Below, piece after piece: positions 1 to 39,103 of a stretch of 39,103 bases of DNA. Origin of the DNA: Desulfitobacteriaceae bacterium. GTDB lineage: Bacteria; Bacillota; Dehalobacteriia; Dehalobacteriales; Dehalobacteriaceae. A program made the position numbers and the translations under genes. Every line of letters starts with the position of its first letter. Within the stretch, counting starts at the first letter, position 1. The notes below the pieces were generated by a model. That model was not told the origin of the DNA. It was given only the letters and a program-made list of their open reading frames with translations, and made no database searches. The stretch covers positions 1-39,103 of the forward strand of contig JAQVXR010000005.1 of the NCBI GenBank assembly GCA_028709045.1. The letters run 5' to 3'.

Positions 1-358
1 CGGTAATAGTAAATTTTTCTCCATGCCTGTTCAGGGCTTCCACAGTTACTTTTTCAGCACGCAGTACTTCCGCTTCTACTCCCGGAATACTTAAACAGCC
101 CTCCGCATCAATCTCTTTTCCCTCCTGGGCTACAATCACCGGGTTAATTAATTCCAGCAACCCCTCTCCGACATCGATCACCACCACACGTTTGGATATG
201 CCGATCTGAGGCGCCGCCAATCCTACGCCCCTAGCCTCATACAAAGTATCTTTCATGTTTTCTAGGAGCTTAATAATATTAGGAGTAATTTTGGGAACTT
301 TTTTGGCAACTTCCCGCAGTACCGGATCTCCCAGTTTAACAATTTGGTATACAGCCAT
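1..358 (-). CDS. def: Peptide deformylase (3' part cut by window edge)
   Basis: Removes the N-formyl group from nascent proteins in the cytoplasm, using a bound metal. The visible N-terminal ~119 residues start [15 protein letters not shown] and include the motif I box [10 protein letters not shown] (about residues 44-53) and the start of motif [10 protein letters not shown], whose Cys is a metal ligand. The HEXDH box that completes the site lies beyond base 1. The ATG at 358 is preceded by AAAGGAG eight bases upstream. It follows priA by 17 bases and is very probably cotranscribed with it, the usual priA-def(-fmt) order of Firmicutes. Confidence 0.95.
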
Positions 359-375
359 AAAACATACTCCTTTCT

Positions 376-2610
376 CTACATCATATTTATCGGCTCTATA
401 TCGATCGCAATATTCACGCCTTTTTTTACCGCTCCATTTTCTGCAGCATTCCTCAACCCGGCCTGCAGGCCGGTGCGAAGGCCCAATAAATTATCACCCT
501 TTAACACCAAGTGCATGCGGAACCTGTCTTTGATCCTTTCTAATGGTGCAGGTGCCGGCCCCAAGAGAGCAGCTTTTGGGGGTAACTCTTCCCAGATATA
601 GCGGGTACATTCATCAATAGTCCGCTCCAGCACCGGCAGTTCCCGGCAGGTAAACAAGATTCGGATCAGATAGCCAAAAGGCGGGTAAGAAGCTGCTTTT
701 CTATTTTCTATTTCCATCCGAATGAACGCCGGATAGTCCTGTCGGGCTGCCAGCATAATAGCCGGGTCCTTGGGATGATAAGTCTGAAGGACTACCTCCC
801 CGGGTTTCTCTCCCCGGCCTGCCCTGCCTGCTACCTGGGTAATCAATTGAAATGTTCGTTCCCCCGCCCGCATTTCGGGAATGTGCAAAGTGAGATCGGC
901 AGAAACTACCCCCACCAGCGTGACTCCCGGAAAATCCAGCCCCTTGGCAATCATTTGGGTGCCCACAATAATATCTATCTCCCCTTTGCGTACCTGGCGA
1001 TAGACCCGATCATACGCTCCTTTGGGTCCCATGGTATCTGAATCAACTCTTGCCACCCGGGCTTCAGGAAATAACTTACGTACCTCGTCTTCCACTCGCT
1101 GGGTTCCCGTGCCAAATTGCCGAATGGCATGGGAACCACAAGAAGGACATACTGTAGGAAGCACTCTGGAATAGCCGCAATAATGACACCGTAATCTTTT
1201 TTGTCCGGCATGAAAGGTAAGAGATATTGCGCAATGAGGGCAGGTAATAACATAACCGCATGCTCTGCAGGAGACAAAGGTGTGAAAACCGCGTCTGTTT
1301 AAAAAGAGCAGCGTCTGTTCACCCTTTAATAAACGTTCTGCCATCTTCTCTCTAAGAAGGGAACTAAAAATCGACCTGTTTCCCTCTTTCAATTCCTCTC
1401 TCATATCAACAATTCGAACTTGGGGCAGGGACTGGTTAAGCACCCTGCTCTTCATGGAAATCAAGCGAAATTCTCCCGTTGATGCTTTATAAAAAGTTTC
1501 TACGCTAGGGGTGGCACTCCCCATAATCAAAAGAGCATTCTGGATCTGAGCCCTCTTGATTGCTACTTCCCGGGCATGAAAGCGGGGAACATTCTCTTGT
1601 TTATAACTCTGTTCATGTTCTTCATCGATCACAATCAATCCCAGCTCACGACAGGGTGCAAAAACAGCGGATCTGGCACCGACAACAACACGTACCTGTC
1701 CGGAGGAAATGCGCATCCAAGCATCCCGTCTTTCGCCGACACTCAAGCCACTGTGCAGGACTGCTACCTGTTCCCCCCACCGTGTTTTAAAAACCGCTGC
1801 CATCTGAGGGGTAAGAGCAATCTCCGGAACCAGGACTATCGACTGCTTTTTTTTATGTATCATCTGCTGGACAACTTGCAAATAAACTTCTGTCTTGCCG
1901 CTTCCCGTTACTCCAAAGAGGAGCACCGGGCGCCTTTTCCCTAAAGCTTCTTCTTTAATTTCCGTTAAAGCCTTTTTTTGTTCCTCGGTTAAATTCTCCG
2001 GACGGGGAACAGAAAAAAACTCACCGCTGTATGGATCCCGGTATACCTCCCGGGAAACAACCTCAACCAATCCCTTCTTTACCAGAGCCTGAACCGATGC
2101 ACGAGATGCCCCCGTTACCTTTAACATTTCCCCAACGGGCGTTCCATTATGGGTGCCCAGATAAGAAAGAATTTCTTTTTGCCGGGGCGCAAAGCGCAAA
2201 TTCGTCTCGATCCCGTTTAAATCCTTTTTTAAATAAATACAATCCACATATTTTGCCCGGACACTTTCTCCAGCAATCTTCAGCCCTCTTGGCAGCATTG
2301 CCTGCATCGCCAAAACTTTGGGACACAGATAATAATCTGCGACCCAGGCAGCTAAATCCATCAGTTCCTCCTGGAATAAAGGATGTTCATAAAGGAGAGA
2401 AGTGACTTCCCTAACCGAAGGAACATCAGGCTTTGGCACAAAGCCTACTACTACCCCTTCCAGTTGCTGTCGGCCAAAAGGAACTGAGACAACCGAGCCT
2501 ATTTGCACCTCATTCTTCAAGCTATCGGGGACTCTATAATGAAATACTCTGTCCACCCGGTCCACCGCTTTGTTCACAATAACTTCCGCATATTGGTCCG
2601 AACCCGGCAA
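376..2610 (-). CDS. priA: Primosomal protein N' (replication restart helicase PriA)
   Basis: A superfamily 2 3'-5' DNA helicase that recognises stalled forks and reloads the replisome. At 744 aa it is family length. Visible elements are the N-terminal DNA-binding region (1-200), Walker A GVTGSGKT (233-240), Walker B DEEH (329-332), and a zinc-binding insert with eight cysteines (448, 451, 457, 460, 475, 478, 488, 491), all present. The helicase motif region around 560-600 includes QVAGRAGRG. The start is TTG at 2610, chosen because AGGAGGGG lies six bases upstream. A possible extended -10 (TGTTATAAT on the minus strand, hexamer at 2645-2650) could give it its own promoter, separate from the transporter gene upstream. 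def follows 17 bases downstream. Confidence 0.97.
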
Positions 2611-2654
2611 AATGTCCCCTCCTTAAATTCTTACATTAAACTTTATTATAACAG

Positions 2655-2696
2655 AAAAAGGCCTTGGGCAAAAGGAAAAGACGACCTTCATAGGCC
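2655..2696 (-). terminator. Probable terminator of the DASS transporter gene
   Basis: On the minus strand GGCCT pairs with AGGCC around a nested AAGG/CCTT stem, followed directly by TTTTT. It lies just after the transporter stop codon and before priA. The stem is long-looped and modest, so termination may be partial. Confidence 0.45.
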
Positions 2697-2729
2697 GCCT
2701 TCTCTAAAAATATGAAGTTATTATGTTTC

Positions 2730-4349
2730 TTATTTAATAAGAATCTGAGCCCACTCGGGCACAGTTGTAAAATCAATACCCCAAACAACAGGCAGGTAGA
2801 AAAAGCATAAGAGGGCAGTCATCGGGATGCATGGAATCTCAAGAAATATCCCCGCCTTAAACATTTGTGGTATTGTTAGATAGCCACTCCCGAAGACAAC
2901 TGCATTGGGCGGTGTTGCCACCGGTAGAAGAAATGCAAAGGAACAAGCCATGGCACCACAAATCATCAAGGTATATGGGTGAATATTCATGCCAATCGCT
3001 AGTGAGGCTAAAACCGGCATCAACATCGAACAGGTAGCAGTATTGGAAGTGACTTCCGTCAAGCAAACAGACAGGAACGTTACTGCAATCATCATCAGTA
3101 AAATGGGGAAACCTTCCAGCCCTGTAAGCAGTCCGCCGATCCAGGCGGTCAAACCGGTGCTGGAAAATGCACTGGCGATGGACATGCCGCTCCCGAAAAG
3201 GAGGAGAATACCAAAGGGTGCTTTGGCGGCAGCCTCCCAATTCATCACGAACTTACCCTTTTTAGATGAGGGAACTAAGAAGAGAATTGCTGCCCCGAAG
3301 ATGGCAATAACGGTATCATCAACCATGGACAAACCGATTTTATTAAAGACAAATCCACGGATAATCCACATGAATGCTACCAGGAAAAAGATAGCGCCTA
3401 CAACTGTTTCTTCATAACTTCTCTTGCCCAGTTTTTTGTATTCTTCATTAATTACCGCCATACCTCCGGGAATACTCTTAATCCCCAGCGGGCAGGAAAT
3501 CTTGGTTAGAATTAACCATGCGAAAATAATGCCCAACCAAGCAATGGGAACACCGAACATCATAAATTCAAAAAAGCTGATGCTTTGATTAAACATGCTA
3601 TTGATAATACCCACTAATATCGCATTGGGCGGTGTTCCGATAATTGTCGCAACGCCACCCAATGATGCGGAATAAGCAATACCCAGCATTAAAGCAGTCC
3701 CAAAATTAAAATGTCCTTTCCTGATGTCAATCCCCGGCTGATCTTTAACCAAATCTCCAATCTGGGCAATAACCGCTAAACCGATGGGAACCATCATCAT
3801 GGCAGTGGCAGTGTTAGAAATCCACATAGACAAAAATCCGGTTGCCACCATAAAACCGAGAATTATCCGGCCTGGACTGTCTCCCATAATCTGAATGATT
3901 TTAAGAGCAATCCTCTTGTGTAAATTCACCTTTTCGATCGCCAGCGCAATAATAAAGCCTCCAAGGAAGAGAAAGACAATCTTATCGGCATAAGGTGCAC
4001 AGGTACTCGAGATATTTCCAGCTTTGGTCGCTGGAAAGAGAATCAAAGGCAATAAGGCGGTAGCGGGAATGGGAACAGTTTCACATACCCACCAAGTAGC
4101 AATCCAGGCGGTAGATGCCAAAACTGCTTTTCCTTCATACGCCAGCCCTTCAAAGTTGCACATCATTAAGACTATAAATAAGAGCGGGCCTACAACTAAG
4201 CCAATTTTGGGCCGCAGTCCAAATTCTCCGCCTTCATTATCATCCGGTTCAGGCCCTTTAGCTGCGGAAGCAAAGTCAAATTTACAAATCTGTTTTGTTT
4301 GTTTGCTGGATCTCCATAACATTCTCCAGAAACTTTTCAGATGATCCAT
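2730..4349 (-). CDS. DASS (SLC13) family sodium-coupled carboxylate/anion transporter
   Basis: An inner-membrane symporter of the divalent anion:Na+ family; relatives import succinate, malate or other dicarboxylates, some sulfate. It is 539 aa with about 12 hydrophobic helices after a ~60-residue cytoplasmic N-terminus. Both family signature repeats are present: SNTATAMMM and TSNTATC (SNT motifs for Na+ and carboxylate binding), each followed by a PPNA motif (GTPPNA and ATPPNA). The ATG at 4349 is chosen because AAGGAGGG lies seven bases upstream; an in-frame ATG 25 codons earlier has no such site and adds a basic, non-conserved leader. The gene stands alone between terminators. The exact substrate cannot be read from sequence. 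Confidence 0.9.
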   Translation of the reverse strand: MDHLKSFWRMLWRSSKQTKQICKFDFASAAKGPEPDDNEGGEFGLRPKIGLVVGPLLFIVLMMCNFEGLAYEGKAVLASTAWIATWWVCETVPIPATALLPLILFPATKAGNISSTCAPYADKIVFLFLGGFIIALAIEKVNLHKRIALKIIQIMGDSPGRIILGFMVATGFLSMWISNTATAMMMVPIGLAVIAQIGDLVKDQPGIDIRKGHFNFGTALMLGIAYSASLGGVATIIGTPPNAILVGIINSMFNQSISFFEFMMFGVPIAWLGIIFAWLILTKISCPLGIKSIPGGMAVINEEYKKLGKRSYEETVVGAIFFLVAFMWIIRGFVFNKIGLSMVDDTVIAIFGAAILFLVPSSKKGKFVMNWEAAAKAPFGILLLFGSGMSIASAFSSTGLTAWIGGLLTGLEGFPILLMMIAVTFLSVCLTEVTSNTATCSMLMPVLASLAIGMNIHPYTLMICGAMACSFAFLLPVATPPNAVVFGSGYLTIPQMFKAGIFLEIPCIPMTALLCFFYLPVVWGIDFTTVPEWAQILIK

Positions 4350-4508
4350 GCGTTTGCCCTCCTTTTTAAAATTGAAAAACTTTTGCTTAAGACAAAATTT
4401 CCTCTTCCTCTCCTCACCCCCCACCTTTAAAAATCTGCCACAAACTAAGCGTCATTTTTTAATGTTCTTCGACAATTTTCATTTTTCTGACATTTCTTTT
4501 ATATTCCT

Positions 4509-4537
4509 ATTCTACTTCTAATTTCTAAAACTTTCAA
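4509..4537 (-). promoter_or_regulatory. Sigma-A-type promoter for the DASS transporter
   Basis: Minus strand: -35 TTGAAA (4532-4537), 17-base spacer, -10 TAGAAT (4509-4514). It lies about 160 bases upstream of the start codon, leaving a long AT-rich leader (4350-4500) in which I see no other structure. Confidence 0.5.
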
Positions 4538-4650
4538 TATATATCTTAATTGTTATTTTATATTTTTTTTAACTTTTTTTCCCTTTTTAGTTCTTAATTC
4601 TATTAATCATGTCTCTAACCCTTTTTTAATTTATGTTTAGTAAGCCTATA

Positions 4651-4683
4651 AAAGAAAAACCCAAAACCTGAGTAGGTTTGGGT
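4651..4683 (-). terminator. Rho-independent terminator, minus strand
   Basis: Inverted repeat ACCCAAACCT / AGGTTTTGGGT with a 4-base loop and one bulged base, followed on the minus strand by TTTTCTTT. It probably ends minus-strand transcription coming from trmO and the adjacent remnant gene. Confidence 0.7.
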
Positions 4684-4715
4684 CATTTCAAAATTCAATA
4701 TCCGTTCCCATTTTC

Positions 4716-4744
4716 TTGACGAATCTAACTTTTGAGGTTACAAT
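4716..4744 (+). promoter_or_regulatory. Sigma-A promoter of the tRNA-Thr gene
   Basis: -35 TTGACG (4716-4721), a 17-base spacer and -10 TACAAT (4739-4744), about 43 bases before the mature tRNA 5' end. Orientation and distance fit a dedicated tRNA promoter. Confidence 0.7.
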
Positions 4745-4787
4745 ATATTTCGCAAGCTAATGTCGCTCTCAAAAATAAAATTTATAT

Positions 4788-4862
4788 GCTACTGTGGCTC
4801 AGGGGTAGAGCAGCGCACTCGTAATGCGCAGGTCGTCGGTTCAAATCCGACCAGTAGCTCCA
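4788..4862 (+). tRNA. tRNA-Thr (anticodon CGU)
   Basis: A complete 75-nt cloverleaf. The acceptor stem GCTACTG (4788-4794) pairs with CAGTAGC (4852-4858), the D stem is GCTC/GAGC, and the anticodon stem GCGCA/TGCGC encloses loop CTCGTAA, giving anticodon CGT, which reads ACG. The T arm is GTCGG-TTCAAAT-CCGAC. The discriminator is T and CCA is encoded (4860-4862). It has U36 and A37, the determinants for t6A modification. It is the only tRNA in the window, lies on the strand opposite to nearly all genes, and is followed directly by a strong terminator. Confidence 0.96.
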
Positions 4863-4865
4863 ATG

Positions 4866-4902
4866 AAAAAACCTCCGGTATGATAGCTTCCGGAGGTTTT
4901 TT
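4866..4902 (+). terminator. Terminator of the tRNA-Thr gene (reads as bidirectional)
   Basis: CCTCCGG (4872-4878) pairs with CCGGAGG (4890-4896). The stem is flanked by an A run on the left and a T run on the right, so it can terminate on either strand. It begins four bases after the tRNA CCA. The open frame of the adjacent substrate-binding-protein remnant runs straight into it. Confidence 0.85.
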
Positions 4903-5243
4903 ATATCAGGGTCCCACTGAATTATCTTTTCCTTATCTAGCATAATGGACCCGGTTCTGCCGGTTTCATCAACTACATTTTTAGCATTGATAGCTTCCAG
5001 TAATGCATATTTACCCTGTGTACTTTCAATTCCGTGAGTTCCCCTGAAACTTAATGCGCCAACATATACACTGGGTTTCTCATCATCAGGAATACCCTTT
5101 GTTCGCTCATCCAAATCACTTCTGCATTCTTCCATGTAATCAATAATTCTCTGGGCAGCCTGCTCTTCAATAATATCAGCAGGATAATAGTCGCTTTTTT
5201 TTGCCTGTATATTGCCGGTAGGTACCCTCCGACTGTCCTTGTT
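4903..5243 (-). pseudogene. Remnant of an iron/siderophore ABC transporter substrate-binding protein
   Basis: About 113 codons are open on the minus strand between an in-frame TGA (5244-5246) and the tRNA terminator. The translation contains YYPADIIEEQAAQRI, then YVGALSFRGTHGIEST, INAKNVVDETG, MLDKEKI and WDPDI. These are typical of the middle of PF01497-type periplasmic binding proteins for Fe-siderophores or cobalamin (300+ aa, usually with a lipoprotein signal). The N-terminal lobe and the C-terminal lobe after WDPDI are missing. A GGAAGGAA-ATG just after trmO (ATG at 5257) reads MTNNETRTVGG in another frame and may be the original start, now out of frame. The piece is certainly non-functional; the family call rests on motifs. 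Confidence 0.65.
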
Positions 5244-5275
5244 TCATTGTTTGTCATTTCCTTCCTATCCCATCC

Positions 5276-5704
5276 TCATTCCGGTTTTATCCAGCCAGTC
5301 TCTCTGCTCTCAATACCGTCAAGTCGAAAAGAATAAGGTTTAATATCTAAAAGCGGGCTGCCATCAAAGGCGTCAACACCATTAACACGAAGCATCATGC
5401 CCTCCCGCCCGATAAGTTCTCCAATACAAAATGCAATAGGATTGGGACGGTTCGGTGTCCGGCAGGCAAAAACGCCCCGGATCTCCGGTCCCCATGGGGT
5501 CTGGGTTTTAAGAACACTTCGGTCAGCCCGATCACCCCAGTACAAAATTATAAGATACCTTGATTTTTCCACATCTTTAAGTCCTGAAGCAAATTGAGGA
5601 AATATTTCCAGATCCACCGTCTCCTCAGAAAATCTTCCTTGAAAAGGAGCTTTAATTTTTTCATTGTACGGGCTGTGGATCTTTCCTATTGGTGTTAAAT
5701 ACAT
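5276..5704 (-). CDS. trmO: TrmO/TsaA-family tRNA (t6A37) methyltransferase
   Basis: The family (PF01980) uses SAM to N6-methylate threonylcarbamoyl-adenosine 37 of tRNA, characterised for E. coli tRNA-Thr. The 142-aa protein matches the beta-barrel core: start YLTPIGKIHSPY, then SRYLIILYWGDRAD, the invariant RTPNRPNPI stretch (about residues 83-91), and GVDAFDGSPLLDIKPY near the C-terminus. The C-terminal extension of the E. coli enzyme is absent, as in many Firmicute and archaeal homologues. These are often found beside iron or cobalamin ABC transporter genes, which fits the adjacent remnant. AAAGGAAA and a G run precede the ATG. Confidence 0.85.
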   Translation of the reverse strand: MYLTPIGKIHSPYNEKIKAPFQGRFSEETVDLEIFPQFASGLKDVEKSRYLIILYWGDRADRSVLKTQTPWGPEIRGVFACRTPNRPNPIAFCIGELIGREGMMLRVNGVDAFDGSPLLDIKPYSFRLDGIESRETGWIKPE

Positions 5705-5731
5705 TTTCCTTTACCCCCCCAAAAACAAAAT

Positions 5732-5775
5732 GCCACCAAGGTAACCTCCTTCTGGAAGTTTCACACCTTCGTGGC
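5732..5775 (-). promoter_or_regulatory. Long hairpin in the trmO leader
   Basis: On the minus strand an 11-bp outer stem (GCCACGAAGGT / ACCTTGGTGGC, one mismatch) and a 7-bp inner stem (AACTTCC / GGAGGTT, one wobble) stack with a 4-base one-sided bulge GTGA and an AGAA loop. It ends about 28 bases before the trmO ATG, with no T run after it. I do not recognise it as a known riboswitch. The rest of 5776-5923 is AT-rich with no gene. Confidence 0.5.
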
Positions 5776-5923
5776 GTAATTTAAAATATAATTTTATAAT
5801 AATTATAAATTACTAGCTTAACCTATATAAAATTTTTCGCCGTTCGACTAAAATTACCTTCCGTATATTATATCATTTATTTGTCGCACTTATGAATCTG
5901 TCGGGACATAAATTTAAACATGA

Positions 5924-7111
5924 TTAACTGTCCGTCAGATATCCTTCCTCTTTTAAAGCCTCATTTACCATCTCTTTATCTGTCAGCTTGATTTCAACAC
6001 CGGCATCAGAAAACACGTATAACGGGCCTTTGCCTCCAAAGTTATTTTTTAGAAACAGGATATCAATATGATGCTTATTAAGCATTTCCGCCGCCAGAAT
6101 CCCTTTCCCATGTTCTGCCACGGAAAAAGGATTAGCTACAGTCTCTGTTTGCAAAATTATCTTACTTTCTCTATCCACAAAAACCAGAAGAAAAAAAGGA
6201 GCTTCACCAAAATGTGAAGAAATCTCATTCCCTTCCGTATTTTCTAAGGGTATGGCTAAAACAAGGTTTTTCTTTTGCACAGGTTCGTAATGAATTAAAA
6301 CCCTGTCCACATTTTTTATGGCATCTTTAATCTTATTCTCTATCCGAGTTATGATAAAATGGGCTTTGTCCAAATCATTTGTATTAACTACAATGGTAGC
6401 TTCAATAAATTTGTAACGTCCTGAATTGCGCCCAGTAATACTTTTGATTCCCATTATCTGGGGTTCGCAGACAATTAATTTTTCCGCCTCACTTAAAGTC
6501 TCATGGTCAAGGGATGCGTCAAGGAGTACCCGGACAGCATCAATTAAAATTTTTCCTCCTGCCCAGACAATAAACCCGGCGATTAAAATAGTTGCCACCC
6601 TATCAAAGTCGATCTGTATATAATTTGCCAAGAGAGCTGCAACTACAATTAAATTAGCTAAAAGATCCACCCTAATATGCTCTGCATCAGCCACCAGGCT
6701 TGGTGAATTCATTTCAAGCCCTACTTTTCTTTCATAGCGGGAAAATGTATATGCTATCACAACCATGAGAAGAACGCCGCCGATGGCTATCCCACTGTAT
6801 CTTATTTCACCGGTACCTCCACTGAAAGCACCGAGAACGATTTCATACCCGGCAAAAAGAATAAGAATAGCCACAAAAACCGACACCAGATTTTCAATTT
6901 TATAAAGACCATAGGGAAACATGCGAGTTTTACGGTTGGCAATAAGCAAGCCCCCTAAAACCGTAGAAGATGCCACGACATCTAAAAGAGAATGAAATGC
7001 TTCGGCCCGAAGAGCCATACTGCCGGAATAATGGGCTAAAACATATTTGAAGCCGAACATAAAAACATTGACGGCTACAGCCAACATAGCAACCCGTTCC
7101 CCTTTAGACAT
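5924..7111 (-). CDS. Cation diffusion facilitator transporter with C-terminal NifX/NifB-like domain
   Basis: A divalent metal:proton antiporter of the CDF family that exports metal from the cytoplasm. Six membrane helices occupy about residues 5-205. Likely metal ligands are HSLLD in helix 2 and HIRVD in helix 5, the zinc-type HxxxD pattern rather than DxxxD. A ferredoxin-like CDF cytoplasmic domain follows (about 205-280). The last ~110 residues (from VLAIPLENTEGNEISSHFGEAPFF) match the dinitrogenase iron-molybdenum cofactor family (PF02579), a cofactor- or metal-cluster-binding fold. The ATG at 7111 has AAGGAG nine bases upstream; an ATG three codons earlier is too close to it. The transported metal is not determinable. 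Confidence 0.9.
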   Translation of the reverse strand: MSKGERVAMLAVAVNVFMFGFKYVLAHYSGSMALRAEAFHSLLDVVASSTVLGGLLIANRKTRMFPYGLYKIENLVSVFVAILILFAGYEIVLGAFSGGTGEIRYSGIAIGGVLLMVVIAYTFSRYERKVGLEMNSPSLVADAEHIRVDLLANLIVVAALLANYIQIDFDRVATILIAGFIVWAGGKILIDAVRVLLDASLDHETLSEAEKLIVCEPQIMGIKSITGRNSGRYKFIEATIVVNTNDLDKAHFIITRIENKIKDAIKNVDRVLIHYEPVQKKNLVLAIPLENTEGNEISSHFGEAPFFLLVFVDRESKIILQTETVANPFSVAEHGKGILAAEMLNKHHIDILFLKNNFGGKGPLYVFSDAGVEIKLTDKEMVNEALKEEGYLTDS

Positions 7112-7155
7112 TGTCGGCATCTCCTTTTTTTCTACAGCTTATCAGATGTCAACTC

Positions 7156-7365
7156 TTAACCACATTTACTGTATCCGCAGGAACGACACAAAACACATCC
7201 CCCATCATGCTCCAACTGCCCTCCACATTCAGGACAACGGGCCGTTCCAAGTTCTCGGTTACGGTAATGATTTTGCCCTTTCTGCGACCCATCATGATAT
7301 ACGGTTATTACTTTACATACCAGTTTATGTACGGTTATAAACGCTTCTTTAATATCATTAGGCAA
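7156..7365 (-). pseudogene. C-terminal remnant resembling class II ribonucleotide reductase (NrdJ) zinc-ribbon tail
   Basis: A 69-residue frame. The first half, [25 protein letters not shown], parallels the end of the NrdJ catalytic domain (consensus near CKGITVYRDGS). The second half, [25 protein letters not shown], matches the four-cysteine tail of adenosylcobalamin-dependent reductases. No catalytic core is present. The frame begins at TTG and overlaps the end of the radical SAM gene by 8 bases, so it could be translated as a coupled small zinc-ribbon protein. I favour a truncated copy left by a deletion; the alternative is a functional stand-alone zinc ribbon. Confidence 0.5.
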
Positions 7366-8314
7366 AGCATTCCTGGGACCGTCCGATTTTTCTCACATAG
7401 TATTTTATTGAGTTATAATCGACTTCAACAAGACTCTGGTCTTGAATCAATTTTTCTACAACACTCCACTGAGCTTGACATTTAGCCAAAAGTTCCCGGA
7501 CAGCTTCCTCTCGCATAGGATGGACGGAAGTAATGCTCATCAAATCTTTTTCTGCACACCCGGTAGAAGCAAAAGCATTTCCCTCATAACCAGTTAAATA
7601 TTCCACACAATCAATTTTTTGGCTAAAAATCTGATACGCCAAATTTATTTTTTCTTCGCCCGGACAAATCACTTTTTTTTCTGCCGGAGGTCTTACCGGT
7701 ATGGAAATATAAGCTACAGCAGGATTAATTTCTCCTAAAAATTCCGCTACATGAGATAATGATTGTTCATTATCATTAATGTCTTTCACCAGCATTGTTT
7801 CCGTTACTAAGGTTCCTAAATATTCCCGGGAAAACAATTTGATCCCTTCTAAAATCTTAGCCAATTCCAAGTTCTTATGGGGGCGATCGATCTGACGCCA
7901 TATGGTATAGTCGACAGAATCCACTTTAAGAGATACCCAGTCTGCTTTAGAAAGTGCCTTTCTCACATCTCCCCTAGTTATCAGTGATGCGTTACTTATT
8001 ACTGCAGTTTTAAACAGCAAATCACTCATCAAATCCAGCATCTTTTCCAGATTGATATCGATCGTTGGTTCCCCGGTAGCAACAAAGGTAAGGTAATCTA
8101 CCTTGTTGCCGTATTTTTTTAAGATATCTAATTGATCAGTGACCTTTTTAAAAACGGTATCATGATCGCCAAATTTTTGCCGCTCTGTTTGCATTTTTTT
8201 TGTTCGTCCTAACTGACAATAAACACAGTTATAGGAACACACTTTCGGGGCAATATTATTGATACCCAGGCTATTGCCTAACCGCCGGGAAGGTACCGGT
8301 CCAAAAACAATCAT
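7358..8314 (-). CDS. Radical SAM protein of the COG0731 group
   Basis: 318 aa. It opens with [15 protein letters not shown], diagnostic of this group, followed by [11 protein letters not shown], the CxxxCxxC that binds the SAM-cleaving 4Fe-4S cluster (about residues 27-34). The partial TIM barrel includes the GEPT motif (about 85). The group is often labelled wyosine-synthetase-like because of distant similarity to TYW1, but bacterial members have no established substrate. The ATG at 8314 has AAGGGGCGG upstream. It lies 60 bases after the split-barrel gene and 130 after the IscU-like gene, so an operon with an Fe-S scaffold is plausible. Confidence 0.85.
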
Positions 8315-8374
8315 ATTTATCCGCCCCTTACGAGTAAATAATTTTTCGGTAAAACATCATTCCTGCCCAGTGAT

Positions 8375-8776
8375 TTAAAGTTCCCGCCCAATATCAGGAC
8401 CTGGTTGGCACACATAAACATGAGTCACTTTCATTAATAGAGCAGTTTTTGGCGTTAATTGGGACAACACCCCTTGTACCCATTTTATCGTTTCATCAAA
8501 AACATTTCCTGATTTTAAAATAGTAACTTCTCCTTTAATTTGATAAGCCTGTTTATTTTCCGAGTCCCAAACACAAATAGCCATCTGAGGATTTTCCTCT
8601 AAATTGGCGATACTCTTTTGCATAAAATTATCAGCTAATAAAAGCGCATCGTCCCCATAACATTTGACAAAAGCGAAGGGAATCACATTAGGGACACCCT
8701 CTTTAGAAGCTGTTGCCACCGGAAAAGTTTTTGTTTGAGAAATAACCTTCTTTACATCTTCATTAAGTTTTGCCAT
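8375..8776 (-). CDS. Pyridoxamine 5'-phosphate oxidase-related FMN split-barrel protein
   Basis: A 133-aa protein of the PNPOx-like flavin-binding split barrel (PF01243-type). Features are FPVATASKEGVPNVIPFAFVKCYGDDALLLADNF (strands 1-3) and ENPQMAICVWD, followed by an ITILKSG-type strand. Members bind FMN or F420 and reduce small molecules; this short form is not PdxH and has no known substrate. AGGGAG precedes the ATG by seven bases. It lies between the IscU-like and radical SAM genes in the same orientation. Confidence 0.85.
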   Translation of the reverse strand: MAKLNEDVKKVISQTKTFPVATASKEGVPNVIPFAFVKCYGDDALLLADNFMQKSIANLEENPQMAICVWDSENKQAYQIKGEVTILKSGNVFDETIKWVQGVLSQLTPKTALLMKVTHVYVCQPGPDIGREL

Positions 8777-8851
8777 GTTAATCTCCCTTTCTTTTTTGTA
8801 TTATTAAATTTTTTTTGATAAGCAATCATCCTATCCTCATTGGATATTATC

Positions 8852-9229
8852 CTATGCATCACTGTTATTTTCGTAATAATTTAGAATGGCATTTTTTAAT
8901 GCTGCCGCTCCCATCACCGAACAATGTATTTTTTCTTCCGGCAACCCCCCTAATGCATCAACAATATCGTTTTCCTTGATCTTGAGAGCTTCATCCAAGG
9001 TCTTTCCCTTAGCTAAAATTGTGGTCATACTGCTGGAAGCAATAGCTGCGCAGCAACCTATCACTTGAAAAGAAATATCTTTGATAATATTATCTTCCAC
9101 TTTAATGTACAGTTTCAAATGATCACCGCAATGAGGATCTCCTCCTTCTCCTATTCCATTTGAATTTTCAATAACCCCAACATTTTCCGGATCAAGGAAA
9201 AGTTCCATTACTTTCATGTTGTACCACAT
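8852..9229 (-). CDS. IscU/NifU N-terminal type Fe-S cluster scaffold
   Basis: A 125-aa scaffold on which Fe-S clusters are built from sulfur supplied by a cysteine desulfurase. The three ligand cysteines and the conserved Asp are present: GGDPHCGD (Cys34, Asp36), GCCAAIASSS (Cys59/60) and KIHCSVMG (Cys103). There is no NifU-type C-terminal domain. The usual LPPVK loop is replaced by LPEEK, so interaction with an HscA-type chaperone is doubtful. GGAGG lies nine bases before the ATG. No cysteine desulfurase is adjacent; the nearest is at 16235-17407. A clear sigma-54 promoter sits about 110 bases upstream. Confidence 0.92.
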   Translation of the reverse strand: MWYNMKVMELFLDPENVGVIENSNGIGEGGDPHCGDHLKLYIKVEDNIIKDISFQVIGCCAAIASSSMTTILAKGKTLDEALKIKENDIVDALGGLPEEKIHCSVMGAAALKNAILNYYENNSDA

Positions 9230-9335
9230 CGGCTTTCGCCTCCATTTTTTAAAATAAATTTATCTAATACTAAGTTGTCATCAGGCAGGACTTGAATTTG
9301 AATTTAATAATTATTAATCACCTTATATAAGTATA

Positions 9336-9352
9336 AGCAAATACTATGCCAA
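9336..9352 (-). promoter_or_regulatory. Sigma-54 (-24/-12) promoter upstream of the IscU-like gene
   Basis: Minus strand TTGGCATAGTATTTGCT gives TTGGCA, then TTGCT, with the invariant GG and GC exactly 10 bases apart. Transcription should start about 12 bases past the GC, leaving a leader of about 95 bases. Sigma-54 promoters need an AAA+ activator; none is encoded in this window. The rest of 9230-9430 shows no gene. Confidence 0.75.
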
Positions 9353-9430
9353 ATTGATAACACACCAAATCACCTGTTAAATAGGGATAACGGAGTAGTC
9401 AAATTTTAATACAGGGCACAGAATCAACCT

Positions 9431-9457
9431 AAAAAACCACTCCTCAAGAGAAGTGGT
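9431..9457 (-). terminator. Second of two tandem terminators after the HAD gene
   Basis: Minus strand ACCACTTCT / AGGAGTGGT (one wobble), CTTG loop, then TTTTTT. It insulates the IscU-like promoter from the glycan cassette. Confidence 0.8.
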
Positions 9458-9502
9458 CAACAAAGCATCTAATTTAATTTGTAGACAAATAGAGTTGGGT
9501 TC

Positions 9503-9529
9503 AAAACAAACCCTCTTTTTCAAAAGGGT
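9503..9529 (-). terminator. First terminator after the HAD gene
   Basis: Minus strand ACCCTTTT / AAGAGGGT with one wobble and a GAAA loop, followed by TTTGTTTT. It lies 28 bases after the HAD stop codon. Confidence 0.75.
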
Positions 9530-9556
9530 CTATAATAGTCCCTCAGGCCCACTTTA

Positions 9557-10222
9557 TTATCTAATTAATTCGTGAAACCCAAACAATGAATCCACTACCT
9601 TCTTTGCTTGATACGGAGGATCCATAACTCGATTGGTACATTGTCCCTCTTTTCTTTTCACTTGAACAGTATCCCAGCCCAGCACATTGGGAGCAGCAAA
9701 ATCCTTTTCCGGGTTATCCCCAATGTAAACACAGTCTTCCCCGGTACATCGAAAATACTCCATCACTTTTTGGAAAGGAACAAGGCTTGGCTTCCAACAT
9801 TCTCTGCCGTATTGATCCGAAAAAATAATCAGCTCAAAAAACTTCTCCAGCCCTAATGCCTGCACCTTTTTCTTTTGAACATCCAAATATCCATCAGTGA
9901 TAAGAGCTAATTTAACTCCTTTTAAATTTTCCAAAATCCATTTTGCATCATCATAAAGCTGAATGGACGGCAGGTGCTCCCGATAAACTCCGACCAGCTT
10001 TTCTATGAGCAATTTACTTGAACCCAGATTTAGATGTTTTGCCGCTTGGTTAAAAATATCTCCTCTTTTTCCTTCATCAAACAACTTAATTGCAGTATCA
10101 TAAAAACCTTCTTGCCCTAAGTTTGCCAATACCCATCGGTCAACAGCGGCAAAACCGCTTCGCACAAATCGAGCTTCAGGATATAATGTGTCGTCCAAAT
10201 CAAAGACAGCTATCTTAATCAT
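9557..10222 (-). CDS. HAD-superfamily hydrolase
   Basis: A 221-aa haloacid-dehalogenase-fold phosphatase. Motif I is FDLDDTLY (nucleophile Asp8, acid Asp10), motif II is LITDG (about 113-117), motif III Lys lies in ECWKPS, and motif IV is YIGDNPEKDF. An alpha-helical C1 cap lies between motifs I and II. The start ATG overlaps the upstream ATP-grasp stop as ATGA, so the two are translationally coupled. As the last gene of a three-gene set with an ATP-grasp and a lipid-linked sugar transferase, it is probably a phosphatase for a sugar or nucleotide-sugar intermediate. The substrate is an inference. Confidence 0.85.
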   Translation of the reverse strand: MIKIAVFDLDDTLYPEARFVRSGFAAVDRWVLANLGQEGFYDTAIKLFDEGKRGDIFNQAAKHLNLGSSKLLIEKLVGVYREHLPSIQLYDDAKWILENLKGVKLALITDGYLDVQKKKVQALGLEKFFELIIFSDQYGRECWKPSLVPFQKVMEYFRCTGEDCVYIGDNPEKDFAAPNVLGWDTVQVKRKEGQCTNRVMDPPYQAKKVVDSLFGFHELIR

Positions 10223-11202
10223 AGAATCATATCCCTGGTAAGAAAAATTGCATCATCATAACGAAGCATGACAACCCCATCTTTCCAACCATCAAACACG
10301 ATCACCGGGTTTTCTCCCAGCATCATCTGTAAAATCCAACTGGGGTAATCTGCCCCGGCTTGAATGGAAAGGGGGAACCCTCCTCCAAACCTTGGGTTTA
10401 TTTCAGTCACCTTAATTTGTCCCTCATAAGTTAAAAATAACTGGACGGTAATGCACCCTAAAGCACCCGGTAAGTTTTCCGCTACCTTTTGACCGATAAA
10501 CATTATTTCATAATTTTTAACGGTGATCCCTTTACTTACTTCACCTGCTCTTGTTTCAATGCGTAGCCGGGGGACGACGCATCTTACCTTGCCTTGAAGA
10601 TCTACCAGTACATCCAGGGTGTACTCATCACCGAAAACAAATTCCTGAACGATGGGATCATTCACATAAGATAAAAAAAATTCCAGCTCCCTGGCATTTC
10701 TAATTTTTGTCACCCCGTTACTGCCGCTGCCGGAAGCAGGCTTGATCAATAACGGGTAACGAAGATGGGTATTTTCTAAATTATCGTTGAATGAAATCAT
10801 TTCCGGAGTACTCACGCCCAAACTTCTTAAAAAGGCGTCGGTATTTCTTTTATCAAAACTTATTTCCGTAGTCTCCGGAGATGAAACGAGAATAGTAACT
10901 CCGATTCTCCTAAACTCCTCTTTAACTCTGGATAGAGCCCCCAGCTCCGTGTCTATCAAAGGAATCAGCAGTTTAATTTTGTAGCGGATGCATATTTCTT
11001 TTAAAATTTTTAAATAAGATGGGTGTCCGGCGGGCGGAATTACTTCTTGAAAATCCGCAACAAAAGAGGCGGGTGCGGTTTTAAGCATGTCCGCAGAAAC
11101 AACGACTCCCTCTATCTTTAATTCTTTCATCGCCTCTTTAAAATGCCTGATCAAGGAGACTCTCCGCCCTGAACTGGTAAATAAAATATTAAACCCCTTC
11201 AT
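10219..11202 (-). CDS. ATP-grasp family enzyme (carbamoyl-phosphate-synthase-like)
   Basis: 327 aa. An N-terminal Rossmann-like subdomain starts NILFTSSGRRVSLIRHF, a motif shared by carbamoyl-phosphate-synthase-like ATP-grasp proteins in surface-polysaccharide loci. The ATP-grasp fold follows: KRNTDAFLRSLGVSTPE, LLIKPASGSGSNGVTK (ATP-binding lysine and Gly-rich loop, about 145-160), EFVFGDEYTLDVLVD, and Mg-binding EINPRFGGGFPLS (about 272-284). Such enzymes ligate a carboxylate to an amine via acyl-phosphate. ATGA overlaps at both ends place it tightly between the sugar transferase and HAD genes. The target, perhaps amino-acid decoration of a glycan, is inferred. Confidence 0.85.
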   Translation of the reverse strand: MKGFNILFTSSGRRVSLIRHFKEAMKELKIEGVVVSADMLKTAPASFVADFQEVIPPAGHPSYLKILKEICIRYKIKLLIPLIDTELGALSRVKEEFRRIGVTILVSSPETTEISFDKRNTDAFLRSLGVSTPEMISFNDNLENTHLRYPLLIKPASGSGSNGVTKIRNARELEFFLSYVNDPIVQEFVFGDEYTLDVLVDLQGKVRCVVPRLRIETRAGEVSKGITVKNYEIMFIGQKVAENLPGALGCITVQLFLTYEGQIKVTEINPRFGGGFPLSIQAGADYPSWILQMMLGENPVIVFDGWKDGVVMLRYDDAIFLTRDMIL

Positions 11203-11801
11203 TTAAAATTCTCCTTGTTTCCCCTAAATTCAGGCATAGTAGCATGGCCTTTCTGATTGATTCCTTCGCATCGTAAAACTTTTATAAAAGTGAGAATCAG
11301 AATTTTTAGATCTAACCAAAGAGACTTGTTTTCCACATACCATAAATCCAGCTTAAACTTTTCTTCCCAGCTAATATCATTTCTCCCATTCACTTGAGCC
11401 CAACCGGTAATTCCCGGCCGTACTTCGTGTCTGCGCTCCTGCTCAGGGGAATAAAGGGGCAGGTATTCCATTAACAACGGCCTGGGGCCGACAAAACTCA
11501 TATCTCCTTTAATTACATTCAGCAGCTGAGGCAGTTCATCTATACTATATTTACGCAACAGCCTGCCAAAAGGTGTCATCCGCTGTTCGTCAGGAAGCAA
11601 ATTACCATCACTGTCATAAGCATCAATCATCGTGCGAAACTTATAAAAATAAAACGGCTTGCCATATAATCCGGGACGTTCCTGTTTGTAGAAAACAGGT
11701 TTTCCTAATCTAAAGCGCACTCCCAGCGCTGTCACCACTATTATTGGTGAAAAGAGCACAAGAAAAAAAATCCCAAAAAAGAAATCCAGCATTCGCTTCA
11801 T
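11199..11801 (-). CDS. Monotopic polyprenyl-phosphate sugar-1-phosphate transferase (PglC-type)
   Basis: Starts assembly of a lipid-linked glycan by moving a phospho-sugar from UDP-sugar to undecaprenyl phosphate (PF02397). About 200 aa, the catalytic-core-only form. It has an N-terminal re-entrant hydrophobic helix (FFFGIFFLVLFSPIIVV), FYKQERPG, FYKFRTM, SIDELPQLLNVIKGDMSFVGPRP (catalytic Asp-Glu dyad in DELPQ) and RPGITGWAQVNGRN. The ATG at 11801 gives the family-typical MKRMLD start with GGTGA upstream; an in-frame TTG at 11867 would add 22 residues but has no ribosome site. No glycosyltransferases or flippase follow, so the cassette is incomplete or works with genes elsewhere. Confidence 0.92.
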   Translation of the reverse strand: MKRMLDFFFGIFFLVLFSPIIVVTALGVRFRLGKPVFYKQERPGLYGKPFYFYKFRTMIDAYDSDGNLLPDEQRMTPFGRLLRKYSIDELPQLLNVIKGDMSFVGPRPLLMEYLPLYSPEQERRHEVRPGITGWAQVNGRNDISWEEKFKLDLWYVENKSLWLDLKILILTFIKVLRCEGINQKGHATMPEFRGNKENFK

Positions 11802-11973
11802 TTGTGTCACCAATAATTTGTTTTCCCAGGTTTCAGGGTAGAAAGGTTTTAAAAAAGAAATCCACAAAAACCGGAAGAATTGACTAATCTATTTTATTCT
11901 TAATTAGTTTTATTGGTGACCTATTTACTTATACTAGCCAATATCTTTTAACCCATATACAAAGTCTTTTAAT

Positions 11974-11998
11974 AAAAAAACTGTGGCAAAAGCCACAG
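11974..11998 (-). terminator. Terminator after the glutamate-synthase-like remnant
   Basis: Minus strand CTGTGGC-TTTT-GCCACAG perfect 7-bp stem followed by TTTTTTT. It lies 35 bases past the remnant's last stop codon, as expected for the original gene's terminator. Confidence 0.85.
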
Positions 11999-12032
11999 CA
12001 GACTATTGAGAAAGGTTAGAAAGGGTATTTAA

Positions 12033-12496
12033 TCAGCATTGATCATAAGCCATCGGTACACCTACTCCTCTGGCAATTATCTCATCAAGAGCAAACAAAT
12101 CATCTTTAGATACATCATTTAAAGTTGTTTTTCCCAATGCCCTTAATCCAACTTCCAATTCTTCTTTACAGGAAAGAAAAAATTTGTACAATGCTTGAGC
12201 TGCTTTTTGCTTGTTAAACTTCCCAGCGAGCCTAACGGCCTGTTAATTAACGTCCCTTCCTGCGCTCTCATGTTGGTTTCCACAATAACCTGCTGACCTA
12301 CCCTGTTGGAAGCGGAAATAAATTCCCAGAGGTTTTCGTCATAGGAATCAGTCATGATCGTCCTAATAGATGAATCAGCTATAGTATTAACAAGCTTTCT
12401 CCCTGTCCATTTTGCCCCGTAATAGCCAAAAAACGCCCCCGCAGCAGTAGTCAATAAAATTTTTCCCCGGCTTGAAATAAAATTCATATGCACCAC
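12033..12496 (-). pseudogene. Glutamate-synthase-like (FMN-binding GltB family) gene with deleted core and frameshift
   Basis: The first frame (start 12496, GTG, or ATG at 12487) has a hydrophobic N-terminus, then IRTIMTDSYDENLWEFISASNRVG and VETNMRAQEGTLINRPLGS. This is the N-terminal segment seen just ahead of the FMN barrel in FMN-binding glutamate synthase family proteins (~500 aa). Around 12235-12250 the reading continues one frame over as KFNKQKAAQALYKFF, EELEVGLRALGKTTLNDVS, KDDLFALDEI and GVGVPMAY to the TGA at 12033-12035, which resembles the C-terminal end of the same family. The FMN barrel and Fe-S cysteines (roughly 350 residues) are absent. Flanking expression signals survive. 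Confidence 0.6.
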
Positions 12497-12642
12497 ATCC
12501 TGTTGTCTTTTCTCCTGTTGAATAAGAACGCAGATATACAGAGTTCTTATATCGGATAAAAAGTTAGCTATCGAATAAACTGCCCAGAATGTAATCGCTT
12601 TTATACCGGTTAGATTTTTTGATCCTTGCAGCGTTTATCTCA

Positions 12643-13678
12643 TCATTTTTCTTGTGCGGGAACAAAACCAATGATCACCGGTAAATTTGAACCACCCGGC
12701 GGCATAAAAGTCCATTCCACTTGGTCGCCGCTGTTAAAATGGCCAAGAATCAAAGCCCGGGAGAAAGTTGGACACTGTAATAATGGCAGTATACCCTGGA
12801 GAACAGCCACTCCTCCGCTGAAACTGTCTCCTCCGACAGGAACCAGAAAAACTGTTCCCGGCTGGGTAAACTCAGCATGCAACCGATAATTGGTGCCATA
12901 ATTACCTAATAAAGTAGTCTTTAGCCCGGACGATTCATCTTTACCTTCCAAGACCGGGTCGGAAAACCCGTCGCCGATCATAAAACCGGAAACCTGACCG
13001 CCAAAAGTTACTTGGAAAAATTGATTCCCGCCAGGAAAAGTACCTCGGTCATGGCGTCCGTCGGAAGGAAGGACAGTCCCCCTAGCCTTTTGAGGTATAT
13101 CGTTAAAATCTTCTGCGGGAAGCATGACAAAACTGAACTCCAGTTCATAGTCTGTATAGAGATCCATGATGCCATGCAACAATTCTCCGCTTAAGTAACC
13201 GACACTGTCCGGGTTAAGAATGATGCTATCTTTCGCCGGTAATTGCAAAATTTGCACGGGAGATTCTTTTTCCTGTCGGAGGTAATCCAAATCTCAGGGG
13301 AACCATCGTCCGCCCCTGAATAATTCTTGCCGGGACATCCAGTGAAATATTTTCGTTGCCCCGCCGGGCCAAATTACTACCTACCTGCAATCTTAAGTCT
13401 ATCAGGCAAAAGCGGGCGACCACCATTTTTACCTGAGGTTTCCATTGAACCTTTCCGCCCATGGCCTCAAAGACAGCACGAAAGGGGACCAACACCCGCC
13501 CCCTTTCGATCCTAGGTTCGGTATCAAAAATAATTTCCTCACCGGCAAAGTATACTTGTATCTTGCCTGTCCTGTCTTCCGCTTGAGCTATCCCTGCTGA
13601 AACGGTGAGAATCAGCAACATCGCCAAAAAAAGAATTCTGTTAATAAACTTCCACCTATGATGCATCAAAACTGTCAC
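12643..13678 (-). pseudogene. Copper-amine-oxidase N-domain ('stalk') exported protein, frameshifted
   Basis: The N-terminal frame (13678-13226) has a signal peptide ending near SAGIAQA. It then has a PF07833-type domain: IFDTEPRIERGRVLVPFRAVFEAMGG, ISLDVPARII and GRTMVPLRF. Near 13285 the continuation lies one frame over as DYLRQEKESPVQ and runs ~210 residues to 12643. One extra base in the CTGAGATTTGGATTAC stretch explains the shift; the second frame has a stop immediately before. Together they would give a ~340-aa secreted protein. The C-terminal part, with GHFNSGDQVEW and FMPPGG, is unrecognised. It is either a recent pseudogene or a sequencing error. The start may be the ATG at 13666. 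Confidence 0.7.
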
Positions 13679-13833
13679 TTCCTAATGTAATTAATTCTAT
13701 CACTTCAAAAATTCCAACACTCCTCTTAGGTGAATTAGACGCTTTTTACCCTGCTGGTGTTCCGGTTAATAATATCCAATTATTGTCCTTATACCCCTCT
13801 TAGGAAAGATTTTATCTCATCTTTTTCGCCCAG

Positions 13834-13867
13834 AAAAATAGAGGGGCTCCTTTACCGGAACCCCTCT
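13834..13867 (-). terminator. Terminator of the SLH protein gene
   Basis: Minus strand AGAGGGGTTCC / GGAGCCCCTCT (11 bp, one wobble) followed by ATTTTTCTG, 31 bases after the stop codon. The rest of 13679-13833 shows no gene. Confidence 0.88.
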
Positions 13868-13897
13868 GGGTAAATTGTTATTTTAGAACATTAATAG

Positions 13898-15280
13898 TCA
13901 ATCTACACTAATTTGAAGAACGACAGAGCCACAAACTGTGATTTCAACCTCAAGTTCATCATCATCTTCATATTCGTCCAACAAATCATCTAAATCAGCA
14001 TCATCATCGTCAATTTCGATTTCAGCATCTTCAATGTTAAATGTATATTCCCGCCCGGTCTTTGTCTCAATCGTAATAGTATCATCGTCTTCATCTAAAT
14101 CTACGATCGTGCCTTTATATTCTTTTATGATAGCCTTAATGGTAACTGCCTCTTCTTCGTCATCTTCAGCTTCAATTACCACCTGAAATCCTTCTTGTAA
14201 ATCATCCCAATCAGGATCATCAATATCTTCTATTTCAATTTCGGTATCTTTAGTGATTTCAAAGGAGTACGTATCCTTGCCCTTTTCGATCTCGATCTCA
14301 TCACTATCTATATCCGTTATTTCTCCTTTAAATTCTTTAAGCTCCACTTCTTCTTCATCAGGCTCTACAGTTCTAATGATATAAACCTCACCGTCTGCAT
14401 TAAATGCTAATTTTACGAGGTAGCCTTCCTCCAGGTCTTTAAGGGAAATTCTGTCTTCATCGTCTTCGCCCTCGAGATAAACCTTTACTCGATCAGCTAA
14501 TTCAAATTCCCGTTCTGTCCCATTTCTTTCGATGATAATCATATCATCTTCTACGTCTACAAAAATTCCGTTTACTTTTCTTAACCCTATGTAACCCTCT
14601 TTATCATCATCCACCCGGCCTAAAAGTACTGCCATCTCGGCCCGGGTAATAGGTTTGTTGGGCAAAAAACAGTTCCCGGGAGTACCTTTCATGATGCCGG
14701 ATTTAACCATCAACCGGACTACACCAATTAAATCCGAAGGAATATCATCAACATCTTTAAAATTGAGAGCTTCCATGGTAGCATCTTCGTCTAATTCTAG
14801 GGCTCGGGTAATCATTGCCGCGACAAAAATCCTTTTGGCCCCTTGATTTGGCAAAAATGATCTTAAATCCTGGTCGGTTAAAATTCCCTCTTCATAAGCA
14901 ATTTTAACTGCATCCCGTGCCCAAACAGGAATTTGTTTGGCATGCTTAAATTTACTAAGATCTACATCATCAACATCCGCTGTTAGCCCCAGATCGTTAA
15001 CCAGCATCACAACAGCTTCTGCTTTTGTGACAACATTACTGGGTCTAAAACAGCCGTCAGGATAACCTTTGATCGTACCTTTGGAATACATTTTCAAAAT
15101 AAATTGTTCCGCCCAGTGCCCTTTAAAAACATCCTTAAATTTAAATTTCTCGTATTTCTGGACTTGTACTTTTACTTTTGCCTGGACACCTTTCCCCACA
15201 CCATGAGGAGCGGCAAATGCCGGTACAGCAATGACCGTGATAAAGGCTACAGTCAGCAGCAATGTTAATACTTTCTTCAT
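13898..15280 (-). CDS. SLH-domain surface protein with acidic repeat C-terminus
   Basis: A 460-aa exported protein with a signal peptide (MKKVLTLLLTVAFITVIAVPAFAAP). Three S-layer homology repeats lie at about residues 48-95 (FKDVFKGHWAEQFI, GYPDGCFRPSNVVTKAEAV), 100-160 and 168-220 (MKGTPGNCFLPNKPITRAEMAVLL). They anchor the protein non-covalently to pyruvylated secondary cell-wall polymer. The remaining ~230 residues hold three or four similar beta-type units (KGTIVDLDEDDDTITI, KGEITDIDSDEIEIEKG) that are extremely rich in Asp and Glu. The acidic tail suggests cation binding at the surface; this is inference. GGGAG lies nine bases before the ATG. Confidence 0.9.
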   Translation of the reverse strand: MKKVLTLLLTVAFITVIAVPAFAAPHGVGKGVQAKVKVQVQKYEKFKFKDVFKGHWAEQFILKMYSKGTIKGYPDGCFRPSNVVTKAEAVVMLVNDLGLTADVDDVDLSKFKHAKQIPVWARDAVKIAYEEGILTDQDLRSFLPNQGAKRIFVAAMITRALELDEDATMEALNFKDVDDIPSDLIGVVRLMVKSGIMKGTPGNCFLPNKPITRAEMAVLLGRVDDDKEGYIGLRKVNGIFVDVEDDMIIIERNGTEREFELADRVKVYLEGEDDEDRISLKDLEEGYLVKLAFNADGEVYIIRTVEPDEEEVELKEFKGEITDIDSDEIEIEKGKDTYSFEITKDTEIEIEDIDDPDWDDLQEGFQVVIEAEDDEEEAVTIKAIIKEYKGTIVDLDEDDDTITIETKTGREYTFNIEDAEIEIDDDDADLDDLLDEYEDDDELEVEITVCGSVVLQISVD

Positions 15281-15392
15281 CCAGTTTCACACTCCCTGTT
15301 CAAGTTTTCATAAATATTATTCGAGGGAAAGAAAATTTTTCCGGGGGTTGATTAACAATATTAGCCGTGATCAAAGACTGTCCGGAACCTGT

Positions 15393-15575
15393 TTAAGTAT
15401 CTGTGTTCCTTGTTTTGCGGTAAAAAATGACAATGAAATCGTCCATCCGTTCGCTTTGCATTATAACGTCCTCTTCCTTAAGATTATATACATGTCTTTC
15501 GACTATTTTTTCCAATCTCTGCCGCTCTCTTTCCAGGCTTCCTATTAATATTTCTTTTTTAGCGCAAGTTTTCAT
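15393..15575 (-). CDS. Spo0E-like aspartyl-phosphate phosphatase (divergent)
   Basis: A 60-aa two-helix protein. KKEILIGSLERERQRLEKIVE forms helix 1 and EEDVIMQSERMDDFIVIFYRK forms helix 2, matching PF09388-type Spo0E proteins. These dephosphorylate the response regulator Spo0A~P and delay sporulation. The usual SQELD signature reads SERMD here; the catalytic Asp is kept. The ATG at 15575 is preferred (AGGG nine bases upstream) over the ATG two codons earlier. No terminator separates it from the SLH gene downstream, so readthrough is possible. Confidence 0.6.
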   Translation of the reverse strand: MKTCAKKEILIGSLERERQRLEKIVERHVYNLKEEDVIMQSERMDDFIVIFYRKTRNTDT

Positions 15576-15608
15576 TACCATACTTCCCTATTTATTCTCG
15601 CAACTGGC

Positions 15609-15617
15609 ATTATAACA
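15609..15617 (-). promoter_or_regulatory. Extended -10 promoter of the Spo0E-like gene
   Basis: Minus strand TGTTATAAT, a perfect -10 with TG extension, about 35 bases before the start codon. No convincing -35 is seen. Confidence 0.45.
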
Positions 15618-15735
15618 TGACGGTTGCTGAAAAGATGTCGATTTTGGAGGAACAATTATTATATATTTTATAAGCTATAATAAAGTTGATTCGGTAAAAA
15701 ATTGCGGCTAAAACCCGTGCTCCGGGAGGATAAAT

Positions 15736-15761
15736 CAAAAAGCGGGCTATCACTTCCCGCT
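15736..15761 (-). terminator. Terminator of the selenium cassette
   Basis: Minus strand AGCGGG / CCCGCT stem with a 9-base loop and TTTTGA tail. The stop codon of the last gene lies inside the loop. Confidence 0.6.
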
Positions 15762-16034
15762 CTTTCCTGAAAAAAAACTATGTAAAATGCTTTTTCTTTC
15801 TTCAATCTTGTATTCGACGACCCGCTCAATTTCTATCCCTTTTTCTTTTGCCACCTGTTCTATTATCTCTTGATCCCTTACCTCCGCCTGCAAAGCAATA
15901 CCGCAAGAGGAGCTAATGGATCGGGGAACTGGAATCAGCTTGCCGGGTATGCCGTTATCCTGACAAACCGATTCCAGTTTTATTGCAAAGTGAGATGAGT
16001 AAAAAGTCAATATCAGACAAACTCTTTCCCCCAT
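15750..16034 (-). CDS. DUF3343 putative Se/S carrier protein
   Basis: A 94-aa small protein of the DUF3343 family (PF11823), widely found beside YedF/TusA, YedE and class V aminotransferases in selenium-using bacteria. The family is proposed to carry or relay Se/S; no activity has been shown. Visible are VCLILTFYSSHFAIKLESVCQ, GKLIPVPRSISSSCGIAL (the conserved Cys of the family lies in SSCGIAL) and an alpha/beta C-terminus. The ATG at 16034 follows the TusA-like stop by one base with GAGG before it; an upstream in-frame TTG at 16046 is less likely. Confidence 0.85.
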   Translation of the reverse strand: MGERVCLILTFYSSHFAIKLESVCQDNGIPGKLIPVPRSISSSCGIALQAEVRDQEIIEQVAKEKGIEIERVVEYKIEERKSILHSFFSGKSGK

Positions 16035-16035
16035 A

Positions 16036-16248
16036 CTAAGCCTCAATTTCCAAGGCGTAGTAGTCTTCTTCCTTTATTACTTCCATTTTTAAATTTTTGG
16101 ATGTAACCAATCGGGTGATATTTTCCCGTGCAGTATCACTGTCCACAAGAACACGCAACTTTTCTCCCGGAATTATGTTCTTCAGTTCTTGCTGTGTTCG
16201 AATCACCGGTTCAGGACAGGACATGCCACACACATCAATTTCTCTCAT
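16036..16248 (-). CDS. TusA/YedF-type sulfur(selenium)-carrier protein
   Basis: A 70-aa SirA/TusA fold: IDVCGMSCPEPVIRTQ with the catalytic Cys11 of the CPxP motif, an extra Cys7, then the beta-alpha core. TusA relays persulfide sulfur; YedF homologues in selenium loci are thought to deliver selenium. This one has only the TusA half of the two-domain YedF; the second half is supplied as the separate DUF3343 protein next door. The ATG at 16248 has AAGGAG ten bases upstream and overlaps the aminotransferase stop by 14 bases. An earlier in-frame start at 16281 lacks a ribosome site. Confidence 0.92.
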   Translation of the reverse strand: MREIDVCGMSCPEPVIRTQQELKNIIPGEKLRVLVDSDTARENITRLVTSKNLKMEVIKEEDYYALEIEA

Positions 16249-17407
16249 TTGATAAATTCTCCTTCCGTCCTTCTTGAGCAATGATACTTACAGCTTCCAC
16301 CACTTGCTCAATGTCAGATTCAGTATTGAAATAACCGATGGATAATCTAATTGCCCCATAAGGAAATGTACCAATCGTCTCATGAGCCAGGGGAGCACAG
16401 TGTATTCCGGGGCGAGTCAATATGCCAAACTGTTCATCCAAGACTGCGGCCACCTCCGCCCCATCCAGTCCGGAAATATTAAAGGATATTACCCCTGAAC
16501 CCAGTTCCGAAATTTTAGGTCCATAAACCAAGACTCCTTCAATTTCTCTTAGCCCCGCCACAAGGCTCTTTGTTAACGAAAGTTCTTTTGCTCTAATACT
16601 ATCTAACCCTACCCGTTTGATAAAACGAACTCCTGCCGCCAATCCTGCCAAACCAAAAGCATTAACAGTACCTGCTTCCAACCTGTCCGGCATAAATTCC
16701 GGCTGATACTGGATATCGGAACGACTACCAGTGCCTCCTACCCGCAAAGGCCGAACTTCTACCCCAGGTTTTACATATAAGCCACCGGTTCCTTGTGGAC
16801 CAAACAGCCCTTTGTGCCCGGTAAAAGCAAGCAGAGAGATATGATATTCTTGGACATCGATTGGAAAAATACCGGCACTCTGGGCAGCATCCACCATGAA
16901 CAAAACACCCCGGTCCCGGCACAATCTGCCAATATCTTTGATCGGTTGGACCGTTCCGGTGAGATTGGAGACATGGTTAACAACTACAAGACGGGTATCT
17001 TGTTTAATCACCTTAGCAATAGCTTCTAATGATACAAAACCTTCCGCCGAGCAATTCACAACGGTGAGACTGCCCCCATTGCGTTCAAAATCCCGCAGAG
17101 GTCGTATCACAGAATTATGCTCCATACTGGTGGTTATCACATGATCGCCCGGATTCAAAACGCCCTTAAGAGCAATGTTAATGGCATCTGTAGCGTTAAG
17201 GGCAAATACGATTTGCTCAGTACGTTCTGCGTGAAACAATTCCGCCAGTTCTTCCCGGGCATCCAAAACCGCCCGCCCGGCAGCAATAGAAAGCCTGTGC
17301 CCGGACCGACCCGGGTTACCCCCAGAATAAAACCAATGTTTCTCCAGCGCTTCCCAGACTTCTCGTGGCTTTGGATAACTGGTTGCGGCATTATCAAGGT
17401 AGATCAT
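16235..17407 (-). CDS. Class V aminotransferase, cysteine desulfurase / selenocysteine lyase-like
   Basis: A PLP enzyme of 390 aa that probably removes S or Se from (seleno)cysteine and passes it to the TusA-like protein. It starts MIYLDNAATSYPKP. It has NHVSNLTGTVQPI, the PLP Asp in VDAAQSAG (Asp173), the Schiff-base lysine in TGHKG (Lys199), and the catalytic Cys in GIHCAPLAH (Cys337), all conserved. The sequence is close to the EF2568-type subgroup that travels with YedE/YedF and SelD. AAGGAG precedes the ATG. It begins three bases after yedE ends and overlaps the TusA gene, so the set is a single coupled unit. Confidence 0.92.
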   Translation of the reverse strand: MIYLDNAATSYPKPREVWEALEKHWFYSGGNPGRSGHRLSIAAGRAVLDAREELAELFHAERTEQIVFALNATDAINIALKGVLNPGDHVITTSMEHNSVIRPLRDFERNGGSLTVVNCSAEGFVSLEAIAKVIKQDTRLVVVNHVSNLTGTVQPIKDIGRLCRDRGVLFMVDAAQSAGIFPIDVQEYHISLLAFTGHKGLFGPQGTGGLYVKPGVEVRPLRVGGTGSRSDIQYQPEFMPDRLEAGTVNAFGLAGLAAGVRFIKRVGLDSIRAKELSLTKSLVAGLREIEGVLVYGPKISELGSGVISFNISGLDGAEVAAVLDEQFGILTRPGIHCAPLAHETIGTFPYGAIRLSIGYFNTESDIEQVVEAVSIIAQEGRKENLSNERN

Positions 17408-17410
17408 TTC

Positions 17411-18505
17411 TTAACTCCTTGCCGCCGCTTTTTTATCCGTGCTTGAAAAAGCACAAGCAGCTCTGCTCTGAAGAATTCCGATCACAATAAGTAAAATAAT
17501 AGAAGCAATGACCACATACTTACCGGCCGGGCCAACTCCTTTGGCGCTGGCAGCAATCCCAAAATTATGGGCAAGAGCGGCTCCCACAATAAAACCGATA
17601 ATCGTTGCTGCAGAATCTATATTACCCTGTCCTGCCAAAACTGTCTGGCGTAATGGACAACCGCCTAAAAAAGTAGAACCTAATCCGACGACATAGAGGC
17701 CAAGGAAATTCCAGAGATGCTCGGTATGGGCAATGGGCTGTTCGTTAAAGCCCAAATTAAATTTATGAAAGATCAGATTCATAATTATTGCAGCTGCCAA
17801 AACCCCTGCAAACCCTGAAACTAAATGAAAATCTCTCATTAAGAGGACGTCCCGAATACCTCCGGCTATACAAAGGCGGGTACGCTGGCTGATAATGCCT
17901 ACCAACAGTCCTGCAGCAAGAGAAATTAAAAACGGCGCATGCTGGGAACCAGGCCCCTCCTTGCTGGCAATAAATAATGTCGTAAAAAATGCCAATGCTG
18001 CCAGTATCAGAAAAATAAACGGTAACACCAAGCCGGACGTAGTTGTTTGATTATATGCACGTCCCAAGGTGAATCCTTTTTTCAAAAAATAAATTCCTGT
18101 CAATATCCCGCACCCGAAACCGGCAAAAGCAACCAAGGCGTTTAGATCACCGGCACCTAAACGTAAGATCATCCGTAAGGGACAGCCCAAAAAGACCAGC
18201 GCGCCAAACATCACCACAACTCCCAGGAAAAAGCGCAAAACCGTTGCCGATCCTCCCTGGGGTTTAAATTCTCCTGCAAATAAACTGATTAAAAAAGCAC
18301 CTAGTAAAATCCCCAAAATTTCCGGACGCATATACTGAACTACTGAAGCCTGGTGCAGACCTAAAGCCCCGGCTGCATCCCGGTAGAAACAAGCAATACA
18401 TACCCCCATATTGGCCGGGTTCCCCAAAAGAACAAGTAAAACTCCCAGGAACCCTACAATAAGACCCGAAACAATGATACCGGTCCTCGTGGCAAAAAAC
18501 TTCAT
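17411..18505 (-). CDS. yedE: YedE-family putative selenium (YeeE/TsuA-like) transporter
   Basis: A 364-aa integral membrane protein with about ten helices in two homologous halves. Each half carries a Cys signature: FLGCPLRMILRLGAGDLNA and LGGCPLRQTVLAGQGN, plus CIACFYRD near the N-terminus and RTRLCIAGGIRD in the middle. In the related thiosulfate transporter TsuA such cysteines line the path for the anion. The selenium-linked YedE subgroup is assigned from context: class V desulfurase, TusA-like and DUF3343 genes follow without gaps. The transported species is probably a reduced Se compound. The ATG at 18505 has a GGTG-type ribosome site. Confidence 0.9.
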   Translation of the reverse strand: MKFFATRTGIIVSGLIVGFLGVLLVLLGNPANMGVCIACFYRDAAGALGLHQASVVQYMRPEILGILLGAFLISLFAGEFKPQGGSATVLRFFLGVVVMFGALVFLGCPLRMILRLGAGDLNALVAFAGFGCGILTGIYFLKKGFTLGRAYNQTTTSGLVLPFIFLILAALAFFTTLFIASKEGPGSQHAPFLISLAAGLLVGIISQRTRLCIAGGIRDVLLMRDFHLVSGFAGVLAAAIIMNLIFHKFNLGFNEQPIAHTEHLWNFLGLYVVGLGSTFLGGCPLRQTVLAGQGNIDSAATIIGFIVGAALAHNFGIAASAKGVGPAGKYVVIASIILLIVIGILQSRAACAFSSTDKKAAARS

Positions 18506-18551
18506 AAATCACACCGCCCCCATTGGAAATATTTCTTTAATCCAGTTAAAT

Positions 18552-18579
18552 TTTATATCCGGCGGTGTTTTACGTCCAA
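18552..18579 (-). promoter_or_regulatory. Probable sigma-A promoter of the selenium cassette
   Basis: Minus strand: -35 TTGGAC (18574-18579), 16-base spacer, -10 TATAAA (18552-18557), about 45 bases before the yedE ATG. Confidence 0.5.
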
Positions 18580-18653
18580 TCAATTGTTTTTATGAATAAC
18601 TCGGTCATGATAAAATTTAGTTATTACCACCTCGTTAAAGCTCTATTAATTAT

Positions 18654-18689
18654 AAAAAAGCCCGGCTGTCCCTGAAGACCTCCATGGCT
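18654..18689 (-). terminator. Possible terminator after the Fur-family gene
   Basis: Minus strand AGCC...GGCT pairing around a partly paired loop with a TTTTTT tail, 31 bases past the regulator's stop. The stem is weak. Confidence 0.35.
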
Positions 18690-18720
18690 CTCTTTGTTAA
18701 ACCATATTAACAACTTTGCT

Positions 18721-19158
18721 TTATTCCTTTTTTGCCCTTTGAAGGCAGTCCGAACAGTAACCGTAAAGTTCCATCCTGTGTTCGGTAATGGTAAACCCTT
18801 CCCTTTCACCTACCGTTTTCGCAAAACTTGACAAAGGACATTCATCTATTTTAACCACCTTACGACAGTTCAAACAAATTAAATTATGGCAATGACAATC
18901 ACTTAACAGTTGAAATTGGGCCTTATCATCATGAAATCCTTCTCTGGTAATCAATCCTGCCGCAAAGAGCTTTTTTAAATTTCGATAAACTGTAGTTAAG
19001 CTGGTATTCTCTTTTCTTTCACGGACCAAAAGAAAAATCTCTTCTGCCGTTAGCGGCTTATCGCTCGCAGACAGTACTTCCAAAATCGCCCGTCTTTGTT
19101 TCGTCATTTTCTGGCCTTGGGCTTGTAATTTGCTTGAGAGCTTTTTTACCCTGTCCAC
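18721..19158 (-). CDS. Fur-family metal-responsive repressor (Fur/Zur/PerR type)
   Basis: 145 aa. A winged helix (TKQRRAILEVLSASDKPLTAEEIF...TTVYRNLKKL) is followed by the dimerisation domain. The structural zinc site is intact (CLNC at Cys95/98 and CSDC at Cys135/138), and a His/Cys-rich stretch CHCHNLIC (88-95) can hold a regulatory metal. It follows a Zn/Mn-type ABC transporter by 50 bases in the same direction, which favours a Zur-like role, but sequence alone cannot separate Fur, Zur and PerR. AAAGGAG precedes the ATG. A Fur-type palindrome lies before the transporter operon. Confidence 0.9.
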   Translation of the reverse strand: MDRVKKLSSKLQAQGQKMTKQRRAILEVLSASDKPLTAEEIFLLVRERKENTSLTTVYRNLKKLFAAGLITREGFHDDKAQFQLLSDCHCHNLICLNCRKVVKIDECPLSSFAKTVGEREGFTITEHRMELYGYCSDCLQRAKKE

Positions 19159-19208
19159 ATGATTCCACTCCTTTTAGGCCGCACTGCACCATACCGATGT
19201 TTTAATCT

Positions 19209-20048
19209 TCAGCCCCAAATACGCTTCTGCACGATAGTTCCCATATAACAAAGGGCCATGAGCAGAACAATTGTCGCGCCGGTAGCCGTATCCCAATAAT
19301 AAGAAAGGATCAGTCCTGCAATCCCACAAGCGACGGCAATTAATACCGACACCAGATTATACATACGCATGTTCGTCGCCATATTCCGTGCTGCAGCTGC
19401 CGGTAAAACCAGCAGGGAATTAATAATGAGAATACCTACCCATTGTATACAAACAGTAACGATCACAGCCAGGCACACAGCAAAAGATATTTCGACGAAG
19501 CGAACATTGATCCCCCGGCTCCGGGCGAGAGAAGGATGAACGCTGACCAGCATCAACCGGTTAAAACCGGTAAACCAAAACACAAGAAATGCCGCCGCCA
19601 CCAAAATAACTAAACCGATCTCACCTGGTGTAATACTTAACAGGTCACCAATCAAATAACTTGAATATTTGCTAAACCCTCCCCCGCGGGAAAGAACGAC
19701 AACCCCTAAAGCAACAGCCGTAGCAGCAAAAACTCCAATTACTGTATCTGCGGAAGAACGGGTCATTTCTTTTACGTTGCATACGGTGAATGCCATAAAA
19801 ACAGCAAATGCTGTCATCGCTCCCAACGGATTGTGCAGACCAAGAATCACTCCCAGAGCAATTCCTGTCAAAGCAGAGTGTCCGATGGTGTCTGAAAAAA
19901 AGGCCATGTGGTTATTAACCACCATTGTGCCCATCATGCCAAAAAGCGGTGTCACCAAAAGCACCGCCAAGAGAGCATTTTGCATAAAAGTATGCTGCGC
20001 CCAAGAAAAAGGCAGCAACCAGCTTATTAACCCACTCCAAGTTTCCAT
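19209..20048 (-). CDS. Zn/Mn-type metal ABC transporter, permease
   Basis: A 279-aa inner-membrane channel subunit of the ABC-3 family (PF00950), with about eight helices. Typical motifs are GMMGTMVVNNHMAFFSDTIGHSALTGIALG (residues 37-66), the SRG-type loop VHPSLARSRGINV, and LVLPAAAARNMA near the end. It works with the ATPase and lipoprotein encoded directly upstream; the start overlaps the ATPase stop by one base (TAATG). The Fur-family regulator gene follows. Confidence 0.92.
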   Translation of the reverse strand: METWSGLISWLLPFSWAQHTFMQNALLAVLLVTPLFGMMGTMVVNNHMAFFSDTIGHSALTGIALGVILGLHNPLGAMTAFAVFMAFTVCNVKEMTRSSADTVIGVFAATAVALGVVVLSRGGGFSKYSSYLIGDLLSITPGEIGLVILVAAAFLVFWFTGFNRLMLVSVHPSLARSRGINVRFVEISFAVCLAVIVTVCIQWVGILIINSLLVLPAAAARNMATNMRMYNLVSVLIAVACGIAGLILSYYWDTATGATIVLLMALCYMGTIVQKRIWG

Positions 20049-20866
20049 TACATGCTTCCTTCCTCAATATATGAAGGTCTCATTTCTTGATCCATCAGTT
20101 TAGGAAGAACCCGACCAAAAATACATTTGACCTTTTCATCCTCCATTACCTGTTTCGGGGTACCTACACACTGCACACACTTATTTAGTAAAATCATCCG
20201 ATCAGCGTACCGGCTGACTAATTCCAGATCATGAGAAACCAAGATCACAGATAAGTCATAATCTGATCTCAACCGAGAAACAGTCCGGTAAAACATTTGC
20301 CTGCCGTTAAAATCGACGCCTGATACCGGTTCATCCAAGAGAAGTAATTCCGGGATGGGTTCCATTGCCAGTGCCAAGAGGATCCTCTGGATCTCACCAC
20401 CGGACAATTCTCCCAACCGTCTGTCAATCAAATGTTCTGCCTGCACTCTACGTAAGCTTTCAGAGATTTTCCCCCTCATCTTTTTCCTTCCGGCCAGCCA
20501 AACAGGCATGATCCGCTGGCTGGCAATAAATAAATCACAAACGCTGACCGGTGAACCAAAATCAAAATCCCATCGTTGAGGGACATAGCCAATGGTCGGT
20601 ACGGCTTTTCTCCGTCCCAAAGAATTCTGAAAGCTCACCCTCCCCCGATAAGGGATTTCGCCAATCAGTGCTTTCAGTAAAGTACTTTTTCCGGCGCCGT
20701 TGGGCCCGATCAATGCTACCAATTCGCCACAGTGAATGTGCAAGTTTATTCCATCCAAGATAACCGACTTACCCCTGGTTACTTGAAGGTTTTCAATTTT
20801 TGTGCAACATTTCCCGCAGGAAAAACCTTTTTCTTGCAAAGGATATTTGGGACATGCAACCGCCAT
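20048..20866 (-). CDS. Zn/Mn-type metal ABC transporter, ATP-binding protein
   Basis: 272 aa, ABC ATPase: Walker A GPNGAGKS (54-61), signature LSGGE (about 165), Walker B LLLLDEP, and SHD switch His in LVSHDLELV. It couples ATP hydrolysis to metal import with the flanking permease and lipoprotein. The first ~25 residues before the usual start of the fold are unusual, with cysteines at 5, 17, 20 and 21 (SCGKCC). A CVQC pair lies near the C-terminus. Both ends overlap neighbours by one base, so the operon is tightly coupled. The annotated ATG follows the lipoprotein stop as TAATG. Confidence 0.93.
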   Translation of the reverse strand: MAVACPKYPLQEKGFSCGKCCTKIENLQVTRGKSVILDGINLHIHCGELVALIGPNGAGKSTLLKALIGEIPYRGRVSFQNSLGRRKAVPTIGYVPQRWDFDFGSPVSVCDLFIASQRIMPVWLAGRKKMRGKISESLRRVQAEHLIDRRLGELSGGEIQRILLALAMEPIPELLLLDEPVSGVDFNGRQMFYRTVSRLRSDYDLSVILVSHDLELVSRYADRMILLNKCVQCVGTPKQVMEDEKVKCIFGRVLPKLMDQEMRPSYIEEGSM

Positions 20867-21804
20867 TAGTGTAAAGCCTCCCGCAGTGTTTCCATATTTT
20901 TCTCCATAATTCTTATGTAGCTGTCAAGATCCATCGGTCCTGTTACCACCGGGTCCAATGAATACACCGTTGCCCCTGTTTCCCTGGCGATAGCTTCAGC
21001 AGTTTTTGCAGGGTACTGAGGCTCGGCAAAGATAGTTTTTACTCCTGTCCTTTTAATAGTGTTGATACAGTCGGCAAATTCCCCAGCACTTAGTTCCGAC
21101 CCGGAATCCTTTTCAATTACAGCAACAATATTCAGATCAAATTCCTGAGCGAAATAAGGAAAGGCATCATGAAAAGCTACGATATCCCGCCGGCTGATAT
21201 CGTCCAAATACTCATGCATTTTTTGCCTTAGGGCATCAAGTTTGCTTAGATAAAGATCTGCATTTTCCTGGTATCTCTTAGCATGGTCAGGATCCAATTC
21301 CTTAAGTTGATTTCTAATATTTTTTACTTGATCAATAGCATAACTAACACTTACCCAAAGATGGGGATTCGGTTCTCCGGTATGCTCATCATCTTTAATT
21401 AATTCCAGGCCTTGGCTTGCTTCAATCAGCTTCAACTCCGGGCACCCGTCTATAACCTTATCGAGAAAACTTTCCATTCCCGCCCCGTTAATAACCATGA
21501 AATCAGCATCTGTTAAACATTTCAGGTCTTTTGGTGTGAATTGATAATCATGGAGACACCCGGTAATAGGTTCCGTCATATTAACAACTTCTACCCCGGA
21601 AATATCTTTTGCAATATTAGCCGCCATCAAATACATAGGATAAAATGAAGTAACAATCTTAATATTCCCGCTTTCTTGAGAGAGGGAAAGCTGCTGGGCT
21701 ACATCCGTATCCGTATCCTTTCCTCCACACCCTGCTAAACTAAATATTAAAAAAACCATTACTAATAAAATAATACTCTTTTTTACACGCACAGGCATTC
21801 TCAC
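20866..21804 (-). CDS. Zn/Mn-type metal ABC transporter, substrate-binding lipoprotein
   Basis: A 312-aa cluster A-I metal-binding protein (PF01297). A lipoprotein signal ends LAGC-GG. Metal ligands are visible: His in GCLHDYQF, His in NPHLW, His in AFHDAFP and Asp in LDPVVTG. There is no long His-rich loop as in E. coli ZnuA; the family covers zinc and manganese importers and the metal is not settled, though the HDYQFTPKD style leans to zinc. The start may instead be the GTG at 21792, better spaced from GGGGTGA. A Fur-type box lies about 65 bases upstream. Confidence 0.9.
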   Translation of the reverse strand: MRMPVRVKKSIILLVMVFLIFSLAGCGGKDTDTDVAQQLSLSQESGNIKIVTSFYPMYLMAANIAKDISGVEVVNMTEPITGCLHDYQFTPKDLKCLTDADFMVINGAGMESFLDKVIDGCPELKLIEASQGLELIKDDEHTGEPNPHLWVSVSYAIDQVKNIRNQLKELDPDHAKRYQENADLYLSKLDALRQKMHEYLDDISRRDIVAFHDAFPYFAQEFDLNIVAVIEKDSGSELSAGEFADCINTIKRTGVKTIFAEPQYPAKTAEAIARETGATVYSLDPVVTGPMDLDSYIRIMEKNMETLREALH

Positions 21805-21868
21805 CCCATTTTTTAATTAATGCCATTTATTATTCCCAACATATTTCCAATTATTCCTAAGTATGCTA

Positions 21869-21893
21869 AATGAAAATGATTTTCATTTTCATT
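21869..21893 (-). promoter_or_regulatory. Fur-type operator upstream of the metal ABC transporter operon
   Basis: A perfect 11-bp inverted repeat AATGAAAATGA / TCATTTTCATT with a 3-base centre. The inner 19 bases agree with the classic Fur box at most positions. It lies immediately downstream of a perfect -10 (TATAAT, minus strand, 21907-21912), so bound repressor would block initiation. The probable regulator is the Fur-family protein encoded at the operon's end. Confidence 0.8.
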
Positions 21894-21962
21894 TGCATTT
21901 ATTCTTATTATATTACTTTGTCGAAAAAAAATGCAAGTTACCAAAAAAATTTTATGAAGAAT

Positions 21963-22050
21963 ACTTGATTTTTGCCTAGTTTTTGACGCAGGCGCACCAG
22001 AATTCTAGCATTGTGCACTGCTTAGAAATTCCAGTCCTTTACTTAGTTGC
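21963..22050. repeat. Interspersed hairpin repeat, copy 1
   Basis: Aligns with 33001-33104. Shared blocks are ACTTG, GACGCAGGCGC, CCAGAATT-CTAG, ATTGT, TAGAAAT, CCAGTCCTTTA and CTTAGTTGC. A central hairpin (TTCTA...TAGAA with inner GCA/TGC) is kept although its sequence differs. It sits in the 369-base gap between feoB's terminator and the ABC operon promoter. The coding strand, if any, is unknown. Confidence 0.7.
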
Positions 22051-22091
22051 ACTTAGTATCAACATATTTTTCAACTTATAATTTTTGGTAT

Positions 22092-22117
22092 AAAAAACTC
22101 CGGGACAAATCCCGGAG
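22092..22117 (-). terminator. Terminator of feoAB
   Basis: Minus strand CTCCGGGA / TCCCGGAG perfect 8-bp stem, 4-base loop, TTTTTTA tail, 57 bases after feoB. Confidence 0.9.
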
Positions 22118-22173
22118 AAGTATGCAAAATAAATTTTAATAAATACCTTAACAACCTTGCTGCTCAACCAATC

Positions 22174-24270
22174 TTATGAATAAAACAAAAATAATCCACC
22201 ACGGTAAACAACAAAACAGACGATCCAGGCAAGGGCAAAAGTATATCCAACTAAAAACAGAGGCCAGCGCCAAGTTCCTGTTTCCTGATGGAAGACAGCA
22301 ACCGTGGAGATACAGGGAATATAAATCAAGACAAACAACATAAAAACATACGAGGTAAGAGGAGTGAGACCGGATTGTTCCCTTACTCTTTGGGTAAGAC
22401 CGTTTGTTGACCCATCTTGAGCAGAAGAAAGGTCAGTATTGTCTTGGATACTGTAGAGAGTGCCCATGGTGCTGACGACAACCTCCTTTGCTGCCAAGCC
22501 GGATAGCAGTACCACACCTGATTTCCAGTCCAAGCCAAGGGGAGTAAGCACCGGTTCCAGAGCATGTCCAATATCACCGGCAATACTTTTCTCAGGGGCA
22601 GCCGGATAATACTGGATTAAGCCTTTATTTCCTGAGAAAGAAAATGAAAAGAAAAACCAAATAATAATGGAAGCAAGTAAAATTACCGTCCCTGCTTTTT
22701 TTAAATACATTTTTGCTCGATTTATCATTTGAATAAGTACGCTCTTCATTACAGGAAGTCGGTAAGGAGGCAGTTCCATAATAAAGGGTTCAGAAGGACC
22801 TTTAACCACACTGCTTCTTAATACCTTAGCCATAATCACCGCTAAAATCATTCCTGCCACATAAATAGAAAATACGACACTACCCGCAATGTCTGTTTCA
22901 AAAAAAGCAGCAGCTAATAAAGTATATACTGGAAGACGCGCCCCGCAACTCATGAGAGGAACCACCAACATCGTCACAATTCGATCCCGGGGATTTTCTA
23001 AAATCCTCGTTGCCATTAAAGCAGGAATTGAACAACCAAATCCCAGAAGCATCGGGATAAATGACTTCCCGTGCAAACCTGCTTTAGTCATCATTCTGTC
23101 CATGATAAAGGCCGCCCGCGCCATATATCCGGTAGACTCTAAAAGAGCTATTCCCAAAAAAAGCAAGAGTATGTTGGGGAGAAAGGTGATCACCCCGCCT
23201 ACCCCACCAATAATTCCGTCCACAAGGATTGATCTAAACAATCCTTCAGGCAGGAAAGTAATAAGCAATGTGCTTAAAGAAGAAAATCCCCATTCTATGG
23301 CATTGGTAAAAGGACCCCCCAGAGAAAATATCAGCCGAAAAAGTATCCACATAATGACAAAAAAAATGGGTAAACCAAAATATTTATTTAGAATAATTTT
23401 ATCAATTTTTTCGGTGACAGTAATTCTCTTCCATTTATTCTCAGAGACAACTCCTTTAAATATTTTACGGGCAGCTGAATACCGTTGATTGATGATCACT
23501 GCTTCCGGATCCTTACCCAAAAGACGAAACACCTCTCGGAAACCTTTTTGTACCGCTTCCTCTAACTTACCATCCTGTATCAACGTATTTATTTCTGCTT
23601 TCACCGCCCGGTCGCTTTCTAATAACTTAACGGCAAGCCAACGCAAAAGAAATGATTCTTTTATTCTCCAATCATATTGAACATCTAAATTCTCTGAAAT
23701 CATCAGCGTAACGGTATTTATCGCTTTTTCAATTTCCGCTCCGTAAAAAATATGATTAAATTCGCTGTTTCCCTCTGCCGCCCTAATAACCGCCTGCAAA
23801 AGACCGGGAAAGCCATCTCCTTTGGTCCCTACCACAGGAACCGCAGGGAAATGAAGGCACTGAGACAATTTAGTGCAATCAACAGTAAGACCTATTTCCC
23901 GGGCCGCATCAACCATATTTAAGGCTAAAACCATGGGAATACCCAGTTCCTTTAATTGGACAGTAAGGTTTAAACCCCTTTCTAAACTGGTAGCGTCTAC
24001 CACATTGATGACAACATCTATTTTTTCTTTCAGCAAAACATTGCGGGCAACTACTTCATCAGGTGAATAGGCTGTCAAACCATATATCCCCGGTAAGTCA
24101 ATCAACTTTAATCGGTATTCCTGAAATTCTACTTCTCCAATTTTTTGTTCAACCGTTACCCCCGGGTAATTTCCCACATGATAACGGCTCCCTGTCAGCT
24201 TGTTAAAAAGAGTGGTTTTCCCGCAATTGGGATTTCCCGCGAGAGCAATTGTCAGTTCTCTTCTTTGCAT
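22174..24270 (-). CDS. feoB: Ferrous iron transporter FeoB
   Basis: A 698-aa inner-membrane Fe2+ importer with an N-terminal GTPase. G1 is GNPNCGKTT (12-20), the switch I region is NYPGVTVE, G3 is DLPGIYGLTAYSPDE, and G4 is LNMVD. A GDI-like helical region follows, then the membrane domain with both Gate motifs (including GFGCSIPALMATR and the second half with GLAAKEVVVSTMG). The ATG lies inside the end of feoA (19-base overlap), so the two are coupled. Control by the DtxR-type regulator is suggested by a shared operator. Confidence 0.97.
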   Translation of the reverse strand: MQRRELTIALAGNPNCGKTTLFNKLTGSRYHVGNYPGVTVEQKIGEVEFQEYRLKLIDLPGIYGLTAYSPDEVVARNVLLKEKIDVVINVVDATSLERGLNLTVQLKELGIPMVLALNMVDAAREIGLTVDCTKLSQCLHFPAVPVVGTKGDGFPGLLQAVIRAAEGNSEFNHIFYGAEIEKAINTVTLMISENLDVQYDWRIKESFLLRWLAVKLLESDRAVKAEINTLIQDGKLEEAVQKGFREVFRLLGKDPEAVIINQRYSAARKIFKGVVSENKWKRITVTEKIDKIILNKYFGLPIFFVIMWILFRLIFSLGGPFTNAIEWGFSSLSTLLITFLPEGLFRSILVDGIIGGVGGVITFLPNILLLFLGIALLESTGYMARAAFIMDRMMTKAGLHGKSFIPMLLGFGCSIPALMATRILENPRDRIVTMLVVPLMSCGARLPVYTLLAAAFFETDIAGSVVFSIYVAGMILAVIMAKVLRSSVVKGPSEPFIMELPPYRLPVMKSVLIQMINRAKMYLKKAGTVILLASIIIWFFFSFSFSGNKGLIQYYPAAPEKSIAGDIGHALEPVLTPLGLDWKSGVVLLSGLAAKEVVVSTMGTLYSIQDNTDLSSAQDGSTNGLTQRVREQSGLTPLTSYVFMLFVLIYIPCISTVAVFHQETGTWRWPLFLVGYTFALAWIVCFVVYRGGLFLFYS

Positions 24271-24503
24271 GCTACTTCAACCATCCCCGCTTCTTCTTTT
24301 CTGAGGGTAAGAAAATAACCCTGCATTCTAATTTCTACCGGATCACCTAAAGGAGCATATCGTTCAACCTGTACCCGAGATCCCGGTACTAAACCCATTT
24401 CCAAGAGCCGCCTGCGCAATATTCCATCCCCGCGAACATCAATGACGATTCCTTTTTGACCAGGGCTTAATTGTTTTAATGTCAAACTTGACAATATTCT
24501 CAC
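24252..24503 (-). CDS. feoA: FeoA, SH3-like partner of FeoB
   Basis: An 83-aa small cytoplasmic SH3-fold protein needed for Fe2+ uptake by FeoB. Typical motifs are LSPGQKGIVIDV, LRRRLLEMGLVPGSRVQV and APLGDPVEIRMQGYFLTLRKEEA. The annotated GTG at 24503 is very close to the AGGAG site; a TTG three codons on (24494) has better spacing (8 bases) and may be the true start. Confidence 0.95.
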   Translation of the reverse strand: MRILSSLTLKQLSPGQKGIVIDVRGDGILRRRLLEMGLVPGSRVQVERYAPLGDPVEIRMQGYFLTLRKEEAGMVEVACKEEN

Positions 24504-24521
24504 TCCTCTCTCAACAATAAT

Positions 24522-24537
24522 GTTAGATTAACCTAAC
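24522..24537 (-). promoter_or_regulatory. DtxR-type operator at the feoAB promoter
   Basis: GTTAGATTAACCTAAC, an inverted repeat with one mismatch pair. It matches the palindrome at the regulator gene (24976-24991). It lies between a candidate -35 (TTGAAA) and -10 (TAACAT) on the minus strand, about 20 bases before feoA. Confidence 0.7.
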
Positions 24538-24569
24538 TCTTTTTCAAAAAATTCCCCTATTTTTTTTAC

Positions 24570-24971
24570 TTAACTTTCCTGAAGTCTTTTTTCCATAAAT
24601 TGCACCAACCTAGCCACAGTATCACTACTCACGGCATGCTCCATCAAACAAGCATCCTTTTCCGCTAATGCGGGAGAAACACCAAGGACATTAATCAAAA
24701 ATTGCTTTAGGACAAGGTGACGATGTCTTACCTCTGTTGCCATTTTTTCGCCCTCAGCAGTTAAAAACACCGGACCATATTTTTCATGCCTTAAAAGCCC
24801 CTGTGCTGCCAGTGCTTTTACCCCTTCGGTAACACTGGGTTTGGTAATTCCCAGTAGTTGGGCTAAATCAGAAATTCTCACTGCTTCATCCTGTTCAGTC
24901 AGAATTAAAATAGCCTCTAAATAATCTTGCAAGGTATTGGAAAGGGGCAAAGTCAAAAGTTTCACCACCAA
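24570..24971 (-). CDS. DtxR/MntR-family metal-dependent repressor
   Basis: 133 aa. A winged-helix domain (LQDYLEAILILTEQDEAVRISDLAQLLGITKPSVTEGVKALAAQGLL) is followed by the metal-binding and dimerisation domain, with ligand-type residues in EVRHRHLVLKQFL and DACLMEHAVS. There is no C-terminal SH3 domain, as in MntR/short IdeR-like proteins. Fe2+ or Mn2+ is the likely co-repressor. Adjacent feoAB and a shared operator imply control of iron uptake plus autoregulation. The start is uncertain: TTG at 24971, or one of the next GTG/TTG codons; none has a strong ribosome site. Confidence 0.92.
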   Translation of the reverse strand: MVVKLLTLPLSNTLQDYLEAILILTEQDEAVRISDLAQLLGITKPSVTEGVKALAAQGLLRHEKYGPVFLTAEGEKMATEVRHRHLVLKQFLINVLGVSPALAEKDACLMEHAVSSDTVARLVQFMEKRLQES

Positions 24972-24975
24972 AAGT

Positions 24976-24991
24976 GTTAGGACATCCTAAC
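24976..24991 (-). promoter_or_regulatory. DtxR-type operator in the regulator's own promoter
   Basis: GTTAGGACATCCTAAC, a perfect palindrome with 7-base arms, located at about +5 to +20 of the predicted transcript. Same half-site as at feoA. Confidence 0.75.
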
Positions 24992-25001
24992 TTTTAAACT
25001 A

Positions 25002-25030
25002 AATATATCACTTGTATTTTATCCTGTCAA
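25002..25030 (-). promoter_or_regulatory. Sigma-A promoter of the DtxR-family gene
   Basis: Minus strand: consensus -35 TTGACA (25025-25030), 17-base spacer, -10 TATATT (25002-25007). The operator follows immediately. Confidence 0.8.
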
Positions 25031-25099
25031 TGACCTGGATACAAAATCATCTTATTTTCTTTACTGTTATTTTATTTAAAAAACTTTATCTAAATTACT

Positions 25100-26161
25100 T
25101 CAAATCATAAAATTTTGCGAAATATTATTATGAATTTTCTTTTTGATTGGGAATCGGATAAAAACCGTTGTGCCGCTTTTTCCTGTACGAATATCAATCC
25201 GCGCATTATGCCGGGCGGCAATGCTAAAACAAACTGCAATGCCTAAACCAAGATGAGCATCTTTTGTCGTTTGAAACGGACTGCCGAGATAAGCCAGAAT
25301 ATGGTCCGGCATACCTTCCCCTTGGTCGGAGGCGGCAAAAACAATGGCATTGTTTTCGGCAAAAATTTGCACATCCAGTCTGCCTCCCAACGGCATTGCT
25401 TCTATGCCGTTGTAAACCAGATTAAGCATCAACTGCCTAATCTCTCTCTCATCTAAAGAAAGGTCGCTCACATTGCGGAATTTCTTTTTAAGGACAATAC
25501 CTGCCGCTTTAGCGGCAGTATTGATGTTTTCTTCAATACTGTTCCAAATGATTTCTAAATTCGTTGTTCTTAGATCAAGGTGTTTTTCCGGAGACAAAAA
25601 AAGACAGTGCTGAATTATTTTATCAGCGTTATCAATATCCTTAATAATTATTTCAAAGGTTTCTTTATAAGGGCTAAATTCTCTATAATTTTTAAAAAGT
25701 TGTAAATAACCCCGAACAGTAGTTATCGGATTTCTGATTTCATGTCCAAATGCAGTTGCCAAATATCCTACTTGCTGCCTTGCCCATGACGATTTTATTC
25801 CTTGACGGTCGGATATGTAAATACTGTTTCCTTCTCCGGAAACCAAATAAATTACAAACGCCACAAAAAGAAAAAATACTGCCCGAATAAGCGGCGCCGA
25901 CAAAATGCATCCAGCCACTAAGAAATTAGAGTAAATATGGAGCATGCCTAAAACTGCAGCTATTAAAAGGGAAAGGGAGCCAAACCATAATCCGGCAAGA
26001 ATAATTGGCAGATAAAAAAAATGTGTATACAATAAATCAGTCTTATTTTCCATATTAATCTTAAATATTAAAAATAAGCTTACGAGCATTAACGTAACAA
26101 TCAAATATTTTTTTATTTCCTTTTGCTTATTTTCTAATTGAAAAATATATTCCTGATCCAC
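25100..26161 (-). CDS. Membrane sensor histidine kinase (orphan, sporulation-kinase-like)
   Basis: 353 aa. About five N-terminal membrane helices (including YTHFFYLPIILAGLWFGSLSLLIAAVLG) and no extracellular sensor domain. The dimerisation/phosphoacceptor region carries FGHEIRNPITTVRGYLQLF with the phosphorylated His at about 140. The ATPase domain has the N box LMLNLVYNGIEAM and G1 box DQGEGMPD. The architecture resembles KinB-type or other Clostridial orphan kinases that feed Spo0A. No response regulator is adjacent. The GTG at 26161 is preferred because GGAGG lies eight bases upstream; an ATG six codons earlier lacks this. The signal sensed is unknown. Confidence 0.85.
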   Translation of the reverse strand: MDQEYIFQLENKQKEIKKYLIVTLMLVSLFLIFKINMENKTDLLYTHFFYLPIILAGLWFGSLSLLIAAVLGMLHIYSNFLVAGCILSAPLIRAVFFLFVAFVIYLVSGEGNSIYISDRQGIKSSWARQQVGYLATAFGHEIRNPITTVRGYLQLFKNYREFSPYKETFEIIIKDIDNADKIIQHCLFLSPEKHLDLRTTNLEIIWNSIEENINTAAKAAGIVLKKKFRNVSDLSLDEREIRQLMLNLVYNGIEAMPLGGRLDVQIFAENNAIVFAASDQGEGMPDHILAYLGSPFQTTKDAHLGLGIAVCFSIAARHNARIDIRTGKSGTTVFIRFPIKKKIHNNISQNFMI

Positions 26162-26243
26162 AATTTTTCCCTCCACCATTATAATTCCGTCAATATAATT
26201 CTACAGACTATTCGGTAATTCCTCCCAAATTTACATTATATTC

Positions 26244-26269
26244 AAAAAACTCTGGAATATTTTCCAGAG
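26244..26269 (-). terminator. Terminator of the DUF1992 gene
   Basis: Minus strand CTCTGGAA / TTCCAGAG 8-bp stem with TTTTTTG tail, starting five bases after the stop codon; an A run on the other side makes it look bidirectional. Confidence 0.85.
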
Positions 26270-26273
26270 TTTT

Positions 26274-26642
26274 TCATCTAAACTTATTAGATATTTGAGA
26301 TTTATATTGGTTGAAGACTGCATGTGACATCCGTCTTTTCTCCATCAAAACATTGAAGTGAAGAATCTTTTGGTTCCATCTGCCCTCTAAAAGAGACTTT
26401 TCCTTTTCATCTGAACAACAGTCAATAAGTTTTTTCAGAGAGATTATTTCTTTTCTTATTTCCATTTCTTCCGGAATAATATGGGCATTCTTTAAAATTT
26501 TATATGTCATACGCAGTTCTTCCGGAATATTGGAAAGATCCTCGATTTCTACCGACTTTCCTTCATATGCAAGATTATTTAATTCACCCTTTGACATTGC
26601 TTCCTGAATTTTTTGTTCCGCCATCATCGCGATAATATCCAT
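26274..26642 (-). CDS. DUF1992 (DnaJ-C28 conserved domain) protein
   Basis: About 122 aa matching PF09350: an opening AEQKIQEAMSKGELNNLAYEGKSVEIEDLSNIPEELRMTYKILKNAHIIPEEMEIRKEI. This is the core found in bacterial YhdN-like proteins and in human DNAJC28; function unknown. The C-terminal half is helical and charged. The ATG at 26642 has GGGGTGG five bases upstream; a TTG three codons earlier abuts that site. It stands alone between the histidine kinase and a MITE-like repeat. Confidence 0.85.
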   Translation of the reverse strand: MDIIAMMAEQKIQEAMSKGELNNLAYEGKSVEIEDLSNIPEELRMTYKILKNAHIIPEEMEIRKEIISLKKLIDCCSDEKEKSLLEGRWNQKILHFNVLMEKRRMSHAVFNQYKSQISNKFR

Positions 26643-26791
26643 GCCAACCACCCCAAATTCTTTGCAGGTTCCCTCCCCCCGCCTCTATAATTATTTTACT
26701 TCAATAACCCCTTTTTTTGAAGCATCAATATGACCGCAAAAGATGTTTTTCGGACTACTGAAAAAGTCAAATTTTATTGTGAACAACCCTG

Positions 26792-26869
26792 TTGTCATCC
26801 TGAGCGTTAGCGAAGGATCTTTGTTTTTTAAGAGTTTAAAGATCCGCTGGGCTGCATTCAGAGTGACAA
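26792..26869. repeat. MITE-like palindromic repeat (TGTCATCCTGAGCG type)
   Basis: A 78-base imperfect palindrome. TTGTCATCCTGA at the left pairs with TTCAGAGTGACAA at the right, and an inner GATCTTT/AAAGATC stem is present. Elements of this type (TGTCATyCTGAGCG, AGCGAAGGATCT) are scattered in many unrelated bacterial genomes. It accounts for most of the 290-base gap 26643-26932, where no convincing gene is present; an open frame crossing it on the minus strand is translated repeat. Confidence 0.75.
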
Positions 26870-26932
26870 AAGTAGAACTTTTTAAGTGGTCACACTTTAT
26901 AAAGCTGTTCCCATTAAATTTGCAGCTTGTAA

Positions 26933-27589
26933 TCAACCATTGTTTAGCTTTTGAAAGCACCACCAGGAATAGATCATGGAAAATACCGCTGTTCCAATAA
27001 CCAACACAATAAAGAGGACTCCTCCGATATTGGCATTAACAAGAAGTGCAACTATTCCGACCAATCCCGAACCAACCCAGAGTCTTCCGGCGAGACGATG
27101 TGTCTTTCTCCATACTTCTTCACTGGCCAACGTCCATGGGGTCCGAATCCCAATAAAATAGTTGTGCCGAACTGTAGCAAGATAATTTCCGATGACAATA
27201 AAAAGAATTGCTATCCCAATAGGAACCACAATATTAATTTTTATTGGATAACCTTTGGCCGCAAGCAAAATAACGATATACAGCCCATAAAACAACAGCG
27301 TAAACGCATATTTAAACATGGTAAAAGCCTTGGTAAATTTCGCATAGTTTTCTTTCCGGGGATCAATAAAAGGCAACACCTCAAACAGGATAAAACAACC
27401 TAAAATCATCAGGGGTAATCCAAATGCTCCCCAAAACCTGGATGAATAACCATCTATTTCCCCCTGAAAGTTCCAGTGGCTGGGTACGCGCTGGGGCAGG
27501 TCAGAGTAAACATACCACCCAATAACAAAAGTTGAAGCGATTATTAACAATAAAGGAAAATCTTTCTTGATCTGCTGCCAAAATTTCAT
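26933..27589 (-). CDS. SdpI-family immunity-type membrane protein
   Basis: 218 aa with about six helices. The DUF1648 segment VPSHWNFQGEIDGYSSR (about 35-51) and the SdpI signature NYFIGIRTPWTLASEEVWRKTHRLAGRLW (about 148-176) are both present. B. subtilis SdpI protects against the SdpC toxin and signals to SdpR. The ATG at 27589 has AAGGAGG ten bases upstream and overlaps the sdpR stop as ATGA. No sdpABC toxin genes are in the window. Confidence 0.9.
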   Translation of the reverse strand: MKFWQQIKKDFPLLLIIASTFVIGWYVYSDLPQRVPSHWNFQGEIDGYSSRFWGAFGLPLMILGCFILFEVLPFIDPRKENYAKFTKAFTMFKYAFTLLFYGLYIVILLAAKGYPIKINIVVPIGIAILFIVIGNYLATVRHNYFIGIRTPWTLASEEVWRKTHRLAGRLWVGSGLVGIVALLVNANIGGVLFIVLVIGTAVFSMIYSWWCFQKLNNG

Positions 27590-27876
27590 CTTTTGAATCC
27601 TCCTTCTTCCTTTCCGGGCTTGGTAATTTCCAAAAACCAACCTATTACTTCCTGAAAGACGGTAGCATTTAATGAATAAATGATATTTTGCCCCTGTCTT
27701 TCATCTAAAATAAGTTCTGCCTGCTTTAAGATATTCAAATGGTGAGAAATTGATGGCTTGGATAAGCTAAAATGGTCGGCAATTTCTCCAGCGCTGAGGT
27801 CACTATTTTTAAGCAGCTTGATAATCTGCCTCCGCGTTTTATCCGACAGTGCCTTAAACATATTATTGAGAGTCAT
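27586..27876 (-). CDS. ArsR-family repressor, SdpR-like
   Basis: 96 aa, winged helix: MFKALSDKTRRQIIKLLKNSDLSAGEIADHFSLSKPSISHHLNILKQAELILDERQGQNIIYSLN. It has no ArsR-type metal-binding CxC and matches the SdpR autorepressor subgroup. The ATG at 27876 follows AAGGAAG by about eight bases; a TTG six codons earlier has no site. It is coupled to sdpI by a 4-base overlap and preceded by a perfect palindrome that is the likely operator. Confidence 0.9.
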   Translation of the reverse strand: MTLNNMFKALSDKTRRQIIKLLKNSDLSAGEIADHFSLSKPSISHHLNILKQAELILDERQGQNIIYSLNATVFQEVIGWFLEITKPGKEEGGFKR

Positions 27877-27897
27877 CGGTGCACTTCCTTTCAAGCA

Positions 27898-27931
27898 TTT
27901 AGATATTTATATAATTTTCTAAATATCTAAA
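27898..27931 (-). promoter_or_regulatory. Operator of the sdpR-sdpI operon
   Basis: A perfect 12-bp inverted repeat TTTAGATATTTA / TAAATATCTAAA with a 10-base spacer. It begins three bases after the -10 hexamer, so SdpR binding would block initiation. Confidence 0.8.
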
Positions 27932-27934
27932 CTA

Positions 27935-27963
27935 ATTATAGCACCTTTACTTCACTGATGCAA
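27935..27963 (-). promoter_or_regulatory. Sigma-A promoter of sdpR-sdpI
   Basis: Minus strand: -35 TTGCAT (27958-27963), 17-base spacer, perfect -10 TATAAT (27935-27940). Confidence 0.7.
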
Positions 27964-28076
27964 TATCTTACCTGTTTGTTAAAAAGTGCTATTCTCTATG
28001 AAGGATATTTAAGTTTACAATTCCTTGCCCGAAGCCGTGGAGCGTAAAATTTAAATACCTTTTCTCAACAGTCTGA

Positions 28077-28095
28077 GGGCGCCGTAACGGCGCCC
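28077..28095 (-). terminator. GC-rich hairpin after metK, possible terminator
   Basis: A perfect 8-bp GC-rich stem GGGCGCCG / CGGCGCCC with a 3-base loop, 22 bases past the metK stop. It lacks a T run on the minus strand, so it may be a pause or mRNA-stabilising hairpin instead. Confidence 0.45.
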
Positions 28096-28117
28096 TTTGC
28101 AAAACAAAATTATATCT

Positions 28118-29299
28118 CTACAAACTGTTTTTAAGAATATCAACTTTGTCCAACCGTTCCCAAGGCAAATCCAAATCAAGCCGTCCAAAATGCCCGTAGG
28201 CTGCTACCTGCCGGAAAATAGGCCGCCGCAGGTCAAGTGTTTTAATAATTGCAGCGGGACGAAGATCAAAATGCTTATTAACCAATTGCGCCAACTTTTC
28301 TTCACTGATTTTCCCTGTGCCAAAGGTATCGATCATAATTGAAACCGGACGAGCCACACCAATGGCATAAGCTAGTTGAATCTCACAGCGATCCGCCAAA
28401 CCGGCGGCAACAATATTTTTAGCAACATAACGGGCTGCATACGCAGCAGACCTGTCAACCTTTGTGGGATCCTTGCCGGAAAAAGCTCCGCCGCCATGCC
28501 GGGCAAACCCACCATAAGTATCAACAATAATTTTCCGTCCGGTCAACCCCGCATCACCTTGGGGACCCCCCACTACAAACCTGCCTGTGGGATTGACATA
28601 GTAGCGAGTTTTATCATCTAATAGGTTTGAGGGAATCACCGGCTTAATAACTTTTTCCAATATCTCTTTACGAATATTCGTCAAACTTACATCCGCTCTA
28701 TGCTGAGTAGATATAACGACGGTATCTACTCTCACCGGTACATCATTCTCATATTCAACTGTTACTTGGGACTTGCCGTCCGGACGCAGAAAATTCAGTT
28801 CCCTGTTTTTTCTTGCTTCCGCCAAACGCCTAGTTAATTTGTGTGCCAAGCTAATGGGCAACGGCATATATTCGGGCGTTTCATTAGTTGCATAGCCAAA
28901 CATCATTCCCTGGTCACCGGCACCGATTGCTTCGACAGATGCGTCAGCATCTTCTCCTGTTTTAGCCTCCAGTGCCTTATTCACACCAAGAGCAATATCT
29001 GGTGACTGTTCATCAATAGAAGTAAGCACGGCACAAGTATCTGCATCAAAGCCAAATTTAGCCCGAGTATAACCGATGTCTCTAATCGTTTCCCTAACTA
29101 TTCTCGGAATATCTACATAACACTTAGTAGTTATTTCTCCTGCCACCAGAACCAGTCCTGTCGTGACAATTGTTTCACAGGCAACACGAGCATTGGGGTC
29201 ATCACTGATAATTGCATCCAACACCGCATCGGAAATTTGGTCGGCTATTTTATCGGGATGCCCTTCTGTTACTGATTCAGAAGTAAAAAGTTGCCTCAA
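28118..29299 (-). CDS. metK: S-adenosylmethionine synthetase
   Basis: Makes SAM from methionine and ATP; a cytoplasmic tetramer. It is 393 aa when started at the TTG at 29299 (AAGGA ten bases upstream), which gives the family start [21 protein letters not shown] longer in-frame extension into coaBC is not conserved. Signatures are [12 protein letters not shown] (about 114-125) and [19 protein letters not shown] (about 254-272). No SAM riboswitch precedes it; it follows coaBC by 13 bases and probably shares its transcript. Confidence 0.97.
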
Positions 29300-29312
29300 T
29301 AATATCACATCC

Positions 29313-30518
29313 TTATGATTTATTTGTATCTGCAAGCAGCCTGATCTGATCCAGAATGGCATGGGCAGTATCATATTTTGTCATTTGCGGTAGTTCTTTT
29401 AATTCCCCATACCGGTTAAGGATAGTTACTTTGTTCGTTACTCCCCCAAAACCGGCCCCTTCTTCCGATACATTGTTGGCCACAATCATATCCAAATTTT
29501 TTCTTTCCATTTTATTTTGGGCAAATTCAATCAGATTACCTGTTTCTGCAGCAAAACCCACGAGAAGCTGGTGATCTTTTTTCCGACCCAGTTCCCACAA
29601 TATATCCGGGTTTCTCTCCAGAGTAAGACTCATCTCTCCATCAGCCTTTTTAATTTTTTCCGCTGATGTTTGTTTGGGTCGATAATCTGCCACGGCTGCT
29701 GCTTTAATTACAATATCTACCTGCTCATATTTATCTGAAACTGCTCGAAACATTTCCCGGGCGGAGACCACTCTCTCGACAATAACCCCTTCTGGGTCAG
29801 CTAAATTGGTAGGGCCGGATACTAAAAATACTTCCGCTCCTCTTTCTTTTGCTGCCCTGGCAATCTCATAACCCATCTTTCCCGTACTATGGTTAGTCAG
29901 GTATCTTACCGGATCAATCGCTTCCCGTGTCGGGCCGGCAGTTACCAAAACCTTTTTCCCAAAGAAATCCTTGGGTTTTTCCAATAATGAGATAAGTGCC
30001 TGTTCAATGCAATCGATATCCGCCAGACGGCCTTTTCCTTCTGTTCCACAAGCCAGCCTCCCGACACCGGGGTCAACCAGGCGGTATCCCAGCTCTTCTA
30101 ATTTTTTAATGTTACTCTGGACAACCGGGTTCTCCCACATATGGACATTCATCGCCGGTGCTAAAACAACCGGACACTGAGCTGCCATAACAGTGGTAGA
30201 CAACATATCATCAGCCAGCCCATTGGCTATTTTGCCAATGATATTAGCGGTAGCCGGAACAACAACAAACGCATCAGCTTTTTCCGCCAGAGAAACATGC
30301 TGTACGTTCCACAAAGGTGATGGATCAAACATATCGGTAATTACCGGGTTGCCGGACAAGGTACGAAATGTTAATGGTGTAATAAATTTTTGGGCAGAGG
30401 CCGTCATGATTACATGTACCTCATAACCTTTTTTAGTGAGCCGGCTGACAAGTTCCGCCACTTTATAAGCAGCGATGCCACCGGTTATTCCCACTGCTAT
30501 TACTTTCCTCCGGAGCAT
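29313..30518 (-). CDS. coaBC: Bifunctional phosphopantothenoylcysteine decarboxylase / phosphopantothenate-cysteine ligase
   Basis: Two consecutive steps of coenzyme A synthesis. The N-terminal flavoprotein CoaC domain (1-180) has [16 protein letters not shown], catalytic His in WNVQHVSLA, and PAMNVHMW. The C-terminal CoaB domain (about 185-400) has [28 protein letters not shown] and [10 protein letters not shown]. It is 401 aa, family length. GGAGGGGA precedes the ATG. It lies between rpoZ and metK, a conserved neighbourhood. Confidence 0.97.
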
Positions 30519-30535
30519 AATCTCCCCTCCTCCGG

Positions 30536-30742
30536 CTATTTTATGCCACTTTTAGTCCGTTCCCAGCCCACATTGTCATCAACAATTTCTTTTAATGCAA
30601 TAGAGACAGGATTAGCTATTTTCAGTTCTTCCTGATCTGGCTGGTTTTCCGTGAGCGTTCGCGCTCTCTTGGCACTTACTACTACCAATGTGTATTTAGA
30701 ATCCACCTTTTTCATCAATTCATCAAGGGACGGTTTAATCAA
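30536..30742 (-). CDS. rpoZ: RNA polymerase omega subunit
   Basis: A 68-aa subunit that helps assemble beta' into RNA polymerase. [28 protein letters not shown] and [10 protein letters not shown] match the family. It starts at TTG (30742) with GGAGGAG upstream, overlapping the last 8 bases of gmk. Confidence 0.93.
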
Positions 30743-31361
30743 TAATACTCCTCCTCCTATTTAACAACATATCCTGATTACGAGACAGTCGGCATTTTTC
30801 CGCTTTGATAATGGCTGTCACTTTGTCGGCCGCTTGTTCCACCCGGTCATTTACCACCACGTAATGGTAATTATTGATAGCAGCCAACTCTTCATCTACA
30901 CAGGATAGGCGTTTTTTGATGGTTTCAGGGGAGTCCGCCGCCCTGCCTAATATCCGTTTCCTTAATTCTTCTTTGGACGGAGGTAAAAGAAAAATAAAGA
31001 CTCCTTCTGGATATGATTCTTTCACCTTGCAGGCCCCCTGGATGTCAATTTCCAAGAGAACATCCTTCCCCTGAACAAGCTGTTCTTCCACCACAGCTTT
31101 TGGTGTGCCGTAAAAATTACCGTATACTTCAGCCCATTCCAAGAACTCATTTCTATCTATCTTATTGATAAACTCGTCTTTGGAAAGGAAATAATAATTT
31201 ACGCCATTTTGCTCCTGCGCTCTCGCCTCTCTGGTTGTGGCTGAAATAGAAAAATTGATACCCGGATTCATAGACTTTAAAAAAGAGCATACTGTTCCCT
31301 TTCCGACCCCGGACGGTCCGGACAAGACTACCAGCAGCCCTTTATTCGCCAATGACAACAC
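30735..31361 (-). CDS. gmk: Guanylate kinase
   Basis: Phosphorylates GMP to GDP with ATP. 208 aa with P-loop [10 protein letters not shown] (about 15-24), GMP-binding STTREAR-type segment ([19 protein letters not shown]), and lid region [20 protein letters not shown] start at 31361 with GGAGG upstream, one base after the remA stop. Overlaps rpoZ. Confidence 0.96.
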
Positions 31362-31362
31362 T

Positions 31363-31641
31363 TTAATCCTCCGATTCTTCTGCCTGATGATTTATGTCTT
31401 CTTTGGTATCCAGCCGGTGCGCTACAGTTTCCGGTTGCACCGCTGATAAAATAATATGATCGCTGTCCGAAATAATCACAGCTCTGGTTCGACGCCCATA
31501 TGTAGCATCAATCAACATACCACGATCCCTTGCTTCTTGAATAATCCGTTTTATGGGTGCTGATTCCGGGCTGACAATCGCAATTATCCGATTGGCGGAA
31601 ACAATATTACCGAAACCAATGTTAATCAGCTTAATCCCCAA
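31363..31641 (-). CDS. remA: RemA-family DNA-binding regulator (DUF370)
   Basis: 92 aa. [63 protein letters not shown] matches RemA, which in B. subtilis activates biofilm matrix and osmoprotection genes by binding DNA as a ring-shaped oligomer. The conserved basic residues of GRRTRAV are present. TTG start at 31641 with AGGGGGAG upstream. The location just before gmk is conserved in Firmicutes. The acidic C-terminal tail is variable in the family. Confidence 0.95.
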
Positions 31642-31658
31642 TTTATTCTCCCCCTAAA

Positions 31659-31967
31659 CTAGCTCAATTTATCCAATAAATCAACTTTTTGCCTGCTGCC
31701 CAGTCCCTGGACCCGGCGGGACTCATCAATTCCGATTTCGTCCATAATTTTTTTGGCGGTAATCTTGCCAATCTGGGGAAGAGACTCCAGTAAATATTTT
31801 ACCCGCATGCGGGCTATCACTTCGTTATTCAAATCGTTAATAACTTCCTCCAGTCTGATTTCCCCACTCTTCAGCTTCTTGCGCATCTTCATCCGCTTAC
31901 TGCGCATTTCCTGAGCTTTTGCCAGTGCATTGTTTCGTTCATCAACAGATAGTTGAGGAACCGGCAT
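31659..31967 (-). CDS. mihF: mIHF-type (actinobacterial-style) integration host factor-like protein
   Basis: 102 aa. A long basic N-terminal helix (NALAKAQEMRSKRMKMRKKLKSGEI) is followed by a helix-two-turn-helix DNA-binding core (VKYLLESLPQIGKITAKKIMDEIGIDESRRVQGLG), as in mycobacterial mIHF. Mycobacterial mIHF bends DNA and is essential; its gene is also followed by gmk-rpoZ-coaBC-metK. Here the same order holds with remA inserted. GGGGGTGGG precedes the ATG. Unrelated in fold to enteric IHF. Confidence 0.85.
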   Translation of the reverse strand: MPVPQLSVDERNNALAKAQEMRSKRMKMRKKLKSGEIRLEEVINDLNNEVIARMRVKYLLESLPQIGKITAKKIMDEIGIDESRRVQGLGSRQKVDLLDKLS

Positions 31968-31987
31968 TTAACCCACCCCCAAAATAT

Positions 31988-32866
31988 TTATTCAAGATTT
32001 TGAACTTGCTCCCGCACTTTTTCCAGTTCGCTTTTCACCTCAACGACTAGACGGCCGATGGCTAAGTCATTGGCCTTTGAGCCAATGGTGTTTATCTCTC
32101 GATTCATTTCCTGTCCTAAAAAGTCCAGCTTCCGCCCAACAGCATCATCATGACTTAATATATGACTCATCTGTTCTAAATGGCTGTTTAAACGCACCAG
32201 TTCTTCAGTAATAGAAGCCCGGTCGGCAAAAAATGCGACTTCATTGGCCAGCCTGCTTTCGTCAATCTGTACTTCCCCCAAAAGTTCCTGTATCCGCTGG
32301 CTAAGTTTTTCTTGGTACTCGCTAACCACCAAAGGACTTCGTTCTGCAATGGAATCAACATAAGCAGCAATGGTTTCTCTGCGTTTTAATAAATCTTTTG
32401 CCAGTTTTTCACCTTCCGATGCCCTCATACCAATTAAGTCATCCATGGCACATATTAAAGCCTCATTAATTACAGACCAAACTGCCTCCAAATCATCCTC
32501 TTCGTTTTCCAAAGATAATAGTCCTGGAAGGGAGGCCATTTGCACAAGGTCAAATTTTTCGGGAATCCCCCAGGTATCGGCTAATTGCCTCAGAGCATTA
32601 TAATACGCCAGCCCCAGTTCTTTGTCAACCTTTACCAGGCGTTTTTTCTCTCCATTTTCTTCGAGAGAAATAAAAATATCCACCCGCCCTCGAGTCACCT
32701 TTTCCTGGACTAAACTCTTAATCTTTTCCTCTAGAGGCAAAAGTTGTTTCGGCATACGGACCACGATCTCTAAAAACCGATGATTAACGGATTTGGCTTC
32801 CACAGTAATGCGATGACTGTCGGAAGCTGCTTCCCCACGTCCGTATCCGGTCATACTCTTTACCAC
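31988..32866 (-). CDS. YicC/YloC-family endoribonuclease
   Basis: 292 aa. It begins SMTGYGRGEAASDSHRITVEAKSVNHRFLEI, the strict family N-terminus. The DUF1732 C-terminal region (ESRLANEVAFFADRASITEELVRLNSHLEQM, then GRKLDFLGQEMNREINTIGSKAND) carries the metal-binding, RNA-cleaving residues. YicC and YloC are clamp-like endoribonucleases acting on mRNA and sRNA. GTG start at 32866 with AAAGGA ten bases upstream. First gene of the remA-gmk-rpoZ block in most Firmicutes, as here. Confidence 0.93.
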   Translation of the reverse strand: MVKSMTGYGRGEAASDSHRITVEAKSVNHRFLEIVVRMPKQLLPLEEKIKSLVQEKVTRGRVDIFISLEENGEKKRLVKVDKELGLAYYNALRQLADTWGIPEKFDLVQMASLPGLLSLENEEDDLEAVWSVINEALICAMDDLIGMRASEGEKLAKDLLKRRETIAAYVDSIAERSPLVVSEYQEKLSQRIQELLGEVQIDESRLANEVAFFADRASITEELVRLNSHLEQMSHILSHDDAVGRKLDFLGQEMNREINTIGSKANDLAIGRLVVEVKSELEKVREQVQNLE

Positions 32867-33000
32867 AATATGTCATTCCTTTCATTTTGCCATTCGGCTT
32901 CCTGCTACCCTACAATTGGTATCTTTTTCTAAGGATAGTATTTACATAAACTTCTTATTTCTACTCCCTTGTTTAAAATCCTTTATTCCTGTATAAAGAA

Positions 33001-33104
33001 ACTTGGCTTGCGCCAAGTCTCAGACGCAGGCGCGCCAGAATTTCTAGTATTGTACTTTTTACAATGCGTAGAAATCCCAGTCCTTTAGGGGAAGCCTTAG
33101 TTGC
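33001..33104 (-). ncRNA. Hairpin-rich repeat copy 2, candidate small RNA on the minus strand
   Basis: Three hairpins are seen in minus-strand order: GGGAAGC / GCTTCCC (33088-33114); ATTTCTA / TAGAAAT with inner ATTGTA / TACAAT; and ACTTGGC-GCAA-GCCAAGT (33001-33018), followed by TTTCTTTAT, which reads as a terminator. The central and right parts recur at 21963-22050. It fills the divergent 319-base gap between yicC and rqcH. No protein is encoded and no known RNA family is recognised. It may be a mobile repeat rather than a functional RNA. Confidence 0.45.
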
Positions 33105-33153
33105 CCTGCTTCCCATGGCCTTTTAAACCTTGTGGACGTCCCCTCTCAGCCTA

Positions 33154-33162
33154 TGATATACT
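33154..33162 (+). promoter_or_regulatory. Extended -10 promoter of rqcH
   Basis: TGATATACT, i.e. TG-n-TATACT, about 24 bases before the rqcH start codon. The -35 is weak. Confidence 0.4.
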
Positions 33163-33185
33163 ACCGTTGAAACGGAGGGAACCCT

Positions 33186-34943
33186 ATGCCTTTTGATGGT
33201 TTTGTTTTAGCTGCGGTAACTGCTGAATTAAAGGATAAAATCGTGTCCGGGCGCATCATAAAAATCTACCAGCCCCAACCAAACTTGATTATCTTGCGTA
33301 TCCGCAAAGAAAAAGACAATCTCCAGCTTTTAATTTCCGCTCATCCGGTGACCGGAAGAATTTATTTAAGCCAAATAACAAGAGAAAATCCCATCCAAGC
33401 CCCACTCTTTTGTATGGTGCTACGCAAACATCTGGAAGGAGGACGAATCACCGGCATTGAACAAGATAGTCTGGAACGGGTGTTGAAAATCCGAGTAGAA
33501 GCCATAGATGAAATCGGGGACAGGTCTGAGAAATTTTTAATTGTTGAAATCATGGGTAAGCACAGCAATATTATTCTCGTTAATCCTAAACAAAACGAAA
33601 TTCTGGATGGAATCAGACGTTTCACCCATTTGGTTTCCCGACACCGGGAAGTGCTACCGGGGCGTCCTTACCTTTCTCCTCCTGCTCAGAATAAAGAGAA
33701 TCCCCTGGAAATAGATGAAGATAGTTTTCGCAGCCGACTCTTGAACATACCTTTATCAACTAAGCTTTCCAACGCACTGGTTAAAAATTTTTCCGGCTTC
33801 TCCCCACTGTTAGCCCGGGAAGTAATAGCAAGAACTCAATTACCGGAAAACACGACGATCGACTCCATGGGCGACTATGACTTTATCAGATGCTGGCAAG
33901 CTTTCCAGGAAATTATTGATGGGGTAAAAAGCGGCTTTTATCAACCTACAGTGGCAGGTAATGAAAGGGAGCTTTGGGACTTCTCCTGCATTTCTCTTTT
34001 TCAATATGATCCTTCTCACCTGCAAAAGTTTTCCACTATGTCTCAGGCATTGGATTATTTCTATAGTCAGCGGGAACAGCAAGAACTGTTTTCTTCCCGT
34101 CAGCGGGAGTTAGAAAAAGTCGTCAAACAGGAAATAAATCGGCTGGCTAAAAAACTTGCTTTGCAGGAAGACAAGAAGGCGGAGACAGATAATGGCGAAA
34201 CATTTCGGGTTTATGGAGAATTGATTACCGCCTACATGTATCTCCTGAAAAAAGGAATGCATAAAGCCGAGCTTGAGAATTTTGACCAAGCAGGAACCAA
34301 GCTGGAAGTACCTTTGGATCCTCGCCTTACACCGGTGGAAAATGCCCAAGTCTATTTTAAAAAATATAACAAAGCCAAAACAGCCAAAGTATTAGTGGAA
34401 GAACAGATTAAAAAAGGCCGGAGTGAAATGGCCTATCTGGAGTCAGTGCTATCTTCTTTGGAGCAAGCGGTTGATTTGGCTGATTTAAATGAAGTCCGCA
34501 CAGAGCTTGCGGAAACCGGCTATCTGAAAGCAAAAAACCAACCCCGAAAGAAATCGGCGGAACCTGTTTCCCCGCCCCTTTCTTTTGTTTCACCGGATGG
34601 TTACACTATCCTGGTAGGCAAAAACAACAAGCAAAACGACCGGCTCACCCTGAAGACTGCAGGTAAAGACGATATGTGGCTTCATACCAAAAACATTCCC
34701 GGAAGCCATGTAATCATCAGAAAAAAACCGGGTACAGATATCCCCTATACCACAATTGAAACGGCCGCCAAGCTTGCCGCTTTCTACAGCAAGGCTCGGT
34801 ATTCTTCTCAGGTTCCGGTGGACTACACTCCGGTCCGCCAGGTAAAAAAACCGGCCGGGGCAAAACCGGGCATGGTGATTTACTTTGAACAAAAAACCAT
34901 TTATGTTACCCCGGATGCCATTCCGCCAAAACCTTTGAGTTAG
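33186..34943 (+). CDS. rqcH: Rqc2 homologue RqcH (NFACT protein, ribosome quality control)
   Basis: Binds split 50S subunits carrying stalled nascent chains and recruits tRNA-Ala to add C-terminal alanine tails that mark the chain for decay; formerly called fibronectin-binding protein. 585 aa. The NFACT-N domain (1-~270) starts MPFDGFVLAAVTAELKD, then come HhH and coiled-coil segments (~300-440), and NFACT-R (DUF814) with DDMWLHTKNIPGSHVIIR and AAFYSKAR (~490-550). The catalytic-type DR pair of B. subtilis RqcH (97-98) reads Glu97-Arg98 here. GGAGGG precedes the ATG. Its strand is opposite to its neighbours. Confidence 0.95.
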   Translation: MPFDGFVLAAVTAELKDKIVSGRIIKIYQPQPNLIILRIRKEKDNLQLLISAHPVTGRIYLSQITRENPIQAPLFCMVLRKHLEGGRITGIEQDSLERVLKIRVEAIDEIGDRSEKFLIVEIMGKHSNIILVNPKQNEILDGIRRFTHLVSRHREVLPGRPYLSPPAQNKENPLEIDEDSFRSRLLNIPLSTKLSNALVKNFSGFSPLLAREVIARTQLPENTTIDSMGDYDFIRCWQAFQEIIDGVKSGFYQPTVAGNERELWDFSCISLFQYDPSHLQKFSTMSQALDYFYSQREQQELFSSRQRELEKVVKQEINRLAKKLALQEDKKAETDNGETFRVYGELITAYMYLLKKGMHKAELENFDQAGTKLEVPLDPRLTPVENAQVYFKKYNKAKTAKVLVEEQIKKGRSEMAYLESVLSSLEQAVDLADLNEVRTELAETGYLKAKNQPRKKSAEPVSPPLSFVSPDGYTILVGKNNKQNDRLTLKTAGKDDMWLHTKNIPGSHVIIRKKPGTDIPYTTIETAAKLAAFYSKARYSSQVPVDYTPVRQVKKPAGAKPGMVIYFEQKTIYVTPDAIPPKPLS

Positions 34944-34988
34944 CGAGCATCACTGTCGGTTGGCTTTATCCATGCCCATGATGGGTAT

Positions 34989-36461
34989 CTATCTTCTATT
35001 AAAATGGTTTAAGATATATTCTTTGATATCATATATACGGGGTTTGTTAAGATCTTGATCGGAACCGGAAATAATCAATGGCACCAGGGAATCTACCCGG
35101 TGGATAGAGCCATGGCTGCCGCCGTTGGGATGAACCGGTGCAGCTTCACTTAAAAATTCGCATCCTGGAACAGCCGAAAGCAGAATACGCATACCGACAC
35201 GACAATCCAAAGCCTGCTTGATCCTGGTGAGAGCATCAGGGAAATCATCTGAATTGAAAATTCCATCTTTTATCTCACCGTTAAGAGCCGATATATCACC
35301 TTCAATGTTCCAGGCTGCACCCCAATTATCACGGATATCTTCTCCCGAAGAAAATGAAAGCATTCTTTCACTGCCACCCTGCCGAACAAAGTACCTGCCG
35401 TTTTCCTGCCACATAATCAATTCAATTCTCTTATCCGGTAAAAGGCTGGCAATAACTTGATCCCGGACGGTTTTACTGTCATTTAAAATTTCTACAGCAG
35501 CCATGCGCTCATTGCAGCAAACTACTATTTCCTTTCCTGTTTCCGCCCGATCCCTCAGTCCCATCCGAGGAAAATCACTTAAAATATGGTCGAGATTGAT
35601 CAGGGCTTCTTTTCTCGTTCCGATATCACTTTGGGCATGGTCTCCGCATAACATAATAACATTTTCCTCTATCGCTTGAGACCAGTTGGAAAAACAGTTC
35701 AGAACTTTTTGCAGATGCCTGTCTACCCGAATTAAGCTCTTTTTATATCCCGAGGTATTATGTACATGGATGTAATGATCAGTATCGGGAAAATAAACAA
35801 GGGAGAAATCTGCCTGCCGGCCGTTTTCTAGATCCCACTTTAACGCTTCACCGACAAACGTATCATTCACCCCTAATTTCCGAAAGGGGCTTTTCCAAAA
35901 CCACGGTATTTTTGCCCCTCTTTTTGTCAACTTCCCCAGAATTAACTGATCAGGTCCAAATAATTTACGGGAAGATAACTGAAACAAAGAAGATAGCTTT
36001 AAAGACAGGGGAATTTCCACTTCTTGTTCCTTGCTCCCCCGGTAAATAAAAAAATTATAGCAGGCAGAGGTGATTCCTTGCGCTGCCAACAGTTCATAAA
36101 TGGTGCTTACTTTTTTCCCTAAATGAGTATCATTCAGCCGGTAAAGCAAGTTCTCCAGCACCTGACAGGGACCTAATTTCAAAATCGCCGTCAAAGTTGC
36201 CCCGTAGTTAATATGCTCTTTTCTTTCCCGATCATACCAGACAAATCCGGGTACCAAGTGCTCCCCCGGCCCGCACCCTGTCGCAATAGCGGCAGAAGCA
36301 GTTGGAGTCATGGTGGGAAAACTGGACACACAATCCCGGTGGTAAAAGCCGTTTTGGACTAAAAAATCAAAAGCAGGAACCAATCCCCGTCCCAAATATT
36401 TTTCCAAAGCAGCAGGCTGGAGAGAATCCACCACCGTGAGAATTAACTTCTTTTGCCTCAT
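34989..36461 (-). CDS. Alkaline-phosphatase-superfamily phosphodiesterase/nucleotide pyrophosphatase-like protein
   Basis: 490 aa, type I phosphodiesterase fold (PF01663). Metal-binding Asp is in LTVVDSLQP (Asp12), the nucleophile Thr in SFPTMTPTASAAIATG (about Thr52), and further metal ligands in YFPDTDHYIHVH (about 245-256), LCGDHAQSD (about 295) and NGGSHGSIH near the end. There is no signal peptide or membrane helix, so it acts in the cytoplasm. Close relatives hydrolyse phosphodiester or phosphonate bonds, but the substrate is unknown. It lies between the pyrimidine operon and rqcH, with its own likely promoter. Confidence 0.85.
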   Translation of the reverse strand: MRQKKLILTVVDSLQPAALEKYLGRGLVPAFDFLVQNGFYHRDCVSSFPTMTPTASAAIATGCGPGEHLVPGFVWYDRERKEHINYGATLTAILKLGPCQVLENLLYRLNDTHLGKKVSTIYELLAAQGITSACYNFFIYRGSKEQEVEIPLSLKLSSLFQLSSRKLFGPDQLILGKLTKRGAKIPWFWKSPFRKLGVNDTFVGEALKWDLENGRQADFSLVYFPDTDHYIHVHNTSGYKKSLIRVDRHLQKVLNCFSNWSQAIEENVIMLCGDHAQSDIGTRKEALINLDHILSDFPRMGLRDRAETGKEIVVCCNERMAAVEILNDSKTVRDQVIASLLPDKRIELIMWQENGRYFVRQGGSERMLSFSSGEDIRDNWGAAWNIEGDISALNGEIKDGIFNSDDFPDALTRIKQALDCRVGMRILLSAVPGCEFLSEAAPVHPNGGSHGSIHRVDSLVPLIISGSDQDLNKPRIYDIKEYILNHFNRR

Positions 36462-36495
36462 CCCTCACTCAATCCGCCTTTATTTGAAATGACCA

Positions 36496-36527
36496 AAACC
36501 ACTGAACATAAAAATCCTCAGCGGTTT
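36496..36527 (-). terminator. Hairpin in the phosphodiesterase leader / end of pyr operon
   Basis: Minus strand AAACCGCTGA / TCAGTGGTTT, a 10-bp stem with one wobble and a 12-base loop, followed by TGGTCATTTC. The T run is poor, so termination may be incomplete. It lies after the candidate promoter at 36581-36609 and before the gene, so it could act on both transcripts. Confidence 0.45.
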
Positions 36528-36580
36528 CATTAAAAAGGGCATTGCTGTATCCTAATCCATAAAAGAATTATATACTATAT

Positions 36581-36609
36581 ATTATACCACTTTTTTACTG
36601 AGGTACCAA
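36581..36609 (-). promoter_or_regulatory. Candidate sigma-A promoter of the phosphodiesterase gene
   Basis: Minus strand: -35 TTGGTA (36604-36609), 17-base spacer, perfect -10 TATAAT (36581-36586), beginning 22 bases after the pyrE stop. Confidence 0.5.
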
Positions 36610-36630
36610 AAACAATGGGCGGTTATTACT

Positions 36631-37209
36631 TTATTTTATCTTACGGCTGCCCGGTTTCATTGCAGGAATTCCCTCCCGGCACAGAGGGCAGTCTTCTTCC
36701 GTCCAACTAGGCACTTCCATATTTATTACCGCTTCCAGCTTGGCATCAAATTGAACTTTACCACCGCTTCTATCCACCAGCACACCAATTCCGGCAACCT
36801 TACCTCCTTGGGCAATAACCATCTCTGCCACTTCCCGCACCGATCCTCCGGTGGTAATGACATCTTCCACTATTAAAACTTTTGCCCCGGGCTCAATGCA
36901 AAAACCTCTGCGTAAAGTCATTACCCCATTTTCCCGCTCGGCAAACATATTCTTTACTCCTAAATGGCGGGATACTTCATAGGCAACCAAAATTCCTCCC
37001 ATTGCCGGACCGATGACAATATCTACACCGTCATTTCGGAACCTGTCTGCAATTTCTTGGCAGAGAAGAGATGTAAACTCCGGGTACTGAAGAACTTGGG
37101 CACATTGGACATAGCGATTACTGTGCCGACCGGAAGTAAGGAGAAAGTGGCCTTCCAAAAGGGCCCCTGACTTCCGGAATAAATCTAAAGCCTGATCTTG
37201 ACTAAGCAT
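36631..37209 (-). CDS. pyrE: Orotate phosphoribosyltransferase
   Basis: Joins orotate to PRPP to give OMP, the fifth step of UMP synthesis. 192 aa. PRPP-binding motif VLIVEDVITTGGSVREV (about 118-134), HFLLTSGRHSNRYVQ near the N-terminus, and GPAMGGILVAYE. The start is the ATG at 37209 (GGAGGAGG seven bases upstream), overlapping pyrF by 8 bases; an upstream in-frame start at 37290 would run inside pyrF. The C-terminus carries a CPLC pair (EEDCPLCREGIP), seen in a subset of bacterial PyrE proteins. Confidence 0.96.
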   Translation of the reverse strand: MLSQDQALDLFRKSGALLEGHFLLTSGRHSNRYVQCAQVLQYPEFTSLLCQEIADRFRNDGVDIVIGPAMGGILVAYEVSRHLGVKNMFAERENGVMTLRRGFCIEPGAKVLIVEDVITTGGSVREVAEMVIAQGGKVAGIGVLVDRSGGKVQFDAKLEAVINMEVPSWTEEDCPLCREGIPAMKPGSRKIK

Positions 37210-37924
37210 TTGCTGCCTCCTCCATTTCCTCAATAATTTTAGCTGCTGCTTCCCGGGGATTTTTATGAGCGGTAATTGGCCTCCCCACAACCAGATAATC
37301 TGCTCCCTGCTGAACAGCTTCCTTGGGAGTCATTACTCTCTTTTGATCGTTAGCTGCCGCCCAAAGAGGACGCACTCCCGGAGTGACAATCAAGAAATCC
37401 GAGCCACAGGCTTTGCGCAAAGGCAAAATTTCCCGGGGAGATGCCACAACCCCATCCAGACCGGCCTTTTGAGCCAGTTTCGCCCAAGCTGTTACCTGAT
37501 CCTCAATGGAACGATCTATTCCCACTTCCCGTTCAAAAACATCCTGGCTGATACTGGTTAAAACAGTAACGCCGATGACCAGCGGCTTTTTTATCTCCAG
37601 TCTTTCTGCTGCCTCTTTGGCTGCCCCTGTTGCCCCATGCATCATTTCAAAGCCGCCGGAAGCATGAACATTGAACATAAAAACCTTCATACCTGTGATA
37701 ACTTTTGCCGCCTGAGCAACGGTATTGGGAATATCATGAAATTTTAAGTCGACAAAAACCTTCCCCCCCAGTCCCTGAATCTCTTTGACGATCCCGGGAC
37801 CTTCACTGTTAAAAAGCTGCATGCCAATTTTAAATGCACCTACACGACCGGTAAGCTGTTCCACCAAGCCAAGGGCTTCCTTTTGGCCTGCCACATCAAG
37901 GGCAACAATTAGTTTTTCCTTCAC
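37202..37924 (-). CDS. pyrF: Orotidine 5'-phosphate decarboxylase
   Basis: Decarboxylates OMP to UMP. 240 aa TIM barrel: LIVALDVAGQKEALGLVEQL, catalytic KxxD in FVDLKFHDIPNT (about 58-69), and VTPGVRP with the phosphate-binding VVGRPI near the end. GTG start at 37924 with AGGAGGG upstream. It overlaps pyrE by 8 bases, suggesting coupling. Confidence 0.97.
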   Translation of the reverse strand: MKEKLIVALDVAGQKEALGLVEQLTGRVGAFKIGMQLFNSEGPGIVKEIQGLGGKVFVDLKFHDIPNTVAQAAKVITGMKVFMFNVHASGGFEMMHGATGAAKEAAERLEIKKPLVIGVTVLTSISQDVFEREVGIDRSIEDQVTAWAKLAQKAGLDGVVASPREILPLRKACGSDFLIVTPGVRPLWAAANDQKRVMTPKEAVQQGADYLVVGRPITAHKNPREAAAKIIEEMEEAANA

Positions 37925-37966
37925 CGTGTTAACCCTCCTAAAGTTAAATTAGTTATGTAAAGTATT

Positions 37967-38893
37967 TCACTGTTTTCGGCATTTCCACGCCAATCCTACA
38001 ATATCATTGACATCGTTAAACCCGTTTTCCACCAAGTAGTTTTCGATCCCCTCAATAACTTCTATCACTGTACGAGGATTGATAAAATTAGCCGTTCCAA
38101 CCGCTACTGCACTAGCCCCGGCGAGCATTAATTCTACGGCATCCCGCCAGGAAGTGACTCCTCCCATTCCGATGATAGGTAAATCTACAGCCTGGCTTAC
38201 CTGCCAAATCATGCGCACCGCAACCGGTTTAACCGCCGGGCCAGAGAGGCCTCCGAAAGTATTAGCCAACACCGGTTTCTTTTTCTCAATATCAATCGCC
38301 ATACCTAAGAGGGTATTGATTAAGGAAAGAGCATCTGCACCGGCATCTTGAACGGCCTGGGCTACTGTTACGATATCGGTAACATTGGGAGATAGTTTGG
38401 CGATCACCGGTAAAGATGTATGTGCCTTTACGGTATGAATTACTTCCCCTGCCGCCCGACAGTCGGTGCCAAAAGCCAATCCTCCCTTTTTTACATTAGG
38501 GCAGGATATATTTACCTCCAGGGCAGAAACTCCGGATACCTTATCGAGACGTGCTGCAACCTCTCCATAATCCTCCACCGTATTTCCCGCAATATTGACG
38601 ATAACCGGAACTTGATACCGGCGTAAAAAGGGCAGGGCATCCTTGATAAAAACATCTACTCCAGGGTTCTCTAATCCGATTGCATTAAGGATTCCGGCAG
38701 GTGTCTCCACCAACCTGGGGGGTGGGTTTCCCGCCCGGGGTTTTAAGGTAGTTCCTTTTACCGTAACAGCTCCCAGTTTGTTCAAATCAAGGTAGGGAGC
38801 ATATTCCCTTCCAAATCCAAAGGTGCCTGACGCTGTAGTAACCGGGTTTTTCATCACCATCCCGGCAATATTCACCGACATATTAGGGTTCAC
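37967..38893 (-). CDS. pyrD: Dihydroorotate dehydrogenase, class 1B catalytic subunit
   Basis: Oxidises dihydroorotate to orotate with FMN. 308 aa barrel with class 1B features: [41 protein letters not shown], active-site Cys in [12 protein letters not shown] (about 133), and [26 protein letters not shown]. Class 1B passes electrons to NAD+ through PyrK, whose gene overlaps it by 11 bases. GTG start at 38893. Confidence 0.96.
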
Positions 38894-39103
38894 GGTTCAA
38901 TTTCACCTCCCCCATAGTAAATACGGGACCGTCTGTACAAACCTTCAGGTACTTTTTTTCATCTGTTCCTTCTTTTTCGCAGGCACAGCTTAAACAAGCC
39001 CCCACACCGCACCCCATATACTCTTCCAGGGATACTTGCCCGGGAATCTGCCTTTTGGCACAGCTTTTTTCAATCTCAGCTAGCATCGGTCCGGGACCGC
39101 AGG
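38883..39103 (-). CDS. pyrK: Dihydroorotate dehydrogenase electron-transfer subunit PyrK (5' part cut by window edge)
   Basis: The C-terminal ~72 residues are visible, entering the window as [14 protein letters not shown]. They contain the 2Fe-2S ligand pattern [12 protein letters not shown]...KVCTDGPVF. In the holoenzyme PyrK holds FAD and this cluster and reduces NAD+. The FAD/NAD-binding part lies beyond base 39103. Directly upstream of and overlapping pyrD. Confidence 0.95.

Follow-up and report, generated by a model that had tools for sequence, protein, structure and literature searches.

A predicted sigma-54 promoter before an IscU-like gene and its probable place in an ORP-type regulon of a Dehalobacteriaceae bacterium

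A gene for an IscU-like scaffold protein in a bacterium of the Dehalobacteriaceae lies behind a predicted sigma-54 promoter, and the transcription unit it opens is probably the detached second part of a sigma-54 regulon of the ORP type (NifX/Mrp/MinD), run by an activator that is encoded on another contig, C287. The sequence analysed, referred to here as the window, spans contig C139 from end to end (39,103 nt) in an assembly of 2.8 Mb and 305 contigs, in which the order and completeness of the units are not certain. At the level of sequence, the reading is supported by the promoter core, the rpoN gene, the activator gene, the same tandem dyads at both units of the regulon, the retention of both dyad and promoter by relatives, and the ORP-type ancestry of the IscU and of the FMN split-barrel protein encoded behind it.

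The promoter core is TGGCATAGTATTTGCT at 9351-9336 on the minus strand, which is preceded by a T and hence extends to TTGGCA-N6-TTGCT (9352-9336), with ten bases separating the GG (9350-9349) from the GC (9338-9337). It matches the sigma-54 consensus TGGCAYRN4TTGCW perfectly, the consensus flanks included. Transcription is predicted to start at about 9325 (-), 12 nt beyond the GC, which would give a leader of 96 nt before the iscU-like gene, whose ATG at 9229 is preceded by a GGAGG ribosome site. The genome holds one copy of rpoN (contig C142; Sigma54_DBD, 9e-63), so that the objection foreseen in the sequence-only reading, a genome lacking this gene, falls away.

Tandem dyads and the candidate activator

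Upstream of the core lie two putative enhancer-like dyads of 17 bp on the minus strand, within 9497-9542. Dyad 1, GGGACTATTATAGACCC (9542-9526), has its centre 183 nt upstream of the TGG (about -209), and dyad 2, GGGTTTGTTTTGAACCC (9513-9497), has its centre 154 nt upstream (about -180). Both follow the pattern GGGTYNAWWWTNRACCC, as do GGGCATAAAATCAACCC and GGGCACATAATAGACCC, a tandem pair found 115 and 84 nt upstream of a sigma-54 promoter on contig C287; the centres of the pair are 29 bp apart in the window and 31 bp apart on C287. A weak third enhancer-like site is possible at 9414-9430 (GGGCACAGAATCAACCT in plus-strand letters), which ranks fourth in the window with a score of 11.05.

The dyad pattern was first spotted by eye, and the window sites were then held out in order to check it. 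A matrix trained on the C287 pair and on the sites of two relatives, G002 and G003, places the window dyads first (19.1) and second (17.6) among 39,087 positions, the next position scoring 14.3. With the C287 pair as the sole training set the window dyads rank 1 and 3, and with only the G002 and G003 sites they come out as 2 and 1. The score of the window dyads was reached in 6 Mb of simulated DNA by nine single sites and by no pair within 60 bp, and none of the 11 other sites in the genome with a perfect sigma-54 match has a dyad score above 3.2, against 18-22 for the shared dyads. These matrix scans took in the window, some 145 kb of DNA from elsewhere in the same genome and the loci of relatives, while the whole genome was searched with the IUPAC pattern only. 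The latter search returned 7 matches against 6 for the control and thus no enrichment, and the bare GGG-N11-CCC occurs in the window at chance-level frequency. As the pattern is at control level genome-wide, the case for the dyads rests on their tandem arrangement, their position and their conservation; four of the seven genomic matches form two tandem pairs, which lie upstream of exactly the window and the C287 sigma-54 promoters.

The activator gene on C287 encodes a PAS domain with several cysteines (CRDIFHSSICDGSC), an AAA+ domain with the GAFTDA motif and a Fis-type HTH. It adjoins an ORP-type operon with the order NifX-Mrp-NifX-MinD-MinD-NifX, which stands behind the sigma-54 promoter and is devoid of iscU. 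The products are NifX-type and Mrp-type proteins, the two halves of the MrpORP model, and two Fer4-MinD ATPases; the NifX-type proteins may include one of the Orp8 type, which would carry a Mo-Cu-S cluster. With matching dyads beside it, this gene is the candidate yielded by the search for a cognate AAA+ activator, and its product is likely to control the window promoter as well.

Two members of the same family, G002 and G003, have kept activator, dyad and promoter. In G002, which had no part in defining the pattern, the dyad lies 116 nt upstream of TGGCATGATTTATGCT, a near-perfect -24/-12 element (11 of 12 consensus positions), and the dyad-promoter region is placed between nifX-mrp and the gene for an activator with 72-73% identity to that of C287. 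In G003 the dyad is again 116 nt upstream, here of the perfect -24/-12 element TGGCACAACTATTGCA, which is followed by pnpox and then, on a single strand, by other genes, nifX, genes for a Zn-ribbon and an MBL-fold protein, iscU, mrp, nifX, minD, minD and nifX, so that orthologues of both the window IscU and the window FMN split-barrel protein are found within one ORP operon. The G003 activator with 72% identity to that of C287 and with the same ELGISKGTLRRMI helix has its gene about 11 kb away. Given the single run in G003 and the lack of iscU on C287, the window unit and the operon on C287 appear to correspond to two parts of this one gene run. In G001, an orthologous activator is absent (the best match has 40% identity over the full length and 49% in the AAA+ region alone), and the ORP-type cluster, which has iscU inside it, shows no sigma-54 site or strong dyad.

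Where activators from other families have the helix GIDKTTLWRK or GIDRSTLWRK instead, the dyad differs as well, being TTGC-N5-GCAA or a close variant at 102-136 nt upstream. A change of recognition helix thus goes with a change of dyad, as it should if the dyad is a binding site. The TTGC-N5-GCAA-type dyads lie at this distance upstream of sigma-54 sites at the loci L191, L192 and L193, whose activators form a separate clade within the same activator family, which suggests a change of specificity between lineages.

No activator gene adjoins the window promoter, and the matches listed for the genome include 12 full and 2 partial sigma-54 activators. The promoter could therefore be real and yet be controlled by another of these AAA+ proteins, the likeness to the C287 dyads being coincidental. 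Against the proposed link to C287 also stands the situation in G003, where the activator gene directly beside the ORP operon encodes a different helix, ELLGISRKTLYNKIKKY, and is followed at L250:13647-13734 by a promoter of its own, a perfect sigma-54 site with a related dyad, GGGTAAAAATTATACCC (GGGT..ACCC), that precedes a long gene run with heterodisulfide-reductase-like proteins. Control by another AAA+ protein of the genome is nevertheless unlikely, since the tandem dyads are common to the window and C287 and absent at the 11 other promoters, the held-out matrix ranks the window dyads at the top, and the dyads are conserved with a C287-type activator in both G002 and G003. A second strong dyad of G003, GGGTTCAGAATGAACCC, is located 7 nt past the pnpox stop (L250:15850-15866), before xanthine-dehydrogenase-like genes, and no good -24/-12 element was found near it.

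The promoter and the region between promoter and dyads

The site at 9336-9351 is very likely a sigma-54 promoter, and there is good support for the IscU-like gene being under sigma-54 control. As the only match to TGGCAYRN4TTGCW in the 39-kb window, where shuffles lead one to expect 0.02, it bears out the -24/-12 element first read from the sequence. Genome-wide, 13 perfect matches stand against one for the reversed control pattern. Eleven of them occupy intergenic positions ahead of genes, frequently next to AAA+ activators. The other two fall within coding sequence and have the look of chance matches. Together with the expectation of roughly one perfect match per genome by chance, they are what speaks for a fortuitous match, with transcription of iscU coming from read-through or from a sigma-A promoter that went unrecognised. 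This is improbable, however, given the low expectation for the window and the right orientation and distance of the site. A consensus scan of the same strand over 9230-9560 found no sigma-70-type site at its threshold, a terminator stands upstream, and the orthologous genes of G003 are located behind the same type of promoter. No perfect -24/-12 element was found in the 400 nt upstream of 80 IscU homologues, nor in the 3-kb loci from relatives; its absence directly upstream of the homologues is explained by the regulon-bearing relative, whose gene run opens with pnpox and has the promoter before that gene and not before iscU. An Rfam search over 5000-10300 gave no match.

Two tandem terminators had been described in the sequence-only reading as isolating the promoter, and one of them holds. 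This is the hairpin at 9458-9435 (-), between the dyads and the promoter, which has a folding energy of -12.3 kcal/mol and a U6 tail and is a good intrinsic terminator, probably belonging to the upstream HAD/ATP-grasp unit. The other, 9513-9497, is identical with dyad 2. It passes a simple terminator scan, but its hairpin is weak (-7.3 kcal/mol) and lacks a U tract. The same applies to the remaining dyads of the window and of C287, which fold with -4.5 to -7.3 kcal/mol (the two window dyads marking the ends of this range) and also have no U tract, and on C287 a separate strong terminator (-16.9) follows after the dyads. Weak folding without a U tract next to a separate strong terminator argues for reading 9513-9497 as probably an enhancer site rather than a terminator. 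That the dyads act as RNA hairpins, i.e. as tandem intrinsic terminators of the upstream gene, is as improbable as a fortuitous promoter match. The scan result and the T runs that follow the strong dyads in G002 and G003 are in its favour, the latter pointing to a possible double role, but the G003 dyad is read into by no gene, the neighbouring activator being divergent.

The scaffold gene and the extent of the unit

The iscU-like gene (8852-9229, minus strand) encodes 125 aa with a NifU_N domain (1.7e-41), in which the three cluster-binding cysteines and the aspartate are present (DPHCGD, IGCCAA, KIHCS). In a tree of 115 sequences it falls into a clade of 21 leaves (support 0.97), with the ORP scaffold of G003 as its sister (support 0.82). 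This clade takes in every one of the 14 scaffolds with a link to nifX-minD-mrp clusters, and the 86 with a link to iscS or mnmA all lie outside it. The window protein also shows residues typical of the clade, for instance Val56, where 86 of 86 others have Thr. The only other iscU of the genome lies on contig C17 between iscS and mnmA, as in the housekeeping cluster of Clostridia. This housekeeping copy is homologous to the window IscU (50% identity) but belongs to a separate branch of the tree and has other signature residues, and neither a sigma-54 site nor a dyad was found near iscS-iscU-mnmA. By its phylogenetic placement the window IscU is an ORP-type scaffold and not a housekeeping one.

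Control of nifU by NifA and sigma-54 is textbook knowledge for diazotrophic proteobacteria, and contig C78 (L254/L253) of this genome carries a trio of NifH-, NifD- and NifK-like genes, which could make the scaffold a nif-type, NifA-controlled gene serving nitrogenase. This hypothesis was dropped as having next to no likelihood: the upstream activator site TGT-N10-ACA is absent from 9351-9560, there are only two clear PF00148 genes and so no separate NifE/NifN pair, and the window IscU groups with the ORP-linked scaffolds.

An FMN split-barrel (PNPOx family) gene at 8375-8776 (-), the only copy found in the genome, follows iscU after 75 nt, and a radical SAM gene at 7358-8314 (-) follows after another 60 nt, with no minus-strand terminator called from iscU to the radical SAM gene. 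These three genes are likely to form a transcription unit. Confidence is high for iscU and pnpox and moderate for the radical SAM gene, the probable third member. The proposed inclusion of the FMN split-barrel gene is supported by G003, where its orthologue comes first after the sigma-54 promoter of the ORP operon (58% identity, the next best match in G003 having 32%). For the genes further downstream the sequence-only reading stands in part, as the radical SAM gene is a likely member by its spacing and the lack of a terminator, whereas the gene for a CDF transporter fused to a C-terminal NifX-type domain (5924-7120, minus strand; Cation_efflux, ZT_dimer and Nitro_FeMo-Co) is a doubtful one, with low to moderate confidence, being separated by 237 nt and a fragment of nrdJ (class II ribonucleotide reductase). 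This fragment, a frame of 69 aa at 7156-7365 (-) which overlaps the stop codon of the radical SAM gene and matches the C-terminal model positions 726-759 of 759 (NF006417, 3.1e-12), is probably the remnant of a rearrangement. Among the loci compared, the only match to the CDF-NifX protein has 26% identity (L096), and the gene order iscU-pnpox-rSAM-CDF was not found elsewhere; within the family, no radical SAM orthologue was found near ORP genes. TrmO has sigma-70-like promoter candidates of its own. A tRNA-Thr (CGT) is located at 4788-4862 (+), and a 117-aa frame at 4782-5135 (-) is doubtful as a gene because it overlaps this tRNA.

The proposed regulon and related systems

In the proposed mechanism, the sigma-54 promoter would drive iscU, the PNPOx gene and probably the radical SAM gene, and the PAS-AAA+-HTH activator from C287 would bind the tandem dyads at both promoters. 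Looping of the DNA and hydrolysis of ATP would then allow it to open sigma-54 RNA polymerase at both, so that two distant gene groups would probably be switched on together and the scaffold would be made at the same time as the ORP proteins that it may load with clusters. The cysteine-containing PAS domain could serve to sense a metal, a cluster or the redox state. A complete circuit from sensing to assembly, in which the activator senses cluster or redox state through its PAS domain and induces the ORP machinery along with helpers dedicated to it (the IscU, FMN and radical SAM proteins), is a tentative extension of this model, and one not described for Bacillota in the literature searched.

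The actors in the maturation of ORP metalloproteins have been termed yet unknown (PMC6345978), which makes an IscU of the same regulon a natural candidate. Placed behind a putative enhancer shared with the ORP operon, the IscU described here is a candidate scaffold for these metalloproteins, and if the model is true, strict anaerobes would possess a dedicated and inducible iron-sulfur scaffold pathway. It is not clear what ORP-type NifX/Mrp/MinD clusters do physiologically, and for a little-studied family of anaerobes their regulon now has a testable DNA motif and a candidate activator. The link to an activator on another contig would also explain an otherwise orphan sigma-54 promoter.

With the NifA/sigma-54 nifUS operons of diazotrophic proteobacteria, the proposed system shares a NifU/IscU-type scaffold and an enhancer-binding protein; it differs from them in having no NifA-type sites and no NifEN pair, and its scaffold belongs to the ORP-linked clade. 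DVU2106 regulates the orp operons of Desulfovibrio, binds palindromes and works with sigma-54 (PMC3897727), and the GAFTDA variant found in the C287 activator is also listed for it (PMC4641369), while its sites are likened to the present dyads by description and not by sequence. The orp1/orp2 system of D. vulgaris with DVU2106 (PMC3897727, PMC4641369, PMC6345978) consists of two units of the NifX/Mrp/MinD type, sigma-54 and a single-component, palindrome-binding activator, as proposed here. In contrast to D. vulgaris, the host belongs to the Bacillota, the units lie on different contigs instead of being divergent neighbours, Mrp and NifX are encoded by separate genes, and genes for an IscU scaffold, an FMN split-barrel protein and a radical SAM protein make up the second unit.
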